A stretch of 64,000 nucleotides of DNA from Herbiconiux sp. SALV-R1. GTDB lineage: Bacteria > Actinomycetota > Actinomycetes > Actinomycetales > Microbacteriaceae. This document shows, piece by piece, positions 1-64,000 of this stretch. Location of the stretch: contig NZ_CP053344.1 of NCBI RefSeq assembly GCF_013113715.1, positions 124,001-188,000 on the forward strand. Direction: 5' to 3'. How positions within the stretch are numbered: the stretch's first letter is position 1; each line of letters opens with the position of its first letter. The notes beneath the pieces are model-generated. The model had not been told where the DNA came from. It saw nothing but the letters and a program-made list of their open reading frames with translations, and did no database searches. The position numbers and the translations under genes are program-made.

Positions 1-95
1 AACAGCTCGTCGAAGCCCTCGCTCGCGCCCGTCGTGTGAGTGTGGTCGGATGCGCGGGTGGGGTCGGACGCGGGTGCAGGGTCGCTGGTCACCAT
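1..95 (-). CDS. N-terminus of an unidentified protein (cut by window edge)
   Basis: Reading leftward from an ATG at 95, the frame stays open to the window edge for 31 codons (MVTSDPAPASDPTRASDHTH and on). The composition, rich in Pro, Ala, Ser, Thr and Asp, is like the disordered N-termini common in Microbacteriaceae proteins. An ACTGGGG stretch lies a few bases upstream and could be a weak ribosome site. No family can be named from so short a piece; it could also be a chance frame, as GC-rich DNA keeps frames open. Confidence 0.4.
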   Translation of the reverse strand, partial: MVTSDPAPASDPTRASDHTHTTGASEGFDEL

Positions 96-432
96 GACCC
101 CAGTCGAGCACGCCTCGCCCGATGCCACCACAAGGAGCCCGGTCCGGCGGCGAAACGACGGAGCCTCTCTGCCGAACGTAGCTGAAACTCCGTCGTTCGG
201 CCGGAACCGCCCGATACTCCGTCGTTCGGCGGACGCGGCCGCGCAGAAAGACGGATGCGGGGCCCGCGTTGTCGCCGAGCCCCGCATCGTGTCCCGCCCC
301 CTGAGGGCGGCAGCCGCACGCAGTCCCGATCTGCTTGCGACTTGAGACTTCAATATCGCATACCCAATTCCCGTTTGCCAACCCCTGACGCCGATTTCCT
401 CGACAGGTGACGATTGATGATGCGCATGCATG
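96..432. repeat. Intergenic region with three copies of a CGAACGACGGAG-type element
   Basis: No gene is seen between the partial gene and the tRNA-Phe terminator. The stretch 151-230 holds one forward copy (CGAAACGACGGAG, 151-163) and two reverse copies (CTCCGTCGTTCGG, 188-200 and again at 218-229), so forward and reverse copies can pair. The same word forms a 15-bp inverted repeat at 61027-61105, which marks it as a dispersed element rather than local chance. Confidence 0.6.
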
Positions 433-459
433 AAAAAAGCCCCCGGGTGACCCGGGGGC
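433..459 (-). terminator. Rho-independent terminator after tRNA-Phe
   Basis: Read leftward: a 9-bp perfect GC stem (CCCGGGGGC arm 451-459, GCCCCCGGG arm 439-447), a 3-base loop, then six T. It lies directly downstream of the leftward tRNA-Phe. Confidence 0.9.
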
Positions 460-464
460 GATGG

Positions 465-537
465 TGGCTCCGACCGGCATCGATCCGGTGACCTTTCGAT
501 TTTCAGTCGAACGCTCTACCAACTGAGCTACAGAGCC
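465..537 (-). tRNA. tRNA-Phe(GAA)
   Basis: 73-nt cloverleaf on the minus strand. The acceptor 5' strand GGCTCTG (537-531) pairs with CGGAGCC (472-466), discriminator A at 465. Anticodon GAA at 504-502 is preceded by CT and followed by AA. The T-arm has GGTCGATGCC. No CCA is encoded directly after the discriminator. Confidence 0.95.
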
Positions 538-575
538 GAGTGGAGGATGCGCCTGGGCACATCGCGCCGCTCTAG

Positions 576-603
576 CGAAAAGCCCTTCCGTTCGGAAGGG
601 CTT
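576..603 (-). terminator. Terminator between tRNA-Asp and tRNA-Phe
   Basis: 11-bp perfect stem AAGCCCTTCCG (580-590) / CGGAAGGGCTT (593-603) with a 2-base loop. Read leftward it ends in TTTTCGC, so it ends the tRNA-Glu/tRNA-Asp transcript before tRNA-Phe. A separate promoter for tRNA-Phe would then be needed, or termination is partial. Confidence 0.85.
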
Positions 604-609
604 CGCGCC

Positions 610-686
610 TGGCGACCCTGACGGGACTTGAACCCGCGACCTCCGCCGTGACAGGGCGGCACGCTAACCAACTGCGCTACAGGGCC
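610..686 (-). tRNA. tRNA-Asp(GTC)
   Basis: Minus-strand cloverleaf: acceptor GGCCCTG (686-680) pairs with CAGGGTC (620-614), discriminator G613, and CCA is encoded at 612-610. The anticodon loop CTGTCAC carries GTC. It is probably co-transcribed with tRNA-Glu upstream at 753-825, as no terminator lies between them. Confidence 0.95.
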
Positions 687-752
687 TTACTTGTGTTCCT
701 ATTGTATCTGCTGCCGTTCCGCATCCCGACCCGGATCGCGCCGGAGTCTTCG

Positions 753-825
753 TGACCCCAACGGGATTCGAACCCGTGCTACCGCCGTGAAAGGGCGGCG
801 TCCTAGGCCGCTAAACGATGGGGCC
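753..825 (-). tRNA. tRNA-Glu(TTC)
   Basis: Minus-strand cloverleaf of 73 nt: acceptor GGCCCCA (825-819) pairs with TGGGGTC (760-754), discriminator A753. The anticodon loop CTTTCAC gives TTC. It is the first gene of the leftward Glu-Asp(-Phe) tRNA set. Confidence 0.95.
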
Positions 826-842
826 GCGGCGACAACTCCACG

Positions 843-872
843 AGTATGCCACAACCTGCCCACAGGTTCCAA
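843..872 (-). promoter_or_regulatory. Likely promoter of the tRNA-Glu/Asp set
   Basis: Read leftward: TTGGAA at 872-867, an 18-bp spacer, CATACT at 848-843, then 17 bases to the first base of tRNA-Glu. The boxes fit a primary-sigma promoter. The sequence lies in the gap between divergent genes, which fits. Confidence 0.5.
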
Positions 873-968
873 TTCGAGGGGCAGTTCTCCACACCCGCCA
901 CAATGTCCGGGAATCCCCGATGGGTGCTTGTTAGGTTGGCACGGCACGCACGACCAGTTCGAGGAGCC

Positions 969-2228
969 ATGCACACCACTCATCCCGCGACGACGCGCAG
1001 CCGCCCCAGACGCCCGAGGAGACGCCTGGGAGCCACGCTCGCCGCCACGGCGTCGCTGGTCGCCGCCGCCGTGTTCTCGGGAGGTCCGGCGTTCGCCGAT
1101 GACTATCCGAGCTGGGACGACGTGAAGAACGCCCAGGCGAACGAGAGTGCGAAGCAAGACGAGATCACCCGCATCGAGGGGCTCATCCAGAGCATCAGCT
1201 CGCAGGTCAGCGCCGCCCAGGCCCTCTCCACCCAGCGGGGCGAGGAGTACCAGGTCGCCCAGACCGCCTTCGACACCGCGAGCTACGTGGCCGACGAGCT
1301 CGAGGCGCAGGCCGAGGAGGCCTCCGCCGAGGCCGAGCGCTCGAATACGCAGGCGGGCCTGCTCGCCGCACAGCTCGCCCGCACCGGCGGCAACGACATC
1401 ACGCTCAACCTCATGGTGGGCGGCGAGCAGTTCTCGAACGACCTGCTCTACCAGCTCGGTGCGATGAGCAAGCTCACCGAGAAGACCGCGCAGATCTACG
1501 CGAAGGCCCAGCAAGACACCAACACGGCGACCGCCCTCACCGCCCAGGCGACCGTCGCGCGCAACGAGCTCAAGGGTCTCGCCGAGGAGGCCCAGCGCCT
1601 GTTCGCCGAGGCCGTCGTCGCCCAGCAGGCCGCCGAGGCGGCGCTGCAGGAGCAGCAAGACCACGAGGTCGAGCTCACCGCCCAGCTCGCGGTGCTCAAG
1701 GAGAACCGCGCCGCCACCGAGGCCGACTACCAGAAGGGCGTCGAGGCGCGCGCCGAAGCCGCCCGCGCCGCCGCGGCGGCGGGTCTGCCGACTCTCCCCT
1801 TCATCGCGGCCAGCGGCTGGGCGAGCCCCTTCCCGGGCTCGTACTCCTCCGACGAGTTCGGCATGCGCGTCAACCCCGTCTCGGGCGCCTACATCATGCA
1901 CTCCGGTCTCGACCTGGTGTACTCCGGCGGCACCTGCGGCGCCTATGTCTACGCCTCGGCCGAGGGCCTCGTCACCTACGCGGGCTGGAACGGCGGCTAC
2001 GGCAACTTCGTGCAGGTCGACCACGGTGGCGGCATCGCCACCGCCTACGGCCACAACACCACCCTCCTGGTCGGCAACGGCGACTACGTGCAGGTCGGGC
2101 AGCCGATCGCGCTCGCTGGCACCACCGGCAACTCCACCGGCTGCCACGTGCACTACGAGGTACGCGTGAGTGGAGGAGCGGTGAACCCCAGGGCCTTCAT
2201 GGCCAACGTCGGCATCGAGTTCGGCTGA
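969..2228 (+). CDS. Secreted M23 peptidase with long coiled coil (first of a tandem pair)
   Basis: 419 residues. A signal peptide (about 1-39, arginine-rich start, hydrophobic core, cut after AFA) precedes a coiled-coil region of about 230 residues rich in Ala, Glu and Gln, then a LytM/M23 zinc endopeptidase domain. The metal and catalytic residues are present: H311 and D315 (MHSGLD), H362 (YGHN), H393/H395 (CHVHYE). The layout matches EnvC/PcsB-type peptidoglycan hydrolases or their activators, which act at the cell wall in division or remodelling. The ATG at 969 is chosen because GAGGAG lies just before it and a signal peptide follows. The gene at 2276 is a paralogue, also starting its mature part with a DYPSW motif. 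Confidence 0.9.
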   Translation: MHTTHPATTRSRPRRPRRRLGATLAATASLVAAAVFSGGPAFADDYPSWDDVKNAQANESAKQDEITRIEGLIQSISSQVSAAQALSTQRGEEYQVAQTAFDTASYVADELEAQAEEASAEAERSNTQAGLLAAQLARTGGNDITLNLMVGGEQFSNDLLYQLGAMSKLTEKTAQIYAKAQQDTNTATALTAQATVARNELKGLAEEAQRLFAEAVVAQQAAEAALQEQQDHEVELTAQLAVLKENRAATEADYQKGVEARAEAARAAAAAGLPTLPFIAASGWASPFPGSYSSDEFGMRVNPVSGAYIMHSGLDLVYSGGTCGAYVYASAEGLVTYAGWNGGYGNFVQVDHGGGIATAYGHNTTLLVGNGDYVQVGQPIALAGTTGNSTGCHVHYEVRVSGGAVNPRAFMANVGIEFG

Positions 2229-2275
2229 CCGGCGACGAGCGCACACCAGCGTGACAACGTGAGAGCGAGACGAGC

Positions 2276-3592
2276 ATGACGACCACCGACACCAGAACCA
2301 GGCCCTCGCCGTCGCGGCGGTCGTCACGGATGCGCGGCGAACCGGGCAGGCGCCGTCGCCTCTCCCCGTCGAGGTTCGTCGCCGGAGCAGCCCTCGCCGT
2401 GGCGCTCCTCGCCGTCGACGTGTTCCGCGGTTCCGAGGGCGCCTTCGCCGTCGACTACCCGAGCTGGGAAGACGTGCTCGCCGCCCGCGGCAACGAGGCG
2501 ACGAAGCAGGCCGAGGTGGAGCGCATCCAGGGTCTCATCGCGCAGCTGCGCACCGAGGTGCAGCAGGCGCAGGAGTTCGCCGACCTCAAGGCCGACGAGT
2601 ACTCCGAGGCGCAAGACGTCTACGACACCGCCGTGTTCCGCGCCGAGGAACTCGCCGTGCAGGCCACCGAGGCCACCGCCCGCGCCGAGGAGTCGAACCG
2701 GCAGGCCGGTCAACTCATCACGCAGTTCACCCGCTCGGGCGGAACCGACCTCACCCTGAACCTCATCGTCGCCGGCGACGGCACCGAAGACCTGCTCTAC
2801 CAGCTCGGCGCCATGAGCCAGCTGTCGCAGGCCACCGGCCGCCTCTCCGACCAGGCGGCCCAAGATCGCAACACCGCCGCGGCCCTCACCGCCCAGGCCG
2901 ACATCGCCGAGCGCGAGCTCGAGGCGCTGAAGGTCGCCGCCGAGCTCGCCCTCGAGGAAGCCCTCGCCGCGCAGGTCGCGGTGGAGGCGGCGCTCGCCGA
3001 GGAGGAGGCCCAGGGCATCGTGCTCGAGGAGCAGCTCAAGGCGCTCACCGAGCAGACCGCGAAGACCGAGGCGCAGTACCAGGAGGGCGTCGAGGAGCGC
3101 CGCCGTCAGGAGGAGCGGGCCCGCGAGGAGGCGCGTCGCGCCGCCGAGGAGGCTGCCCGCGACCGCGGCGGCCCGCCGCCCGTCTCCGTCTCGGGCTGGG
3201 GCTCGCCGCTCTCGGCCTGGCGCGTCACCTCCGAGTTCGGCATGCGCTTCCACCCCATCGCGCACGTCAACCGCCTGCACGCCGGCATCGACCTGGTGCA
3301 GGCCGGGGGCGGTACCTGCGGCGCCCCCGTCTACGCCTCGGCGGCCGGCACCGTGGTGCAGTCGGGCTACAACGGCGGCCTCGGCTACTCCGTCACGATC
3401 GCCCACGGCGGCGGCCTCACCACGGTGTACGGCCACAACAGCTCGCTCGTCGCCGGTCGCGGCGCCGAGGTGGGCGGCGGGCAGCTCATCGCCTACGCCG
3501 GCACCACCGGCTCGTCGACCGGCTGCCACGTGCACTTCGAGACCCGCGTGAACGGGGTCGCCCAGAACCCGCGCAACTACGTGGGGTTCTAG
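2276..3592 (+). CDS. Secreted M23 peptidase with long coiled coil (second of a tandem pair)
   Basis: 438 residues, same order of parts as its upstream neighbour: basic N-terminus, signal segment to about residue 58 (GAFA), VDYPSW start of the mature part, a coiled coil of about 240 residues with many Glu, Ala and Arg, then the M23 domain. Zinc/catalytic residues are visible: H335 and D339 (LHAGID), H387 (YGHN), H418/H420 (CHVHFE). Only 47 bases separate the two genes, so they look like one transcript and a tandem duplication. A cell-wall hydrolase role is inferred from the family; whether the two act on different sites or times cannot be read here. A 24-bp inverted repeat follows the stop codon. 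Confidence 0.9.
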   Translation: MTTTDTRTRPSPSRRSSRMRGEPGRRRRLSPSRFVAGAALAVALLAVDVFRGSEGAFAVDYPSWEDVLAARGNEATKQAEVERIQGLIAQLRTEVQQAQEFADLKADEYSEAQDVYDTAVFRAEELAVQATEATARAEESNRQAGQLITQFTRSGGTDLTLNLIVAGDGTEDLLYQLGAMSQLSQATGRLSDQAAQDRNTAAALTAQADIAERELEALKVAAELALEEALAAQVAVEAALAEEEAQGIVLEEQLKALTEQTAKTEAQYQEGVEERRRQEERAREEARRAAEEAARDRGGPPPVSVSGWGSPLSAWRVTSEFGMRFHPIAHVNRLHAGIDLVQAGGGTCGAPVYASAAGTVVQSGYNGGLGYSVTIAHGGGLTTVYGHNSSLVAGRGAEVGGGQLIAYAGTTGSSTGCHVHFETRVNGVAQNPRNYVGF

Positions 3593-3597
3593 ACACG

Positions 3598-3657
3598 ATC
3601 GACCCGTCACGATTCGCCCTCCGGAAGCTCTGAGAGGGCGAATCGTGACGGGTCGAT
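3598..3657. repeat. 24-bp perfect inverted repeat between convergent genes
   Basis: Arms 3598-3621 and 3634-3657 are exact reverse complements (core GACCCGTCACGATTCGCC) with a 12-base loop. It sits between the ends of the M23 gene and the leftward ppa gene, so a two-way transcription stop is the simple reading, though neither side has a U tract. Confidence 0.85.
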
Positions 3658-3690
3658 GGGGGCCGCGGGCGCAGCCCGCGAGCCTGAGGG

Positions 3691-4185
3691 CTAGTGCGCG
3701 CCCTCTTCTGCCAGCTTGGTGATGCCCGCCTGCACGATGGCGTCGGCCTCGGCGGCGTCGCCCCAGCCCTCGATGTTCACGAACTTGTTCGGCTCGAGGT
3801 CTTTGTAGCGGGCGAAGAAGTGCTCGATCTCCTTGCGGGTCTGCTCGGGGATGTCGTTCACGTCCTGGATGTGCGCCCAGCGCGGGTCTTTGTGAGGCAC
3901 CACGACCACCTTGGCGTCGGAGCCCGCCTCGTCGCTCATGTTGAGCACACCCACGGGCCGCACCTTGACGCCCACACCCGGGAACACCGGGTACTCGAGC
4001 AGCACGAGCGCGTCGACGGGGTCTCCGTCGAGGCCGAGCGTGTTCTCGAAGTAGCCGTAGTCGGTGGGGTAGACGAAGCTCGTGAACAGCACGCGGTCGA
4101 GGTAGACGCGACCGGTCTCGTGGTCGACCTCGTACTTGTTGCGGCTGCCCTTAGGGATCTCGACGACGACGTCGTACTCGGCCAT
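3691..4185 (-). CDS. ppa: Inorganic pyrophosphatase (family I)
   Basis: 164 residues, the usual size of the bacterial family I enzyme. It hydrolyses pyrophosphate to two phosphates in the cytoplasm and so drives biosynthetic reactions. The active-site signature DGDPVDALV and the early [11 protein letters not shown] segment are clear, with further conserved Asp, Lys and Tyr residues (HKDPRW, YGYFEN). The start at 4185 has GAGGAG seven bases upstream. It is divergent from tilS with 48 bases between. Confidence 0.97.
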
Positions 4186-4233
4186 GCTGATGCTCCTCGA
4201 TCGGTAGGGGGGAAACTGCACTAACGTTACTTG

Positions 4234-5298
4234 ATGCCCACGAACGACCGCCGCCCGCGCCTCACGCCGGCGATAGCGGATGCGCGGCGAGCGGTGCGCG
4301 AGAGCCTCGCCACGATCGCTTCCGACGCGGGCGACCCGCCGGACCCGCACCCCCTCGTGCTCGTCGCACTGAGCGGAGGCGCCGACTCCCTCGCCCTCGC
4401 CGCGGCCACCGCGTTCGAGGCACCCCGAGCAGGCCTCGCGGCCGGAGCGGTCGTCGTCGACCACGGCCTCCAGGAGAACTCGGATGCGGTCGCCGTCCGC
4501 GCCGCCGACCAGGCCCGCGCCCTCGGCCTCGACCCCGTCGTCGTGACGCGCGTCGCCGTGGAGGCCTCGCATCCGGCCGGCCCCGAGGGCGCGGCCCGCG
4601 CGGCCCGCTACGCGGCGCTCGACGCCGAGGCGGCGCGGCTCGGCGCCCGCGCCCTGCTGCTCGCCCACACCCTCGACGATCAGGCCGAGACCGTGCTGCT
4701 CGGCCTCGCCCGGGGCGCCGGTGCCGCGAGCCTGTCGGGCATGGCGCCGGTCACGCCCGCCACCGACGCGGTGCCCGCGCGCCTGCGCCCCTTCCTCGGC
4801 CTCCGCCGCGCCGACACCGAGGCGTGCTGCGCCGACTCCGGCCTCGAGCCGTGGCACGACCCGCACAACGCCGACCCCTCCTATGCGCGCGTGCGCGTGC
4901 GCCGCTCGGTGCTTCCCGTGCTCGAGGCACAGCTCGGCCCTGGCATCGCCGAGGCGCTCGCCCGCACCGCCGAGCAGCTGCGCGAAGACGACACCACCCT
5001 CCACGACATGGCGATCGAGACCATCGAGGACCTCGTCGAACCGGCCGAGGCCGGCATCGCCATCTCGGCGGGAGCGCTCGAGGCGAACCCGCCCTCGCTC
5101 CGCAACCGTATCATCCGGTACGTCGTCGCGAGCGAGTTCGGGGTGGCGCTCTCGCGCTCGCAGACCCTCGCCGTGGCGGCCCTCGTCACCGACTGGCACG
5201 GTCAGAAGGGCGTCGACCTGCCAGGGATTAGAGTGGTGCGGCAGGGTGCGCGGGTGGAGTTCTCGCGCCGGCCCGCGGGAGACCCGACGCCCCGCTGA
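4234..5298 (+). CDS. tilS: tRNA(Ile)-lysidine synthase
   Basis: 354 residues. TilS joins lysine to C34 of the CAU-anticodon isoleucine tRNA, using ATP, so that it reads AUA. The PP-loop motif SGGADS is at 47-52, followed by the N-type ATP pyrophosphatase fold ([20 protein letters not shown]). The C-terminal part is short, as in other actinobacterial TilS, and lacks the long tRNA-binding extension of the E. coli form. A TTG directly before the ATG is an alternative start. It heads the tilS-hpt-ftsH order that is standard in Actinobacteria. Confidence 0.95.
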
Positions 5299-5330
5299 CA
5301 GCCCTGACGCACGATCGACAGGAGGAGCCC

Positions 5331-5882
5331 ATGGACGCCGGCGACATCGAGGGAGACCTCACCGAGATCCTGCTCACCGAGGAGCAGATCGCCGAGAAGA
5401 TCGCGGGTCTCGCCCGTCAGATCGAGGCCGACTACGCCGGGCAGGACGTGCTGCTCGTGGGCGTGCTCCGCGGCGCCGTCATGGTGATGGCCGACCTCGC
5501 CCGCGAGCTGAACATGCACATCGAGATGGACTGGATGGCGGTCTCCTCCTACGGGTCGAGCACCCAGTCGAGCGGTGTGGTGCGCATCCTGAAAGACCTC
5601 GACACCGACATCGCCGGCCGCAAGGTGCTCATCGTCGAGGACATCATCGACTCCGGCCTCACCCTGTCGTGGCTGTTGTCGAACCTGCGCTCGCGCGGCC
5701 CGGAGTCGGTCGAGATCTGCGCGCTGCTGCGGAAGCCCGAGGCCGCGAAGATCGAGATCGACGTGAAGTACGTCGGAGCCGACATCCCGAACGCCTTCGT
5801 CGTGGGCTACGGCCTCGACTACGCCGAGCGCTACCGCAACCTCACCTCGATCGGCGTGCTCGCACCCCACGTCTACTCCTGA
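5331..5882 (+). CDS. hpt: Hypoxanthine phosphoribosyltransferase
   Basis: 183 residues. It converts hypoxanthine or guanine plus PRPP to IMP or GMP (purine salvage). The PRPP-binding loop [14 protein letters not shown] lies at about 99-112, and the type I PRTase elements [13 protein letters not shown] and SSYGSST are present. An AGGAGG box sits eight bases before the ATG. It is 32 bases after tilS and likely in one transcript with it; ftsH follows after a 165-base gap. Confidence 0.96.
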
Positions 5883-6047
5883 CCGGATGCCCGTCGCGCG
5901 AGGGGGCCGGGGCCCGTCGCGGAGACGCACGGGCACCCGTTACGCCCACGGGGAACATGGAGGCGGCGTCCAGCGCCCGGCGGGTACTGTTGCAGCACTG
6001 ACAAAGGCACCGTGCCGAGCCTCGCGGCACTCGAGCGATGAAGAGAC

Positions 6048-8063
<2,016 letters not shown>

Positions 8064-8071
8064 GGCTCGCC

Positions 8072-8731
8072 GTGTCGGTCGACCGTGACAGGATCGAGGC
8101 CGCGGTCAGCGAGATCCTCGCTGCCCTCGGCGACGATCCCGCCCGCGAGGGCCTGCAGCAGACCCCGCGGCGCGTCGCCGAGCTCTACGCCGAACTGTTC
8201 GCGGGCGTCGGCGTCGACCCGGCAGAGGCGCTGCGTTCCACCTTCGACTCCTCGCCGGTGAGCTCCGGCGCGGCGCCGGAGACGGATGCGCGGGCCGACG
8301 AACGAACGACGGCCGACGATCTCGACGCCTTCGGTCGCCCGGCGCAGCCGGTGCTCCTCCGCGACATCGCGTTCCGTTCCGTGTGCGAGCACCACCTGCT
8401 GCCGTTCGAGGGCGTCGCCCACGTGGCCTACGTCCCCTCCGGCCGCATCGCCGGGCTCGGCTCGATCGTGGCCGTCGTCGAGTCGGCCTCGTCGCGCCTG
8501 CAGCTGCAGGAGCGGCTCACCGACGACATCGCCGACGCCCTCGAGCGCGCTCTCGACGCGCGGGGCGTGCTCGTCGTGCTCGACGCGAGGCACGGCTGCG
8601 TCACCGCGCGCGGCCCGCGTCAGACCGGCAGCACCACCGTCACCCTCTCGGCGCGCGGCAGCCTCGCCGACCCGTCGGCGCGGGCCGAGGTGACCGCGCT
8701 GCTGGGGGCGACCCAGGGGCTCGGCCGGTGA
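8072..8731 (+). CDS. folE: GTP cyclohydrolase I
   Basis: 219 residues from a GTG start. It makes 7,8-dihydroneopterin triphosphate from GTP, the first step of folate synthesis. Zinc ligands C105, H108 (CEHHLLPF) and C176 (HGC) are present, as is the QLQERLT segment. Compared with usual FolE, residues about 60-95 form an extra acidic, Ala/Ser-rich stretch (SSGAAPETDARADERTT) before the catalytic domain continues; it looks like a disordered loop. The stop overlaps the folP start by four bases (GTGA). Confidence 0.93.
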   Translation: MSVDRDRIEAAVSEILAALGDDPAREGLQQTPRRVAELYAELFAGVGVDPAEALRSTFDSSPVSSGAAPETDARADERTTADDLDAFGRPAQPVLLRDIAFRSVCEHHLLPFEGVAHVAYVPSGRIAGLGSIVAVVESASSRLQLQERLTDDIADALERALDARGVLVVLDARHGCVTARGPRQTGSTTVTLSARGSLADPSARAEVTALLGATQGLGR

Positions 8732-9633
8732 CCGCGACCGCCGCGGGCGAGGCCCGCACCGCTGCCGCGGAGCCCCGCTCTGCGCCGGGCCAGACCCGCA
8801 TCATGGGCATCCTCAACGTCACCACCGACTCCTTCAGCGACGGCTGCCGCTACCTCGACCGCGACGCCGCGGTCGCCCACGCCGTCGACATGGTGCGGCG
8901 CGGCGCACACATCATCGACGTCGGCGGCGAGTCGACCCGCCCCGGTGCGACGCGCGTCGCCGTCTCCGAAGAGCAGCGTCGGGTTCTCCCGGTCATCCGC
9001 GAGCTCGTCGCCCGCGACATCACGGTGAGCGTCGACACCATGAACGCCTCCACCGCGGAGGCCGCCATCGCCGCGGGTGCCGCGATCGTGAACGACGTCT
9101 CCGGCGGCCTCGCCGACCCCGAGATGGACGACCTCGTCGTCGACTCGGGCATCCGTTTCGTGGTGATGCACTGGCGCGGCGCGAGCGACGTCATGGTGCA
9201 GCACGCCCGCTACGGCGACGTGGTGGGCGAGGTGCTCGGCGAGCTCGAGCTGCGGGCCGCCCAGCTCATCGTGAAGGGCGCCGACCCTCAGCAGCTCATC
9301 CTCGACCCCGGCCTCGGCTTCGCCAAGAACGCCGAGCACAACTGGGCGCTGCTCGGGCACCTGCCGAGGCTCACCGCCCTCGGCCTCCCGGTGCTCGTCG
9401 GGGCGTCGCGCAAACGCTTCCTCGGGGAGCTCGAACCGGCCGGCGAACCCGGCGAACCGGCCGGCGAACCCGGCGACCCCGGCCGCGACCCCGCCGACCG
9501 CGACCTCTCGTCGGCGGTCGTCGCCGGCCTGGCCGCCCGCGACGGCGTCTGGGCCGTGCGCGTGCACGACGTCACCCTCACCCGCACGGCCCTCGCCGTG
9601 GCCGGAGCCTGGCAGAACGGAGCCGCCCGATGA
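8728..9633 (+). CDS. folP: Dihydropteroate synthase
   Basis: 301 residues. It joins 6-hydroxymethyl-dihydropterin pyrophosphate to p-aminobenzoate and is the sulfonamide target. Signatures are MGILNVTTDSFSDG (26-39), DVGGESTRPGA, and the phosphate/PABA-binding SRKRFLGEL. Right after SRKRFLGEL the protein carries an in-frame repeat (EPAGEPG twice, coded by two identical 21-bp units at 9433-9474), then a degenerate DPGRDPADRD. This enlarges a loop that is normally short. GTG start overlaps folE; the end overlaps the next gene by four bases. Confidence 0.95.
   Translation: MTATAAGEARTAAAEPRSAPGQTRIMGILNVTTDSFSDGCRYLDRDAAVAHAVDMVRRGAHIIDVGGESTRPGATRVAVSEEQRRVLPVIRELVARDITVSVDTMNASTAEAAIAAGAAIVNDVSGGLADPEMDDLVVDSGIRFVVMHWRGASDVMVQHARYGDVVGEVLGELELRAAQLIVKGADPQQLILDPGLGFAKNAEHNWALLGHLPRLTALGLPVLVGASRKRFLGELEPAGEPGEPAGEPGDPGRDPADRDLSSAVVAGLAARDGVWAVRVHDVTLTRTALAVAGAWQNGAAR
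9433..9474 (+). repeat. Two exact 21-bp units inside folP
   Basis: GAACCGGCCGGCGAACCCGGC occurs at 9433-9453 and again at 9454-9474, adding seven residues per unit in frame. A third, degenerate unit follows. Confidence 0.85.
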
Positions 9634-10547
9634 CAGCCGAGCAGCCGCACCACCGGCCCGAGCTCGACCGCCTGAGCCTCACCGGGCTCGAGGTCTTCGC
9701 CCACCACGGCGTGTTCGACTTCGAGCGCGAGAACGGTCAGCTCTTCGTCGTCGACGTCGAGCTCTGGCTCGACACCGCCGCCGCGGCGGCGGGCGACGAC
9801 CTCTCGGCCACGGTGCACTACGGCGAGCTCGCCGTCGAGATCGCCGCCGCCGTGGCCGCCGACCCGGTCGACCTCATCGAGACCCTCGCCGAGCGCGTCG
9901 CCGGCGTCGTGCTCGCCCATCGCCCCGTGCAGCGGGTGCGCGTGGTGGTGCACAAACCGGATGCGCCCATCACCGTGCCCTTCGGCGACGTCTCCATCAC
10001 GATCGTGCGAGAGCGCGCTGCCGTGCGTGCGGAATCGCCCGAGGCCGTGCGGGCCGTGCTCGCCTTCGGCAGCAACCTGGGCGACCGTGAGGCCACCGTG
10101 AAGGCGGCGGTCGCCGAGCTCGCCGCCACGCCCGGCATCGAGGTGCTCGCCGTCTCGCGACTCTACGAGACCGTCGCCGTGAAGCCCGAGGGCATCGACT
10201 TCGACGCGCCCGGCTACCTCAACGGCGTGGGCATCGTGAGCACCACCCTCGGGCCCACGGCGCTCCTCGACGTGGTGAACGCCGTCGAGCACGCCCACGG
10301 CCGGGTGCGGGCCGAACGCTGGGGCGATCGCACGCTCGACGTCGACATCGTCTCCTACGGCTCGCTCGAGATCGACACCCCGCGGCTCACCCTGCCGCAC
10401 CCGCGTGCCGGCATCCGCGACTTCGTGCTCGTGCCCTGGCTCGAGGTCGACCCCGATGCGGTCATCCCGGGTCTCGGCCGTGCCGACGCGCTGCTCGACC
10501 TCATCCCCGAGACGACCCTCCGGCCGTACGTGGGTGAGACCAGGTGA
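9630..10547 (+). CDS. folB-folK: FolB-FolK fusion: dihydroneopterin aldolase / hydroxymethylpterin pyrophosphokinase
   Basis: 305 residues with two enzymes in one chain. Residues about 12-130 are FolB (LTGLEVFAHHGVFDFERENGQ, with the catalytic-region HHG and later VRVVVHKPDAPI). Residues about 138-300 are FolK (FGSNLGDRE at the start, then ERWGDRTLDVDIVSYG and PHPRAGIRDFVLVPWLEV). The fusion covers two consecutive steps before FolP, so substrate passing is possible. It overlaps folP (ATGA) and the next gene (GTGA), so it is tightly coupled in translation. Such fusions are known in Actinobacteria. Confidence 0.95.
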   Translation: MTAEQPHHRPELDRLSLTGLEVFAHHGVFDFERENGQLFVVDVELWLDTAAAAAGDDLSATVHYGELAVEIAAAVAADPVDLIETLAERVAGVVLAHRPVQRVRVVVHKPDAPITVPFGDVSITIVRERAAVRAESPEAVRAVLAFGSNLGDREATVKAAVAELAATPGIEVLAVSRLYETVAVKPEGIDFDAPGYLNGVGIVSTTLGPTALLDVVNAVEHAHGRVRAERWGDRTLDVDIVSYGSLEIDTPRLTLPHPRAGIRDFVLVPWLEVDPDAVIPGLGRADALLDLIPETTLRPYVGETR

Positions 10548-11008
10548 GGCACACGCATCCGCTGACCGTCGTCGTCTTCGTGGCCGTCGGGGTGGCCGCC
10601 GGGTTCGTGCTCGAGGTGTTGCTGGCGTCGGCCGGTCAGCCCGTGCTCATCCCGCCGTTCACCATCGCGCTCACCCTCGTCGTCGTGGCCGCCATCGTGC
10701 TGGCGCTCGCCATCCCCATCCGCCGTTCCATCAAGGGCACGTCGACGGCGCGCATCAACCCGTTCCGCGCGATGCGGGTCGTGGTGCTCGCCAAGGCGTC
10801 GAGCCTGGTCGGCGGTCTCATTGCCGGGTTCGGCGCGGGGGTCGTGGCCTTCCTCGTCACCCGACCGGTGGTCGCCGACGTGGGTTCGCTCGCGCCGGGG
10901 GTCGCCGTCGCCGTCTCGGGGGTGGTGCTGCTCGTCGCCGGGCTCGTCGCGGAGCGCCTGTGCACCCTGCCCCCCGACGAACCGGACGCGGAGCACCACC
11001 ATGGCTGA
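10544..11008 (+). CDS. DUF3180 family membrane protein
   Basis: 154 residues with four hydrophobic segments (about 6-28, 36-58, 83-105 and 115-138). The family regularly follows folK in Actinobacteria and has no known function; the call rests on this place in the operon and on the four-span layout. GTG start overlaps the folBK stop by four bases, and the gene overlaps the next one by eight. The C-terminus ends in HHHG, which could bind metal but may be chance. Confidence 0.8.
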   Translation: MRHTHPLTVVVFVAVGVAAGFVLEVLLASAGQPVLIPPFTIALTLVVVAAIVLALAIPIRRSIKGTSTARINPFRAMRVVVLAKASSLVGGLIAGFGAGVVAFLVTRPVVADVGSLAPGVAVAVSGVVLLVAGLVAERLCTLPPDEPDAEHHHG

Positions 11009-11480
11009 ACGGCTCACCGTCGACGGGGAGTGGCGGCGGGTGAGCCCGAAGTACCTCGGGGTCGAACTCGTCTCGAGCATCATCGGCGCCCTGGTGCTCT
11101 GCGGGGTGACGGTGCCGTTCATCGTGCTGGGCACCTGGTTCGGCTGGCCCGCGCTGGCCGTGGCGGCCGTCGTCGGGGTGCTGCTCGTGGTGCTCGCACC
11201 CCGCCGGGTGCGGTCGATCGGGTACCAGCTGCGGGCCGACGACCTCGTCTTCCGTCGCGGCATCATGTTCCACCGCGTCGTGGCGGTGCCCTACGGCCGC
11301 ATGCAGCTCATCGACATCAACCGCGGGCCGGTGGCCAGGGCGCTCGGCCTGGCCGAGCTGAAGTTCGTCACGGCGGCCGCGGCGACCGGCGTGTCGATCC
11401 CCGGCCTGGTCGACGCCGAGGCGACGGCGCTGCGCGACGAGCTCGTGGCGCTCGCCGAGTCCCGCCGGGCCGGCCTGTGA
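11001..11480 (+). CDS. PH domain-containing membrane protein (YdbS-like, short)
   Basis: 159 residues. Two close membrane spans (about 22-45 and 49-68) are followed by one bacterial PH (bPH2) domain with the usual core: YQLRADDLVFRRGIMFHRVVAVPYGRMQLIDINRGP. The family is often found as a pair of short and long proteins (YdbS/YdbT), as here. The B. subtilis pair has been linked to defence against membrane-active peptides; whether this holds here is unknown. ATG at 11001 overlaps the DUF3180 gene. Confidence 0.85.
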   Translation: MAERLTVDGEWRRVSPKYLGVELVSSIIGALVLCGVTVPFIVLGTWFGWPALAVAAVVGVLLVVLAPRRVRSIGYQLRADDLVFRRGIMFHRVVAVPYGRMQLIDINRGPVARALGLAELKFVTAAAATGVSIPGLVDAEATALRDELVALAESRRAGL

Positions 11481-13156
11481 CCGAGCCGACCGCACCCGGC
11501 GACCCGGCCGCGCATCCGAGGCGGGGTGCACAGACGGAGCTCGCCGACGGGGAGTGGCACCGTCTCCACCCGGCCACGCCGCTGCTGCGCGGGGGCATCA
11601 TCCTGGTCGCCATCCTCGGGTTCGCGCTGGCGAACTTCCGGGAGCGCCTCATCGACTGGGTGTTCGGGGCGCCCGAGCTCCCCGGCGACCCGTTCGAGGT
11701 CGCCTACCAGCGCGGACAGCTCGGCTGGGTCGGGCTCGCCATCGTGGTCGGGCTCATCGTGGGCATCGCGGGCTTCTACCTCTCCTGGCGCATGCACACC
11801 TTCCGCGTCGGCGACGAGGTCGTGGAGGTGCGCAGCGGCATCCTGTTCCGCACGCACCGGCGGGCGCGGCTCGATCGCATCCAGGGCGTGGCCATCAGTC
11901 GGCCCGTCTTCGCGCGCCTGTTCGGCGCCGCGAAGCTCGACATCAGTGTCGCGGGTCAAGACGCCAAGGTGCAGCTCGCCTACCTCGGCAGCGCCGGGGC
12001 CGACGAGCTGCGCCGGGCCGTGCTGCTGCTGGCGTCGGGCGCGCGCGCCGAGGCGCGGAGCCAGGGTGTGGCGGCGCCGGCGGGGGCGGATGCTGCGGCT
12101 GACGCAGCGGGGTCGGTCACGCCCGAGGTCCCCGGTGTCGACGACCAAATGCCCGCCGGGCCGGCCGTGCCCGCGACCGGCGCGCCGGTCCCCTCCTTCC
12201 CGCCCGCCGCATCCGACGCCGGCATCGTCAATCAGCGGGTGCGGGAGTTCCTCGCCCCCGAGCTCGACCCCGACGCCGCGCCGCCGGAGTCGGTGGTGCG
12301 CATCCGCCCCGGCCGGCTCATCGGCTCGCTCCTGCTCAGCGGCTTCACCGTCGCGCTCGTCGCCGTCGCCGTCTTCCTCGTCGTCATGTCGGTGCAGGGG
12401 CGACGCGAGTTCTTCGCCATCCTCATCATCCCCGGCCTCGCGGCCGCCATCGGCTACTACTTCAACCGCTTCACCAAGTCGCTGCGCTACAGCATCGCCG
12501 CGACGCCCGACGGGGTGCGCGTGGGCTTCGGGCTGCTCTCGACGAGCAACGACACCGTGCCGCCCGGTCGCATCCACGCCATCGAGGTCAGCCAGCCATT
12601 GCTCTGGCGGCCGGCAGGGTGGTGGATGATCCGCATCAACCGCGCGGGCGCCGCCGGCGAGGGCAGCGCTCAGACCTCCACCACCATGCTGCCCGTCGGC
12701 ACCCTCGACGACGTGCGCAAGGTGCTCGGCCTCCTCCTGCCCGGCCTCACAGGCGAGACCACCCGCGAGCTGGTGCTCTCCGGCCTGGTGGCCCGGGCCG
12801 GGGAGGGGTTCACCGACTCGCCCCGCCGGGCCTGGCCGCTGCGGCCGCTCTCCTGGCGCCGCACCGGGTTCGCCGTCGCACCCGATGCCGTGCTGCTGCG
12901 CTCGGGCTTCGTGTGGCGCAAACTCGTGGTGGTGCCGTGGGCTCGGGTGCAGAGCATCCGTGTCTCTCAAGGGCCCGTCGAACGGATGCTCGACCTGGTC
13001 ACCGTACTCGTGCACACCGTGTCGGGGCCGGTGCGGGCCGCGGCGGCCGCCGTCGACCGCCGCACCGGAACCGAGGCTTTCGAGAACTGGACCGCTGCCG
13101 CCGTCGCGGCCGCGGCATCCGATCGCAGTCACCGCTGGGCGGAGGGAGAACGATGA
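11477..13156 (+). CDS. PH domain-containing membrane protein (YdbT-like, long)
   Basis: 559 residues. At least two bPH2 repeats can be seen, each after a pair of membrane spans: one with FRVGDEVVEVRSGILFRTHRRARLDRIQGV (about residue 110-150), one after spans at about 275-320, and a third partial copy near 480 (APDAVLLRSGFVWRKLVVVPWARVQSIRVSQGP). A Pro/Ala-rich linker (about 195-250) separates the first two. It is the larger partner of the gene just upstream (GTGA overlap) and is probably made in the same transcript. Function unknown beyond the family. Confidence 0.85.
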   Translation: MTEPTAPGDPAAHPRRGAQTELADGEWHRLHPATPLLRGGIILVAILGFALANFRERLIDWVFGAPELPGDPFEVAYQRGQLGWVGLAIVVGLIVGIAGFYLSWRMHTFRVGDEVVEVRSGILFRTHRRARLDRIQGVAISRPVFARLFGAAKLDISVAGQDAKVQLAYLGSAGADELRRAVLLLASGARAEARSQGVAAPAGADAAADAAGSVTPEVPGVDDQMPAGPAVPATGAPVPSFPPAASDAGIVNQRVREFLAPELDPDAAPPESVVRIRPGRLIGSLLLSGFTVALVAVAVFLVVMSVQGRREFFAILIIPGLAAAIGYYFNRFTKSLRYSIAATPDGVRVGFGLLSTSNDTVPPGRIHAIEVSQPLLWRPAGWWMIRINRAGAAGEGSAQTSTTMLPVGTLDDVRKVLGLLLPGLTGETTRELVLSGLVARAGEGFTDSPRRAWPLRPLSWRRTGFAVAPDAVLLRSGFVWRKLVVVPWARVQSIRVSQGPVERMLDLVTVLVHTVSGPVRAAAAAVDRRTGTEAFENWTAAAVAAAASDRSHRWAEGER

Positions 13157-13857
13157 GGCCGTCGGAACGCACGGGCCGGCTGGGAGTCGGCATCGTGGGC
13201 GCGGGGCGCGTGGGGCCCGTGCTCGGGGCGGCGCTCGCCGGGGCCGGGCACATGCTGGTGGGCGTCGCCGCCATCTCGCAGGAGAGCGTGGAGCGCGCCG
13301 AGGCGATCCTGCCCGGGGTGCCCGTGCTCACCGTGCCCGAGCTGGTCGAGCGCAGCGAGCTGGTGGTGCTCGCGGTGCCGTCAGACCAGCTCGAGCCGCT
13401 CGTCGCCGGGCTCGCCGAGACGGGCACCTGGCAGATGGGGCAGCTCGTGCTGCACACCGCGGCCCAATACGGCACCGAGGTGTTCGCGCCGGCGCGGGCG
13501 GCCGGGGTCATTCCGCTGGCCGTGCACCCGGCCATGGCGTTCACGGGAACGAGCATCGACGTCGCGCGGTTGGCGGGCACGCACTTCGCCGTCACGGCGC
13601 CCGCCCCCGTGCTGCCGATCGCGCAGGCGCTGGTGGTCGAGATGGGCGGGGAGCCGGTCGTGGTCGCCGAGGGCGACCGGGCCGCCTACGCCGAGGCCGT
13701 CGAGACGGCGACCACGTTCTCGACCGCGATCGTCGACCAGGCGGCGGGCCTGCTCGAGGGTATCGGCGTCGAGGCACCGGGGCGGATGCTCGCACCGCTC
13801 GTGCGCTCGGCGGTCGAGAACGCGCTGCTGCGCGCCGGCGGGGGCGCGGGGGTCTGA
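13153..13857 (+). CDS. Rossmann-fold protein with DUF2520 C-terminal domain
   Basis: 234 residues. The N-terminal half begins with a dinucleotide motif (GIVGAGRVGPVLGAAL, with GxGxxG spacing) and resembles ketopantoate reductase and 6-phosphogluconate dehydrogenase folds. The C-terminal half matches DUF2520 (HPAMAFTGT, then DRAAYAEAVETATTF). In Actinobacteria this gene lies just before panC, which suggests a part in pantothenate synthesis, perhaps as a ketopantoate-reductase-like enzyme; this is inference. GGAGGG precedes the ATG. Its last codons and stop lie in a G-rich segment that is repeated downstream. Confidence 0.8.
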   Translation: MRPSERTGRLGVGIVGAGRVGPVLGAALAGAGHMLVGVAAISQESVERAEAILPGVPVLTVPELVERSELVVLAVPSDQLEPLVAGLAETGTWQMGQLVLHTAAQYGTEVFAPARAAGVIPLAVHPAMAFTGTSIDVARLAGTHFAVTAPAPVLPIAQALVVEMGGEPVVVAEGDRAAYAEAVETATTFSTAIVDQAAGLLEGIGVEAPGRMLAPLVRSAVENALLRAGGGAGV

Positions 13858-13979
13858 GCGGGCGGGTTCCGCCGGGCGCGGGGTGGCGCGGCTGTGCGGC
13901 GAGCGGGGCGGGGCGCGACGGGGGCGCGGGGCGCGGGGGGCGCCGGGGGCGCGGGGTCTGAGCCGGCGGGTTGTGCCGG
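13840..13979 (+). repeat. Stop-codon segment repeated 105 bp downstream
   Basis: About 35 bp at 13840-13875, which include the stop codon of the DUF2520 gene (core GGTCTGAGC), recur at 13945-13979 with a few changes (core GGTCTGAGCCGGCGGGTT). The DNA between is almost pure G and C with further short GGGGCGCGG repeats. No gene is seen from 13858 to 14070. Confidence 0.75.
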
Positions 13980-14070
13980 CGCGGCGGCGGGGTGCGGTCT
14001 GCGACGGGGTAGCATCGGGGAGCGGCCGGGCAGCTCGCCGGCGCACGCACCAGCACCGAAGGAGCCCCCG

Positions 14071-15006
14071 GTGGCAGAAGCATCCGGCGCCGTCGTCACC
14101 ACGAACGACGCGCCCGTCACCCCGCGCGGAGCGCCCGTCGTCGCCACCTCGGTCGCCGAGGTGCGGCAGGAGATCGCCCGGGCGGTTGCGCGACGTGGTG
14201 GCGCCGCGGGCTCCGAGGCCCGGGTGGCCCTCGTGCCCACCATGGGCGCCCTGCACCGCGGACACCTCGCGCTCGTCGAGCGCGCGGCCGAGCTCGCCGA
14301 GGTGGTGGTGGTGTCGGTCTTCGTGAACCCGCTGCAGTTCAACGACCCCGCCGACCTCGAGCGCTACCCGCGTGACCTCGACGCCGACCTCGCCGCGCTG
14401 GCGGGTGTCGAGCCCGGCGCCGACATCGTGTTCGCCCCCGGCGTCGACGACCTCTACCCCCGCGGCGACGTGGCGACCCGGGTCACCGCGGGCCGCGTCG
14501 GCACGCTCTTCGAGGGGCGCAGCCGCCCCGGGCACTTCGACGGCATGCTCACCGTGGTGGCCAAGCTGCTCAACGTCGTCGGGCCCGACGTGGTGCTGTT
14601 CGGCGAGAAGGATGCTCAGCAGGTGTTCCTGGTGCGGCGCATGATCGCCGACCTCGACATGCCCGTCGAGCTGCACGAGGTCGAGACGGTGCGCGACGAC
14701 GACGAACTCGCGCTGTCCAGCCGCAACCGCTTCCTCGACGCGCGTGAGCGCCGTGCCGCCGTCACCCTGCCGCACGTGCTCGAGGCCGCCGAGTCGGCCT
14801 CCGACCGCGGCATCGACGCCGTGCTCGCCGCCGCCCAGGCCGCCGCCATGGGCGAGAACCTCGTCGACCTCGACTACCTCGCCGTCGTGCACCCCGACAC
14901 CTTCCTCCCCGTCGACGACGACTACCGCGGCCGCGCCCGCGTCATCATCGCCGCCACCGTCGGCGACACCCGCCTCATCGACAACCGCGCCATCTACCTC
15001 GCCTGA
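14071..15006 (+). CDS. panC: Pantothenate synthetase (pantoate-beta-alanine ligase)
   Basis: 311 residues from a GTG start preceded by AAGGAG (14059-14064). It makes pantothenate from pantoate, beta-alanine and ATP for coenzyme A. Class I motifs are clear: [11 protein letters not shown] (adenylate-binding HxGH), [10 protein letters not shown], and LFGEKDAQQ with LSSRN (KMSKS-equivalent). The first ~45 residues ([18 protein letters not shown]) are an unusual Ala/Thr/Val-rich extension. A longer in-frame reading upstream covers only the G-rich repeat and has no ribosome site, so it is not used. Confidence 0.95.
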
Positions 15007-15059
15007 AGTGCACAGCCAGCCCGGCTAAAGTGGACGGGACACGAGGAGACCTGCCCAGA

Positions 15060-16571
15060 ATGACCGACGCATCCGCGCCTTCGACCGTTGCCGACGAGCC
15101 CTCCGAGGAGGAGATCTCCGAGCAGAAGGCGGTGCGGCTGGCGAAGCGGGAGCGACTGAACGAGTCGGGTGCGGAGGCGTACCCGGTGTCGGTGCCGGTG
15201 ACCACGACCATTCCCGCGGTGCGCGCGGCGTGGGGTCACCTGCAGGCCGACGAGGTGTCGGGCGAGACGGTCGGGCTCGCCGGCCGCGTGGTGCACCTCC
15301 GCAACACGGGCAAGCTGTGCTTCGTGTCGCTGCAGTCGGGTGACGGGTCGCGCATCCAGGCGATGGTGTCGCTGGCGAACGTGGGCGAGGAGTCGCTCGC
15401 CCGCTTCAAGGAGCTCGTCGACCTCGGCGACCACCTCTTCGTCTCGGGCGAGGTCATCTCCTCGCGCCGCGGCGAGCTGAGCGTCATGGTGGCGGAGTGG
15501 AAGATCGCCGCGAAGGCCATCCTCCCCTTGCCGAACCTGCACTCCGAGCTCTCGGAAGAGACGCGGATGCGCAACCGCTACCTCGATCTCATCGTGCGCG
15601 AGCAGGCCCGCACCATGGTGCGCACGCGCGCGCTCGCCATGGCGTCGCTGCGCTCCACCTTCACCGGTCGCGACTTCCTCGAGGTCGAGACGCCGATGCT
15701 GCAGACCATCCACGGCGGAGCCGCGGCCCGCCCCTTCGTCACCCACTCGAACGCCTTCGACACCGAGCTGTACCTGCGCATCGCGCCCGAGCTGTTCCTC
15801 AAGCGCGCCGTCGTGGGCGGCATCGACAGGGTGTTCGAGATCAACCGCAACTTCCGCAACGAGGGCGCCGACTCCACCCACAGCCCCGAGTTCGCCATGC
15901 TCGAGGCCTACGAGGCCTACGGCGACTACACCTCCATCGCCGAGCTCACGCAGACCCTCGTGCAGAACGCAGCCCTCGCGGTCGCGGGCTCGCACGTGGT
16001 GACCTGGGCCGACGGCACCGAGTACGACCTCGGCGGCGAGTGGGACCGCATCAGCATGTACGACTCGCTCTCCGCAGCATCCGGTGTCGACATCACGCCC
16101 GAGACGAGCGTCGCCGAACTGCAGGCTCTCGCCGACCGCGAGGGCGTCGAGGTGCACCTGCCGAACCACGGCAAGCTCGTCGAAGAGCTCTGGGAGCACT
16201 TCGTGAAGGGCGACCTCGTGCGCCCCACCTTCGTGCTCGACTTCCCGGTCGAGACCAGCCCGCTCACCCGGGCGCACCGCAGCATCCCGGGCGTGGTCGA
16301 GAAGTGGGACCTCTACGTGCGCGGCTTCGAGCTGGCCACCGGCTACTCCGAGCTCGTCGACCCGGTGGTGCAGCGCGAGCGCTTCGTCGAGCAGGCCAAG
16401 CAGGCGGCCGCCGGCGACGACGAGGCCATGCGCCTTGACGAGGAGTTCCTGCGCGCCCTCGAGTTCGGCATGCCCCCGTCGGGCGGCATGGGCATGGGCA
16501 TCGACAGGCTGCTCATGGCGTTGACCGGGCTCGGCATCCGCGAGACCATCCTGTTCCCCCTGGTGAAGTGA
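15060..16571 (+). CDS. lysS: Lysyl-tRNA synthetase (class II)
   Basis: 503 residues, normal length. Anticodon-binding OB domain (about 50-160: [22 protein letters not shown]) and class II catalytic core with motif 2 ([14 protein letters not shown]) and motif 3 ([11 protein letters not shown]). It charges tRNA-Lys. The ATG at 15060 is chosen over a GTG at 15031, since ACGAGGAGAC (15041-15050) lies at the right distance. It follows panC by 53 bases and probably belongs to the same long run. Confidence 0.96.
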
Positions 16572-16581
16572 GGTTCGGCGC

Positions 16582-16782
16582 GTGAGTTTTCTGGGCGGCA
16601 GCAAAGACCCGTTCGAGCCGGGCAAGACCGAACGGGAGAATCTGCAGAAGAAGGCCGAGGAGGCCGAGAAAGGCAAGAACCCCAACCGGCCGTCGAACTC
16701 GCGCATCGCGATCTGGGTGATCGTGGGCGGGGTGGGGCTGTACCTCATCGGCTCAGGGGTCTGGGGCATCCTCACCCACTAG
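16582..16782 (+). CDS. Small single-span membrane protein of unknown function
   Basis: 66 residues from GTG, ten bases after lysS with GAGG upstream. A charged, Lys/Glu-rich first half (KTERENLQKKAEEAEKGKN) is followed by one membrane span (about 44-63, IAIWVIVGGVGLYLIGSGVW). Clean start, spacing and codon bias suggest it is real. No family recognised; position after lysS says only that it is likely co-transcribed. Confidence 0.6.
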   Translation: MSFLGGSKDPFEPGKTERENLQKKAEEAEKGKNPNRPSNSRIAIWVIVGGVGLYLIGSGVWGILTH

Positions 16783-16919
16783 CGCGAGCCGCCCGCAGGC
16801 GGCGCGTAGGCGGCGCGGGTGCGGTCGGCCGCCCGCGATCGGCACGGACGGCCGCCCGCGCCCGGCCGGCGCGGGCGCACGGTGGGCGACCACCGCCGCA
16901 TCCGGGTACGGTCGTGCGC

Positions 16920-17648
16920 ATGACCGCAGCCCGCGTCAGCTCCCGCTCCCGCGACTCCCGCGTGCCCGTCTTCGCGCACGACGTGCCGCGCAGCCTCGTC
17001 GCCATGGTGCCGGCCGTCGTCGTGGGCTTCGGCCTCCAGTTCGTCGCCATCGTCACGCTCGAAGTCGCGCTGCTCGAACTCACCGTGGCGGGCGTGCTCA
17101 TGTTCTGGGGCGCCTACTGCGTGAGCGCCATCGTCATCACGCTCGTCGTGTTCGGTCGGGTCGGTTCGCACGAGCTCGCCCGCAGACTCCGCCGCACGGC
17201 GCCGCCCGAGAAGGGCTGGCAGCGGATGCTCGCCGCCTCCATGGGCGCCGGTGCGGTCTCCTGGGCGGTCGCCGGCTCCGTCTTCGCCATCGTCGCCGTG
17301 GTCTACCTCGCGCTCAACCCCTCGCTCGGGTCGTCGCCCCTCGTCACCTGGGGCGCCGTCGTCGCGGTGGCGGGTTCGTGGGCGGTGACCATGGTGTCGT
17401 TCGCGGTGCACATCGCGCGCCACGACGAGTTGCACGGGGGAGCGGAGTTCCCGGGCGGGAGCACCCCGCTGTTCACCGACTACCTCTACCTCGCCGCCCA
17501 GATCGGCACCACCTTCGGCGGCTCCGACGTCGACATCACGACGAGAGGGATGCGTCGCATCGTGATGAGCTACAGCATCATCGCCTTCACCTTCAACACG
17601 GTGATCGTGGCGCTGCTCGTGAGCGTGCTGATCGCCCGCGTCAGCTGA
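16920..17648 (+). CDS. DUF1345 family integral membrane protein
   Basis: 242 residues with about five membrane spans (near 27-47, 57-79, 105-130, 142-165 and 215-238). The segment YLYLAAQIGTTFGGSDVDITTRGMRR in the second half, followed by a span, is the mark of DUF1345. Function of the family is unknown. Start taken at ATG 16920; a GTG six bases upstream would add two residues. No strong ribosome site is seen, and the 131-base gap after the small gene upstream suggests its own promoter. Confidence 0.75.
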   Translation: MTAARVSSRSRDSRVPVFAHDVPRSLVAMVPAVVVGFGLQFVAIVTLEVALLELTVAGVLMFWGAYCVSAIVITLVVFGRVGSHELARRLRRTAPPEKGWQRMLAASMGAGAVSWAVAGSVFAIVAVVYLALNPSLGSSPLVTWGAVVAVAGSWAVTMVSFAVHIARHDELHGGAEFPGGSTPLFTDYLYLAAQIGTTFGGSDVDITTRGMRRIVMSYSIIAFTFNTVIVALLVSVLIARVS

Positions 17649-17695
17649 GCGGACCGCCCGCCGGCCTCCCAGACTCATGCCGTATCGTTGACGGC

Positions 17696-17875
17696 GTGAA
17701 CGACTTCTGGCCCGCCGTGTACGCACTGGCCCCGACCGTGCTGATCGGGCTGGTGTTCTGGTTCATCATGCGCGCCGTCGTGCGGGCCGACAAGTCGGAG
17801 CGGCGCGCCCTGGCGAAGGTCGAGTCGGAGGAGCGCCGCAAACTCGGGCTGCCGGAGAAGACGCAGGCCTCCTAA
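17696..17875 (+). CDS. Small membrane protein of unknown function
   Basis: 59 residues from GTG. One span (about 6-27, VYALAPTVLIGLVFWFIMRAV) followed by a basic/acidic helix (RADKSERRALAKVESEERR). Found in similar form next to other genes in Microbacteriaceae, as far as I recall, without a function. It lies 47 bases after the DUF1345 gene and 39 bases before cls. Confidence 0.6.
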   Translation: MNDFWPAVYALAPTVLIGLVFWFIMRAVVRADKSERRALAKVESEERRKLGLPEKTQAS

Positions 17876-17914
17876 CCGATACGGTATCCCTGGGAGTTCG
17901 ACAGGGGAGGCGCA

Positions 17915-19387
17915 GTGACGGGTGCGGACATAGCGGCGTTGGTCGCGCTCCTGCTGCTGGCGGTCGACCTGCTCATCCGCATCATCGCGGTCATCATCGT
18001 GCCGCGCAATCGCCGGCCCTCCACCGGCATCGCGTGGCTCATGGCCATCTTCGTGCTGCCGTACGTCGGGTTCCTGCTGTTCCTGCTCATCGGCAGTTAC
18101 AAGCTCCCGAAGGGCCGGCGCGACAAGCAGTACGCCATCAACGAGTTCATCATCGAGACCACGGAGGGCATCGAGCGCGTCAGCGACGACGACCCGTGGC
18201 CGCCGTGGTTCAAGAACGTCGTCGAGCTCAACCGCACCCTCGGAGCGATGCCCCTGGTGGGCGGCAACCAGGCGTCGCTCGTCGGCGACTACGACGCGAG
18301 CATCCGTCTCATGACCGACGAGATCGACAAGGCGCACCGCTACGTGCACGCCGAGTTCTACATCCTCTCCTACGACGAGACCACGAAGCCGTTCTTCGAG
18401 GCGCTGGCGGCCGCCGTGAAGCGCGGGGTCACCGTGCGGGTGCTGCTCGACCACATCGCCTCCGTGCGGGCGCCCGGGTACAAGAAGACCGTGAAGCTGC
18501 TCAACCAGATGGGCGTGAAATGGCACTTCATGCTGCCGGTGCAGCCGCTGAAGGGCAAGTGGCAGCGGCCCGATCTGCGCAACCACCGCAAGATCCTCGT
18601 CATCGACGGCGACGTCGCGTTCATGGGATCGCAGAACGTGGTCGACCGCAGCTACAACAAGAAGGGCAACATCCGCCGCGGGCTCAAGTGGCAAGACCTC
18701 ATGACGCGCCTCGAGGGGCCGATCGTGGCGGGTATCAACGCCATCTTCATCACCGACTGGTACAGCGAGTCGAACGAGCTGCTGCTGCGCGAGACCCGCG
18801 CCATCACCGACGACATCATCGACGACGAACCGGATGCGCTCGACATGCAGGTGGTCCCCTCCGGTCCCGGATTCGAGGGCGAGAACAACCTCCGCCTGTT
18901 CCTCGCGCTGCTCTACGCGGCGCAGGAGCGCATCATCATCACGAGCCCCTACTTCGTGCCCGACGACGCGATGCTCTACGCCATCACCACCGCCACGCAG
19001 CGCGGGGTCGACGTGCATCTGTTCGTCTCCGAGATCGGCGACCAGGCGCTGGTGTACCACGCGCAGCGCTCCTACTACGAGGTGCTGCTGCGGGCGGGCG
19101 TGCGCATCTTCATGTACCAGGCGCCGTACATCCTGCACTCCAAGCACTTCACCATCGACGACGAGGTCGCCGTGATCGGCTCGAGCAACATGGACATGCG
19201 CTCGTTCAGCCTCAACATGGAGGTCTCGCTCATGGTGCGCGGCCGCAGCTTCGTCGACGAGATGCGCGAGGTCGAGGCGGGCTACCGCGAGGTGAGCCGC
19301 GAACTCACCCTCGAGGAGTGGCGCAAGCAGCCCCTCCGCTCCACCATCCTCGACAACCTCGCCCGCCTCACCTCCGCCATCCAGTAG
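17915..19387 (+). CDS. cls: Cardiolipin synthase
   Basis: 490 residues. Two N-terminal membrane spans, then two phospholipase D (HKD) motifs: HRKILVIDGDVAFMGSQNV (about residue 227) and HSKHFTIDDEVAVIGSSNMD (about residue 410). It joins two phosphatidylglycerol molecules into cardiolipin at the membrane. Length and order are those of bacterial ClsA. GTG start with GACAGGGGAGG upstream. Confidence 0.94.
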   Translation: MTGADIAALVALLLLAVDLLIRIIAVIIVPRNRRPSTGIAWLMAIFVLPYVGFLLFLLIGSYKLPKGRRDKQYAINEFIIETTEGIERVSDDDPWPPWFKNVVELNRTLGAMPLVGGNQASLVGDYDASIRLMTDEIDKAHRYVHAEFYILSYDETTKPFFEALAAAVKRGVTVRVLLDHIASVRAPGYKKTVKLLNQMGVKWHFMLPVQPLKGKWQRPDLRNHRKILVIDGDVAFMGSQNVVDRSYNKKGNIRRGLKWQDLMTRLEGPIVAGINAIFITDWYSESNELLLRETRAITDDIIDDEPDALDMQVVPSGPGFEGENNLRLFLALLYAAQERIIITSPYFVPDDAMLYAITTATQRGVDVHLFVSEIGDQALVYHAQRSYYEVLLRAGVRIFMYQAPYILHSKHFTIDDEVAVIGSSNMDMRSFSLNMEVSLMVRGRSFVDEMREVEAGYREVSRELTLEEWRKQPLRSTILDNLARLTSAIQ

Positions 19388-19543
19388 CCCCTGTTCGGCG
19401 GGCCGAAATACTGGGAATCGCGGGGTTCAGGTCGCGCGGGGGCGCCCCGGTCGGCCACACTGGTGCACGGCCGCGGCGGCATTCCCCGGGGCAGCGACGA
19501 CGCCGATGCTGTTCTGGCGTCGGCGCTTACCGAAGGCAATCCC
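19388..19543 (+). promoter_or_regulatory. Leader of mntP with a hairpin
   Basis: 156 bases between cls and mntP. At 19497-19524 the arms CGACGCC and GGCGTCG can pair across 11-14 bases, 20 bases before the GTG start. A Mn-responsive yybP-ykoY riboswitch was looked for, since it often precedes mntP, but its conserved core is not recognisable. The role of the hairpin is open. Confidence 0.3.
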
Positions 19544-20113
19544 GTGGCACTCTGGTCGATCTTCCTGCTCGCGCTCGGCGTCTCGGCCGACGCCTTCGCG
19601 GTCGCCCTCGGCAAGGGCCTCCAGATGCGGCGCTTCGACGTGCGCCACGCCCTCGTCATCGCCCTGACCTTCGGCGCTTTCCAGGCCGCGATGCCGCTCC
19701 TCGGCTGGGTGCTCGGCACGCAGCTCAACCAGTTCATCGCGCCCGTCGACCACTGGATCGCCTTCGGCCTGCTCGCCCTCATCGGCGGCAAGATGATCTG
19801 GGAGGCCTTCGCCAAGGCCGAGCAGAGAGAGATCGAGAGCCGCCTCGACGTGCGCGAGCTGCTCGTGCTCGCGGTCGCCACGAGCATCGACGCCCTCGCC
19901 GTCGGCATCTCGCTCGCCTTCGTCGCCGCGTCGATCTGGGAGGCCATCGCCGTCATCGGCGTCACGACCGCCGTGCTCACCTTCGCCGGAATCGTCGTCG
20001 GCCACCGGGTGGGCCTTCGCTTCCGCGGCCCCGCCGAGGTCGTCGGCGGTGTCATCCTCGTGCTCATCGGCCTCAAGATCCTGCTCGAGCACCTCGGCGT
20101 CATCGCGTTCTAG
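19544..20113 (+). CDS. mntP: Manganese efflux pump MntP
   Basis: 189 residues, six membrane spans. The duplicated three-span fold carries acidic residues in membrane segments, as in MntP: LGVSADAFAVALGKGLQ in span 1 and ATSIDALAVGISLAF in span 4. It exports Mn2+ and protects against its excess. The GTG at 19544 gives the standard N-terminus; an upstream extension in frame lacks a membrane pattern. A short direct repeat surrounds its stop codon. Confidence 0.93.
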   Translation: MALWSIFLLALGVSADAFAVALGKGLQMRRFDVRHALVIALTFGAFQAAMPLLGWVLGTQLNQFIAPVDHWIAFGLLALIGGKMIWEAFAKAEQREIESRLDVRELLVLAVATSIDALAVGISLAFVAASIWEAIAVIGVTTAVLTFAGIVVGHRVGLRFRGPAEVVGGVILVLIGLKILLEHLGVIAF

Positions 20114-20160
20114 CGACGCGGCGCCCGGCTCGGCGCCAGCGACGAGGGCGTTCTAGCGGC
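20105..20160. repeat. GCGTTCTAGCG repeat at the mntP/pirin junction
   Basis: GCGTTCTAGCG occurs at 20106-20116 and again at 20149-20159. The first copy holds the mntP stop (TAG 20111-20113); the second holds the reverse stop of the leftward pirin gene. A GGCGCC palindrome pair lies between. Confidence 0.6.
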
Positions 20161-21091
20161 GGGGCTGCAGGCGCACTCCGGGCAGCACGGGCGCGGGGAG
20201 GGGCCTGCCGGTGTAGTGGTGGTCGGTGGCTCCGAAGCGGCGGGGCGCAGCATCCGGAGCGTCAGCGCCCTCGAATCCCGACTCGCGCTGCCACTGGTCG
20301 CGGTACCCCACGACCTCCTCGTGGGTGCGCCCCACGAAGTTCCACCACATGAGCAGCTGCTCGCCGAACGGCGTGCCCCCGATGAGCACGAGCCGCACCG
20401 GATGCTCGCCCGCCCCCAGAGACACGGATGCGCGGCCCTCGCCGAGGTACACCAGCTCGGTGCGCTCGAAGCTCTCGCCGTCGACCTCGACCGGCCCGGC
20501 GTCGACGAGCACGCCGTGCTCGAAAGCGGCATCGAGCTGCAGCTCCGCGCGCCCGCCGGCCGGCAGCAGGATCTCGGCTGCCACCAGCGGCGAGAAGGTC
20601 GTGGCACCGACCGAGACGCCGCCGAGGGACCCCACGAAGACGCTCACCGTGGCGTCGTCGACCGTCGTGGTCACCGCGTCGACGCTCTCGAAGAACGGGT
20701 CGACGTCGCGCGAGGCGTCGGGAAGCGCCACCCAAAGCTGCACCCCGTGCAGCGTGCGGGTGGCGGCGGTCGACACCTCGGAGTGCGAGATGCCGTGCCC
20801 CGCGGTCATCAGGTTGAGGGTGCCCGGCCGCACGAAAGCGTGGCTGCCGACCGAGTCGCGGTGCTCGATCTCGCCGGCGAATAGCCAGCTCACCGTCTGC
20901 AGCCCGGTGTGCGGATGCGGCGGCACGACCATGCCCCCGGTCTCCGCCACGTCGGACGGCCCGTAGTGGTCGATGAAGCACCACGCCCCGATGGTGCTGC
21001 GCCCCTTGCTCGGCAGGGTGCGGTGCACCGTCATCGCGCGCGGGCCGCCGAGCGGCACCTCGCGCGCGGCGATCACCTCGAGGCTCTCCAT
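20153..21091 (-). CDS. Pirin family protein
   Basis: 312 residues with the two-cupin pirin fold. The metal-site signature of the N-terminal cupin is visible (PPHPHTGLQTVSW, then AGHGISHSE), which supplies three His and one Glu. Pirins include quercetin 2,3-dioxygenases and redox-sensing proteins; which applies cannot be told from sequence. It is convergent with mntP and divergent from the next gene. The C-terminal tail (HHYTGRPLPAPVLPGVRLQPRR) is a short extension. Confidence 0.9.
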   Translation of the reverse strand: MESLEVIAAREVPLGGPRAMTVHRTLPSKGRSTIGAWCFIDHYGPSDVAETGGMVVPPHPHTGLQTVSWLFAGEIEHRDSVGSHAFVRPGTLNLMTAGHGISHSEVSTAATRTLHGVQLWVALPDASRDVDPFFESVDAVTTTVDDATVSVFVGSLGGVSVGATTFSPLVAAEILLPAGGRAELQLDAAFEHGVLVDAGPVEVDGESFERTELVYLGEGRASVSLGAGEHPVRLVLIGGTPFGEQLLMWWNFVGRTHEEVVGYRDQWQRESGFEGADAPDAAPRRFGATDHHYTGRPLPAPVLPGVRLQPRR

Positions 21092-21141
21092 GACCGAATA
21101 CTATGTGGCTCGGCCCAATGTCAGGCCTTACAGGGGGAACC

Positions 21142-21573
21142 ATGCTCGCATCCGTGCTCGCCGATAACGACAGCTTCGTCTGGAACTACGGTTACCAGCT
21201 CGACCCGATCACGGGGGTGTTCAGCCTCGCCGTCGCGGTGCTCACCATCGCGGGCCAGTGGGCGGTGTTCAACAAGGCCGGCCTCCACGGCTGGGCCGCG
21301 ATCGTCCCGTTCTACAACCTCTGGACGCTGTGCAAGACCGCCGGCCGCCCCGGCTGGTGGTTCATCTGGCTGATCCTCCCCATCGCCAACATCATCGTCG
21401 GCATCATCATCGCCGTCGAGGTGGCTCGCAGGTTCGGCCGCGGCGGGGCGTTCGGCTTCTTCCTGCTGTTCTGGCCGCTGCCGTTCATCGGCTACCCCAT
21501 CCTCGGCTTCGGCAGCGCGCAGTACCAAGGCGCCCCGTACCAGGGCGAGGGTGCGGGCCAGGTGCGCATCTGA
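21142..21573 (+). CDS. DUF5684-like small membrane protein
   Basis: 143 residues, three to four membrane spans. The segment GLHGWAAIVPFYNLWTLCKTAGRPGWW followed by two spans and EVARRFGRGGAFGF is typical of a widespread family of signal-peptidase-like-annotated but uncharacterised small membrane proteins (DUF5684). Start at ATG 21142 with AGGGGGAAC upstream. No partner is suggested by its neighbours. Confidence 0.7.
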   Translation: MLASVLADNDSFVWNYGYQLDPITGVFSLAVAVLTIAGQWAVFNKAGLHGWAAIVPFYNLWTLCKTAGRPGWWFIWLILPIANIIVGIIIAVEVARRFGRGGAFGFFLLFWPLPFIGYPILGFGSAQYQGAPYQGEGAGQVRI

Positions 21574-21621
21574 GCCGAGTCACGCCCACGGCGAACAGGG
21601 GCTGCCCGGCCCCCCTTCGCT

Positions 21622-21640
21622 CGTTAGTCTCTTCCTAACG
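21622..21640. promoter_or_regulatory. CGTTAG-N7-CTAACG dyad upstream of clpC
   Basis: Perfect 6-bp arms around a 7-base spacer, 39 bases before the clpC start. It could be an operator. It does not match the GTTCGC-type ClgR box I would expect for a Clp gene in Actinobacteria. Confidence 0.35.
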
Positions 21641-21678
21641 GTCGCCATCCACCGGCCCTGGCGACCAGGGAGACTGAC

Positions 21679-24195
21679 ATGTTCGAGAGATTCACCGATC
21701 GCGCCCGCCGCGTCGTCGTCCTGGCCCAAGAAGAGGCCAAGATGCTCAACCACAACTACATCGGCACCGAGCACATCCTGCTGGGGCTGATCCACGAGGG
21801 TGAGGGCGTCGCCGCCAAGGCGCTCGAGTCTCTCAACATCTCGCTCGACGCCGTGCGCGAGCAGGTTCAAGACATCATCGGCCAGGGCCAGCAGCAGCCC
21901 ACCGGGCACATCCCCTTCACGCCGCGCGCGAAGAAGGTGCTCGAGCTGAGCCTCCGTGAGGCGCTGCAGCTCGGCCACAACTACATCGGCACCGAGCACA
22001 TCCTGCTCGGCCTCATCCGCGAGGGCGAGGGCGTCGCCGCCCAGGTGCTCGTGAAGCTGGGCGCCGACCTCAACCGTGTGCGTCAGCAGGTCATCCAGCT
22101 GCTCTCCGGCTACCAGGGCAAGGAGCAGGTCGCGGTGGGCGGCAACGACGCGGCTCCCGACAAGGGCTCGCAGATCCTCGACCAGTTCGGCCGCAACCTC
22201 ACCCAGGCCGCGCGCGACAACAAGCTCGACCCGGTGATCGGCCGCGAGAAGGAGATCGAGCGGGTCATGCAGATCCTCTCGCGCCGCTCGAAGAACAACC
22301 CCGTGCTGATCGGTGAGCCCGGCGTCGGCAAGACCGCCGTCGTGGAGGGCCTCGCCCAGGCCATCGTGCGCGGAGACGTGCCCGAGACCCTGAAAGACAA
22401 GCAGCTCTACACCCTCGACCTCGGTTCGCTGATCGCCGGCTCGCGCTACCGCGGTGACTTCGAGGAGCGCCTGAAGAAGGTCACCAAGGAGATCCGCACC
22501 CGCGGCGACATCATCACCTTCATCGACGAGATCCACACCCTCGTGGGTGCGGGTGCCGCCGAGGGCGCGATCGACGCGGCGAGCATCCTGAAGCCGCTGC
22601 TGGCCCGCGGCGAGCTGCAGACCATCGGCGCCACCACCCTCGACGAGTACCGCAAGCACTTCGAGAAGGATGCCGCGCTCGAGCGCCGCTTCCAGCCCAT
22701 CCAGGTGGCCGAGCCGTCGCTGCCCCACGCGATCAACATCCTGAAGGGTCTGCGCGACAAGTACGAGGCGTTCCACAAGGTGTCGATCACCGACGGCGCC
22801 ATCGTCGCCGCCGCGAACCTGGCCGACCGCTACGTGCAAGACCGCTTCCTGCCCGACAAGGCCATCGACCTGATCGACGAGGCCGGCGCGCGCCTGCGCC
22901 TGTCGATCCTGTCGGCCCCGCCGGAGCTGCGTGAGTTCGACGAGCGCATCGCCACGGTGCGCGGCCAGAAGGAAGCCGCGATCGAAGACCAGGACTTCGA
23001 GAAGGCCGCGTCGCTGCGTGACGAGGAGAAGAACCTCCTCGGCGAGCGACTGCGCCTGGAGAAGCAGTGGAAGTCGGGCGACGTGCAGACCTCCGGCATC
23101 GTCGACGAGGGGCTCATCGCCGAGGTGCTGGCGCAGGCCACGGGCATCCCGGTGTTCAAGCTCACCGAGGAGGAGTCGGCACGCCTCGTGTTCATGGAGA
23201 AGGCCCTGCACCAGCGGGTCATCGGCCAGAACGAGGCCATCGCGGCGCTGTCGCGCACCATCCGCCGCACCCGCGCGGGCCTGAAAGACCCGAAGCGCCC
23301 CTCGGGCTCGTTCATCTTCGCCGGCCCCACCGGCGTCGGCAAGACCGAGCTCGCCAAGGCGCTCGCCGAGTTCCTGTTCGACGACGAGAACGCACTCATC
23401 TCGCTCGACATGTCGGAGTACGGCGAGAAGCACACCGTCTCGCGGCTGTTCGGTGCCCCTCCCGGGTTCGTCGGCTTCGAGGAGGGCGGCCAGCTCACCG
23501 AGAAGGTGCGCCGCAAGCCCTTCAGCGTGGTGCTCTTCGACGAGATCGAAAAGGCCCACCCCGACATCTTCAACTCGCTGCTGCAGGTGCTGGAGGAGGG
23601 TCGTCTCACCGACGGTCAGGGTCGTGTCGTCGACTTCAAGAACACGGTCATCATCATGACGACCAACCTCGGTACCAAAGACATCACGGGCAGCCCCATC
23701 GGATTCCAGGTGTCGGGCAACGAGGCGACGTCGTACGACCGCATGAAGGCGAAGGTCTCGGAAGAGCTGAAGAAGAACTTCAAGCCGGAGTTCCTCAACC
23801 GCGTCGATGACACCATCGTGTTCCCGCAGCTCAACAAGAGCGAGCTGCTGCAGATCGTCGACCTGTTCATCAAGCGCCTGCGCGACCGTCTGCTCGACCG
23901 CGACATGTCGATCGAGCTCACCCTCGCCGCCAAGGAGCGCCTCATCGAGGTCGGGTTCGACCCGGCCCTCGGTGCCCGGCCGCTCCGCCGAGCGATGCAG
24001 CACGAGGTCGAAGACCAGCTGTCGGAGCGCATCCTGCAGGGCGAGCTCAACGCGGGTGACCACATCCACGTCGACTTCCTCGACGGCAAGTTCGTCTTCA
24101 CCCAGAGCTCGCGCGAGCCGGTCGCCATCGGCGCCGGCGACGGCGAGCAGGTCGCGGCGGCCGCCGCCGCTGCCGCGCTGGGCGACCTCGACTAG
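21679..24195 (+). CDS. clpC: Clp protease ATP-binding subunit ClpC
   Basis: 838 residues. Order of parts: two Clp-N repeats (1-145; [14 protein letters not shown] appears twice), first AAA+ domain with Walker A GEPGVGKT (about 212-219), a middle UVR-type coiled coil (about 425-460), second AAA+ domain with Walker A GPTGVGKT (about 549-556), and the C-terminal D2-small domain. It unfolds proteins and feeds them to ClpP. The start matches known ClpC N-termini ([20 protein letters not shown]) and has AGGGAGAC upstream. Confidence 0.97.
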
Positions 24196-24217
24196 CCACC
24201 GCTCGCTCGACGACGTA

Positions 24218-24253
24218 CGAAGGGCCGGTCACCTCAGGGTGGCCGGCCCTTCG
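24218..24253 (+). terminator. GC-rich hairpin after clpC
   Basis: Arms CGAAGGGCCGG (24218-24228) and CCGGCCCTTCG (24243-24253), 11 bp perfect, 14-base loop, 22 bases after the clpC stop. No U run follows, as is common in Actinobacteria. Confidence 0.7.
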
Positions 24254-24301
24254 GCGTTCCCATCGGGCAGGAGGGGCTCGCGCGAGCACTACGCTGGTTC
24301 G

Positions 24302-24820
24302 ATGAGTTCGAGCGAAGCGCCCGCCTTCACCGTGCGGCGGGCGCGCACCAGTGACGTCCCGTGGATCCAGAGCCTCGTGGAGCCCCTGGTGCAGCGACGA
24401 ATCCTGCTCGGCAAAGACGCCGTGGTGTTCTACGAGGCCGTGCAGGAGTTCCGCATCGCCGAAGACGCCGAGGGCCGGGCGATCGGATGCGGGGCGCTCC
24501 ACGTGTTCTGGGAAGACCTCGGCGAGGTGCGCACTCTCGCCGTGCACGACGACTGGCTCGGCAAGGGTGTGGGGAGGGCGCTGCTCGAGCAGATCGAGGC
24601 CGATGCCCGCGAGCTCGGCCTCAGCCGCCTGTTCTGCCTCACCTTCGAGGTGCCGTTCTTCGAGCGCAACGGCTACACCGCGTCGCCGCTCTCGCTCGTC
24701 GACCCCGAGGTGTACGCTGAGCTCGTGCGCTCGCCCGACGAGGGTGTCGCCGAGTTCCTCGACCTGGCCCGCGTGAAGCCGAACACCCTCGGCAACACGC
24801 GCATGCTGAAGCACCTGTGA
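24302..24820 (+). CDS. argA: Short amino-acid N-acetyltransferase (ArgA-type)
   Basis: 172 residues, a single GNAT domain. The acetyl-CoA loop is present (VRTLAVHDDWLGKGVGRALLEQIE). The ending TFEVPFFERNGYTASPLSLVDPEVY matches the short N-acetylglutamate synthases of Actinobacteria (like the M. tuberculosis ArgA), which lack the amino-acid kinase domain. It would make N-acetylglutamate for arginine synthesis. No other arg gene is nearby, so the call rests on family likeness. Confidence 0.8.
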   Translation: MSSSEAPAFTVRRARTSDVPWIQSLVEPLVQRRILLGKDAVVFYEAVQEFRIAEDAEGRAIGCGALHVFWEDLGEVRTLAVHDDWLGKGVGRALLEQIEADARELGLSRLFCLTFEVPFFERNGYTASPLSLVDPEVYAELVRSPDEGVAEFLDLARVKPNTLGNTRMLKHL

Positions 24821-25098
24821 TGGCGACCGACGAGCAGGGCCCCGACACACCGGGCCCCGACGACGGCGGCCGCCCGAGCTTCAACGAGCGTCTCCGCGCC
24901 CGCTACTTCGGGCGCCGTGCGGCGGGGGAGACGGATGCGGAGGCCGCCGAGGCTGAATCGGTGCGCCGCAAGAGCAACCAGATGGGCTTCTTCGGCCGGG
25001 TCGAACGGCCGGGCGGCTTCGACAGCCCGCCCGAGGAGCCGGTCGAGCTCGAGGGACCCCTGCCGTGGGAGCTCGGCGGGGAGACCGACCGGGCGTGA
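24820..25098 (+). CDS. Small hydrophilic protein of unknown function
   Basis: 92 residues. Start at ATG 24820 overlaps the argA stop (TGATG); a GTG three bases earlier is possible. Acidic, Pro/Gly/Glu-rich, no membrane span; the middle has a basic stretch (NERLRARYFGRRAAGE). Coupled start and codon bias favour a real gene. No family recognised. Confidence 0.6.
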   Translation: MATDEQGPDTPGPDDGGRPSFNERLRARYFGRRAAGETDAEAAEAESVRRKSNQMGFFGRVERPGGFDSPPEEPVELEGPLPWELGGETDRA

Positions 25099-25458
25099 CT
25101 ACCGCGCCGCGCTGGCGCATCCGATGCACAGCCGTGCGGTCGGCCGCGCCTCGAGCCTTCCGGCGCTGATCACCTCACCGCAGCGTTCGCACACCCCGTA
25201 GCGACCTTCGTCGAGCCGGGCGAGTGCAGCGTCGGTGTCGTCGAGCCGCACCGTGGCCGCAGCCAGCAGCCCTGACAGTCGCGACCACTCGCTCGACAGG
25301 GTCGGGCCCTCGGGGTCGTGCTCGTCGTCGTCCGACGACGCCTGCCGGATGCTGCGGAGCGCGCCGATCGCAGACTCGAGCGAGCTGATCTCCTCGGCTG
25401 CGGCGGCGCGCTCCTCGGTGAGTCGCTCGGCGGCGCCCTCGTGATCGGCCGTGATCAG
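25099..25458 (-). CDS. TraR/DksA-type C4 zinc-finger protein, apparently starting at CTG
   Basis: 119 residues. A helical N-terminal part (about 1-75, Ala/Glu-rich) is followed by the DksA/TraR zinc finger CERCGEVISAGRLEARPTARLC ending in IGC: four Cys in two CxxC pairs. Such proteins bind RNA polymerase in the secondary channel; in Actinobacteria their role is less clear. No ATG, GTG or TTG lies in frame between the upstream gene and the middle of the helix. The first usable codon is CTG at 25458, which overlaps the preceding stop as CTGA, just like the usual ATGA/GTGA couplings. The product would be made by coupled translation with 25455-25625. Confidence 0.8.
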   Translation of the reverse strand: MITADHEGAAERLTEERAAAAEEISSLESAIGALRSIRQASSDDDEHDPEGPTLSSEWSRLSGLLAAATVRLDDTDAALARLDEGRYGVCERCGEVISAGRLEARPTARLCIGCASAAR

Positions 25459-25625
25459 CCTGCCGGTGCGGGCCCGTCGGTGGGCTCGGCGTCGCCGATG
25501 AACTCCTTGAACTCCTCCTGCACGCGCTCGTCGAAGGAGTCGGGCTGCTCGTCCTCCTCGACCTCGGGGTGCTGGCCGTTGTGCTCGAACGATTCGGGGG
25601 TGGGGGGATCGACGAATGTGCTCAT
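25455..25625 (-). CDS. Small acidic protein of unknown function
   Basis: 56 residues from ATG 25625: MSTFVDPPTPESFEHNGQHP then a strongly acidic helix (EVEEDEQPDSFDERVQEEFK) and a Pro/Ala tail. It overlaps the start of the TraR/DksA-like gene by four bases, so the two are probably translated together. No family recognised; the acidic character and pairing with an RNA-polymerase-binding type of protein are the only hints. CTGGAGGC sits just upstream of the ATG. Confidence 0.65.
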   Translation of the reverse strand: MSTFVDPPTPESFEHNGQHPEVEEDEQPDSFDERVQEEFKEFIGDAEPTDGPAPAG

Positions 25626-25715
25626 GCCTCCAGGCTACGCCCGGCTCGCCCTCGCGCCCAGGGCGGTGACCGGTCCTGAAACATCCCGAACACATGGGCG
25701 GGTTATCATCCGGGG

Positions 25716-26222
25716 GTGTCCCCCGTCTCGCCCTATCAGGTCTGCGTCGCCTTCCTCACCCGCGTGGGTGTCGACGGCGCCGTCGAGGTGCTGCTCGGCC
25801 GCAAGAAGACGGGAATGGGCTCGGGCAACATCGTGGGTCTCGGCGGCAAGATCGAGGCGGGCGAGACGGCCCTCGAGGCCGCGGTGCGCGAGATCGAGGA
25901 GGAGTCGAGCCTCGTGGTCGACCCCGCCGACCTCACCGAGCACGGGCTGGTGAAGTTCTCCTTCCCCTTCCGCGAGAACTGGAGCCAGGACTCCACGGTC
26001 TTCGTCGCCAGCCGCTTCAGCGGTGAACCGCTCGAGAGCGACGAGGTCGTCCCCGCCTGGTACCGCGTCGACGACCTGCCGCTCGACGACATGTGGGACG
26101 ACGCGAAGTACTGGCTGCCCCAGGTGCTGGCCGGCCAGCGGGTGCTCGGCGACTTCACCTTCGGAGCCGACTGCACCACCGTGAGCTCGCACACCATGAG
26201 GTCGTCCCGCGTCGCGGTGTGA
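25716..26222 (+). CDS. Nudix hydrolase (8-oxo-dGTP diphosphatase-like)
   Basis: 168 residues from GTG. The Nudix box GGKIEAGETALEAAVREIEEES (about 43-64) fits GX5EX7REUXEEXGU with only the last Gly replaced. The segment GLGGKIEAGE and the WYRVDDLPLDDMWDDAKYWLP ending resemble MTH1/MutT-like enzymes that remove oxidised nucleotides. Substrate cannot be fixed from sequence. TATCAT lies upstream and may be the -10 box. Confidence 0.85.
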   Translation: MSPVSPYQVCVAFLTRVGVDGAVEVLLGRKKTGMGSGNIVGLGGKIEAGETALEAAVREIEEESSLVVDPADLTEHGLVKFSFPFRENWSQDSTVFVASRFSGEPLESDEVVPAWYRVDDLPLDDMWDDAKYWLPQVLAGQRVLGDFTFGADCTTVSSHTMRSSRVAV

Positions 26223-26285
26223 CCCGCACGCGCGCCCCGTTCGCGGGCTGGCGCCGACCCGGATGCGCTGCATACGGTGGCAGGG

Positions 26286-26861
26286 ATGAACTCCTTCGTG
26301 CGCCGCGACATCGTGGTCTCCGCCGTCGTGATCGGAGTCGGAGGGCTGCTCCTCGGGTCGGCTGCCGCGGTCGACACGGCGGCCCCGGCTGCCGAACCCG
26401 ACCGGGTGGGGTTCTACCAGCGCGAGATCCTCGTCTCCTCCGACGATGCGGCCGTGGTGGGCTTCCTCGCGCCGGAGGGCTGGTACACCGACGCGCTCGA
26501 CGACTCCTCGGCCGAGTACAGCTCCGCCGACGGTGACGCCCGGCTCGAGCTCGTCCTGGTCGAAGACGTGGGCGACGACGTCGCGGCCGCGCTCGAGGAG
26601 GTCACCGACCCGGCCGTCACCGGCGCGACGGCGGCGACCACCGCATCCGGTCTTCCCCTCGGTGCCGGCGAACTGCCGCGCTCCGACGGCGAGCGGGAGC
26701 GCGCCTACCTGGTGCTCTCCGCCGGCGGCGGCGAGGGCGACGACGGGGTTCCCACCGGCGAACTGGGCCTGCTCGTGACGGTCGAGTACCTGCGCGGTGA
26801 CGAGGAGCGGATGCGCGCCGACGTCGGCGCCCTCCTCGGCTCGGTGGAGATCACCCGATGA
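26286..26861 (+). CDS. Exported or membrane-anchored protein of unknown function
   Basis: 191 residues. N-terminal hydrophobic segment (about 9-29, VVSAVVIGVGGLLLGSAAAV), then a soluble part rich in Asp, Glu, Gly and Val with no Cys. GTG at 26277 is an alternative start that adds three residues. It overlaps the next gene (PrsW-like) by four bases. No family recognised; the same transcript as a membrane protease suggests a cell-envelope role. Confidence 0.65.
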   Translation: MNSFVRRDIVVSAVVIGVGGLLLGSAAAVDTAAPAAEPDRVGFYQREILVSSDDAAVVGFLAPEGWYTDALDDSSAEYSSADGDARLELVLVEDVGDDVAAALEEVTDPAVTGATAATTASGLPLGAGELPRSDGERERAYLVLSAGGGEGDDGVPTGELGLLVTVEYLRGDEERMRADVGALLGSVEITR

Positions 26862-27889
26862 CGGCGACGGCTCCCGAACCGCCGCTCGTGCGCCGGCTCC
26901 TGTTCTGGGTGGTGGTCGTGCTGCTCGTCGCGGGTTTCGCCGTCGACCTCTCGAACGTCACGGGCACCATCGCCATGCCGGAGGCCGGCGGCGTCGGCTG
27001 GCTCTTCGTCATGCTGCAGACCGCGATCTCCCTGGTCGTCATCGCCCTTGCCGATCCGCTCCGGCGGCAGCGCGTCGTGCTGGCCGTGCTGGCATTCCTC
27101 TGGGGAGGGTTCGCGGCAGCCGATTTCGTGGGGTACGCCAACGACTCCCTGGGGTCGTTCCTCACCAAGGCGGGGCTCGAGAGCCTCGGTGCGGCGCTGT
27201 CGGCACCGCTGAACGAGGAGGTGTTCAAGCTGCTCGGGGTGCTCGCCCTGCTGAGCCTGACGCTGCCGCGGCGACTCACCGTCATGGACGGCTTCGCCCT
27301 CGGCTTCGTGGTGGGTGCCGGCTTCGACGTGCTGGAGAACATCTACTACGCCCTGGGTGCCGCTGCCGACGTCGAGGGCGGTGCGGCGGAGCAGGCTGCA
27401 GCGGCCCTGGCGAGCAGTGTCGATCGCCTCACGCAGGGCTTCGCCCTGCACGCCCTGTGGACCTCGCTCGCCGGCGCCGGTCTCGCCTTCGCCCTCTCCC
27501 GCACCACGGGCAGCGGTGCCGTGCGCCGCTGGCTGGTCGCGGTCGCCCTGCTCGTCGCTGCCATGCTGCTCCACGCCCTCTGGGATCTGCCGCCGTTCAC
27601 CGCCGACGGACTCGCCTCCGCACTCTTCGTCGACGTGCTCTACGTCGTGACCGTCGCCGCCACCGCCGCCGCCTGGTGGTGGGCGCTGCGCTCCGAGCTC
27701 GCGCTGCTGAGAACGGATGCTCTCCGCTTTGGCCTCCCCGCAACAGCATCCGTCGCCGCCCTCTGGAGACCCTCGTCGGGGCGACTGGCCCGCCGGGCGG
27801 AGCGGGAGGAACGCGACCGGGAGCTGTCGGAGTGGGCGCGTACCCGGGCGGAACCCGCTGGCTTTCCCGGCGGCGGCGAGCGATACTGA
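26858..27889 (+). CDS. PrsW family glutamic-type intramembrane protease
   Basis: 343 residues, about eight membrane spans. PrsW-type residues are seen: the EE pair in LNEEVFK (E120, E121), FDVLEN with E160, and a late HALWD in a membrane span (near residue 239). PrsW in B. subtilis cleaves an anti-sigma factor; a similar signal role is possible but no sigma/anti-sigma pair is nearby. The tail (about 290-343) is charged and cytoplasmic. ATGA overlap with the gene upstream. Confidence 0.85.
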   Translation: MTATAPEPPLVRRLLFWVVVVLLVAGFAVDLSNVTGTIAMPEAGGVGWLFVMLQTAISLVVIALADPLRRQRVVLAVLAFLWGGFAAADFVGYANDSLGSFLTKAGLESLGAALSAPLNEEVFKLLGVLALLSLTLPRRLTVMDGFALGFVVGAGFDVLENIYYALGAAADVEGGAAEQAAAALASSVDRLTQGFALHALWTSLAGAGLAFALSRTTGSGAVRRWLVAVALLVAAMLLHALWDLPPFTADGLASALFVDVLYVVTVAATAAAWWWALRSELALLRTDALRFGLPATASVAALWRPSSGRLARRAEREERDRELSEWARTRAEPAGFPGGGERY

Positions 27890-27952
27890 GACCGCGGTCG
27901 CCCCGAGCGGGCGACGCCTCCTCCTCGATCGACGACGATGGGCGGTTGCGCC

Positions 27953-29248
27953 ATGAGAAGCCCCTGGCTCGCGCTCCCCGAGCTCGCGGTGCCCCGGCGC
28001 CCGCGCTCGGTCGTGCACGAGTCGTGGCAGCGGGCGCGGGAGCGCGAGCTCGACCCCGAGCACCTGCCCACGCTCGAGGTGGGCGAAGACGTGCTCGCCG
28101 ACTTCCGGCTCGCGCATCCGCTCGCCCCCGTGCTCCCGGTCATCCGCAAGCTGCTGGTGCGCGACGCGGAGGGCTCGGGACTCCTCGTGGCCGTCGGAGA
28201 CGAGATGGGGCGCCTGCTCTGGGTGGAGGGCGACAACGCCGCGCGGCGACGGGCCGAGCAGATGCGCTTCGTCGAGGGGGCGGGCTGGTCGGAGCGCACG
28301 GTGGGCACCTCGGCGCCGGGCACGGCGCTCGAGCTCGACCACGGCATCCAGATCCACGACGCCGAGCACTTCAACCGGCTGGTGCACGGCTGGAGCTGCA
28401 CCGCGGTGCCGGTGCACGACCCGGAGACCCGCCGCATTCTCGGCGTCATCGACATCACGGGCGACGCACGCGCCGTCGACCCCCACACCCTCCCGCTCAT
28501 CGAGGCCACCGCGGCGGCGGCCGAGGCCGAGCTCATGGTGCTGCGACTCAAGGCCCTGCGCGAGCGCGGGTCGCGCCCTGGGGAGCACGCCGAGCGGATG
28601 AGCGTGGCCGGCTTCGCGCCGTCGCACGGCGCCGGGGGTGCGGCCGGTGCGCCGCGGGCCCGCCGCCGCCCGACCTCGCTGCACGTGCTGGGTCGCGACA
28701 CCGGTGAGCTGCTCGCCGGCGACGTGACGGCCGAGCTGAGCCTCCGCCACTCCGAGATCGTCACGGTGCTGGCCTGGCACCGCGGAGGGCTGTCGGCGTC
28801 GCGGCTCGCCGAGCTCGTCTACGGCGAGGAGGCGCTCGTGACGCTGCGCGCCGAGATCGTCCGGTTGCGGCGCATCCTCGACCAGCAGGGCACGGGCATC
28901 GAGCTGCTCTCGCGGCCCTACCGCCTCTCGGTGCCGCTCGAGCTCGACGCCCACCACGTCATCTCGCTGCTCGACCGCGGCGCGCACCGGGTGGCGCTCG
29001 CCGCCTCGCGCGGGCCGCTGCTTCCGGCGTCGGAGGCGCCGGGCGTCGAGGACATCAGGGCCCAGCTGCGCACGCGACTGCGGGAGGCGATGCTGACGGA
29101 TGCGGCGGTCGACGTGATGCTCGACTACGCCGCCACCGAAGACGGCCTGGGCGACGCGGAGGTGTGGGCCGCCGCGCTGAGGCTGCTGCCCCCGCGGTCG
29201 CCGAAGCGGGCCGGGGTGGTCGCGCACCTGGAGGCGCTCGAGGGCTGA
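27953..29248 (+). CDS. GAF-domain transcriptional regulator (actinobacterial AcoR-like)
   Basis: 431 residues. The start SWQRARERELDPEHLPTLEV is typical of AcoR-type regulators. A GAF domain (about 60-200, with WSERTVGTSAPGTALELDHGIQ) is followed by a linker and a DNA-binding part (LSLRHSEIVTVLAWHRGGLSASRLAELVYGEE, then RAEIVRLRRIL), a winged-helix type used by Actinobacteria in place of the sigma-54 module. Such genes often lie with an aldehyde dehydrogenase/DUF779 pair, as here (31724-33741), so it probably controls that pair. ATG 27938 is another possible start. Confidence 0.8.
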   Translation: MRSPWLALPELAVPRRPRSVVHESWQRARERELDPEHLPTLEVGEDVLADFRLAHPLAPVLPVIRKLLVRDAEGSGLLVAVGDEMGRLLWVEGDNAARRRAEQMRFVEGAGWSERTVGTSAPGTALELDHGIQIHDAEHFNRLVHGWSCTAVPVHDPETRRILGVIDITGDARAVDPHTLPLIEATAAAAEAELMVLRLKALRERGSRPGEHAERMSVAGFAPSHGAGGAAGAPRARRRPTSLHVLGRDTGELLAGDVTAELSLRHSEIVTVLAWHRGGLSASRLAELVYGEEALVTLRAEIVRLRRILDQQGTGIELLSRPYRLSVPLELDAHHVISLLDRGAHRVALAASRGPLLPASEAPGVEDIRAQLRTRLREAMLTDAAVDVMLDYAATEDGLGDAEVWAAALRLLPPRSPKRAGVVAHLEALEG

Positions 29249-29370
29249 CGCGGCGGGGTGGGGCCGCGGACGGGCGGGACTCAGGCTCCAACCGCGACTC
29301 CGGACGATCGGCACGGTGCGGGCGACGATCGGTCGCATGGTGCGCGGAGCTCGCGGCGTTGACCCCTCTC

Positions 29371-30573
29371 ATGAGCACAGACACCCGTTCCGTTCCTCTC
29401 GCCGACACCGCGCATCCGCCCGTCGCCGCCGGTCGCCGCGACTCCTGGGCCGGCGTCGCCTCGCTCGGCCTCGGCGTCTTCGCGCTGGTGATGGCCGAGT
29501 TCCTGCCCGCCAGCCTCCTCACCACCATGGCCACCGACCTCGGCGTGAGCGAAGGCGTGGCCGGCCAGTCGGTCACCGTCACGGCACTGGTCGCCGCGGT
29601 GGCCGGGCTCGCCCTGCCCGTGGTGCTGCCGCGCATCGATCGCCGGCTCGTGATGCTGGGGCTCACCACCCTCGCCATCTCCTCCTCGGTGCTCGTGGCG
29701 GTGGCGCCGAACTACCCGGTGCTGCTGCTGGCGCGCATCCTCATCGGCATCGCCATCGGTGGCTTCTGGGCACTCGCCATCGCCATGACCGCCCAGCTCG
29801 TCGCCCCCGCGCGGCTCGGGCGTGCGATGACCGTCGTCAACACGGGCGTGTCGCTCGCGACGGTGGCGGCGATCCCGCTCGGCGCGTGGCTCAGCGAGCT
29901 CTGGGGGTGGCGGGCCGTGTTCCTGCTCGCGGCCGGGGTCGGCCTCGTCGCGCTCGCCGTGCAGCTCATGGTGCTGCCGTCGCTCGCGCCGGCCGGAGCG
30001 CCCGGCCTGCGTCAGCTCGGTGGGGCGCTCCGCTCCCGCCTCGTGGTGCTCGGGCTCGTCGCCACCGCGTTCGTCGCGGCGGGGCACTTCACCGGATTCA
30101 CCTACATCAACCCGGCGGCCCAGACCATCGCGGGCTTCGACACCGCGGGGCTCGCCACCCTGCTGCTCGTCTACGGCGTCGCCGCCTTCGCCGGCAACCT
30201 CGTCGCCGGGCCGCTGGTCGACCGGCGCATGCGCACCGCCATCCTCGTGTTCCCGACCCTGCTCGGGACGGCGATGGCCGTCTTCGCCCTCTCCGGAGGA
30301 GCGCCGGTGAGCGTCATCGCCGCGGTCGCGCTGTGGGGCTTCGCCTTCGGCGCCGTGCCCACGACGCTGCAGACCTGGCTGGCGCGCTCGGCGCCCGACC
30401 GCCTCGAGAGCGTCGGCGGGCTGCAGGTCGCTGCCTTCCAGCTCGCCATCGCAGCCGGAGCGGTGGTCGGCGGCGTGCTCGTCGACTCGGTGGGGGTGCA
30501 GCTCGCGCTGGTGGCCGGCGGTGTCTCGGCCGTCGTGGGCGGGGTGCTGCTGAGCTCGCTCAGGAGTCGCTGA
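29371..30573 (+). CDS. MFS transporter (AraJ/arabinose-efflux type)
   Basis: 400 residues, 12 membrane spans. Typical DHA1-type elements: GVFALVMAEFLPASLLTTMATDL at span 1 (the MAEF motif of AraJ/YdeA-like exporters), RLVMLGLTTL between spans 2 and 3, and GGFWALAIAM. A drug or sugar-derivative exporter is likely; substrate unknown. Its last 14 bases overlap the end of the leftward AraC-type gene, which may be its regulator. Confidence 0.85.
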   Translation: MSTDTRSVPLADTAHPPVAAGRRDSWAGVASLGLGVFALVMAEFLPASLLTTMATDLGVSEGVAGQSVTVTALVAAVAGLALPVVLPRIDRRLVMLGLTTLAISSSVLVAVAPNYPVLLLARILIGIAIGGFWALAIAMTAQLVAPARLGRAMTVVNTGVSLATVAAIPLGAWLSELWGWRAVFLLAAGVGLVALAVQLMVLPSLAPAGAPGLRQLGGALRSRLVVLGLVATAFVAAGHFTGFTYINPAAQTIAGFDTAGLATLLLVYGVAAFAGNLVAGPLVDRRMRTAILVFPTLLGTAMAVFALSGGAPVSVIAAVALWGFAFGAVPTTLQTWLARSAPDRLESVGGLQVAAFQLAIAAGAVVGGVLVDSVGVQLALVAGGVSAVVGGVLLSSLRSR

Positions 30574-31549
30574 GCGCGGGCGCGGCGGCGCGGTGCGCGA
30601 TCAGCGCGGTGTTCGTGCTGGTGTCGGGGCCGGCGCTGGTGCCGCCGGCCGTCGCGGAGCCGACGGCGTCGCTGGCGCCACCGCCCCTGGCGCCGGCGCC
30701 GGCCGCCTCGACAGCGCGCTGCCGCCACGCCGAGGGCGAGTCCCCGGCGTGGCGGCGGAAGGCGCGGCTGAACGCCACCTCCGAGCAGTACCCGAGCACG
30801 GTCGCGGTCTGCCCCACGCTCCATCGCTCGCGCCCGAGCAGCTCCTTCGCGCGGTCCATCCGGATGCGCGCCAGATAGCGCAGCGGGGGCTCACCGACCG
30901 TCGCGCGGAAGCGCTCCGAGAACGTCGAGCGCGACGACCGCGCGAGGCGGGCGAGCCCCTCCACCGACCAGTGCCGTCCCGGTTCGGCGTGCATCGCCTC
31001 GACGGCGCGTGCGATGTGGGGGTCGCGCAGAGTGACCAGCCAGCTCGACGAGTCGGCGCATCCGCTCTCGATCCAGGCCCGGATGGCGGCTGCAGCGACC
31101 ACGTTCGCGAGCGCCGTGATCATCGAGCTCGCTCCGGGCCTCCCGGCGCCGCGCTCCTCACGCAGGAGCTCGAGCAGCTGGGCGATGAGCGGTTCGCGCA
31201 CCAGGAAGCAGCAGGTCACGAGCATCTCGGGCAGGGCCGCGGCGATGGCCGAGGCGCCGTCGTCGAGACGCAGCTCGACCGTGAACAGCGAGGAGTCGTC
31301 TCGGGCGGTCACCGTGTGGGCGCCCCCGCGCGACAGCAGCAGCAAATCGCCGGCCGAGACCTCCACCGTGCGGCCCTCGCGGTCGACCCGCACCGAACCG
31401 GCGAGCACCTGGTGCAGGGTGACCGTGTCGCCGCCTCGCGCGACGCGATCGCCCCGGGCGAGGCGGCTCTCGTCGGTCGAGGTGGCCGTCCAGCGCAGCC
31501 GGGCGAGCAGCTCGCCGAGGGCGTCGTCTGCCGTGTCGAGGGTGGTCAT
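30560..31549 (-). CDS. AraC family transcriptional regulator
   Basis: 329 residues. N-terminal cupin-like sensor (about 15-130), then two helix-turn-helix units: WSVEGLARLARSSRSTFSERF and WSVGQTATVLGYCSEVAFSRAF, with RMDRAKELL between, all standard AraC. A 45-residue Ala/Gly-rich tail follows. It is divergent from the aldehyde dehydrogenase gene (175-base gap) and convergent with the MFS gene. The sensor carries paired Cys (TCCFLV) that could be redox-active. The direct repeat GTGCAAC in the gap to the aldehyde dehydrogenase is a candidate binding site. Confidence 0.9.
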   Translation of the reverse strand: MTTLDTADDALGELLARLRWTATSTDESRLARGDRVARGGDTVTLHQVLAGSVRVDREGRTVEVSAGDLLLLSRGGAHTVTARDDSSLFTVELRLDDGASAIAAALPEMLVTCCFLVREPLIAQLLELLREERGAGRPGASSMITALANVVAAAAIRAWIESGCADSSSWLVTLRDPHIARAVEAMHAEPGRHWSVEGLARLARSSRSTFSERFRATVGEPPLRYLARIRMDRAKELLGRERWSVGQTATVLGYCSEVAFSRAFRRHAGDSPSAWRQRAVEAAGAGARGGGASDAVGSATAGGTSAGPDTSTNTALIAHRAAAPALSDS

Positions 31550-31653
31550 GCACAGTTCAAGCCCGGCCGCGCATCCGTCATTCCCCGCCCGGCCCTGCCT
31601 GGTCCGGCACGGGCCCGCCCGGCACTGGCCCGCGCGGCCGTTCCCGCCCGGCC

Positions 31654-31670
31654 GTGCAACGAGGTGCAAC
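31654..31670. promoter_or_regulatory. Direct repeat GTGCAAC-N3-GTGCAAC before the aldehyde dehydrogenase
   Basis: Two exact copies, 10 bp apart (one helical turn), 54 bases before the aldehyde dehydrogenase start and 105 bases before the AraC start. AraC proteins bind direct repeats, so this is a fair candidate operator; the GAF regulator is another possible binder. Confidence 0.45.
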
Positions 31671-31723
31671 CTTCTGCGGCGTAGCGTCACCGCATCCGAC
31701 ACCGTCGTCGACAAGGAGCACTC

Positions 31724-33304
31724 ATGACCATCATCGATCGTCCCGAGACCCAGACCGAGGCCGCCCCCGCGGCTGCCGGCTCGACCGTCTACGCGAACCC
31801 CGGCACCGAGGGGTCCGTCGTCAGCTTCAAACCCCGCTACGACAACTACATCGGCGGGCGCTACGTGCCACCGGCCTCCGGCCAGTACTTCCAGAACCCC
31901 ACGCCCATCACCGGCAAGGTCTTCACCGAGGTCGCGCGCGGCACCGCCGCCGACGTCGACGAGGCGGTCGAGGCGGGGTGGAAGGCGTTCGAGAGCTGGG
32001 GCAAGACCAGCGTCGCCGAGCGCGCCGTCATCCTCAACAAGATCGCCGACCGCATGGAGGCGAACCTCGAGCTGTTGGCGGTCGCCGAGACCTGGGAGAA
32101 CGGCAAGCCGGTGCGCGAGACGCTCGCCGCCGACATCCCGCTCGCCATCGACCACTTCCGCTATTTCGCCGGCTGCATCCGCGCCCAGGAGGGCGGCATC
32201 TCCGAGCTCGACCACGACACGATCGCGTACCACTTCCACGAGCCGCTGGGGGTCGTGGGGCAGATCATCCCGTGGAACTTCCCCATCCTCATGGCGGTGT
32301 GGAAGCTCGCGCCGGCGCTCGCCGCGGGCAACTGCGTGGTGCTGAAGCCGGCCGAGCAGACGCCGGCGTCGATCCACGTGCTGCTCGAGCTCATCGAAGA
32401 CCTGCTGCCTGCCGGTGTGCTCAACATCGTCAACGGCTTCGGCATCGAGGCCGGTGCTCCCCTCGCGTCGCACAACAACATCCGCAAGATCGCGTTCACC
32501 GGTGAGACCACCACCGGGCGGCTCATCATGCAGTACGCGAGCGAGAACCTCATCCCGGTCACCCTCGAGCTCGGCGGCAAGAGCCCCAACGTGTTCTTCG
32601 CCGACGTCGCCGACGAGAAGGACTCGTTCTACGACAAGGCGCTCGAGGGCTTCACCTTCTTCGCCCTCAACCAGGGCGAGGTCTGCACCTGCCCCTCGCG
32701 GGCGCTCGTGCAGCGGTCGATCTACGACGGCTTCGTCGCCGACGGGCTCGACCGGGTGGCGAAGGTGAAGCAGGGCAACCCGCTCGACACCTCCACCATG
32801 ATCGGGGCGCAGGCCTCGAACGACCAGCTCGAGAAGATCCTGTCGTACATGGACATCGGCAAGCAGGGCGGTGCGCGGCTGCTCACGGGCGGGGAGCGGG
32901 CCGACCTCGGCGGCGAGCTGTCGGGCGGCTTCTACGTGCAGCCGACGGTGTTCGAGGGCACCAACGACATGCGCATCTTCCAGGAGGAGATCTTCGGGCC
33001 GGTGCTCGCGCTCACGAGCTTCGAGGACTACGACGACGCCATCTCCATCGCGAACGACACCCTCTACGGTCTCGGCGCCGGGGTGTGGTCGCGGTCGGGG
33101 TCGCAGCTGTACCGGGCGGGCCGGGCCATCCAGGCCGGGCGGGTGTGGTCGAACACCTACCACCAGTACCCGGCGCACGCGGCCTTCGGCGGCTACAAGC
33201 AGTCGGGCATCGGGCGCGAGAACCACCGCATGATGCTCGACCACTACCAGCAGACGAAGAACCTGCTGGTGTCGTACGCCGACGGGCCCATGGGGTTCTT
33301 CTGA
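31724..33304 (+). CDS. Aldehyde dehydrogenase (AcoD/ExaC-like)
   Basis: 526 residues, about 20 longer than usual because of an Ala/Thr-rich N-terminus. NAD(P)+-dependent oxidation of an aldehyde, probably acetaldehyde or another short aldehyde. Seen: [36 protein letters not shown] (general-base Glu), and [11 protein letters not shown] with catalytic Cys321. A Gly-rich FTGETTTGR loop binds the cofactor. The stop overlaps the DUF779 start (TGATG), a pairing common in Actinobacteria and proteobacteria. Confidence 0.94.
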
Positions 33305-33741
33305 TGCCCGAGGGGTCGGCTGCGGGCGGCTACTCGCGGGTGGAGGTGACGGATGCGGCGGCCGAGATGCTGAGGCACCTCGCCGCCACCCACGGGCAGC
33401 TCATGTTCCACCAGTCGGGCGGATGCTGCGACGGCTCGTCGCCCATGTGCTACCCCGTGGGCATGTTCCGGGTCGGTGCCTCCGACGTGCTGCTCGGCAC
33501 CCTTCACGTCGACGGCATCCACCCCGTCGAGGTGTACATGTCGAGGTCGCAGTTCGAGTACTGGAAGTACACGCACCTCACCATCGACCTCGTCGACGGG
33601 CGGGGGAGCGGGTTCTCGATCGAGGCGCCCGAGGGCAAGCGCTTCCTCATCCGGTCGCGGATGCTCGACGACGCGGAGCTCGCGGCGTTCGGTCTCGCGG
33701 AGGCCCCTACCGCCTCCACCGCCCGCGCCTCCACCGCCTGA
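33304..33741 (+). CDS. DUF779 protein, partner of the aldehyde dehydrogenase
   Basis: 145 residues. The family signature is clear: HQSGGCCDGSSPMCYP (three Cys that could bind metal) and YMSRSQFEYWKYTHL. DUF779 genes are nearly always coupled to an aldehyde dehydrogenase gene; their biochemical role is not known. Translation is coupled (TGATG). The last ten residues (TASTARASTA) are coded by two 15-bp units that end exactly at the stop codon. Confidence 0.9.
   Translation: MPEGSAAGGYSRVEVTDAAAEMLRHLAATHGQLMFHQSGGCCDGSSPMCYPVGMFRVGASDVLLGTLHVDGIHPVEVYMSRSQFEYWKYTHLTIDLVDGRGSGFSIEAPEGKRFLIRSRMLDDAELAAFGLAEAPTASTARASTA
33709..33741 (+). repeat. Two 15-bp units ending at the DUF779 stop codon
   Basis: ACCGCCTCCACCGCC (33709-33723) and CGCGCCTCCACCGCC (33724-33738) are followed directly by TGA. 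Thirteen of 15 positions agree. Confidence 0.8.
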
Positions 33742-33853
33742 GGCGGCTCACGTGAGCCCTGCGGGGCCCGATTCGGCGGATTCGCAGGGTCGGGCCTCGC
33801 GACTCACGGCGGGTGCGCGCGGCGGACGCGCATCCGCTGGTTACCCTGTGGTC

Positions 33854-34558
33854 ATGTCGACGATCAGGCATCCGGTGGGCCCGCAGCCGAAGCGCGTGTA
33901 CTGGCGGCGAAGGCTGGTCGTGCTGTTCGTGCTGGTGGCCATCGTGGCGATCGTCGTGCTGATCGTGGTGCGGCCTGGTGCAGGGGCCGGTGCCGAGGGC
34001 AACCCGCCCGTAGGCTCAGGCGCCACCCCGAATCCGGCGGCCACCACGCCCGCGCCCGACGGCGGGGCGGCCGGCGATTCCGGTGCGACGCCGGCGGCGG
34101 GCTCGCTCGAGGGCGCCGACCAGGCCGCGGCAGGCTCGAACGCGGTGGCCGGAGACCCGTGCCTGCCCGAGAACATCACCGTCGTCCCCGTCACCGACGC
34201 CACGAACTACGCCGCCGGTGCGAACCCGCAGATCTCGTTCACCATCACGAACACCGGCCCCGTCTCCTGCACCATCAACGCCGGTACGACCCAGCAGGTG
34301 TACACGATCACGAGCGGCACCGAGACCTACTGGACCTCGACCGACTGCCAGACCGACCCCGTCGACGCCGAGGCCCTCCTCGACCCGGGCGTCGCCGTCT
34401 CGTCGACCCCCTTCACCTGGGATCGCACCCGCTCCACCCCCGACACCTGCTCCTCCGCCGACCGCCCCGCCGTCCCGGCCGGCGGAGCCTCCTACCACCT
34501 CACCGTCTCCGTCGCCGGCATCCCCTCCACCACCACCCAGCAGTTCCTCCTCAACTGA
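33854..34558 (+). CDS. Membrane-anchored exported protein with Ig-like domain, unknown function
   Basis: 234 residues. Basic N-terminus (KRVYWRRR), one membrane span (about 22-43), a disordered Pro/Ala/Gly/Thr linker (about 44-100), then a beta-rich domain with four Cys (DPCLPENI, VSCTINAG, TDCQTDP, DTCSSAD) likely to form two disulphides outside the cell. The last domain resembles DUF4232-like Ig folds in layout only. No partner is clear. Its end is five bases from the end of a leftward Tat-signal gene. Confidence 0.65.
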   Translation: MSTIRHPVGPQPKRVYWRRRLVVLFVLVAIVAIVVLIVVRPGAGAGAEGNPPVGSGATPNPAATTPAPDGGAAGDSGATPAAGSLEGADQAAAGSNAVAGDPCLPENITVVPVTDATNYAAGANPQISFTITNTGPVSCTINAGTTQQVYTITSGTETYWTSTDCQTDPVDAEALLDPGVAVSSTPFTWDRTRSTPDTCSSADRPAVPAGGASYHLTVSVAGIPSTTTQQFLLN

Positions 34559-34563
34559 GGAAC

Positions 34564-34983
34564 TCAGAGCGGTACGAGCACGGAGCGGGCGATGGGGTCG
34601 AGATCCGGAGACTGGGCGAGGAAGATGATGGAGTAGAAGGTGCCGTTGCGGGGCGGGACGCTCGTCACCTCTGGGCCCATTCCGACCTCGCCGGGCGTGA
34701 ACGCCCTGGAGTAGACGTTGTCGCCCAGGTCCGTCCAGTCGCCGAACGCGATGCGGAAGAACCGCGGCGGGAGGTCCGTGATGACACTCACGGTGATCGT
34801 GAGCGTCGTGGTCCCCGTGTTGGCGACCCGAGGGGTGATGACGGTCTGCCACTCCGGGGGGATCTCGAACTCGAAGCTGCTCACCGTGCTGGCTGCGGCA
34901 CCCGGCGTCGCGATCGCTACCGCCACGACCGGCAGCGACCAGGCCGCAGTGCGCAACACCTGACGACGTGTCGTCTCCCCCAT
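34564..34983 (-). CDS. Small exported protein with Tat-type signal, unknown function
   Basis: 139 residues. Signal TTRRQVLRTAAWSLPVVAVA carries twin Arg and ends in ATPGAAA; the mature part (about 105 residues) is beta-rich (TVITPRVANTGTTTLTITVS) and has no Cys. A second protein with the same signal style, TRRELIRAGAWSVPVVAVAV, is coded at 54793-55227. These look like one family of small Tat exports with Ig-like folds. The role is unknown. Confidence 0.7.
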   Translation of the reverse strand: MGETTRRQVLRTAAWSLPVVAVAIATPGAAASTVSSFEFEIPPEWQTVITPRVANTGTTTLTITVSVITDLPPRFFRIAFGDWTDLGDNVYSRAFTPGEVGMGPEVTSVPPRNGTFYSIIFLAQSPDLDPIARSVLVPL

Positions 34984-35090
34984 GCGCACACTGTAGCCGC
35001 CGGAGCTCGGCAGGGGAACCACCCCCGAGCCGGCGCCGATCGCGGCCGGGCAGGCGTAGCGTGCAGAGCTACGACGGAAGGATGATCATC

Positions 35091-35204
35091 ATGACCGACC
35101 CCGACACCACGGTGCCCGACCCCGACGAGATCGACCCCGAGACCGGGACGGAACCCGACGGCACACCCGTCGAGAACCCCTCGGGCATCCTGCTCGCCGC
35201 CTGA
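35091..35204 (+). CDS. 37-residue acidic peptide of unknown function
   Basis: ATG at 35091 has GGAAGG nine bases upstream. The peptide has about a dozen Asp/Glu (MTDPDTTVPDPDEIDPETGT), then GTPVENPSGILLAA. An ATG at 35082 in the same frame would add MII but leaves no space for the ribosome site. It is too short for statistics; short acidic peptides ending in PVENPSG-like motifs occur in Microbacteriaceae to my recollection, which supports it being real. Confidence 0.5.
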   Translation: MTDPDTTVPDPDEIDPETGTEPDGTPVENPSGILLAA

Positions 35205-35552
35205 CGAGCACCCAACCGGGCGCTGACGAGCGCCCTCAGCGGGCGAGGCGACCGCCTCACGGCACCCTGAGGACTTCCCGCCAGCCGCGTTTGGGGTCGC
35301 TCTGGCGGGAAGCCGCAGACCAGGTGTCCTCAGGAGTTGGGTGACTCCTCAGATGAGGGCTGGCCATCGCGACCGTGAGACGTCATCGGGTCGGACGTAA
35401 TAGACCGTACGATGGATCGCCGAAAAGTGCGAGCGGTTTTCAATACCTTCTCAGGCATGAAAGCCAGCCCCAGTCCGGGGGTAGTGGGGTCAGATCGTGC
35501 CGAGAGGGGCATGTGACCCGCACGGTTCATCTCGCAGCGCTAGCATGCCCGG
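35205..35552. other. 348-base gap holding a nested inverted repeat
   Basis: No gene is seen. Outer arms CTGAGGAC (35267-35274) and GTCCTCAG (35326-35333) enclose inner arms CTTCCCGCCAG (35274-35284) and CTGGCGGGAAG (35302-35312). A further CTCCTCAG copy lies at 35345. The right half (35390-35480) is less GC-rich than its surroundings and probably holds the promoter of the carboxylesterase, but no clear -35/-10 pair stands out. Confidence 0.5.
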
Positions 35553-37130
35553 GTGCCCCCGAGACCTGACGAGACCGCCCTCCCCGGCGGGGACGATGCG
35601 CGTCCGCTCGTCGTGCGCACCGCATCCGGGACTGTGCGCGGAGCCGAACGACGGGGCCTCCGCTGGTGGCGCGGCATCCCGTACGCGGCTGCGCCCGTGG
35701 GCGATCTCCGGTTGAGGGCACCCCGCCCGGCTCGGCCGTGGGAAGGAGTGCGCGACGCCCAGCAATTCGGGCCGGTGGCGATGCAGTCGCGCGACGGCAA
35801 CTTCGTCGGCAGCTCGGCCCGCACGGTGATGTCGGAGGACTGCCTCACGATCAACGTGCTGCGCCCGGCGACGGATGCCGTGGTACTCCCGGTGATGGTG
35901 TTCATCCACGGCGGTGCGTACAGCGTCGGGTCGTCGGCCGAGCATCCGCACAACGGCGAGGCACTCGTGCGCGAGGGCGGAGTCGTCTATGTGAGCTTCA
36001 ACTACCGCCTCGGGGCGCTCGGCTACCTCGACCTCACGCGCTACTCCACGCCCGAGCGACCGATCGAGTCGAACCTGGGTCTCCGCGACCAGGTCGCCGC
36101 ACTGGCCTGGGTGCGCGCGAACATCGCCGCGTTCGGGGGTGACCCCGAGAACGTCACGCTCTTCGGAGAGTCGGCCGGGGCCAACGCCGTCACCACCCTC
36201 ATGGCGACCCCTTCCGCGCACGGCCTGTTCGCCCGGGCCATCGCGCAGAGCTCGCCCGCGAACGCCGTCTACCCGCCCGAGGTCACCGCGGTGTGGGCCG
36301 AGGAGTTCCTCGAGCTCCTGCTCGAGTCGATCGACACCGACGCCGTCGACTCGACCTCCGACGACCTCGGCGGCCAGGTGCTGCTCGACGCCGACGCCGC
36401 GGAACTGGTGGCGGCGGCGACCGCGCTCACCCTCCGTACCCCGGATGCGCATCCGGGCACCATCGTGCTCTCACCCGTCATCGACGGAGAACTTCTGCCC
36501 GAGCGCCCCCTGGACGCGTTCAAGGAGGGGCGGGCCGCCCGGGTGCCGCTCATCATCGGCACGAACGACCGGGAGGGGTCGGTGTTCACCGGGCGCCTCG
36601 ACATCCTCGCGACGACGCCGAAGCGCATCCGCGCCATCTTCGCCCGCACCAAGAAGGGGGCGCGCAAGGCGATCAAGGCGGAGTACCCGGGCCTCCCGGC
36701 CAAGCGCGCGGCCGCCGACTTCGGGGGCGACTACGCGTTCTGGTACCCCACGGTGAAAGTCGCGGAGCGGCACTCGCGCTTCGCCCCCGTGCACTTCTAC
36801 CGCTTCGACATCGCGCCGCGGCTGGTGCGGCTCGCCGGCTTCGACGCGACGCATGGGCTCGAGCTGTTCGCGATCTTCGACCGCCTCGACGGCTGGTTCG
36901 GCCGCACCATGACCGCGCTCGGCGGTCGCCGCGCCTTCAAGGAGACCAGCCGACGGATGCGCGCCCACTGGCTCGCCTTCGCCCACGACGGCACCGTCGA
37001 CGAGCGCCTCTGGCCCCGCTACACCGAGAAGAAGCGCCGCACCCTCGTGATCGACGTCACCGACCGCATCGAGTCCGACCCTCGCGGCTCCCGCCGCCGC
37101 GCCTGGCAGGCCTTCCGCCCCCACGTCTGA
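35553..37130 (+). CDS. Type B carboxylesterase
   Basis: 525 residues. Alpha/beta hydrolase with the nucleophile elbow GESAGANAV (Ser near residue 208), the oxyanion-hole region VFIHGGAYSVGS, and the early EDCLTINVLRP signature of carboxylesterase type B (cholinesterase-like). No signal peptide, so it acts inside the cell. Substrate unknown. GTG start without a clear ribosome site; an upstream start is not available in frame. The tail (RRRAWQAFRPHV) is basic. Confidence 0.9.
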   Translation: MPPRPDETALPGGDDARPLVVRTASGTVRGAERRGLRWWRGIPYAAAPVGDLRLRAPRPARPWEGVRDAQQFGPVAMQSRDGNFVGSSARTVMSEDCLTINVLRPATDAVVLPVMVFIHGGAYSVGSSAEHPHNGEALVREGGVVYVSFNYRLGALGYLDLTRYSTPERPIESNLGLRDQVAALAWVRANIAAFGGDPENVTLFGESAGANAVTTLMATPSAHGLFARAIAQSSPANAVYPPEVTAVWAEEFLELLLESIDTDAVDSTSDDLGGQVLLDADAAELVAAATALTLRTPDAHPGTIVLSPVIDGELLPERPLDAFKEGRAARVPLIIGTNDREGSVFTGRLDILATTPKRIRAIFARTKKGARKAIKAEYPGLPAKRAAADFGGDYAFWYPTVKVAERHSRFAPVHFYRFDIAPRLVRLAGFDATHGLELFAIFDRLDGWFGRTMTALGGRRAFKETSRRMRAHWLAFAHDGTVDERLWPRYTEKKRRTLVIDVTDRIESDPRGSRRRAWQAFRPHV

Positions 37131-37160
37131 GGTGGGGAGGGCCCCCACCTTCCATCTCGC

Positions 37161-37218
37161 GTTCTTGCGGACAAAGTCCGTCCAAACGTCCATTCCGACG
37201 GACTTTGTCCGCAAGAAC
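37161..37218. repeat. 22-bp perfect inverted repeat between convergent genes
   Basis: Arms 37161-37182 (GTTCTTGCGGACAAAGTCCG then TC) and 37197-37218 are exact reverse complements around 14 bases. It sits between the ends of the carboxylesterase and radA. The word CGGACAAAGTCCGTC inside it recurs at 63963-63977. Confidence 0.85.
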
Positions 37219-37239
37219 GTGCCGCTTGGGCACCCGCGC

Positions 37240-38562
37240 CTAGGTGAAGGCGCGCGTCAGCGCCTTCACGAGCTGCCGCGACTCGTCGTCGACGATGCGG
37301 GTGAAGCCGAGGCGCTTCGCCTCGGCGGCTCGGATGCGCGACGACGACACCGGTCGCACCTCCCCGGCGAGGCTGATCTCGCCGAAGGCGGCGAGGTCGT
37401 GCGGCAACGGCTTGTCGCTCGCCGCCGACGCCAGTGCGAGCGCGATGGCGAGGTCGGCCCCGGGCTCCGTGAGCCGCACCCCGCCCACCGTCGACACGTA
37501 CACATCGAGCTCCGCGAGCTTCACCCGGGCCCGCCGTTCGAGCACCGCCAGGATCATCGCCACCCGCGACGCGTCGACCCCGTTCGTCACCCGCCGCGGG
37601 TTCGGCGTCGAGGTCGCCACCACGAGCGCCTGCACCTCGACGGGCAGAGCCCGCCGCCCCTCCAGCGCGACGGTGACGCAGGTGCCCGACACCGCATCCG
37701 ACCCCCGCGAGAGGAAGAGCCCGCTCGGGTCGGGCACCTCGGCGATGCCGTCGGAGGTCATCTCGAAGCACCCGACTTCGTCGGTGGGCCCGAAGCGGTT
37801 CTTCAGCGCCCGCACGAAGCGCAGCGCCGTCTGCCGGTCGCCCTCGAACTGGCACACCACGTCGACCAGGTGCTCGAGCACGCGCGGCCCCGCGATCGAC
37901 CCGTCTTTCGTGACGTGCCCGACGAGCAGCACCGGCAGCGAGCGCTCCTTCGCCACCCGGATGAGCGTCGACGCCACCTCCCGCACCTGCGTGGGGCTGC
38001 CCGCCGCACTGTCGAGCGACGCGCTCGCCACCGTCTGCACCGAGTCGACGATGACGAGGTGCGGTTGCACGGCGTCGATCTGCCCGAGCACCGTCGACAG
38101 GTCGGTCTCGGCGGCGAGCATGAGCGTGGGGGAGAGGGAGTGGGTGCGCTCGGCGCGCAGCTTCACCTGCGACACCGATTCCTCGGCCGAGACGTACAGC
38201 ACCCGCAGGTGCTCTTCGGCTGCCTTCGCCGCGACCTCGAGCAGCAGCGTCGACTTGCCGACACCCGGCTCGCCCGAGAGCAGGATCGCCGCCCCCGGCA
38301 CCAACCCGCCCCCGAGCACCCGGTCGAACTCGCCGATGCCGGTGGCCCAGTGCGAGGCGATGTCGGAGGAGATTTCGGTGATCGGCCGCGCGATGCGCGC
38401 CGCGTCGAGCACCGTCGCCCGCACCGCCTTGGTGATGCCCTCGTTCTCGGCCGACGACACCACCGTGCCCCAGCTCTGACACTCGCCGCAGCGCCCCACC
38501 CACTTCGCCGTCTGCCACCCGCACTCGGTGCAGCGGTACGCGGTCGCAGATCTGGTGGCCAT
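37240..38562 (-). CDS. radA: DNA repair protein RadA
   Basis: 440 residues, standard length. N-terminal C4 zinc finger (CTECG and CGECQSWG), RecA-like ATPase with Walker A GEPGVGKST (about 96-104), the RadA-specific KNRFG motif (LKNRFGPTDEVG), and a C-terminal Lon-protease-like domain (TEPGADLAIALALASAASD) without protease activity expected. It helps branch migration in recombination repair. It is divergent from the VOC gene with 51 bases between. Confidence 0.96.
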   Translation of the reverse strand: MATRSATAYRCTECGWQTAKWVGRCGECQSWGTVVSSAENEGITKAVRATVLDAARIARPITEISSDIASHWATGIGEFDRVLGGGLVPGAAILLSGEPGVGKSTLLLEVAAKAAEEHLRVLYVSAEESVSQVKLRAERTHSLSPTLMLAAETDLSTVLGQIDAVQPHLVIVDSVQTVASASLDSAAGSPTQVREVASTLIRVAKERSLPVLLVGHVTKDGSIAGPRVLEHLVDVVCQFEGDRQTALRFVRALKNRFGPTDEVGCFEMTSDGIAEVPDPSGLFLSRGSDAVSGTCVTVALEGRRALPVEVQALVVATSTPNPRRVTNGVDASRVAMILAVLERRARVKLAELDVYVSTVGGVRLTEPGADLAIALALASAASDKPLPHDLAAFGEISLAGEVRPVSSSRIRAAEAKRLGFTRIVDDESRQLVKALTRAFT

Positions 38563-38613
38563 GCAGAAAGACTAGGGCTGGCGTCCGACATCGCGGTCCG
38601 CGATGCTGGTGGC

Positions 38614-39015
38614 ATGGCCCTCAGCATCTTCGTGAACCTCCCCGTCGCCGACCTCGACGCCTCGAAGGCGTTCTACGAGGCCCTCGGCTTCGCCATCAAC
38701 CCGCAGTTCACCGACGAGAACGCGTCGTGCGTCGTGATGAGCGACACCGTCTACGTGATGCTGCTCACGCATCCGTACTTCTCGACCTTCACCACCAAGC
38801 AGATCGCGGATGCGCGCACCACCACCGAGGTGCAGAATGCCGTCGGGCTGGAGAGCCGCGAGGCGGTCGACGCCATGCTCGAGAAGGCGCTCGCCGCGGG
38901 CGGCACCGAGCCGAAGGAGCCGCAGGACTACGGCTTCATGTACAGCCGCGCCGTCGAAGACCTCGACGGCCACCACTGGGACTTCCTCTGGATGGACCCG
39001 GGTTACGTCGAGTAG
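38614..39015 (+). CDS. VOC family protein (glyoxalase-like)
   Basis: 133 residues. Vicinal-oxygen-chelate fold of the PhnB/YaeR-like type: NLPVADLDASKAFYEALGF at the N-terminus and EDLDGHHWDFLWMDP at the end. The metal-binding His/Glu set is only partly evident. The insert FSTFTTKQIADARTTTEV is typical of a subgroup of small VOC proteins of unknown function. Confidence 0.85.
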   Translation: MALSIFVNLPVADLDASKAFYEALGFAINPQFTDENASCVVMSDTVYVMLLTHPYFSTFTTKQIADARTTTEVQNAVGLESREAVDAMLEKALAAGGTEPKEPQDYGFMYSRAVEDLDGHHWDFLWMDPGYVE

Positions 39016-39047
39016 GCCGCGCGGCGCCGCGCCCTCGCCCGTCCCGC

Positions 39048-39686
39048 TCAGAGCGGCCGGCGGTGCTCGAGCTCGAACACCGCCGCCTGCGTGCGCCGCT
39101 CGAGACCCAGCTTCGCCAGGAGCGACGACACGTAGTTCTTCACCGTCTTCTCGGCGAGCGTCAGCTGCTCGCCGATCTGGCGGTTGGTGAGCCCGTCGGC
39201 GATGAGCGCGAGAATCTGCCGCTCCCGCCCGCTCAGTGAGGCGAACCGGGGGTCGTTCTGCGGTTCGGGGGCGCGCATCCGCTCGGCCACCCGGCCGGCC
39301 AGCGCGGGGTCGGTGAGCGTGCGCCCCGCCGCCACGGCCTTCACCGCGTCGGTGAGCCTGGTGCCGCGCACGTCTTTCAGCACGTACCCGGATGCTCCGG
39401 CCAACACGGCCGAGAACAGCGCGTCGTCGTCGTCGTAGGCGGTGAGCATGAGGCAGCGCACGCTCGGGTGCAGCGACAGCACCTGGCGGCAGAGGTCGAT
39501 GCCGCTGCCGTCAGGCAGCCGCACGTCGAGCAGCGCCACGTCGGGGACGGTCGCCCCGATGCGGGCGAGCGCCTCCGAGATGCTGGCGGCCTCGCCGACC
39601 ACCTCGATGCCGGGCTCGGAGCGCAGCAGCTCCGCCACCCCGCGCCGCACGATCTCGTGGTCGTCGACCAGGAAGACGGTGGTCAT
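39048..39686 (-). CDS. NarL/FixJ-type response regulator (DevR-like)
   Basis: 212 residues. Receiver domain with D54 as phosphate acceptor (ALLDVRLPDGSG) and conserved D8/D9 and K104; then a LuxR-type HTH (about 145-205, LSGRERQILALIADGLTNRQIGEQL). The KDVRGTRL and EKTVKNYVSSLLAKLG segments are close to DevR/DosR of mycobacteria. The start overlaps the stop of the sensor kinase gene by four bases; the pair is one operon. Confidence 0.93.
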   Translation of the reverse strand: MTTVFLVDDHEIVRRGVAELLRSEPGIEVVGEAASISEALARIGATVPDVALLDVRLPDGSGIDLCRQVLSLHPSVRCLMLTAYDDDDALFSAVLAGASGYVLKDVRGTRLTDAVKAVAAGRTLTDPALAGRVAERMRAPEPQNDPRFASLSGRERQILALIADGLTNRQIGEQLTLAEKTVKNYVSSLLAKLGLERRTQAAVFELEHRRPL

Positions 39687-41359
39687 CGCGGCTCCTCCCC
39701 GGCGCTCGCGCGGCCCGCGCCCGGCTGCGCCGCGGCGGGCTGCGCCGTGCCGGCCTGCGCCCCGCCCGCGCCGGGCTGCGCCCCACCCGTGCCGGGCTGC
39801 GCCCCGCCCGCCTCCTCCGGGTACGGCACGCTCCACCGCACCACGGTCGACCCGGGCGACGAGTCCACGACGAGCGACCCGCCCCGCGCCCGCGCCCGTT
39901 CGCGCAGGTTGCGCAGGCCGCTGCGGCGCCCGTCGTCGGGGATGCCGATGCCGTCGTCGCGCACCACCACGGTCACGGCACCGTCGGCTGCCGCGACGCC
40001 GAGCGAGACGCGGGTCGCCTCCGCGTGCCGCACCACGTTCGTGAGCGCCTCGCGCACCACGGCGATGACGTCGTCGACGAGCGACCCCGTCACCACGAGG
40101 TCGACCGGGCCCGAGAAGCTCACGGCGGGCCGGCGCACGAGGGGCGCCGCCGCCTCGTCGACGAGGTCGAGCAGCCGCCGTCGCGCGCTGGGCGCCTCCC
40201 CGTCGTCGCCCGGGTCGAGCGCGAAGATCACCGTGCGGATCTGCGCGATGCTCTCGTCGATGCGGCTCACCGCATCCGACACCGCGTCGGCGGTCGCCTC
40301 CGTGTCGGAGCCCTCGCCGCGGCCGAGCCGGCGCACCAGGCTCTGCAGCTGCAGGCCCGTGCCGAACAGCTGCTGCACCACGTGGTCGTGCAGGTCACGC
40401 GAGATGCGCCCGCGGTCTTCGAGCAGCTCGACCCGGTGGTGGTCTTCGCGGGCGTCCGACAGCTCGAAGGCGACCGCCGCGCGGGCCACCAGATCGGCGG
40501 CCACCTCCACCTCCTCGGGCGAGAACCGGGGCAGCGCGGCGTCGCGCTCGATGACGAGCGCACCCCAGGTGCTTCCGGATGCGCTGAGCGGCAGGGCGAG
40601 CACCGAACGACCCTCCCGCACCAGCTGCTGCGGCGCACCTGTGGCGAGCACGTCGTCGGCAGCCCCGCCGCGCATCCCGCTGCCGCCGTCGCCGTTGCTG
40701 TCGCCGTCGCCGTCGCCGTCGCGAGTCACGAGCTTCACGACCGAGGCCCGCGCCAGCCGCGCCACGTGACCCTCCAGCATCGACACCCCGGGCTCCCTGC
40801 CCGCGGCGAGGATGGTCTCCGACACCTCGGCGGAGGCCGCCGTCCACTGCTCGCGCCGCCGGGCCGACTCGAACAGCCGGGCGTTCTCGATCGCGGTTCC
40901 CGCGGTGGCGGCGAGAGCCTCGACGAGGTCTTCGTCTTCGGCCGAGAACCGGCCGCCTCGCCGGTCGGTGAGGTACAGATTGCCGAACACCGCGTCGCCC
41001 ACCCGGATGGGAACGCCGAGGAAGCTCCCCATCGGCGGATGCCCGGGCGGGAAACCCGAGGAGCGCGGGTCGTCGGAGAGTCGGGCGAGTCTGACCGCCC
41101 GCGGGTCGTCGATGAGCGCGCCGAGGAGGCCGCGACCGGTGGGCGGGTGCCCGATCGCCGCGCGGGTGGCCTCGTCGATGCCGACGGTGATGAACTGCTC
41201 GAGCCCGCCCTCGGGCGAGATCACACCGATCGCTCCGTGCTCGGCGTCGACCAGCTGCACCGCCGTCTCGGCGATGCGCTGCAGCACCACGGGCAGCTCG
41301 AGCTGGCCGGCCACGACCTGGGTGGCGTGCAGCAGGGCGCGCAGCCGCTGCTCGGTCAC
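39683..41359 (-). CDS. Sensor histidine kinase, DevS/DosT-like
   Basis: 558 residues from GTG with GGAGGAG upstream. Two GAF domains (about 20-165 and 180-310), a HisKA_3 domain with phospho-acceptor H324 (DLHDHVVQQLFGTGLQLQ), and an HATPase (VVREALTNVVRHAEA, DDGIGIPDDG). The layout is that of DevS/DosT. Whether the first GAF binds heme cannot be settled by eye. The GAF-2 region carries an Asp/Gly stretch (GDGDGDSNGDGGSG) and the C-terminus a 7-residue repeat (GGAQPGT, GGAQPGA, GGAQAGT), both simple-sequence additions. It works with the response regulator downstream. Confidence 0.92.
   Translation of the reverse strand: MTEQRLRALLHATQVVAGQLELPVVLQRIAETAVQLVDAEHGAIGVISPEGGLEQFITVGIDEATRAAIGHPPTGRGLLGALIDDPRAVRLARLSDDPRSSGFPPGHPPMGSFLGVPIRVGDAVFGNLYLTDRRGGRFSAEDEDLVEALAATAGTAIENARLFESARRREQWTAASAEVSETILAAGREPGVSMLEGHVARLARASVVKLVTRDGDGDGDSNGDGGSGMRGGAADDVLATGAPQQLVREGRSVLALPLSASGSTWGALVIERDAALPRFSPEEVEVAADLVARAAVAFELSDAREDHHRVELLEDRGRISRDLHDHVVQQLFGTGLQLQSLVRRLGRGEGSDTEATADAVSDAVSRIDESIAQIRTVIFALDPGDDGEAPSARRRLLDLVDEAAAPLVRRPAVSFSGPVDLVVTGSLVDDVIAVVREALTNVVRHAEATRVSLGVAAADGAVTVVVRDDGIGIPDDGRRSGLRNLRERARARGGSLVVDSSPGSTVVRWSVPYPEEAGGAQPGTGGAQPGAGGAQAGTAQPAAAQPGAGRASAGEEPR
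39742..39811 (-). repeat. 21-bp repeats at the 3' end of the kinase gene
   Basis: Three units with the core CTGCGCCCC[A/G]CCC (plus strand), coding GGAQPGT/GGAQPGA/GGAQAGT, followed by further degenerate copies up to the stop codon. Confidence 0.75.
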
Positions 41360-41402
41360 CGCGCCTCCTCCGCCGCCGGACTCTGCGGGAGGCACGGCCT
41401 GC

Positions 41403-42173
41403 TCAGTCCTCGTCGTCGATCTGCGCGCCCTTGCCCTTGGCCGCGAGGATGGCGGCCCGCTCGGCGAGGCGGCGCCGCACCTCGGCCTGGGCGTCGGCGA
41501 CGAACTGCGGGTCGAGCGGCGCGGTGGGGAAGTGCGGGTCGCCGTGCTTGGCCTCGATGTAGGCGTCGAGCTCGGGGCCCGACTCCCAGGAGGTGATGAG
41601 GCAGTAGCGCGGCTCGGGGCCCTTCTGCCACACGGCGTGCCAGAAGCGCTGCGTGTCGACGACCACCTGCCGCCCCGCGGGGAGGGAGATGCGCACCTCG
41701 GTGTCGGGGTCGAAGCGGTCTTCGCGCAGGATGAGGAACGACTCGGCGTCGTCGGAGAGGTTGAAGAACGCCCGCACGATCCAACCCGTGCCGTCGGGGT
41801 TCAGGCGGTTGTTGTCGTCTTGGTGGAGGTTGTACAGCGCCTCGGCGTAGTCGTTCGGCTGCAGTTCGATCACCCGGCAGCGGCCGATGTTCGCGCCGGC
41901 CTCCTCGGCGCGGGCCTTGAGGATGGGGGCCTTCTCGACGTTCGCCGCCACCCAGACCCCGTCCTTGTCGGTGCGCGGGGGAGTGTGGTTCCAGAACCCG
42001 TTGCACTCCATCTCGCCGAAGGCGCTGGCCAGCGGGGCGAAGCGGGTGTCGCCCGACGACTTCCAGTCGACGTACTCCAGGTCGAGCCACTCCTTGGGGT
42101 CGGCGGCCTGGTCGTAGGAGTCGAGTACGACGTACCCGGTCTCCTCGAACGCTTTCGAACGGATGTAGCTCAT
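41403..42173 (-). CDS. Putative Fe(II)/2-oxoglutarate-type oxygenase
   Basis: 256 residues. A facial-triad pattern can be read: HQD (YNLHQDDNNRLNPDG) as HxD, a distal His in QRFWHAVWQKG, and an Arg in PRYCLIT about ten residues later, all in a beta-rich stretch with the spacing of double-stranded beta-helix oxygenases. It is not a family I can name. An IdeR/DtxR-like box lies 52 bases upstream, which would fit an iron-linked enzyme. ATG 42173 has AAGGAG at a longish distance; ATG 42209 would add 12 residues. Confidence 0.65.
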   Translation of the reverse strand: MSYIRSKAFEETGYVVLDSYDQAADPKEWLDLEYVDWKSSGDTRFAPLASAFGEMECNGFWNHTPPRTDKDGVWVAANVEKAPILKARAEEAGANIGRCRVIELQPNDYAEALYNLHQDDNNRLNPDGTGWIVRAFFNLSDDAESFLILREDRFDPDTEVRISLPAGRQVVVDTQRFWHAVWQKGPEPRYCLITSWESGPELDAYIEAKHGDPHFPTAPLDPQFVADAQAEVRRRLAERAAILAAKGKGAQIDDED

Positions 42174-42224
42174 CGGGAAATGCGCTCCTTCAGTCGCCGG
42201 CGCGCTCATTCACCCGCGCCCTAC

Positions 42225-42239
42225 TTAGGCCAGGCTAAC
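42225..42239. promoter_or_regulatory. IdeR/DtxR-like iron box
   Basis: TTAGGCCAGGCTAAC matches the first 15 bases of the actinobacterial iron box TTAGGTTAGGCTAACCTAA at all but two positions; the last four bases (ACGC) do not match. It lies in the gap between the leftward oxygenase and the rightward lipoprotein, so it could act on either. Confidence 0.55.
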
Positions 42240-42316
42240 ACGCGGCTGTCTTCCCGCCGCCAGGGTCTTTGGTCCCGACATGGCTGTAGAATGAGCAAAA
42301 CTCATCAGGAGGAAGA

Positions 42317-43120
42317 GTGCTCGTCCGTCCGCTCCGGGCCGCTGCCGCCCTCGTCGCGATCCTCGTGGCGATGACGCTGAGCGGATGCGTCGACGCGCGC
42401 ACAGACGCCCGTGCCGCCGAGATCGTGGCCGGCCTCCGAGCGCTGCCCCACGTCGTCTCGGCGACGGGCGGCGCGGCCGGCCAGTACGGTCTCGTGCTCA
42501 CGGTGAGGGTGGAGGTCGACCCCGAGATCACCGAGCCGCAGCTCGACGTGCTGAGGCGCACCGTCGTGTCGAACCTGAACGACTCGCCCTGGAACGACAT
42601 CGACGTCGGCTTCGATCTCGGCAGCGGCGACGAGTTCTCCGACCTCGGCGGCGACGCCACCTTCGCCGTGTTCGCCGAGATGTGGCGCGACCCGCGCTCC
42701 ACCGCCGTGCAGGCGCGGGGGTCGGAAGGCTTTTCGATCTACGACGTCACGAGGGGCGACCTCGACGCCGCGGGCGGCGCATCCGGCCTGCTCGACGCCG
42801 TCGACCGCATGGTGGGGGTCGCCGAGACGGCAGGCGGGGTGCAGTCGAACCTCACCTTCGGCGCCTACACCGACGACCGCTGGTTCTCGGTGGAACGCAC
42901 CTTCGTCGAACCCGTCGACGACGCGGTCGCGCTGTGGGAGCAGCTCGACGGTGTGGTCGCCCTCGTCGGCGCAGCCGCGCGGGCGAACGAGTACTCGGGC
43001 CAGACCCTCGAGCTCGACGTCGTCGACCAGGCGGCCGCCGACGAGCTGGAGCGGTGGCTCGACGGGCACCCGCACGCGGGCATCGACGTCGACGTCGAGG
43101 TGGTGCCTCCCTCGAAGTGA
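42317..43120 (+). CDS. Lipoprotein of unknown function
   Basis: 267 residues from GTG with AGGAGGA upstream. Signal peptide ending in the lipobox LSGC (Cys at 25). The mature part shows two similar halves: each has a beta-alpha-beta pattern with a phrase like LRALPHVVSATGG, so it may be a tandem of small ferredoxin-like domains; this is a guess from pattern. TAGAAT at 42287-42292 may be the -10 box. A 5-bp dyad ATGAG-N5-CTCAT overlaps the leader. Confidence 0.7.
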   Translation: MLVRPLRAAAALVAILVAMTLSGCVDARTDARAAEIVAGLRALPHVVSATGGAAGQYGLVLTVRVEVDPEITEPQLDVLRRTVVSNLNDSPWNDIDVGFDLGSGDEFSDLGGDATFAVFAEMWRDPRSTAVQARGSEGFSIYDVTRGDLDAAGGASGLLDAVDRMVGVAETAGGVQSNLTFGAYTDDRWFSVERTFVEPVDDAVALWEQLDGVVALVGAAARANEYSGQTLELDVVDQAAADELERWLDGHPHAGIDVDVEVVPPSK

Positions 43121-43226
43121 CGGCGTGCAGCCGGAGGCTCGGGCGGGGAGTAAAATAGAAAGACTGGCGACGAGGGCAGGAGACCACCGCACCACACCCC
43201 GACAGCACCGTTCAAAGGAGGCGACT

Positions 43227-44846
43227 GTGACTCGCGACGTATCCGGCGCCCCCCATCTCGAATCGGTTCTGAGGGTCGCCTCCACCCACCCCATCGCGCT
43301 CGACCGCGACGACATCGTGCTGCGCAAGGGGCAGTTCACCCTGCTCAACGGTCACGCCACCCCGCGCGAGTCGATGATCGAAGACCTCCTCTACATCGCC
43401 GACGCGCTCGACGGCGCCGGTGTGGAGTTCCTCCTGGTGCGCGGCAACGACGAGCGCCCCGTGCTCGCCGTCGACTGGGCGGCCCGCAAGAAGGCGAAGG
43501 CCGCGCTGGTGGCCGCGCTCTCGAGCGAGCCGTTCTATTCGAAGGCCCCGCGAGCATCCGCTCTGCTGGTCGCCGACGGAGCGCTCGCGCGCGACCCGAA
43601 GGCCCGCGTGATGCGCCTGTTCCGGCCCCGTATCGAGCCGATCGGCCGGCTGCGCTACGGCGCCGAGTCGGCGGTGCAGCTGGAGTTCTGGCAGCGCGAC
43701 GGCGACGAGGTCGAGGCTCCCGTCGAGAACTCGCTCACGCGCCGCCGCATCCCCGCCGACGAGCTCGTGGAGACGAGCGTCGAGCTCTACGGCCGCAGCT
43801 GGCGCACCATCGAGGGCATGTTCAGCACCCTCGCGAGCGACGTCGGCTTCGAGATCGACATGGTGTTCTCCTGGGTCGACGGCACCGCCATCGAGTTCCA
43901 GCGCGCCCGCGCCAAGCGCATGGCGAACTACGTGGTGGGCGACGGCGACGACTCCGAGGCCCGCTACCGTCAGATCGACGAGCTGAAGTACGCGCTCCGC
44001 AGCGTCTACCTCTTCGCCCCCTGGGTGCGCCGCATCTTCATCGCCACCGACTCCCCGAAGCCCGAGTGGCTCGCCGACGACCCGCGGGTCACCATCATGC
44101 CGAGCGAGGAGTTCTTCACGAACCTCGCCGACCTGCCGACGCACAACTCGCACGCCGTCGAGGCGCAGCTGCACCACATCCCGGGGCTGTCGGAGCACTT
44201 CCTCTACTCCAACGACGACATGTTCTTCGGCCGGCCCGTGCATCCCGACCTGTTCTTCTCGCCCGGAGGCATCACGAAGTTCGTCGAGGCGAACACCCGC
44301 ATCGGTCTCGGCTCGAACGCCGTGCACCGCAGCGGCTTCGAGAACGCCGCCCGGGTGAACCGGGAGCTGCTGCAGCAGCGTTTCGGCCGGGTCACCACCC
44401 GCCACCTCGAGCACTGCGCGGCGCCGTTGCGCAAGAGCGTGCTGTTCGAGATGGAGAGCGAGTTCGCCGACGCCTTCGCGCGCACCACGGCGAGCCCGTT
44501 CCGCTCGGCCACCGACATCTCGGTGACGAACTCGTTCTACCACTACTACGCGCTCATGACCGGGCGTGCCGTGGTGCAGACGCAGGCGAAGGTGAAGTAC
44601 ATCGAGACCACGCTGAAGTCGGCGCTGAAAGAGATGGATGCGCTGCTCAAGAAGCGCTCCATGGACATGTTCTGCCTGAACGACGGCTCGAAGCCCGAGA
44701 TCGGCGTCGAGGAGCGCACCACCGCGGTGATCTCGTTCCTCGAGCGCTACTTCCCGTTCCCCGCGCCGTGGGAGAAGCCGGTCACACCGGCGACGGCAGG
44801 AGGATCGGCATCGTCATCGGCGGCTCGGGTGCTACCCGCGGGCTGA
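43227..44846 (+). CDS. Stealth family sugar-phosphotransferase
   Basis: 539 residues from GTG with AAAGGAGG upstream. The four Stealth regions are seen: CR1 [15 protein letters not shown] (near 211), CR2 ([25 protein letters not shown] then [10 protein letters not shown]), CR3 ([33 protein letters not shown]) and CR4 (CLNDGSKPE). Stealth enzymes transfer hexose-1-phosphates to make phosphate-linked surface sugars. An extra N-terminal domain of about 190 residues precedes CR1. It stands alone, without capsule or wall-polymer genes beside it. TAAAAT at 43151-43156 may be its own -10 box. The last 65 bases overlap the end of the leftward phosphodiesterase gene. Confidence 0.9.
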
Positions 44847-45726
44847 CCGCGGCCGCGATCTCGATGCCGTCGGCGGCGAGGCGCCGCTTCGTCTCCTCTG
44901 CGGTGATGAAGTCGAGCGCCGGGTAGTCGCCCACCGGCACCACCGAGTGCAGCACGGTGTGCTCATAGACGTGCACGAGGTTGAACGCCTGTGCGCCCGC
45001 GCGGCCCCTGGTGCCGCCGAACTCCACGTTGAGGTCTTGCGTGTAGCAGGTGGCCGAGGCGACCGAGACGGGGATGCCCGCGAAGGTCGCCGTGGTGGAG
45101 TAGTGCAGGTGCCCGGCGATGATGGAGCGCACGTCGGTGCCCTCGAGCACCTCGGCGAGGCCGCGCTGGTCGCGGAGCTCGACCGAGACTGCGAGGTCGA
45201 GCACGCTCGGCACGGGCGGGTGGTGCAGGGCGAGGATGGTGCCGTGCGGCGCCGGCATCGCGAGCTCCTCGGCCAGCCAGTCGAGCTGGTCGCCGGTGAC
45301 CTCGCCGTAGTGGTGGCCGGGAACCGTGGAGTCGAGGGTGATCACGCGCAGACCGTTGACGTCGTAGACCCGGTCGACGGCACGGTCGGAGGGCACTTCG
45401 CCGAAGAGTCCGGCGCGGAAGGCCGCGCGGTCGTCGTGGTTGCCCATCACCCAGATCACCTCGGCGCCGAGCCGTGCCGCGGCGGGCTCGACGATCGCGC
45501 GGAGCCGGGCGTACGCATCCGGTTCGCCCTTGTCGGCGAGATCGCCGGTGAAGACGATGGCCTCCGGCCGGCTGCCCGAGGCCTCCAGCTCGTCGAAGAG
45601 CTCGCGCAGGAGGCCCTCGCTGTCGACCGTGCCGTAGAGGCGGCCGCCGGCGGCGAGCAGATGGGTGTCGCTGATGTGGAGCAGGAAGTGGTTCGGCCTC
45701 GGGTACTCGGCCGTTCGGTGAGTCAC
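44782..45726 (-). CDS. Calcineurin-like phosphodiesterase (CpdA-type)
   Basis: 314 residues from GTG with GGAAG upstream. Metallophosphatase motifs in order: [21 protein letters not shown], and late GHLHYS. The layout fits class III cAMP phosphodiesterases (CpdA; in mycobacteria Rv0805), so it may lower cAMP, though these enzymes are often broad. Its 3' end runs 65 bases into the end of the convergent Stealth gene. Confidence 0.88.
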
Positions 45727-45859
45727 AGGACTTCCATTCGGGTGAGGTGCGGGCCTCCGGGGTTGGCGGCCCATCCGTGGTGCTGCACACGACTCAAGCA
45801 CGCGAATCTGAACGGGAAGCGAACATCGGCCCGCGAGTCGCGAGGCGTTCGGCGACTGT

Positions 45860-46507
45860 TCACCGATCGTGACGTTGGCGCCCGATCGACTCGGTGAGGT
45901 ACGACACGATGGTGGCCGTCGCCACGCCCACGATCGCCACGCCGCCGAACATGAGCACGACGGCGAGGGTGCGGCCGAGCACGGTGACGGGCACCATGTC
46001 GCCGTACCCGACTGTCGTCATGGTGACGCAGGCCCACCAGATGGAGTCGCCGAACGACAGGATGCTCGCCCCGGGGGCGCCGCGCTCCGCCGCGAGCACG
46101 GCGAGGGCGAGCGAGTAGACGAACAGCACCACGAACAGGGCGGCGTGGATGAGGAGACGGATGCGCACCGACGAGCCGCTGCGACGGCGGAAGAACGGGA
46201 TGTCGCGCAGGCGGTTGAGCAGGAGGAAGGGGCGGAACACCGGCACCAGCACCGAGACCAGGTCGAGCAGGGTGGAGCGGAAGTAGAGACCCTTGTCGTG
46301 AGCGAGACCGAGGCGCACGAGGTAGTCGGCGGCGAAGGTGGCCCAGATGAGGGCGATCACGGCGCCGAGCGCGATCTGCGCCTCCCCGGGCAGCTCGGTG
46401 TCGATCACCTGCACCGAGTAGCAGGCGATGAACACCAGCGACAGCACCACGAGCGGCACGGAGGTGGCGGTCTCCCAGGTGGTGCGCCGGTGCTCGTCGT
46501 TCGTCAT
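45860..46507 (-). CDS. Voltage-gated-type potassium channel
   Basis: 215 residues. Six hydrophobic segments can be drawn, with an S4-like arginine segment ([20 protein letters not shown]) and the selectivity filter TVGYGD (165-170). It would pass K+ across the membrane. No RCK (TrkA-N) domain follows, so no ligand control is evident. GGAGG precedes the ATG. Three 15-bp repeats sit in the leader. Confidence 0.9.
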
Positions 46508-46520
46508 GTCGCCTCCGCCC

Positions 46521-46565
46521 CTCAGCGTCTTCGCCCCAGCGTCTTCGCCCCCGGCGTCTTCGCCC
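46521..46565. repeat. Three 15-bp tandem units in the K+ channel leader
   Basis: CTCAGCGTCTTCGCC, CCAGCGTCTTCGCCC and CCGGCGTCTTCGCCC in direct tandem; the core GCGTCTTCGCC is constant. It lies 13 bases upstream of the leftward channel gene's start codon. Confidence 0.8.
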
Positions 46566-46635
46566 CTCCGCCCCCAGGATGGCACGCGGGCGGCTCGATT
46601 GGCGAGACGGCGGCTGCTCGCGTACACTCGTCCCC

Positions 46636-46725
46636 GGTACCGTGTCCGAGCGGCCGAAGGTGCAACTCTCGAAAAGTTGTGTGGGGGAGACTCCACCGTG
46701 GGTTCAAATCCCACCGGTACCGCCA
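46636..46725 (+). tRNA. tRNA-Ser(CGA)
   Basis: Type II tRNA with a long variable arm. Acceptor GGTACCG (46636-46642) pairs with CGGTACC (46715-46721), discriminator G46722, encoded CCA 46723-46725. Anticodon loop CTCGAAA gives CGA. A hairpin terminator follows at once. Confidence 0.95.
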
Positions 46726-46728
46726 CAG

Positions 46729-46762
46729 AAAGCCCCGAGATCCCCGTGATCCGGGGCTTTCG
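46729..46762 (+). terminator. Terminator of tRNA-Ser
   Basis: Arms AAAGCCCCG (46729-46737) and CGGGGCTTT (46752-46760) pair over 9 bp, ending in TTTCGT. Confidence 0.8.
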
Positions 46763-46914
46763 TCATTCCCGGATGCTGCGCCTGCGCGTCAGGCATCCCC
46801 CCGGTGCCTCGTCGGCCGGATCGAGCCTGAGCTGCTTCCTCCAGGTGCCCCGAATGCGCCGAGTGATCAGCCGTACTCGCTGATCGGGTTAGGACGCTTG
46901 AGCGCGGTACGACG

Positions 46915-46940
46915 AGTTCAGTATAGTTCAGTACAGTTTG
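46915..46940 (+). promoter_or_regulatory. Operator/promoter copy 1 (AGTTCAGTACAGT)
   Basis: Two 10-bp units, AGTTCAGTAT (46915-46924) and AGTTCAGTAC (46925-46934), then AGTTTG. TTGAGC at 46898-46903 and TATAGT at 46922-46927 with an 18-bp spacer make a likely promoter, so the repeat covers the -10 box. The core starts 41 bases before the start codon of the SnoaL-like gene. Confidence 0.6.
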
Positions 46941-46965
46941 TTCGCTCTCGATGAGGAGACCTGTA

Positions 46966-47358
46966 ATGACCGACCGTGCTGAAGCCAACAAGGCTGTCGT
47001 CCTGAAAGTGATGGAGCTGCTGATCGACCCGGAGGTGTCGGAGCAGGCTCGCCAGTACCTCACCCCCGAGTACATCCAGCACAATCCCGAGATCGAGTCG
47101 GGCGCCGACGGCATCATCGCGTTCACGAAGACCGAGGAGGCGCGCGTGGCACGGGAGAACATGCGGCCGGCACCCGAGCCGCCCGTGCTCGTCGCCGAGG
47201 GCGACAAGGTCGTGATGATGATCTCGCGCGACCTGCCCGACCCCGAGAACCCCGGGCAGACTTACCGCGCCTATTGGTTCGACATGTGGCGCGTGGAAGA
47301 CGGCCGCCTGGCGGAGCATTGGGATGCCGTGACCAAGACGCCCGGCACGGGCCACTGA
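46966..47358 (+). CDS. SnoaL-like protein 1
   Basis: 130 residues, an NTF2/SnoaL-type cone fold by pattern (NKAVVLKVMELL, ARQYLTPEYIQHNPEIESGADGI, then FDMWRVEDGRLAEHWD). Members are hydrolases, isomerases or polyketide cyclases with varied substrates. The late WRVEDGRLAEHWD strand is typical of the predicted polyketide-cyclase SnoaL subgroup. GAGGAG precedes the ATG. It has its own repeat-bearing promoter and opens the accessory module. Confidence 0.8.
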   Translation: MTDRAEANKAVVLKVMELLIDPEVSEQARQYLTPEYIQHNPEIESGADGIIAFTKTEEARVARENMRPAPEPPVLVAEGDKVVMMISRDLPDPENPGQTYRAYWFDMWRVEDGRLAEHWDAVTKTPGTGH

Positions 47359-47395
47359 CTGGCCCTCGAGGGGTCTTGTGATCAGCTGGCTCGTC

Positions 47396-47417
47396 CAGTA
47401 CAGTTCAGTACAGTTTG
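47396..47417 (+). promoter_or_regulatory. Operator/promoter copy 2 (AGTTCAGTACAGT)
   Basis: CAGTAC followed by AGTTCAGTACAGTTTG (47402-47417), identical over 16 bases to copy 1. TTGTGA (47376-47381), 17-bp spacer, TACAGT (47399-47404) could be the promoter. The core begins 67 bases before the binding-protein gene. Confidence 0.6.
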
Positions 47418-47468
47418 GTCGTCGAAGATGACCAGTGACCGGGCACAGTGGCCCACTGAGGAGATTCA

Positions 47469-48434
47469 ATGAAGAACTCGACCCGACTCGCCGCCGTCGC
47501 GATGAGCGGCGCCGCGATGCTTTTCGTGCTCGCCGGCTGCTCCTCCTCCGAGCCGTCGTCGACGTCGTCGGCAGATGACGGATCGGCGGCGGGCGCCACC
47601 GGCACGCTGGCGTACTCGCCGACGAGCGTGCAGATCCCCGTTCTCGTGCAGGTGGGCGACGCCGTCAAGTCCCTCGCCACAGACGACGGCTTGGGTTTCA
47701 ACCAGATCGACGGCGCCTTCGATCCGACCACGCAGATCCAGCAGGTCACCCAGGCCATCGACAACGGCAGCGTGCAGGCGGCCTGGGTCGTGCCGGTCGC
47801 CGGCCCGGCCACGGCGCCGCTCATCGAGCACGCTCAGGAGAAGGGCGTGCCGATCCTGGTGCAGACGACGCCGACGGATGTGGGCCTCGACGGTGCACAG
47901 CCCGGTGTGGTCTTCCAGGGCCCCAACTTCGCATCGTTCGGCGAAGCCCTCGGCAAGGAGGTGACCAGCTGCATCGACGACAAAGGTCTGAAGGATGCGA
48001 AGGCGATCCTCCTCACCGGTCCCGACACCCTCCCGGGTACCGGAGACACCAAGGCCGCCGCTCTCGACGCTATCGGCGACTCGGTCGACATCGTCGCGGA
48101 GGCCCAGGTGGCCGACGTCGCAGCGGCACAGACGCAGACGCAGCAGCTGCTCGGCGCCAACCCCGACGCGAACGTCGTCATCTCGTTGCTCGACGAGGGG
48201 GCACTCGGAGCGGTCAACGCCTACAAGACGGCGGGCGCGACCGCAGACTGTGTCATCCTCGGCGGCGGTGGGCCCGACGCGCTCGCCGCTCAGAAGGCCG
48301 GCGACATCACGACGATCGTCGCGTGGGACTTCGTGGGTGCCGTGCCCGAGGGATGGGCGGCGCTGCAGAAGATCATCGCCGACCCGAAGGCCGAGGGCGA
48401 CCTCCTCGACATCCCCTTCACCATCACGAAGTAG
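47469..48434 (+). CDS. ABC importer substrate-binding lipoprotein (ribose/periplasmic type)
   Basis: 321 residues. Signal peptide with lipobox LAGC (Cys at 24), Ser-rich linker, then a type I periplasmic-binding fold of the RbsB/Peripla_BP_4 kind: DNGSVQAAWVVPVAGPATAPLIE, later DANVVISLLDEGALGAVNAYK and the GGGGPDAL segment. It catches the ligand outside the membrane for the permease and ATPase that follow. Sugar-type by family; the actual ligand may be another polar compound. Confidence 0.9.
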   Translation: MKNSTRLAAVAMSGAAMLFVLAGCSSSEPSSTSSADDGSAAGATGTLAYSPTSVQIPVLVQVGDAVKSLATDDGLGFNQIDGAFDPTTQIQQVTQAIDNGSVQAAWVVPVAGPATAPLIEHAQEKGVPILVQTTPTDVGLDGAQPGVVFQGPNFASFGEALGKEVTSCIDDKGLKDAKAILLTGPDTLPGTGDTKAAALDAIGDSVDIVAEAQVADVAAAQTQTQQLLGANPDANVVISLLDEGALGAVNAYKTAGATADCVILGGGGPDALAAQKAGDITTIVAWDFVGAVPEGWAALQKIIADPKAEGDLLDIPFTITK

Positions 48435-48439
48435 TCGAC

Positions 48440-49483
48440 ATGTCGATCATTGCGCAACGAACGGTGCACGAGGGGGGAGCCGCTCTCCGGCTTCCCCCTC
48501 GGGTGGCGGCTCTGATCTTCGTCAGGGAACAGGGGCTCCTCGTGCTCTGGCTCCTGCTCATCGTCATCTTCGCCATCACGGGGGCGCCGCACTTCTTCAC
48601 CCTCGGCACCGGAGTCAACGTGCTCAATGCCGCAGCGATCACCTCCATCTTCGCCGCCGGCCTCGGCATCGGTGTGATGACCGGGGTGCTCGACCTCTCG
48701 GTTCCCGGCACGGCGGCCGTCGTCGGCGTGAGTGTCGCTCTCCTCATCAAGGCGGGCGCGCCGGTGTGGCTCGCCCTGGTCGTCGGTCTCGTCATCGGCG
48801 CCGTCGTCGGCGTGGTCAACGGCCTCATCGCCATCCGGGGCTTCGATCCCCTGATCGTCACCATCGGCATGCTCAGCGTGCTGAGCGGCACGGCCCTCCT
48901 CCTCGCGGGCGGCTACGACATCACCGGCATGACCTCACTCGCCTTCCTCGGCACCGAGCGGTACCTCGAGATCCCCGCGCCGGTCTACATTTCGGTCGTG
49001 CTGTTCGTCGTCCTCACCGTCATGCTGAAGTTCACCCGGGTGGGCACCAGGCTCCTCGCCGTCGGCGGCAATGCCGAGGGGGCACGCCGGGTCGGCATCC
49101 GCACGGAGTTCTACCGCGTGCTCGGCTTCGTGATCTCGGCCGTGTGCGCCGCCATCGGCGGGATCGTCAACACCGCGTACATCTCGATCGCGCAACCGGC
49201 GGCGAGCACCGGTGTGATCTTCACCGCCCTCACGGCCGTGGCCCTCGCGGGCGTCCCCTTCGTCGGCGGGCGGGGGAGCCTGCCGAAGGTCTTCCTCGGC
49301 ACCGTCGTGCTCGCCACCATCAGCGCGGGCCTTCTCATCTCCGGCGTGCCGACCTTCTGGGCGACGATCGCGACCGGGGTGCTCCTCATCGGCGCACTCG
49401 CCCTCAACAAGGGAACCGGCGAGTCGATCTCTCGATTGCTGCTGTCGAACGGCGGCATGGCAGGAAAGCGGAGGCCATCATGA
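48440..49483 (+). CDS. ABC importer permease (RbsC-like)
   Basis: 347 residues, eight to ten membrane spans. BPD_transp_2 family: VLDLSVPGTAAVVGVSVALL, NGLIAIRGFDPLIVTIGMLSVLSG and KFTRVGTRLLAVGGNAEGARRVGI (the EAA-like cytoplasmic loop) are typical of RbsC/XylH. It starts five bases after the binding-protein stop, and overlaps the ATPase gene by four bases. Confidence 0.93.
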   Translation: MSIIAQRTVHEGGAALRLPPRVAALIFVREQGLLVLWLLLIVIFAITGAPHFFTLGTGVNVLNAAAITSIFAAGLGIGVMTGVLDLSVPGTAAVVGVSVALLIKAGAPVWLALVVGLVIGAVVGVVNGLIAIRGFDPLIVTIGMLSVLSGTALLLAGGYDITGMTSLAFLGTERYLEIPAPVYISVVLFVVLTVMLKFTRVGTRLLAVGGNAEGARRVGIRTEFYRVLGFVISAVCAAIGGIVNTAYISIAQPAASTGVIFTALTAVALAGVPFVGGRGSLPKVFLGTVVLATISAGLLISGVPTFWATIATGVLLIGALALNKGTGESISRLLLSNGGMAGKRRPS

Positions 49484-50259
49484 CCGGGCCGGCGTTCGAA
49501 CTCGACGACATCTGCGTGCACTACGGGTTCCTCCGCGCTCTCGACGGTGTCAGCCTGCGTGTGGCACCCGGGGAGGTGGTGGCCCTGCTCGGCGACAACG
49601 GCGCCGGCAAGTCCACCCTGCTCAAGGTGATGTCGGGCGCGCATCGCCCCACCACGGGAACGATCCGGGTGAACGGCATAGAGCGCGCCTTCCGGGCACC
49701 GCGCGACGCCGGTGACGCCGGCGTGCAGATGGTCTATCAAGATCTCGCGCTCGTCGACGCGATGGACATCGCGACCAACCTCTCGCTCGGCCGCGAGCCC
49801 CTGCGGCGCGGGGTGCTCGGCTGGCTCGGATTCATCGACCGGCGGGCGATGCGCACCGAGTCGCAGTCCGAGCTCGACGCGCTCGGGGTGCGCACGGCTC
49901 CCGTGACCAGGCCCGTGGAGATGCTGTCGGGCGGGCAGCGACAGGTCGTCGCGATCGCTCGCGCCGCCGCCCGCCTCGGAGACGGCGGGGTGCTGCTGAT
50001 GGACGAGCCGACCGCCGCGCTGGGGCACGAGCAGACGGAACTCGTCGAAGAGCTCGTCGTCCGCCTGTCGGCGCGGGGGACCGCGATCGTCGTCGTCACC
50101 CACAACCTGCCGTTCGCTCAGGCGGTGGCGCACCGCACCGTCGTGCTCAACCGCGGGCGCAAGGTCGCAGATATCGCGACGGCTGAGACCGACAAAGACC
50201 AGATCGTCTCGTGGATCACGGGCGCCGGGGTGCAGGAGGGCTTCGGTGCGCGGTTGTGA
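49480..50259 (+). CDS. ABC importer ATPase, single domain
   Basis: 259 residues with one nucleotide-binding domain: Walker A GDNGAGKST (38-46), signature LSGGQRQ (about 148), Walker B VLLMDEPTAAL. Ribose-type importers mostly use a tandem ATPase (RbsA, about 500 residues); the single-domain form, as in fructose-type FrcA, must act as a homodimer. ATGA overlap with the permease. Confidence 0.93.
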   Translation: MTGPAFELDDICVHYGFLRALDGVSLRVAPGEVVALLGDNGAGKSTLLKVMSGAHRPTTGTIRVNGIERAFRAPRDAGDAGVQMVYQDLALVDAMDIATNLSLGREPLRRGVLGWLGFIDRRAMRTESQSELDALGVRTAPVTRPVEMLSGGQRQVVAIARAAARLGDGGVLLMDEPTAALGHEQTELVEELVVRLSARGTAIVVVTHNLPFAQAVAHRTVVLNRGRKVADIATAETDKDQIVSWITGAGVQEGFGARL

Positions 50260-50291
50260 GACGGACGCGCTCGTGACCCCTCCAGCCGACA

Positions 50292-50312
50292 ATAGTCCAG
50301 TTCAGTACAGTA
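50292..50312 (+). promoter_or_regulatory. Operator/promoter copy 3 (AGTTCAGTACAGT)
   Basis: AGTTCAGTACAGT at 50299-50311, followed by ACATATACGG; 58 bases before the second SnoaL-like gene. The 13-mer is exactly that of copies 1 and 2, while flanks differ. A clear -35 box is not seen. Confidence 0.55.
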
Positions 50313-50356
50313 CATATACGGCGGGCCCGCCCGCCTTTCGATGAGGAGAACACACC

Positions 50357-50893
50357 ATGTCAGATCCCGTCTACTACGACTCCATCTCGGTGGAAGACCG
50401 ACTCAAGATCCAGGAGCTGTTCGCCCGCTACGCGTGGGCCCTCGACACCGGCGACACCGAGAACTTCCTCGCCTGCTTCACCGACGACGGATGGCTGTCG
50501 TCGGTCGGCGGTGAGCGCAGAGTGGGGCACGAAGCCATCGCGAACGAGGTCTACCACCTCTGGTACGGGCGCAAGAACGCGTTCTTCGGCCGCCTGCACC
50601 TGCTGAGCCACCTCATCCTCACCCCCGAGGGAGACGACGTGCGGGCGAAGGCGTTCTTCCACATCCCCCAGTACGCCGTCGACTACATGAACACCTTCGT
50701 GTTCGGCATCGGGTACTGGGACAACCTGCTGACGAAGATCGACGGGCGCTGGTACTTCAAGGAGGTGCACCCCGTGCCCTTCGTCACCGCAGACCATATC
50801 CCGTGGGTCGGCGAGAAGCCCACGGGCGACGTCGAGGTGCTGCCGATGGACCACACCATCGACAAGCACGTCTTCACCGGCGAGCAGAAGTGA
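50357..50893 (+). CDS. SnoaL-like protein 2 (SnoaL_4 type)
   Basis: 178 residues. NTF2-like fold: DRLKIQELFARYAWALDTGDTENFLACFTDDG is the standard SnoaL_4 opening, followed by RRVGHEAIANEVYHLWYG and a late KIDGRWYFKEVHPVPF strand. Such proteins include dehydratases, isomerases and dioxygenase small subunits. GAGGAGA precedes the ATG, as in SnoaL-like gene 1. It begins the oxidative part of the module. Confidence 0.85.
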   Translation: MSDPVYYDSISVEDRLKIQELFARYAWALDTGDTENFLACFTDDGWLSSVGGERRVGHEAIANEVYHLWYGRKNAFFGRLHLLSHLILTPEGDDVRAKAFFHIPQYAVDYMNTFVFGIGYWDNLLTKIDGRWYFKEVHPVPFVTADHIPWVGEKPTGDVEVLPMDHTIDKHVFTGEQK

Positions 50894-50924
50894 CCCGCCC
50901 CGCCGAGCACCGAGCGCACGACCT

Positions 50925-51743
50925 GTGACCATGATCGACACGACGGCCGGGCTCTCCGAGACCGCAGACAGGTTCCTGCGCGGCCTCGGGGGCTCCGGCC
51001 TGCCGGCGGGCGAGGGTTTCCGGTTCACGGAGAACGGCGTCGACGTGACGTCGGCCGGAGGCCGTCTCGCTCGTGCGCAGGCGTTCTCGGGGCTTCAGAC
51101 CTTCGTCGACTCCCGCCGCGGGCAGGCGGTGGTGGTCGGGCTCGCGGCGTTCGCCGACGGTCGCGACGCGTTCGCCCTGCGACTGCACGTCGACGGCGAT
51201 CGCGTCGACCAGGCCGAGGCGATCGTGAGCACCGGGCGCGCCGGGTTCTTCAACGCCGTCGACGAGCTCGCCGAGCCGGACGTCATCTACCGGGCGCCGG
51301 TTCCCGAACAGCGCCGGAGCAGTGGCGAGGAGCTGGTGCGCATCGCCGACAGCTACTGGGAGGCGATGGAGTCGGGAGACGGCAGCATCGTCCCCGTCGG
51401 GTATCGCTGCGACTCCTTCCACAACGGCAAGAAGGTGACGAATAACCTCGAGCTGCTGCTGTCGCCCGACAAGGCGGTGCACACCGTGGAGTCGATCATC
51501 GCCGGCACACGCCCCGCCCGTCCCCTGGTCGCCGACCGGCGCTACCCGATCGTCGACACCGAGCTCGGCGTCGTGGTGAGCATCGTCGTCGCCGACTTCC
51601 ACCCCATCCCGAACGGTCGCCCCGACAGCGGTTCGTTCTACATGGCGGTCGTCTTCAAGATCGTCGACCACCGCATCCGGATCTTCGACGAGATCCGCGA
51701 GATCCTGCCACTCGGAACGACGAGTGGCTGGCAAGGCGCATAA
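50925..51743 (+). CDS. Conserved protein of unknown function (DUF8021-like)
   Basis: 272 residues from GTG. Two parts: an N-terminal half (about 1-120) and a C-terminal NTF2-like half in which SYWEAMESGDGSIVPVGYRCDSFHNGK and late FYMAVVFKIVDHRIRIFDEIREILP stand out. The second half resembles DUF8021, found with actinobacterial and fungal catabolic genes; this is from memory and not certain. No signal peptide. It is 31 bases after SnoaL-like 2 and ten before the monooxygenase. Confidence 0.65.
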   Translation: MTMIDTTAGLSETADRFLRGLGGSGLPAGEGFRFTENGVDVTSAGGRLARAQAFSGLQTFVDSRRGQAVVVGLAAFADGRDAFALRLHVDGDRVDQAEAIVSTGRAGFFNAVDELAEPDVIYRAPVPEQRRSSGEELVRIADSYWEAMESGDGSIVPVGYRCDSFHNGKKVTNNLELLLSPDKAVHTVESIIAGTRPARPLVADRRYPIVDTELGVVVSIVVADFHPIPNGRPDSGSFYMAVVFKIVDHRIRIFDEIREILPLGTTSGWQGA

Positions 51744-51752
51744 GGAGCAACG

Positions 51753-53042
51753 ATGTCCACCACCTCTCTTCACGAGTCGCCGCTGTCGACCGAGACCGGC
51801 CGCCGCATCCGAGACGGCGTGCTCGCCCTCGTCCCCCAGATCAGGAAGGATGCGCGCGAGGGCGAGAAGCTCGGCTGTCTGCCCCCGACGACGCTGACGG
51901 CACTCGCCGAGCTCGACGTCTTCCGGCTGTCGCTGCCCGAGCGGTTCGGCGGACACGCGCTCGGCGCGCGCGACCTCGCCGAGGTCATCCTCGCGGTCGG
52001 CCGCGCCGACGGATCGGCCGGCTGGCAGACCATGATCTCGAGCGGATTCACTCGCGTCGTGCTGACCTTCCCCGACCAGGCGGTCGAGGAGATCTACTCC
52101 AGCACGCGCGACTGGGACGGTCCGGTCGTGGCGAGCGCGTCGCTGTTCTCCGACCGCATCCAGCACGCGACGAAGGTCGACGGCGGCTACGTCGTCAAGG
52201 CCGGCGGGAAATGGGGCTTCGGCAGCGGGAGCAAGCACGCCGCCTTCATGGTGGTGGGCGTCGGTGTGGAGCAACCCGACGGCGACTTCGATCGCATCGC
52301 CGTGCTCCTCGAGCGGGGTCAGTACGAGATCGTCGACGACTGGCACGTGATGGGCCTGTCGGGGTCGTCGAGCAACAGCGTGACCGTCACCGACGATGTG
52401 TTCATCCCCGAGCACCGTGTGCTGCCGCTCGCGGAGCTCACCGATCGTCTCGACGCCATCCACACCAAGTACGACGGCCTCGGGCTCTCGATGGACGCCA
52501 GGGGGCTCATGATCATCGTGTCGCTCGAGACGATGGGCATCGCCGTGGGCATGGCGGAGGGCGCGTTCGACTGCTTCCTCGAGCAGACCGCGAACAAGAA
52601 GCCGTTCAACCTCGATTACCCGTCGCTGCGGGAGACCCCGGCGACGCAGATCGTCGCGGGCAAGGCGCGGGCCATGATCAACGCCGCCCGCGCTCTGCTG
52701 CTCGCGGGCGCCGACGTCATCGACCGGAAGGCGCTCGCCGGAGAGTCGTTCAGTGTGGCCGAGGAGACCGCCTTGCAGATGGACTTCGTCTACGCAGGCA
52801 ATCTCGCCGGGCAAGCCATCGAGCAGATCCAGTTCGCGATCGGTTCGGCGACCGTGGCCCTCAGCAACCCCATTCAGCGCTACGCCCGTGACGTGAGGGT
52901 CGCCCTCACCCACGGCTCGAACCGTCTCGACCCCTCCGCGGAGCTCGCGGGCCGGGAGATTTTCGGCGTCTCGGCGTCGGCAGACGGGATGGCCGGGGTC
53001 CCCGGCGTGGGCAAAGCCAAAGAGCGCGTACTCGCGCAGTAA
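51753..53042 (+). CDS. Acyl-CoA-dehydrogenase-fold flavin monooxygenase
   Basis: 429 residues. The three parts of the fold are present: helical N-terminus (PERFGGHALGARDLAEVILAVGRADGSAGWQ), beta domain (GGKWGFGSGSKHAAFMVVG, HVMGLSGSSSNSVTVTDDVFIPEH) and helical C-terminus. The SGSKHA and GLSGSSSNSV words place it with group D two-component monooxygenases (HsaA, HpaB-like, DszC) and not true dehydrogenases, whose catalytic Glu is not evident. It would hydroxylate its substrate using reduced flavin from a reductase; no reductase gene is next to it. Confidence 0.85.
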   Translation: MSTTSLHESPLSTETGRRIRDGVLALVPQIRKDAREGEKLGCLPPTTLTALAELDVFRLSLPERFGGHALGARDLAEVILAVGRADGSAGWQTMISSGFTRVVLTFPDQAVEEIYSSTRDWDGPVVASASLFSDRIQHATKVDGGYVVKAGGKWGFGSGSKHAAFMVVGVGVEQPDGDFDRIAVLLERGQYEIVDDWHVMGLSGSSSNSVTVTDDVFIPEHRVLPLAELTDRLDAIHTKYDGLGLSMDARGLMIIVSLETMGIAVGMAEGAFDCFLEQTANKKPFNLDYPSLRETPATQIVAGKARAMINAARALLLAGADVIDRKALAGESFSVAEETALQMDFVYAGNLAGQAIEQIQFAIGSATVALSNPIQRYARDVRVALTHGSNRLDPSAELAGREIFGVSASADGMAGVPGVGKAKERVLAQ

Positions 53043-53059
53043 GGAGCAGGGAAGCTGTC

Positions 53060-53854
53060 ATGGAACTGACACTCGAGGGAAAGCGCGCGCTCGTCACGGG
53101 CAGCAGCTCAGGCATCGGCAGGGGCATCGCGCTCAGGTTGGCGGGGGAGGGCGCGACGGTGATCGTGCACGGGCGCAACGCCGACCGCAGCCGGGGGGTC
53201 GCCGACGAGATCACGGCCGCGGGCGGCGACGCGGAGGTCGTCACCGGAGACCTCACCTCCGCAGCCGAGACGGATGCGCTGCTCGACCAGGTGATCGCCG
53301 CGGGCGGTGCCGACATCCTCATCAACAACGCCGGCGGGCGGGCGGGCGGGTTCAGCCCGGAGCCGGTCTGGGAGACCAGCGCGGATCGCTGGCTCGCCAC
53401 CTACCAGCTCAACGTGCTGAGTGCGGTCGCCGTGACCCAGCGCCTCGTGCCCGGCATGCTCGAGCGGGGCTGGGGCCGCGTCATCCACGTCGCGAGCGCC
53501 GTCGCCCTGCACCAGCCGCCGGCGTTCGCCGACTACCAGGGGGCGAAAGCCGCCGAGATCAACTTCGCGCGCTCCCTCGCGCGGGGTCTCGGCGGGTCGG
53601 GTGTGACGGCGAACTCGATCAGCGTCGGCATCATCGCCACGCCGGACTCGGAGTCCGAGCTGCAGAGGGCGGCGGCGACGCTCGGAGCGAGCGACTGGCG
53701 CGACGTGGAGAAGGAGCTCGCCACCACGGTCTTCCGGCAGCAGGTGCCGCGCATCGGCCGGCCCGACGACATCGCGTGGGCGGTCGCCTACCTGGCGAGC
53801 CCCCGGGCCGACTTCGTCACCGGCACGAACATCGTCATCGACGCCGGTATCTGA
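53060..53854 (+). CDS. Short-chain dehydrogenase/reductase
   Basis: 264 residues. Cofactor motif TGSSSGIG (14-21), NNAGG, catalytic Y159 and K163 (YQGAK), and the C-terminal DFVTGTNIVIDAGI. HGRNADRS after the second strand favours NADP(H). It is 17 bases after the monooxygenase and likely oxidises or reduces the product of that step. A 14-bp hairpin follows. Confidence 0.92.
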   Translation: MELTLEGKRALVTGSSSGIGRGIALRLAGEGATVIVHGRNADRSRGVADEITAAGGDAEVVTGDLTSAAETDALLDQVIAAGGADILINNAGGRAGGFSPEPVWETSADRWLATYQLNVLSAVAVTQRLVPGMLERGWGRVIHVASAVALHQPPAFADYQGAKAAEINFARSLARGLGGSGVTANSISVGIIATPDSESELQRAAATLGASDWRDVEKELATTVFRQQVPRIGRPDDIAWAVAYLASPRADFVTGTNIVIDAGI

Positions 53855-53859
53855 AGCCT

Positions 53860-53901
53860 CCCCGGGAGCGCGTGCCGCTGGGGAGGTACGCGCTCCCGGG
53901 G
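53860..53901. terminator. 14-bp inverted repeat between SDR and TetR genes
   Basis: CCCCGGGAGCGCGT (53860-53873) and ACGCGCTCCCGGGG (53888-53901), perfect, 14-base loop. It lies six bases after the SDR stop and before the end of the leftward TetR gene, so it can serve both. Confidence 0.75.
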
Positions 53902-53950
53902 ACGGGTGCGCGCCCGGGGACGGATGCGCTATCGGGGATGGATGCGCTCC
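53897..53950. repeat. Three 18-bp tandem units across the TetR stop codon
   Basis: CGGGGACGGGTGCGCGCC, CGGGGACGGATGCGCTAT and CGGGGATGGATGCGCTCC in tandem. The middle unit holds the reverse stop codon (53929-53931). Confidence 0.8.
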
Positions 53951-54657
53951 GGCAGCCAGAGGTAGTCGGGGGCCGGCGGGGGAGCACCCAGCTCCTCGCC
54001 GCCGGCGGCGACGACCGACGAGGGCCGGATGCTCAGCAGGAGCATGTGGGCGACCCAGGCGGCGTGCCTGGTCACCAGCTCGTCGTCGGGGTGGAAGTCT
54101 TTGTCGAGGAGCGCGTCGATCTCGAAGCTCGCCACCGCGATGCGGGCGAACAGGGCCGCGTGTGCGCGTACGTCACGCACCTCGTAGCCGAGCCGCACCG
54201 CATCTTCACGCAGGATGTCGGCGACGACGTCGACGACGTGCGGGGCGCCCGGCACCAGCCGGGTGGTGAGGTCCGACCGGTTGTTGGCCTCCAGGATCAT
54301 CACCCGGTGGAACGCGAGGAAGGTCTCGGAGGTGAGCGACTCGACGAGCAGTCGCGCCAGCGAGACGAGCTTGTCGAAGGTGCTCAGCGACTCGTCGACG
54401 TGCAGGCGGTCGAAGTCGACGTCGAGCAGCGTGACGGCACGGTCGGCCATCTCCCGGTAGAGGGCGAGCTTGTCGCCGAAGTGGGCGTAGACGGTCGTCT
54501 TCGACACCCCGGCACGGGCGGCGACGGCGTCCATCGACGTCATCTCGTAGCCCTGGGTGTTGAACAGCTCGACCGAGGCCGCGAGGATGGCCTCCCGTTT
54601 GGAGGCGCGCCCGCGTGCGCGGCGGCGGGGCGGGGCATCCGACGGCTCTGTGCTCAC
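53929..54657 (-). CDS. TetR family transcriptional regulator
   Basis: 242 residues from GTG with AGGAGG six bases upstream. HTH at about 38-57 (TSMDAVAARAGVSKTTVYAHFGDK), and a ligand-binding half of about 170 residues. The C-terminal part (ILREDAVRLGYEVRDVRAHAALF) is that of the TetR_C_7/AefR-like group. As the only regulator in the module it is the best candidate for binding the 13-mer found three times upstream, although that motif is a direct repeat and no copy lies before its own gene. Confidence 0.9.
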   Translation of the reverse strand: MSTEPSDAPPRRRARGRASKREAILAASVELFNTQGYEMTSMDAVAARAGVSKTTVYAHFGDKLALYREMADRAVTLLDVDFDRLHVDESLSTFDKLVSLARLLVESLTSETFLAFHRVMILEANNRSDLTTRLVPGAPHVVDVVADILREDAVRLGYEVRDVRAHAALFARIAVASFEIDALLDKDFHPDDELVTRHAAWVAHMLLLSIRPSSVVAAGGEELGAPPPAPDYLWLPERIHPR

Positions 54658-54792
54658 CGGCGGCCTCCTCTCATGCACGCAACGATTTCTCTCATCATGA
54701 CAGAGGCGGCATGTCTGGCCCGCGCAGCAACGCCGCGCCGAGCGAGATTTCTGTACCCGGAGTGCGGATTACGGCTTCCGTTCGGTGATGGC

Positions 54793-55227
54793 CTACGGGA
54801 TCGTGATCGTGAAGGGATAGCTCTGCGACTGCGCGCCGCTCGCGCTGACCGTCGCCGTGACCACGCCCGTGGTGCCGGAGGGGGCGCGGAGCACGACGGT
54901 GCAGTTGCCGACGTTGCTGCCCGACGCCACCTGGGCGTTGGCGACGTAGACGTTGCCCGAGCGGGCCCAGGCCGAGGTGAGCCACCCACCGAAGGTGAAG
55001 GTGCCGAGGTCGAGGGTGACGGTGAGCTGCGCCGGGCCCGCTGTGGTGTTGGTGGCGTTCCAGGTCCAGTTCACCGAGTTCGCGAACTGCTGGTACAGGC
55101 CCACCTGGGTGACGGTTCCGGCCGGCAGCATCGAGGCTGCGGCGACCGGGGCCGCGACGGCCACGGCGACGACCGGCACCGACCAGGCGCCGGCGCGGAT
55201 GAGCTCTCTGCGTGTGACTGTCCCCAT
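54793..55227 (-). CDS. Small exported protein with Tat-type signal, unknown function
   Basis: 144 residues from ATG 55227. Signal VTRRELIRAGAWSVPVVAVA with twin Arg, ending PVAAAS; then a beta-rich domain (PAQLTVTLDLGTFTFGGWLT, GVVTATVSASGAQSQSYPFT) with one Cys. It shares signal style and size with 34564-34983, pointing to a paralogous group. Role unknown. Confidence 0.7.
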   Translation of the reverse strand: MGTVTRRELIRAGAWSVPVVAVAVAAPVAAASMLPAGTVTQVGLYQQFANSVNWTWNATNTTAGPAQLTVTLDLGTFTFGGWLTSAWARSGNVYVANAQVASGSNVGNCTVVLRAPSGTTGVVTATVSASGAQSQSYPFTITIP

Positions 55228-55343
55228 GCGACGACGGTAACCCATCGCATCGCCCCGAAGCGGGCCGGACGGCGGATCCTAGTAGCGGATGCGAGGATCC
55301 TCTCACCGACGGGGCGGGTGGCCGAGGGATACAGTGGGGCGTC

Positions 55344-55922
55344 ATGACCATCATGCGATCACTCGTGTACTTCGTGGCCGTGAGCGCCGACGGGTTCATT
55401 GCCGAGAGCGACGGCACCTTCGATCGGTTCCCCGTCGAGGGGCCGCACATCGACGCGCTGGTGGCCGAGCATCCGGAGACCCTTCCCGGATTCGTGCGCG
55501 ACGCCCTCGGACTGAGCGGCGCCGGCCGCTTCGACACCGTGCTCGAGGGGCGTGCCACGCACCAGGTGGGGCTCGGCGCGGGCGTCGGCGACGCCTACCC
55601 GCACCTGCGCCACCTCGTGTTCTCCTCGACGCTCGACCGCGCGGCGGTCGCCGACGGCATCGAGCTCGTGCGCGGCGACGCCCTCGCACGCGTGCGCGAA
55701 CTGAAGGCCGAACCGGGCGGCGACCTCTGGCTCTGCGGCGGTGGCCGGCTCGCGAGCGAGCTCCTCCCCGAGATCGACGAGCTGTTGCTCAAGGTGAACC
55801 CCGTGCTCTTCGGCACCGGCATCCCCCTCTTCGCCCGGCCGATGGATGCGCGCCTCCACCTCACCGACACCCGCCCCTTCCCGAACGGCGTCATCTGGAA
55901 CACCTACCGCCTGCACCACTGA
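55344..55922 (+). CDS. DHFR/RibD C-terminal-like reductase 1
   Basis: 192 residues. RibD_C fold: YFVAVSADGFIAESDGTFDRFP at the start, LEGRATHQVG, DLWLCGGGRLASELLPEIDELLLKVNPVLFGTGIPLF. Such proteins bind NADPH, but most stand-alone members have no known substrate. ATG 55353 is another possible start. It is convergent with the small HTH gene. Confidence 0.85.
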   Translation: MTIMRSLVYFVAVSADGFIAESDGTFDRFPVEGPHIDALVAEHPETLPGFVRDALGLSGAGRFDTVLEGRATHQVGLGAGVGDAYPHLRHLVFSSTLDRAAVADGIELVRGDALARVRELKAEPGGDLWLCGGGRLASELLPEIDELLLKVNPVLFGTGIPLFARPMDARLHLTDTRPFPNGVIWNTYRLHH

Positions 55923-55961
55923 CTCAGAGTGTCGTCCAGACCTCGATATCGTCGGGGGCTC

Positions 55962-56258
55962 TCATAGGCGCCCGCCGTTGCGGAGGAGGTCGTCGATGCG
56001 GGCTCGTGCTGTCTCGTTCGTGTACGGGTCGATGCCAGCGATGGCCGTCTCTGCGATTCCGAGCGCGCCGAGGATGGCGAACAGGGAGTCGATGCGACCG
56101 CCTTCACCCGACTCGATCGCGCGAAGCGTCTGTCGAGACACGGCGGCCCGATCGGCCAGCTCGGCGGCCGAGAGCCCGTTCAGCGTGCGCCATCGCCGGA
56201 TGTTCTCGCCGAACTCCTCGAGCTGCCGCGACCGACGCGGCGATGATCGCTGAACCAT
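55962..56258 (-). CDS. XRE-type helix-turn-helix regulator (small)
   Basis: 98 residues. HTH_3 unit: FGENIRRWRTLNGLSAAELADRAAVSRQTLRAIESGEG. C-terminus ARARIDDLLRNGGRL. AGGAGG lies four bases before ATG 56258. A dyad CATGA-AA-TCATG sits directly before it, a likely self-control site. No toxin gene is next to it, so it does not look like an antitoxin. Confidence 0.85.
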   Translation of the reverse strand: MVQRSSPRRSRQLEEFGENIRRWRTLNGLSAAELADRAAVSRQTLRAIESGEGGRIDSLFAILGALGIAETAIAGIDPYTNETARARIDDLLRNGGRL

Positions 56259-56270
56259 AGCGCCTCCTGA

Positions 56271-56282
56271 CATGAAATCATG
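56271..56282. promoter_or_regulatory. CATGA-AA-TCATG dyad before the small HTH gene
   Basis: Perfect 5-bp arms with a 2-base centre, 13 bases upstream of the start codon and just beyond its ribosome site; typical of a site for a small HTH repressor. Confidence 0.4.
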
Positions 56283-56352
56283 CCACAACCCACACTGTCT
56301 GGCAGGTTTTCCGACCACCATGACCGCCATCCCGGGCGGGGCGGGGTCCTGG

Positions 56353-57015
56353 CTAGCGCGGCCTGCGGGTGAAGACGTAGTGCACCACGCCCGTGGGGGA
56401 GGCGATGACCTCGACATCGAAGCGCTCCTCGAGGCCTTCGAGCCCGTCCCAGACGCGCTCACCGCGACCAAGCACGATCGGTACGACCACGATGTGCAGG
56501 TGATCGACGAGATCGGCGGCGAGGAACTCGCGCACCACCGTCGGCCCGCCCCCGAGCCGCACGTCGAGCCCGCCTGCCTGCTCCACGGCGATCGCTAGTG
56601 CCTCTACCGGGGAGGCGTCGCGGAAGAGGAACGTCGTCTCCCCGAGCGAGAAGTCGGGCCGCGGGTGGTGCGTCAGCACGACGACAGGAGAGTGGAACGG
56701 CGGCTCCTCGCCCCACCATCCCTGCCAGCTCTCGTCTTGCCACGGCCCCCGCTGCGGACCGAACTTGTTGCGGCCCATGATCTCGGCGCCGATGCCGAGG
56801 TTCGTCGCGGCGGCGAACGCGTCGTCGACGCCCCGCGTGCCCGCGCCCACCGACTCCGACTCGTGACCCGTCATCTCCACAAACGCCCGCGTCGGGAAGA
56901 ACCAGCTCATCAGCCGGTGCCCGGCGTGCCCGAAGGGCGCCTCGAGGCTCTGCCCCTCGCCGGTCGCGAATCCGTCGATCGAGACGGCGAGGTTGTGCAC
57001 GCGCAGCTTGGTCAT
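56353..57015 (-). CDS. DHFR/RibD C-terminal-like reductase 2
   Basis: 220 residues. RibD_C fold with an insert: VHNLAVSIDGFATGEGQSLE, AEIMGRNKFGPQRGPWQDESW, VVVLTHHPRPDF, VRLGGGPTVVREFLAADLVDHLHIVVVPIVLGRGERVWDGLE. Its substrate is unknown. It is only distantly like reductase 1 three hundred bases away, so not a recent copy. Confidence 0.87.
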   Translation of the reverse strand: MTKLRVHNLAVSIDGFATGEGQSLEAPFGHAGHRLMSWFFPTRAFVEMTGHESESVGAGTRGVDDAFAAATNLGIGAEIMGRNKFGPQRGPWQDESWQGWWGEEPPFHSPVVVLTHHPRPDFSLGETTFLFRDASPVEALAIAVEQAGGLDVRLGGGPTVVREFLAADLVDHLHIVVVPIVLGRGERVWDGLEGLEERFDVEVIASPTGVVHYVFTRRPR

Positions 57016-57096
57016 GCGCTCACCCTAACCGAATGTTGACGGCGTTCACATCACTGGAGACGTGCGGAATCAGATGCTCAGGGCCAGGCTGAGACC

Positions 57097-57255
57097 ATGA
57101 TCGGTATCGCTGTAGCAGCTCTCATCATCGGCCTCGTCCTGCTGTTCATCGGCATCTTCGTCGAGGCGGCCAAGTTCCTGCTGTGGGTGGGCCTCGTCGT
57201 GGTGATCCTCGCGATCATCGCCGCGCTCATCCGGTACATCCGCCGCCGCGCGTAG
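57097..57255 (+). CDS. 52-residue membrane protein
   Basis: MIGIAVAALIIGLVLLFIGI begins a protein of two membrane spans (about 2-20 and 27-46) with a basic end (RYIRRRA). Codon use is as in its neighbours. Similar very short two-span proteins are common in Actinobacteria without known role. A long inverted repeat follows 22 bases later. Confidence 0.65.
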   Translation: MIGIAVAALIIGLVLLFIGIFVEAAKFLLWVGLVVVILAIIAALIRYIRRRA

Positions 57256-57277
57256 CCTCCGACGTTGGGCGCGCGTT

Positions 57278-57327
57278 GGTCGCGCACAGTGCTCTTCCCG
57301 CGCGTGGACAGAGCGCTTTGCGCGACC
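57278..57327. repeat. 18-bp inverted repeat between convergent genes
   Basis: Arms 57278-57295 (GGTCGCGCACAGTGCTCT) and 57310-57327 pair with two mismatches around 14 bases, between the small membrane protein and the leftward NTF2-like gene. Confidence 0.7.
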
Positions 57328-57340
57328 TTCACGCCACACC

Positions 57341-57694
57341 TCAGTCGCGCAGCACGAACCAATCGGTGAACGAGCTCGCCCGCCCGTCGGCGGCGAAGCG
57401 CACCACCCACAGGTTGTCGTAGATCTTCGACAGCTTCGGGTACTCGCTCACGCACTGCGCCACACCGAGCTCGGGGGTGTCGACGAGCACCTGCCAGGTG
57501 AACGTCGTGTCTCCGGGCTCGTCGCGCGCCGCGAGCCACTTCTCGACGATCTCGTCGTGCCCCACCCACGGCGGGGTGCTCGGGCCGTCGCGGTACTCGG
57601 CGTCGTCGGTGAACAGGGCGACGATGTCGGCGGGGTCGTTCGACTCCCAGGCCCTGCGGTAGTCCTCGATCCAGGATGCGATGCGCTCGGTCAT
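57341..57694 (-). CDS. NTF2-like (SnoaL-type) protein
   Basis: 117 residues. RIASWIEDYRRAWESNDPADIVALFTDDAEYRDGPS is the standard opening of small SnoaL proteins, and FAADGRASSFTDWFV the standard final strand. It is not close to the two SnoaL-like proteins of the 47-51 kb module. Function unknown. Confidence 0.85.
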   Translation of the reverse strand: MTERIASWIEDYRRAWESNDPADIVALFTDDAEYRDGPSTPPWVGHDEIVEKWLAARDEPGDTTFTWQVLVDTPELGVAQCVSEYPKLSKIYDNLWVVRFAADGRASSFTDWFVLRD

Positions 57695-57818
57695 GCGATC
57701 AGTGTCGCCCCGTGCGATCCAATCCGCGACCCGTGGCGCGACGAATCCTCCGCACAGGCCCCGGCATCGTGCCGGGCAGGCCGAGCCTCTGGCCTCGGCA
57801 GCGTGGAGGAGGCAGTCG

Positions 57819-59441
57819 ATGTCGCAGCAGCCGAACCGGGAGCCGAACCGGAGTCGTGGGGCGCGTCGCCGTCGTGCAGCGTTCTTCGCGTTCCTCGCCG
57901 CCGTCGCGGGAGTCATCTCCGCCGGCGCGCTCCTCGCCGTCGCCGAGGCCGTCGCCCTGCTCACCGGCCGCGACGGCAGTCCGCTGCTCGCCGTCGGCTC
58001 GTTCGTCATCGACATCGTGCCGCGCTGGGCGAAGGAGTTCGCCATCGAGACCTTCGGCGAGAACGACAAGCTGTTCCTCCTGGTCTCGCTCGGCGTCGCC
58101 GTCGTGATCGCCGCCGCCCTAGCGGGCGTGCTGCAGCTCGTCCGCCCGCCGCTCGGACTCGTCCTCGTCGGCCTCGCCGGTGCTCTCGCCGTCGCCGCGG
58201 TGGTGACGCGCGCCTCGGCGGGCCCGCTCGCCTCCCTTCCGACGGTGATCGGCACGCTGGTCGCTGTCGTGCTCCTCCACCTCCTCGCCGAGCGCCTCCG
58301 TCGCTGGCGCCAAACCGCGGCACCCGCGACGCCCGATCCACGCGACGGCGACGAGCCGTCGCGTGAGCCCGCCGTCGACCGCCGCCGCTTCCTCGGCATG
58401 GCCGTGCTCACCGCCGTCGGAGCCGCCGTCGTCGGCACCGGGGCCCGCATCGCCTCGGCCGCCACCTCGTCGATCGACGGCATCCGTGCCGCTCTCAAGC
58501 TCCCCGCCGCCCGCTCGACGGTCACCGTGCCCCAGGGCGCCGAGTTCGCCATCGACGGGCTCTCCCCGCTCTACACCCCGAACGCCGACTTCTACCGCGT
58601 CGACACCGCCCTCACCGTGCCCGAGCTCGACCCCGGCACGTGGAGCCTCAAGGTCACCGGCATGGTCGACAACGAGTTCACGCTCAGCTTCCAAGACCTC
58701 CTCGACCTCGGGCTCGACGAGTACTCCATCACGCTCACCTGCGTCTCGAACGAGGTGGGCGGCAACCTCCTCGGCACCGCGAAGTGGCTCGGTGTTCCCG
58801 TGCGCACGGTGCTCGAGCGAGCCGGGGTGCAGAAGGGCGCCGACATGGTGCTGTCGACGAGCTCCGACGGCTTCACCGCCAGCACGCCGCTGTCGAGTCT
58901 CACCGACGAGAACCTCGACGCCATCCTCGCCGTAGCGATGAACGGCGAGCCGCTGCCGTTCGAGCACGGCTTCCCGGTGCGGATGGTCGTGCCGGGCCTG
59001 TACGGCTACGTGTCGGCGACGAAGTGGCTGACCGAGCTGAAGGCCACCACCTTCGCCGACGACCAGGCCTACTGGACCCCGCGCGGCTACTCGGAGAAGG
59101 CCCCGATCAAACTCTCCTCGCGCATCGACACCCCGCGCGTCGACACCCCGGTGCAGGCGGGCGCGACGAAGATCGCGGGCGTCGCCTGGGCGCAGCCCGT
59201 GGGTGTGGAGAAGGTGGAGGTGTCAATCGATGACGCCGACTGGATCCCCGCCACCCTCTCGACCCCCGTCAACGACAGCACCTGGGTGCAGTGGTACGTC
59301 GACTGGGAGGCGACGTCGGGGGTGCACTACGTCACCGTGCGTGCCACCGACAAGGAGGGGAAGCTCCAGGTCGAGGAGCGCGCCCCGATCGCCCCTGACG
59401 GGTCGACCGGCTGGCAGCGCTCGCTCGTGACGGTCTCGTGA
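57819..59441 (+). CDS. Molybdopterin-dependent oxidoreductase with membrane N-terminus (sulfite oxidase/MsrP-like)
   Basis: 540 residues from ATG 57819 with GGAGGAGGC upstream. The first ~200 residues form about five membrane spans. A twin-Arg segment (DRRRFLGMAVLTAVGAAVV, near 188-210) leads to the oxidoreductase molybdopterin domain, where Cys308 (TLTCVSNEVGG) should bind molybdenum; a Mo-co dimerisation domain (about 430-540) ends the chain. The sulfite-oxidase family includes the MsrP catalytic subunit. The msrB-msrA pair follows after 110 bases, which suggests a joint role against methionine sulfoxide; this is inference. Confidence 0.88.
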   Translation: MSQQPNREPNRSRGARRRRAAFFAFLAAVAGVISAGALLAVAEAVALLTGRDGSPLLAVGSFVIDIVPRWAKEFAIETFGENDKLFLLVSLGVAVVIAAALAGVLQLVRPPLGLVLVGLAGALAVAAVVTRASAGPLASLPTVIGTLVAVVLLHLLAERLRRWRQTAAPATPDPRDGDEPSREPAVDRRRFLGMAVLTAVGAAVVGTGARIASAATSSIDGIRAALKLPAARSTVTVPQGAEFAIDGLSPLYTPNADFYRVDTALTVPELDPGTWSLKVTGMVDNEFTLSFQDLLDLGLDEYSITLTCVSNEVGGNLLGTAKWLGVPVRTVLERAGVQKGADMVLSTSSDGFTASTPLSSLTDENLDAILAVAMNGEPLPFEHGFPVRMVVPGLYGYVSATKWLTELKATTFADDQAYWTPRGYSEKAPIKLSSRIDTPRVDTPVQAGATKIAGVAWAQPVGVEKVEVSIDDADWIPATLSTPVNDSTWVQWYVDWEATSGVHYVTVRATDKEGKLQVEERAPIAPDGSTGWQRSLVTVS

Positions 59442-59551
59442 CGCCGCGGCGAGCATCCGGAACTTTCTTCACCACGCGGGAACAATGCAGGCAGAACGAC
59501 TGTTCTGCTCTATGACGCCGCAGCCAGCGGCGCGAAGACAGAGGAGACCTC

Positions 59552-60031
59552 GTGACCACCGAGTACGTCAAGACCCCTGAGGCGCTGTCGCGTCTCACCC
59601 GCCAGCAGTACCGCGTCACGCAAGACGACGAGACCGAGCCGGCCTTCCGCAACCAGTACTGGGACAACCACGACGACGGCATCTACGTCGATGTCGTCAC
59701 CGGCGAGCCGCTGTTCGCCTCCACCGACAAGTACGACAGCGGGTCGGGCTGGCCGAGCTTCACCGTGCCGATCGACCGCTCCCGGGTGGTCGAGAAGACC
59801 GACCGCAGCTGGGGCATGACCCGCACCGAGGTGCGTTCGGCGGGTGGCGACAGCCACCTGGGGCACCTGTTCCCCGACGGTCCGCGCGAGGCGGGCGGGA
59901 TGCGCTACTGCATCAACTCCGCCGCGTTGCGTTTCGTGCCGGTCGCCTCGCTCGAGGCGGAGGGGTACGGCGACTACCTGAGCCTGTTCGGCGCAGCCAC
60001 CACCACGACTCCCGAGGAGGGAACCCGATGA
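59552..60031 (+). CDS. msrB: Peptide-methionine (R)-S-oxide reductase MsrB
   Basis: 159 residues from GTG with AGAGGAGA upstream. Catalytic Cys120 in [19 protein letters not shown] and SHLGHLF are family marks. The four zinc-binding Cys of many MsrB proteins are absent ([11 protein letters not shown] and SAGGDSHLG instead), so it is a zinc-free form. It reduces the R form of methionine sulfoxide. Overlaps msrA by four bases. Confidence 0.96.
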
Positions 60032-60555
60032 CCACCGCACCCAAGAAGGCCGTTCTCGCCGGAGGATGTTTCTGGGGCATGGAGGACCTCATCCGCCGAC
60101 GCCCTGGCGTGCTCGACACACGCGTCGGGTACACCGGCGGTGACGTGCCGAACGCCACCTACCGCAACCACGGCTCGCACGCCGAGGCGATCGAGATCAC
60201 CTACGACCCCACGGTCACGAGCTACCGGTCGCTGCTGGAGTTCTTCTTCCAGATCCACGACCCGTCGACGAAGAACCGCCAGGGCAACGATCTGGGCACG
60301 AGCTACCGCTCGGGCATCTACTACCTCGACGACGAGCAGCGCGCCGTCGCGGAGGACACCATCGCCGACGTCGACGCCTCTGGCCTGTGGCCCGGGAAGG
60401 TCGTCACCGAGGTCGCGCCCGCCGGGCCGTTCTGGGAGGCCGAGCCCGAGCACCAGGACTACCTGGAGCGCTACCCAAACGGGTACACCTGCCACTACGT
60501 GCGGCCCGGGTGGGTGCTGCCGCGGCGTGAGCACGCAGGCGCTGCGGGGGCGTAG
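60028..60555 (+). CDS. msrA: Peptide-methionine (S)-S-oxide reductase MsrA
   Basis: 175 residues. Catalytic motif GGCFWG (C14), then [12 protein letters not shown] and [17 protein letters not shown]. It reduces the S form of methionine sulfoxide, the counterpart to MsrB just upstream (ATGA overlap). A rho-independent-type terminator follows. Confidence 0.97.
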
Positions 60556-60594
60556 TTCTCCGGGCTGCCGGTGCATTCGGTAGCATCGATACAG

Positions 60595-60638
60595 AAGCGG
60601 GGAGCGCCCCTTATCCCGGTCGCGCTCCCCGCTTTCTT
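60595..60638 (+). terminator. Terminator after msrA
   Basis: AAGCGGGGAGCG (60595-60606) pairs with CGCTCCCCGCTT (60623-60634), 12 bp, followed by TCTT. Confidence 0.8.
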
Positions 60639-60700
60639 CGACCGTACCCCGGTCTCGCCGCTTCGGCTTTGGCGTGTCGCGCTCCGCGGGAGCAAGATGG

Positions 60701-60724
60701 ACATTCGAATACACTTTCGAATGT
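60701..60724 (+). promoter_or_regulatory. LexA (SOS)-like box
   Basis: ACATTCGAA-N6-TTCGAATGT: 9-bp perfect arms (60701-60709, 60716-60724). The inner TCGAA-N6-TTCGA has the spacing of the actinobacterial LexA box (TCGAAC-N4-GTTCGA), differing only in the bases next to the centre. It ends 11 bases before the start codon of the next gene. Confidence 0.65.
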
Positions 60725-60735
60725 CTGGAGGCGCG

Positions 60736-60993
60736 ATGAGCACCATCGATCTCACCGAGGTGGCCACCATCTGGTTCGCCGACGCGCTGCCCGTGCGCAT
60801 GCTCTGGCAGCGCGAGCGCTGGCGCGTCACCGACCGCCCCACCGAACCCGAGGGCCTCTACTGGGGCACCCACGCGCCCGACTTCGCCGCCTGGCGCTTC
60901 CAGGCCACCAACGAGGCCGGCGTCAGCCGCGTCTTCGACGTCGTCCGCCGCCACGGCGGCCCCTTCTGGAACGTCACCCACATCTACGACTGA
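60736..60993 (+). CDS. Small protein behind a LexA-like box (DUF6504-like?)
   Basis: 85 residues from ATG 60736 with GGAGG five bases upstream; ATG 60721 lies inside the box and is less likely. Trp-rich: PVRMLWQRERWRVTDRP, DFAAWRFQA, GGPFWNVTHIYD. This resembles the small DUF6504 proteins that accompany ImuB/DnaE2 mutagenesis genes in Actinobacteria, but the likeness is by eye only. Here it stands alone. Its control by SOS is inferred from the box. Confidence 0.65.
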   Translation: MSTIDLTEVATIWFADALPVRMLWQRERWRVTDRPTEPEGLYWGTHAPDFAAWRFQATNEAGVSRVFDVVRRHGGPFWNVTHIYD

Positions 60994-61026
60994 GCCGCCG
61001 GCGCCGCGCTGCCGCGCTGCCCCGTG

Positions 61027-61105
61027 CGAAACGACGGAGTCTCGGCGCATTCCACCCGAACGACGGATGCTCGGGCCGGTTCCGCGACAGGACTCCGTCG
61101 TTTCG
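61027..61105. repeat. 15-bp inverted repeat between convergent genes
   Basis: CGAAACGACGGAGTC (61027-61041) and GACTCCGTCGTTTCG (61091-61105), perfect, with a further CGAACGACGGA inside at 61058. The word is shared with 151-230. Confidence 0.85.
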
Positions 61106-61140
61106 CGGTGATCGGCCGCCGGGACGCGGGGTGGCAGGCC

Positions 61141-61200
61141 CCCTACGCGCGGGTTCCCTACGAGCGGGTCACCTACGCGCGGGATCCCCACGCGCGGGTG
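61141..61200. repeat. Four 15-bp tandem units across the dfrA stop codon
   Basis: CCCTACGCGCGGGTT, CCCTACGAGCGGGTC, ACCTACGCGCGGGAT and CCCCACGCGCGGGTG follow each other without gaps. The dfrA reverse stop codon (61173-61175) is in the third unit, and the last codons of the gene are made of the repeat. Confidence 0.9.
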
Positions 61201-61700
61201 AAGGAGTGGAACCGGTACCGGATGCCCGTGCGCGACTCGTGCCACCCCTCGGCCGGCTCGGTCACCCGCACCCACTCGCCGCCGCCGAGCTCAGGCGCCC
61301 GAGTATCCCCGGCGACCTCGAGATCCACCTCCGTCACCTCGACCCGGCTCGCCCGCGGCAGTGCCGCCGCATAGATCTCGCCACCGCCGATCACCCACGC
61401 CGTCGTCTCGGTCCCCGCGCCCGCACCGCCGAACCGCCCCAGCACAGTCTCGAGATCGTGAGCCGTCTCGGCGCCGGGCGCCGACCATCCGCTCTGCCGC
61501 GTCACCACGATGTTCTCGCGGCCGGGCAGCGGCCTGAACCGTTCGGGCAGCGACTCCCAGGTGCGCCGCCCCATCACGACAGGGCTGCCGGTGGTGAGCT
61601 CGCGGAAGTGCGCGAGGTCTTCGGGCAGATGCCACGGAATGCCGCCGCCCTCCCCGATGACGCCATCCGCGGCCTCGGCCCAGATGAGTGCGATGCCCAC
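61173..61700 (-). CDS. dfrA: Dihydrofolate reductase
   Basis: 175 residues. IWAEAADGVIGEGGGIPWHLPEDLAHF at the start carries the substrate-site Trp and Glu/Asp region; VVMGRRTWESLP and WVIGGGEIYAAAL bind NADPH. It reduces dihydrofolate to tetrahydrofolate. It follows thyA by four bases, the usual pair, since ThyA makes dihydrofolate. The C-terminal TRAWGSRA is coded by a tandem repeat that crosses the stop. Confidence 0.96.
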   Translation of the reverse strand: MGIALIWAEAADGVIGEGGGIPWHLPEDLAHFRELTTGSPVVMGRRTWESLPERFRPLPGRENIVVTRQSGWSAPGAETAHDLETVLGRFGGAGAGTETTAWVIGGGEIYAAALPRASRVEVTEVDLEVAGDTRAPELGGGEWVRVTEPAEGWHESRTGIRYRFHSFTRAWGSRA

Positions 61701-61704
61701 GGCG

Positions 61705-62511
61705 TCAGACCGCGACGGCGGCGCGGATGGCGGGGTGGTGCTGATAGTCGACGAGCTCGAGGTCGTCGTACTCGTAGTCGAACACGCTCGCCCGCTCGTT
61801 CACGATGCGCAGCGTCGGCGCCGGGAACGGGTCGCGCTCGAGCTGCAGCTGCACCTGCTCGACGTGGTTGTCGTAGATGTGGCAGTCGCCGCCCGTCCAC
61901 ACGAAGTCGCCGAGCCCGAGCCCGGTCTGCGCGGCGATGAGCTGGGTGAGCAGCGCGTAGCTCGCGATGTTGAACGGCACCCCGAGAAAGAGGTCGGCGC
62001 TGCGCTGGTACAGCTGGCAGGAGAGCTTGCCGTCGGCGACGTAGAACTGGAACAGGGCGTGGCACGGCGCCAGTGCCATCTGCGGGATGTCGGCGACGTT
62101 CCAGGCCGACACGATCATCCGTCTCGAATCGGGGTCGGTGCGGATGGTGTCGATCACCTGCGAGATCTGGTCGATGTGGCTGCCGTCGGGCGCCGGCCAC
62201 GAACGCCACTGCACCCCGTACACCGGGCCGAGTTCGCCGCGCTCATCGGCCCACTCGTCCCAGATGGTCACGCCGTTCTGCTGCAGCCACCCCACGTTGC
62301 CCTCGCCGCGCAGGAACCAGAGCAGCTCGTAGGCGATCGACTTGAAGTGCACCCGCTTCGTGGTGATGAGCGGGAACCCCTCAGCGAGGTCGAAGCGCAG
62401 CTGGCGGCCGAACACGCTGCGGGTGCCGGTGCCCGTGCGGTCGGACTTCGGCGTGCCCGTGGCGAGCGTCTCGCGCAGCAGGTCTTCGTAGGGCGTCGCG
62501 ATCGTGTTCAT
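61705..62511 (-). CDS. thyA: Thymidylate synthase
   Basis: 268 residues. Methylates dUMP to dTMP with methylene-tetrahydrofolate. Catalytic Cys150 in [39 protein letters not shown] and DCHIYDNH are family signatures. First gene of a leftward thyA-dfrA operon. Confidence 0.97.
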
Positions 62512-62703
62512 CACGTCGAGCGTAGACGCATTCACGGATGCCGTGGTCGGTCTCACGCGGATCTTCCGCGCATCCCGCGCAGTTCTTCGCACACCTTTTC
62601 CCGCCTCTCCCGGCCTTTCGTCGCCTTTCGCGGACAGTCGTGTCGATCCACACGGATGCGCGCCCCGCTTGCCGATACCCTGGTGGCGACAGAAGGGCGG
62701 CCG

Positions 62704-62916
62704 GTGAAGCGCATCAACATCCTCTACGCGGGCAAGCAGTATTCGGTCTCGGGGCGCGACATCGACGAGGTCAAGGAAGAGATCCGCGCGGCAGTCGAGT
62801 CGGCCGTGCCCACCTGGCTCGAGGTCAACGTCGGCGAAGGCAAGTACAAGCGCGCCGACATCCTGCTCTCACCCGGGGTCGACGTGGCGGTCGTCGGCAT
62901 CGACGCCGACGAGTAG
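62704..62916 (+). CDS. Small conserved protein of unknown function
   Basis: 70 residues from GTG. A compact alpha/beta pattern ([50 protein letters not shown]) with no membrane span. Regular codon use and a clear place before the DUF2071 gene (eight bases) support it. No family recognised. Confidence 0.65.
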
Positions 62917-62924
62917 GGGCTCTC

Positions 62925-63698
62925 ATGCCGCTCGCGGAGCCCGCAGCGCTGTCGCGCGTCGCCCCACCCATGCCGGGCGGGCCGCTGCACGAGCAGGACT
63001 GGCAGTCGCTCACCTTCCTGCACTGGCGGGTCGAGCCCGCGGTCGTGGCACCGTATCTGCCGCCGGGCACCCGTCCCGACGTCTTCGACGGCTCCGCCTG
63101 GGTCGGGCTCATCCCCTTCCGGCTCGCTCACGCGACCGCTCCCGGCTTCCGCCCGCTCGGCCCCATCCCCTACGCCGGCACCTTCCCCGAGATCAACGTG
63201 CGCCTCTACTCGGTCGACGAGACCGGCCGCCGGGGCGTGGTGTTCAGCTCGCTCGAGTCGTCGAGGCTCGCCGCCGTGAGTGCGGCGCATGCCCTGTTCG
63301 GCCTGCCCTACCGCTGGGCCCGCATGTCGATCTCGACCTCCGCATCCGGCGTCATCAGCTACCGCTCGGAGCGTCGGGGAGCCCACGGCTTCGGCGGACG
63401 CACCGGCCCGCACTCCCGCATCGACGCCCAGCCCCTCGACACCGATCTCTCGCACGACCCGCTCGCCGTGTTCCTCACCGCGCGCTGGGGCCTCCACATC
63501 GCCCGCCACGGGCGCACCCTCTTCATCCCGAACGAGCACGACCCGTGGGAGGTGCGTGCCGCCCGCCTCGACTTCCTCGACGACGAGCTGCTCGCCGCCG
63601 CCGGCTTCCCCCGCCTCGCCTCCCGCGCCCCCGATTCCGTGCTCTTCTCCCCGGGCGTGCACACGGCCTTCGGCCGCGCGTACCCCGCCCTCCGCTGA
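62925..63698 (+). CDS. DUF2071 (YqjF-like) protein
   Basis: 257 residues. WQSLTFLHWRVEPAVVAPYLPPGTRPDVFDG and LIPFRL..GTFPEINVRLYSVDETGRRGVVFSSLE are typical of DUF2071, as is the late RWGLHIARHGRTLFIPNEHDPW. Family function is not known. The last residues (GRAYPALR) are coded by a segment that is repeated several times after the stop codon. Confidence 0.87.
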   Translation: MPLAEPAALSRVAPPMPGGPLHEQDWQSLTFLHWRVEPAVVAPYLPPGTRPDVFDGSAWVGLIPFRLAHATAPGFRPLGPIPYAGTFPEINVRLYSVDETGRRGVVFSSLESSRLAAVSAAHALFGLPYRWARMSISTSASGVISYRSERRGAHGFGGRTGPHSRIDAQPLDTDLSHDPLAVFLTARWGLHIARHGRTLFIPNEHDPWEVRAARLDFLDDELLAAAGFPRLASRAPDSVLFSPGVHTAFGRAYPALR

Positions 63699-63835
63699 CC
63701 CGCTGCGCCCGCCCGCGCGTACCCGGCCCTCCGCTGGCCCGCCGCTCGGCCGCGCGCACCCGGCCCTCCGCTGGCCCGCTGCGCCCGCCCCGCCCTGACC
63801 TCCGCTGGCCCGCTGCGCCCAGCCCGCCCTTGCTC
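63671..63835 (+). repeat. Repeats derived from the DUF2071 3' end
   Basis: The 3' end of the gene, CGCGCGTACCC then CCCTCCGCTGACCCGCTGCG, recurs about three more times (CCCTCCGCTGGCCCGCCG near 63728, CCCTCCGCTGGCCCGCTGCG near 63764, and ACCTCCGCTGGCCCGCTGCG near 63799). No gene is seen from 63699 to the window end. Confidence 0.8.
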
Positions 63836-63860
63836 TCCCTCCCCACCCGGCTTCTCCCGC

Positions 63861-63898
63861 ATAAAGTCCGGGATGACTGCAGTCATCCCGGACTTTAT
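63861..63898. repeat. 38-bp perfect palindrome without loop
   Basis: ATAAAGTCCGGGATGACTG (63861-63879) followed directly by its exact reverse complement (63880-63898). It shares AAAGTCCG with the inverted repeats at 37161 and 63954. Confidence 0.9.
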
Positions 63899-63953
63899 CG
63901 CGGATGACTGGAGGGCGGCGTCCGCCACCCCCTCCCCTTCCCCACCGTCGCCA

Positions 63954-64000
63954 ACGTTCCTACGGACAAAGTCCGTCCTAACTGATGTTGTGACGGACTT
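63954..64000. repeat. Inverted repeat cut by the window edge
   Basis: GTTCCTACGGACAAAGTCCG then TC (to 63977), followed after 14 bases by GACGGACTT at the last bases. The left arm matches the inverted repeat at 37161-37182 in 20 of 22 positions. Confidence 0.75.

Follow-up and report, generated by a model that had tools for sequence, protein, structure and literature searches.

Tandem AGTNC arrays at the promoters of a catabolic gene island, predicted operators of the island's own TetR-family regulator

Three promoters of a catabolic gene island carry tandem arrays of three to five units of the pentamer AGTNC. They are found at no other place in the genome, each starts on a −10 box, and they have travelled together with the island's tetR gene between two bacterial families. 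From the sequence, we consider it likely that they serve as operators for the TetR-family regulator (53929-54657), which would repress by blocking the −10/+1 region, regulate its own gene and respond to a compound of the pathway as inducer.

The island and its promoter arrays

The catabolic gene island was horizontally acquired. As in other tRNA islands, its 8.5-kb module adjoins the 3′ end of a tRNA gene and is missing from siblings; homology with the sibling G014 stops at 46784 and restarts at 55354. None of its nine genes is an integrase. Coordinates refer to the window, the whole stretch of 64,000 nucleotides that was analysed.

46785-55353 (no strand): island, adjoining tRNA-Ser(cga) (46636-46725), missing from sibling G014
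46966-47358 (+): SnoaL_2 protein, 130 aa (PF12680)
47469-48434 (+): ABC importer substrate-binding lipoprotein, CUT2 type (PF13407)
48440-49483 (+): ABC importer permease (PF02653)
49480-50259 (+): ABC importer ATPase, single domain (PF00005)
50357-50893 (+): SnoaL_4 protein (PF13577)
50931-51743 (+): 270-aa protein without Pfam match; a model suggests a tandem NTF2/SnoaL-like fold
51753-53042 (+): HsaA/HpaB-like flavin-dependent monooxygenase (acyl-CoA dehydrogenase fold)
53060-53854 (+): short-chain dehydrogenase/reductase (SDR)
53929-54657 (-): TetR-family regulator, the island's sole DNA-binding gene

The monooxygenase matches NF045629 (E 1.2e-49) with 169 bits, under the equivalog cut-off of 450; it is a relative of HsaA, not HsaA itself. 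In total the island holds four SnoaL/NTF2-like domains.

A preliminary description had pointed to one 13-mer, AGTTCAGTACAGT, before three transcription units. Its exact copies at 46925, 47402 and 50299 do precede the ATGs at 46966, 47469 and 50357 by 41, 67 and 58 bp, respectively, and copies 1 and 2 are identical across 16 bases, as it had reported. Each copy is part of an AGTNC array, and the repeat unit, given there as 10 bp, is in fact 5 bp.

46915-46937 (+): array 1, AGTTC-AGTAT-AGTTC-AGTAC-AGT, overlapping the −10 box TATAGT (46922-46927)
47392-47414 (+): array 2, (C)GTCC-AGTAC-AGTTC-AGTAC-AGT, overlapping the −10 box TACAGT (47399-47404)
50294-50313 (+): array 3, AGTCC-AGTTC-AGTAC-AGTAC, overlapping a probable −10 box TCCAGT (50296-50301)
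46898-46927 (+): promoter of the SnoaL_2 gene, TTGAGC-N18-TATAGT, also found independently by a consensus scan
47376-47404 (+): promoter of the importer operon, TTGTGA-N17-TACAGT
50273-50301 (+): probable promoter of the SnoaL_4 operon, GTGACC-N17-TCCAGT, the weakest of the three

Each array begins on the −10 box, 17-18 bp past a −35-like hexamer, and extends downstream across the expected start; the overlap with likely −10 boxes proposed earlier (TATAGT, TACAGT) is borne out at arrays 1 and 2. At the third site both the −10 (TCCAGT) and the −35 are poor.

The arrays are confined to these promoters. Searched on both strands, the whole genome (4,522,361 bp) contains five exact matches to AGTNCAGTNCAGT, all within the three arrays, against 0.49 expected from base composition, and the 18-mer AGTNCAGTNCAGTNCAGT matches with at most one mismatch at the three array sites only. 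The 13-mer was found three times in the same search, against 0.011 expected by base composition; the many unrelated copies that the preliminary description named as the outcome contrary to its proposal did not appear. A repeat search over the island recovered the AGTNC arrays as one family (D4), the remainder being mostly coding-sequence noise. A literature search did not find the 13-mer printed in any relevant setting.

AGTNC runs do occur in other genomes. The six that we examined (L011, L012, L017, L019, L033, L039) all lie in unrelated contexts, and the perfect 18-mer among them is within chance expectation over 200 genomes; for these reasons we did not count them as further sites.

Conservation in a bacterium of another family

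The same nine-gene module is present in a bacterium of a different family (G292), at 77-78% DNA identity. The syntenic block spans 46970-54615 of the window, with TetR as its only DNA-binding gene. In the 5.6-Mb genome of this relative, AGTNCAGTNCAGT is found at two sites, both at module promoters: the orthologs of array 2 (15979-15957 (-) of locus L044) and array 3 (13062-13035 (-) of the same locus). They occupy the equivalent position, in the form TTGACA-N17-TACAGT-TCAGTNCAGT. Between orthologous arrays the AGT.C positions are kept in 30 of 30 cases and the N positions changed in three of six, and the arrays stand conserved within otherwise diverged intergenic DNA. Loss of the motif in a relative keeping the gene order, the other contrary outcome named beforehand, is thus not what we see. 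The relative's third orthologous array, at SnoaL_2, is degenerate (12/15).

One geometry is common to five sites across the two genomes: a −35, a spacer of 17 bp (18 in one), and a −10 formed by the array itself, which reads TNCAGT (TATAGT in site 1) and is followed by TCAGTNCAGT. The consensus −35 TTGACA is present at two of the five, and a consensus scanner picks up one of them unaided.

The full module has two carriers, the window's genome and G292. A module search in 396 genomes of the order gave these two and no other; the family of G292 held no second carrier, and searches with the TetR (395 genomes of the class) and with the 270-aa protein (396 genomes of the phylum) added none. A family search found a paralogous enzyme locus alone (G040, L078), without an array, and the paralogous enzyme loci within both carrier genomes have no arrays either. 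Plasmids yielded distant homologues of the 270-aa protein only, with no match to the TetR or the permease. A Caulobacter cluster that has related enzymes and a GntR, and lacks any related TetR or importer over the stretch compared, has no arrays. A literature search for the island's gene set found nothing.

Taken together, the uniqueness of the arrays in two genomes, their conserved position and the presence of one DNA-binding gene in the island strongly support a dedicated regulon, as had been suggested. As in other local TetR-family (TFR) regulons, the sites lie only at neighbouring genes and are carried along with the regulator.

The TetR-family regulator and its predicted circuit

The regulator has a TetR_N helix-turn-helix (PF00440; 60.4 bits against a cut-off of 24) and is 76% identical to the relative's TetR, with an identical recognition region. 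A single-sequence structure model is mostly helical and of poor quality (pLDDT 51), too poor for use. The tetR gene is convergent, not divergent, with the operon. In general a convergent regulator gene is less predictive of its target than a divergent one (PMC3511530).

The putative autoregulatory site lies upstream of tetR.

54751-54765 (-): degenerate inverted site 5′ of tetR, GCACT-CCG-GGTAC-AG

At equal distance the relative has GCACT-CCG-AGTCC-AG. Both genomes carry an inverted form of the half-site, GNACT-N3-AGTNC, about 92 bp 5′ of the tetR start, perfect in the relative and degenerate in the window. In the window the site matches 11 of 17 letters; about 0.3% of random places score equally, and a site as good turns up in about 5% of random 150-bp segments. 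The relative has a true dyad, GAACTGNACT-N3-AGTNCAGTNC, upstream of tetR as well as within one target promoter (for the 23-bp pattern upstream of tetR, 0.01 chance occurrences are expected). Such 10-N3-10 dyads number two in the relative and none in the window.

We propose that, with inducer absent, TetR dimers would occupy the AGTNC array and cover the −10 box together with some 15 bp on its downstream side, sterically blocking RNA polymerase at three promoters: those of SnoaL_2, of the importer operon, and of the operon for SnoaL_4, the tandem-SnoaL protein, the monooxygenase and the SDR. A pathway substrate or intermediate, probably an aromatic or polycyclic compound taken up by the ABC importer, would release TetR. 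The inverted half-site copy, well preserved in the relative, weak in the window, may serve autoregulation. Such a circuit would make a single regulon of an island not characterised before, with its CUT2 importer, HsaA-like oxygenase, SnoaL/NTF2-like domains and SDR, and its inducer could be sought through a screen on one promoter. It would also form a portable promoter-operator pair, a near-consensus promoter whose −10 contains the switch, that moves with a catabolic island.

The type of circuit is ordinary. Like local TFR repressors such as TetR/tetO, it has a TetR_N domain, an island-local regulator, sites over promoters and probable autoregulation. A half-turn direct-repeat operator would be unusual: TetR/tetO operators are two clean 15-bp palindromes (PMC3511530), whereas here AGTNC repeats stand in tandem with a half-turn period, and tetR is convergent with a target operon. 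A literature search for TetR proteins with direct-repeat operators found nothing matching. AcnR of Corynebacterium glutamicum, likewise an actinobacterial TetR-type repressor, has the consensus CAGNACnnncGTACTG (PMC2723105). Its half-site CAGNAC fits CAGTAC, a frequent unit here, but AcnR half-sites are inverted and convergent, while ours are tandem, or divergent with N3. AcnR does not appear by name among the PDB chains that match the window's TetR at E 1e-5. The AefR structure 3cdl is among the nearest, and both TetRs match the ligand-binding domain TetR_C_7 (PF14246) of AefR-like TFRs, at E 4.7e-4 in the window's (under the cut-off) and 4.1e-8 in the relative's (over it); similarity to AefR-like TFRs is weak outside the DNA-binding domain.

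Alternative readings and the architecture of the operator

We think it improbable that the arrays are read by a regulator encoded elsewhere, or are a host promoter or activator element, with TetR controlling something else. The convergent tetR and the merely degenerate copy at its promoter in the window would fit this. Arrays and TetR are nevertheless co-transferred between two families, and neither genome has the exact array anywhere else, as would not be expected of a host-wide factor; promoters of the near-consensus form TTGACA-N17-TACAGT need no activator, and an element overlapping −10/+1 is in the position of a repressor. A function in the mRNA 5′ end is far less probable. The arrays reach past the likely start, so part of each is transcribed, but another part lies upstream of it; inverted copies lie in the −35/−10 spacer as well as 5′ of tetR in the relative; and Rfam matched the tRNA and no other RNA. 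Least credible of all is a functionless microsatellite. Slippage does create short tandem repeats, and uniform AGTGC or AGTTC runs exist in other genomes, yet here the units are non-identical with N varying inside each array, the three arrays are equally placed relative to −35/−10, and the A, G, T and C positions are kept between families while N changes.

If TetR is the binder, how it would read the array can be framed in two ways. Within the pentamer lies GTNC, which often takes the form of the palindrome GTAC, and as a result a pseudo-dyad GTNC-A-GTTC-A-GTNC is present in every array. It may be that one dimer binds this ordinary imperfect palindrome (or GNACT-N3-AGTNC) and that the apparent direct repeats result from the self-complementarity of GTAC. 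Unit 3 is GTTC in five of five good arrays, with flanks GTAC, GTAT, GTCC or GTGC; true 23-bp dyads of the array half-site exist in the relative; and a TetR-type repressor, AcnR, has the half-site CAGNAC/GTACTG (PMC2723105). On the other hand, the best pseudo-dyads pair at only 5-6 of 9 positions, and in most arrays one or two units fall outside the 14-bp core. More tentatively, several TetR dimers could pack on alternating DNA faces over −10/+1, on direct repeats spaced by half a turn (5 bp), with the unit doubling as −10 box and the dyad arrangement reserved for autoregulation; this would be a compact case of a short-direct-repeat operator in a family best known for dyads. Co-operative TetR binding on long operators is of the QacR or EthR type, and would explain a long multi-unit operator with more than one dimer; QacR and EthR operators are not known to be AGTNC arrays. 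The earlier remark that the sites are unlike TetR dyads holds only in part: direct repeats make up the arrays, but each contains a pseudo-dyad and the relative has true ones. The N3 spacing of the relative's dyads is offset by one base from the 5-bp lattice, which speaks against the palindrome.

AGTNC arrays at three promoters

The exact 13-mer that the preliminary description had placed before three transcription units, AGTTCAGTACAGT, was borne out on the + strand, 41, 67 and 58 bp 5' of the ATGs at 46966, 47469 and 50357, respectively. At all three sites it is part of a longer run of AGTNC pentamers. The 10-bp direct repeat described earlier is present, but it consists of two 5-bp AGTNC units. 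We aligned the sites on their -10-like hexamer.

Arrays and putative promoters of the window (13-mer start, + strand)
Site 1, 46925, before the SnoaL_2 gene: AGTTC-AGTAT-AGTTC-AGTAC-AGT; promoter TTGAGC-N18-TATAGT-TCAGTACAGT, also picked up by a consensus scanner
Site 2, 47402, before the ABC importer operon: (C)GTCC-AGTAC-AGTTC-AGTAC-AGT; promoter TTGTGA-N17-TACAGT-TCAGTACAGT
Site 3, 50299, before the SnoaL_4 operon: AGTCC-AGTTC-AGTAC-AGTAC; promoter GTGACC-N17-TCCAGT-TCAGTACAGT

In this layout the array overlies the -10 box and extends downstream beyond the expected start. Matches to the -35 box of at least 4/6 letters occur at 2% of places in the window; of the three, site 3 makes the weakest case for a promoter.

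Allowing up to three mismatches, the 13-mer had 13 matches in the window against 2.95 expected; 0 of 100 shuffles gave as many as 13. Across the whole genome (4,522,361 bp, both strands), AGTNCAGTNCAGT had five exact matches, all within sites 1–3; base composition predicts 0.49 (0.011 for the exact 13-mer), and its reversed control pattern had none. The 18-mer with one mismatch allowed likewise recovered sites 1–3 only. The genome-wide count proposed earlier as a check thus revealed no unrelated copies. The AGTNCAGTNCAGT pattern was found in 0 of 15 same-genus genomes. An unrelated genome (G155, region L017, 1501–1518, - strand) has a perfect AGTCCAGTTCAGTACAGT 18-mer, and a large gene begins ~80 bp downstream of it; we rejected it as a further site, as it is within chance expectation over 200 genomes.

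A catabolic island shared with a genome of another family

The three sites belong to an island that begins directly after tRNA-Ser(cga) (46636–46725). In the sibling G014, whose flanks are 89–90% identical, homology ends at 46784 and returns at 55354, with ~475 unrelated bases in place of 46785–55353; siblings G004 and G009 also lack the island. As a probe for further carriers of the module we used its 270-aa protein (50931–51743), which matches no Pfam or NCBIfam family. A 75% identical homologue is encoded in one genome, G292, which belongs to the same order but to another family. There the same nine genes keep their order, plus an aldehyde dehydrogenase insertion, with 70–89% protein identity and 77–78% DNA identity across 46970–54615. 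Given this DNA identity to a genome of another family and its absence from same-genus genomes, the 8.5-kb catabolic island is a product of horizontal transfer.

Intact arrays of G292 (region L044)
Before the SnoaL_4 gene: TTGACA-N17-TACAGT-TCAGTCCAGTACAGTTC
Before the binding-protein gene: TTGACA-N17-TACAGT-TCAGTGCAGTTCAGT

In the 5.6-Mb genome the exact pattern occurs in these two arrays and nowhere else; the SnoaL_2 gene is preceded by a degenerate remnant, AGTAC-GGTCA-GGTGC-AGTTT. The comparison of upstream regions suggested in the preliminary description therefore finds two arrays kept and the third decayed. Between orthologous arrays the AGT.C positions are the same (30/30) and the N positions differ in 3/6, while the surrounding intergenic DNA aligns poorly. 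Such conservation is what a protein-binding site shows when a single position in every unit is free to vary.

Related enzyme genes also occur elsewhere. A Caulobacter sp. UNC279MFTsu5.1 locus (L048) has related oxygenase, SDR, tandem-SnoaL and SnoaL_2 genes (53–65% identity); there the transporter is MFS-like, and a GntR protein is encoded alongside. The stretch examined contained no relative of the TetR protein or of the importer, and no arrays. Arrays were also missing from the paralogous enzyme loci of the window's genome, G292 and G040. The arrays hence accompany this TetR and module, not the enzymes as such.

TetR as the candidate reader of the arrays

The only DNA-binding gene in the block common to the window and G292 encodes TetR (53929–54657, - strand). 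The two proteins are 76% identical and their recognition region, GVSKTTVYAHFGDK, is unchanged. Upstream of tetR in G292 the array half-site forms a dyad, GAACTGCACT-CCG-AGTCCAGTAC, and a second dyad, GAACTGGACT-CTA-AGTACAGTTC, overlaps the array of the SnoaL_4 promoter; the pattern occurs at these two places, against 0.01 expected. With up to three mismatches, it had no match in the window. At the homologous distance from tetR, the window has GCACT-CCG-GGTAC-AG (54765–54751), which aligns with GCACT-CCG-AGTCC-AG of G292. Within a comparable span, a score this good is reached at ~0.3% of random places, and this putative site is weak taken alone.

Most likely, TetR would repress by covering the -10 and start region of the array promoters, and a pathway compound would release it. 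Several dimers may sit on the 5-bp lattice, or one dimer may bind a hidden dyad, GTNC-A-GTTC-A-GTNC. GTAC units are self-complementary; the pseudo-dyads in the arrays have 5–6 of 9 positions paired. The single-dimer reading overlaps in confidence with repression over the promoter, as TetR is the candidate binder in both.

Local TetR repressors acting on neighbouring genes are a standard arrangement (PMC3511530). The AcnR half-site, CAGNAC, resembles that of the arrays but is arranged as a convergent inverted repeat (PMC2723105). A limited literature search found no description of a tandem 5-bp direct-repeat array built into a -10 box, so the novelty would lie in a variant operator within a known type of arrangement.

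Gene content and neighbourhood

The module encodes a CUT2-type importer, an HsaA-like flavin monooxygenase (scoring well below the HsaA cut-off), an SDR, two SnoaL proteins and a tandem NTF2-like protein. The G292 neighbourhood includes a hydroxylase related to 3-(3-hydroxyphenyl)propionate hydroxylase, an HpaD/catechol 2,3-dioxygenase-like extradiol enzyme and a lignostilbene-dioxygenase-like enzyme. Together, these genes suggest an aromatic substrate. In G292 the module sits within a larger aromatic-catabolism region (L044 and L076, G292:C1:528000-566400), also with fumarylacetoacetate-hydrolase-like and aldehyde dehydrogenase genes.

The predicted model of the 270-aa protein, of low confidence (pLDDT 66), looks like the tandem NTF2/SnoaL domains of the epoxide hydrolase Lsd19. 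Proteins homologous to it at ~50% occur in Streptomyces, Sphingomonas, Caulobacter and Robbsia, adjoining HsaA-like oxygenases in the loci checked. The window's genome has a second copy of its gene (L042, G000:C1:4201061-4201804, 50% identity), which adjoins an IclR-like gene and a further HsaA-like oxygenase. This locus has no arrays; similar loci occur in G292 and G040. The importer ATPase (49480–50259) resembles the sugar CUT2 ATPases RbsA and AraG, but it is single-domain (259 aa), whereas those have two fused domains (~500 aa).

Follow-up and report, generated by a model that had tools for sequence, protein, structure and literature searches.

The window analyzed here is a 64-kb stretch (C1:124001-188000) of the 4.52-Mb genome of Herbiconiux sp. 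SALV-R1, a soil-type actinobacterium (Microbacteriaceae). It contains a small gene, encoding a protein of 85 amino acids, that is preceded by a LexA-type box and lies between msrB-msrA upstream and folA-thyA, on the opposite strand, downstream. The preliminary description of this DNA portrayed the gene as standing alone, with no polymerase gene adjoining it, and the neighborhood bears this out on both counts. The features of the locus are the following (positions are those of the window):

60669-60679, + strand: conserved promoter element TTGGCGTGTCG in the -35 position, the sole full match in the genome
60693-60698, + strand: -10-like hexamer CAAGAT, read from the sequence, 18 nt after TTGGCG
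60700-60725, no strand assigned: putative LexA (SOS) operator with perfect 10-bp arms and a 6-nt spacer; core TCGAATACACTTTCGA at 60705-60720
60727-60731, + strand: ribosome-binding site GGAGG, assigned from the sequence
60736-60993 (stop included), + strand: solo DUF6504-like family protein, 85 aa; a conserved ORF with GGAGG before the ATG

Just 3' of the gene, positions 61026-61106 hold an inverted repeat of 23 nt whose copies are 87% complementary and separated by 35 nt; it may terminate transcription in both directions, that of the 85-aa gene and that of the converging folA. A direct repeat with a 15-nt period follows at 61134-61193.

The upstream box had been described as a TCGAA-N6-TTCGA palindrome that ends 11 bases before the gene. 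The palindrome is present and is longer than claimed: GACATTCGAA-TACACT-TTCGAATGTC, at 60700-60725, is a perfect 26-bp palindrome with 10-bp arms around TCGAA-N6-TTCGA. It does adjoin the gene, but the distance from its 3' end to the ATG at 60736 is 10 bases, with the GGAGG in between. Its core is the sole exact TCGAA-N6-TTCGA in the window; in the entire genome, the exact pattern occurs in 10 places, compared to one for a control pattern read backward. When one mismatch is allowed, 404 places are found in the genome against 44 for the backward control, but these matches mean little because they are mostly codon-driven. Judging by spacers and open frames, about half of the 10 exact places precede genes: besides the 85-aa gene itself, these are the imuA'-imuB-dnaE2 operon, genes for a SplB-like radical-SAM protein and an AlkB-like 2OG oxygenase, and an unnamed gene from a region of lower GC content. 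At G000:C1:2784737-2788752 (L040), an exact SOS box, TCGAACATAGTTTCGA, is found in a 56%-GC island along with a resolvase-like frame. A frame of 129 aa follows this box; it has no Pfam match and is a candidate for another unnamed SOS gene.

Comparison of homologous loci places an exact box no more than 200 nt upstream of the gene in 107 of the 125 distinct loci (128 minus L048, L053 and L069, which are duplicates caught by a second domain), a box with one mismatch in 14, a box with two mismatches in two, and no box in two, which are low-scoring paralogs. Thus, the box is retained with at most one mismatch in 121/125 loci and in 118/119 of those with strong members, whereas control windows from the same homologous loci contain the exact box in 9 of 2219 cases. 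This conservation rules out a chance palindrome. The inner box positions are T/T here, where C/G is the norm: 91% of the 121 boxes have C and 66% have G. The same genome encodes LexA (LexA_DNA_bind, 3.2e-22, and Peptidase_S24), and lexA itself is preceded by box-like sites, one of which, TCGGATACAGTTTCGA, shares the inner T with the box at 60700-60725. Taken together, conservation of the operator strongly supports the SOS control that was originally proposed for this gene, so that LexA control of the 85-aa gene can be considered well supported at the level of comparative genomics. The literature searched yielded no paper on LexA/SOS boxes of Microbacteriaceae.

A second conserved element, TTGGCGTGTCG, precedes the box core by 36 nt in Herbiconiux sp. 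SALV-R1. Across many genera, 66 of 121 loci have it 24-48 nt upstream of the box with no more than one mismatch (46 of these matches are exact), compared to 0.08% exact matches and none with one mismatch in 2420 control windows. Given that the full TTGGCGTGTCG is found a single time in this genome, it does not serve Herbiconiux sp. SALV-R1 as a general promoter. If TTGGCG is read as the -35 hexamer, -10-like hexamers follow 17-18 nt downstream (CATAGT or TATGCT in relatives, CATAGT-like in the genus, CAAGAT here), which would place the transcription start inside the LexA operator. Among the literature matches listed for the 10-mer of this element, none has a bacterial-promoter context.

Homologs of the 85-aa protein, referred to here as the solo family, were identified in 23 of the 60 relatives searched (own genome counted) and in 139 of 299 genomes of the bacterial family, representing 50 of 85 genera. 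The closest homologs on named contigs come from Herbiconiux, with identity of at most 79%. The dN/dS values within the genus range from 0.05 to 0.20 and, combined with the conserved frame, rule out a non-coding ORF. The origin of the gene from a phage or plasmid was rejected as well: the gene is chromosomal and has a fixed place in the genus; the search for mobile-element relatives gave two on plasmids and no phage match, PHROGs returned nothing significant and PADLOC returned nothing. The alignment of the family is characterized by the pattern P-x-R-x-x-W, R-V-x-D-x-P-T, W-R-F-Q, F-D-V and W; the C-terminal tryptophan W78 is invariant in all 72 aligned members (alignment A4, with 72 of 83 representatives, L022, L092, L108, L121, L142, L146 and L167-L171 having been dropped).

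The predicted structure of the protein consists of six beta strands (pLDDT 88.3, pTM 0.78), that is, a small all-beta domain with a conserved C-terminal tryptophan, as would be expected of ImuB-C. A Foldseek search of the PDB with this model produced no match at E 0.001, and no sequence relatives were found among solved structures. VIA-align gave a best Z of 5.4, to kinase N-lobes, which is no better than for common beta arrangements.

The preliminary description likened the protein to DUF6504 (PF20114). For the single sequence this does not hold, as the window protein matches none of the Pfam or NCBIfam families and has no PF20114 match up to an E-value of 10; at the profile level, however, the relationship is clear. 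PF20114 is matched by 4 of the 23 solo-family members (best E-value 1.7e-4), and L139, a member adjacent to imuA/imuB, scores 30.4 bits against the curated cut-off of 24.2. An hhalign comparison of the solo family with DUF6504 yields a probability of 97.8% (E-value 1.2e-12) without the bridging sequence and 98.1% with it. The two groups have in common the pattern P-x-R/F-x-x-W ... W-R-[FV] ... FD[VL] ... W-x-[LV] and the LexA-type box upstream, which is exact in 12 of 13 DUF6504 loci. Thus, homology of the solo family and DUF6504 is firm at the profile level. There are also clear differences. The window protein has lost the W-x-E-R-x-x-W-W stretch, its gene is not beside a polymerase, and the solo family occupies its own side of the tree: in a phylogeny of 76 of the 83 solo representatives (L142, L146 and L167-L171 were dropped) and 13 DUF6504 sequences, the two sets of rows fall on opposite sides of one branch with 99/90 support, although the alignment has only 92 columns. 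DUF6504 is not named in the literature searched.

The genomic context of DUF6504 was examined in 13 loci (L153-L165) from the same order. A DnaE homolog is encoded downstream, on the same strand, in all 13, and directly so in 11; in L156 and L163, it is separated from the DUF6504 gene by ~2.9 and ~4.8 kb. These polymerases show 39-59% identity in the main segment to a reference DnaE of the same kind, taken from G018, which belongs to this set of loci, compared to ~26-32% per segment (at most 40%, in one short segment) to DnaE1 and DnaE2 of the Herbiconiux genome. They are often longer than 1200 codons and possess a conserved C-terminal OB-like stretch. In 8 of the 13 loci, the DnaE homolog is followed by DinB. 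Of the suggestion that DUF6504 proteins are found near ImuB/DnaE2, the polymerase link therefore survives, but the partner is different: it is a third kind of DnaE, accompanied by DinB in those eight loci, and not ImuB/DnaE2A. This DnaE resembles the published DnaE2B, a name that we assign from published context and not from DnaE2B sequences. The available text of PMC12926913 describes DnaE2B + ImuB-C systems with and without PolY, and the layouts of the DUF6504 loci match these.

DUF6504-like genes are also common on Arthrobacter-type plasmids (L218-L221 and 43 plasmid records, 24 of these 43 conjugative), and the plasmid relatives that were read have umuDC, an ATP-dependent ligase or SRAP nearby. 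The relatives are located either behind umuD-umuC and before the ligase gene, or near a ligase or SRAP gene; in pACHL02, the relative follows the umuD-umuC pair and an exact box precedes umuD. The umuC, ATP-dependent ligase and SRAP contexts are among those listed for ImuB-C in the part of PMC3765255 that was available. Given that both the DnaE2B-type layouts and the plasmid contexts match the published ones, DUF6504 appears to be the stand-alone ImuB-C, an equation that is our own and is drawn from genomic context and published descriptions.

As described in the accessible parts of PMC3765255, PMC6511836 and PMC12926913, stand-alone ImuB-C resembles the solo protein in size (~80 aa), beta-rich composition, SOS linkage and the conserved C-terminal tryptophan, and the contexts of its genes (DnaE2, PolY, UmuC, ATP-dependent ligase, SRAP) recur among the DUF6504 and plasmid relatives. 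Direct comparison of the solo-family profile with 28 ImuB C-terminal domains from the same bacterial family (alignment A5, 28 of 30 ImuB rows) gave a non-significant hhalign probability of 13% (E-value 0.0022); an HMM search against ImuB C-terminal domains of this family gave a best E-value of 0.38, and a merged profile 1%. Viewed separately, the models of the solo protein and ImuB-C are both mostly beta, with similar last three strands, and the ImuB-C model has no PDB match at E 0.001 either. The C-terminal domain of the ImuB encoded in this genome is intact, and the idea that the solo protein stands in for a missing ImuB-C was therefore rejected.

The imuA'-imuB-dnaE2 operon of Herbiconiux sp. 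SALV-R1 lies ~1.46 Mb from the 85-aa gene and is preceded by the same type of box, TCGAACATATGTTCGA; the proposed search for dnaE2/imuB with this box elsewhere in the genome was thus successful. Upstream of the imuA' box, at G000:C1 ~1648000 (L039), there is also a GTGTCAGTGG stretch that resembles the mycobacterial PafBC/RecA-NDp promoter motif. In S. venezuelae, the LexA-bound dnaE2-dinP genes have TCGAAC-type boxes (PMC9380542) that are similar to those described here; the available main text on this regulon names no DUF6504-like protein.

Across the genomes of the bacterial family, ImuB is present in 118 of the 131 with a strong solo-family member, a DnaE2B-like polymerase only in 12, and neither in one (G160, in which an imuA match is located 1.7 kb from the solo gene on a 7.4-kb contig). 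Among the genomes without the solo gene, 93 of 168 encode ImuB, and 148 of 168 either ImuB or a DnaE2B-like polymerase. This count left out G018 (the bridging gene), the weak solo hits in G069, G148, G223, G239, G253, G307 and G327, and the weak ImuB hit in G285. The association of the solo gene with ImuB (118/131 vs 93/168) has a Fisher p of 2e-11, which is uncorrected for shared ancestry and to which reduced genomes contribute. Because ImuB is common anyway (211/299 genomes) and related genomes are not independent, the co-occurrence is only moderately informative. The absence of the solo gene from 93 ImuB-bearing genomes of the 299 indicates that it is dispensable for the mutasome. As described in the available text of PMC12926913, DnaE2B systems that include ImuB-C belong to genomes from which ImuA/ImuB are missing, whereas the solo protein mostly co-occurs with complete ImuB; the 16 of 299 genomes with both ImuB and a DnaE2B-like polymerase do not fit this rule. 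In three genera, the solo gene is found near imuA/imuB, and in seven genomes a distance of 3.3-5.5 kb separates it from the 3' end of imuB, both genes being on the same strand. In L139 and L144, separate boxes precede the solo gene and imuA, so that the two do not form one operon. Thus, the solo gene resembles the ImuA'-ImuB-DnaE2 mutasome in the type of regulon, in presence in the same genome and, in three genera, in location, but differs from it in being a separate transcription unit that encodes none of the three known subunits.

These observations are best compatible with a freestanding ImuB-C-like beta protein that is repressed by LexA and acts in trans on DnaE2 or the mutasome, a reading that we consider rather likely. 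The gene would form a single-gene transcription unit, with LexA bound at 60700-60725 covering the predicted transcription start and abutting the ribosome-binding site. Upon DNA damage, release of LexA would allow the solo gene to be expressed along with the distant imuA'-imuB-dnaE2. Its product, a small DUF6504-type protein composed of beta strands, would act in trans, unlike its polymerase-linked relatives, most likely docking on DnaE2 (on the side of the PHP domain) or on ImuA'/ImuB. According to the available text of PMC12926913, the barrel of ImuB-C packs against the PHP domain of DnaE2 in AlphaFold models. In the simplest scenario, the solo barrel would bind this ImuB-C surface of DnaE2 or a neighboring one, and error-prone synthesis would be adjusted or licensed by the solo protein, which could either help or limit DnaE2. 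The gene thus probably encodes a separate protein that assists or regulates the mutagenesis induced by DNA damage; we infer its role in the mutasome, and an accessory function is the best-supported guess among the readings considered. A more specific version is somewhat unlikely: here the free barrel, SOS-induced from a dedicated promoter, would compete for DnaE2 with the C-terminal domain of ImuB, so that DnaE2 would change partners or error-prone synthesis would be turned off.

A different proposal is that the protein is a damage sensor: it would bind DNA that is damaged or single-stranded and bring in repair enzymes, including SRAP (SOS-associated peptidase), without being a polymerase subunit. 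DNA binding was proposed by the authors who named ImuB-C (in the available part of PMC3765255), a plasmid copy lies near a SRAP gene, and 9 of the 125 loci, from 8 genera, have a SRAP gene within the flanking DNA that was retrieved (a raw count). However, SRAP is not a neighbor in the remaining 116 loci, structure comparison of the predicted model found no DNA-binding fold, and the polymerase linkage on the DUF6504 side is far stronger, so that a sensor appears improbable.

To a similarly low degree, the protein could work with a Y-family polymerase (DinB, with RecA) and not with DnaE2, like the stand-alone ImuB-C of published systems that include PolY. The DinB genes downstream in eight DUF6504 loci and the umuD-umuC arrangement in pACHL02 point in this direction, and the Herbiconiux genome encodes two Y-family proteins in addition to ImuB. 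Nevertheless, among the matches listed, which extend to ~1.0 Mb and thus past both genes, no box-like site is located just upstream of either dinB-like gene, so that these genes are not obviously co-induced with the solo gene, and the clustered solo genes are found near imuA/imuB, not dinB. Finally, an ordinary small damage-response protein under LexA control, e.g., a cell-cycle or nucleotide-pool factor with no tie to error-prone synthesis, would agree with the monocistronic gene and with the folA-thyA neighborhood that is nearly constant in Herbiconiux (both genes in 13 loci), but is very unlikely, given that outside the genus this neighborhood is absent while the box stays, and that the solo family is firmly homologous to the DUF6504 proteins with polymerase linkage.

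Neither stand-alone ImuB-C nor the SOS control of mutasome genes is new; the difference here is a clade without polymerase linkage that has its own promoter and is found in cells equipped with a complete ImuB (the literature cited includes PMC3919608 beside PMC12926913, PMC6511836, PMC3765255 and PMC9380542). Induced mutagenesis by ImuA'-ImuB-DnaE2 drives adaptation and is implicated in mycobacterial drug resistance, but little is understood of how it is controlled after release of LexA. A separately encoded ImuB-C-like protein beside a complete ImuB would be a small, deletable candidate regulator of this process. If the free barrel does compete with ImuB, this would contradict the picture of stand-alone ImuB-C serving cells without ImuA/ImuB, and the gene-specific TTGGCGTGTCG would amount to a second layer of control. 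The analysis thereby suggests a likely pathway for a family whose window member is unrecognized by the Pfam and NCBIfam models, and strong members of which are encoded in ~44% (131/299) of the sampled genomes of the bacterial family.
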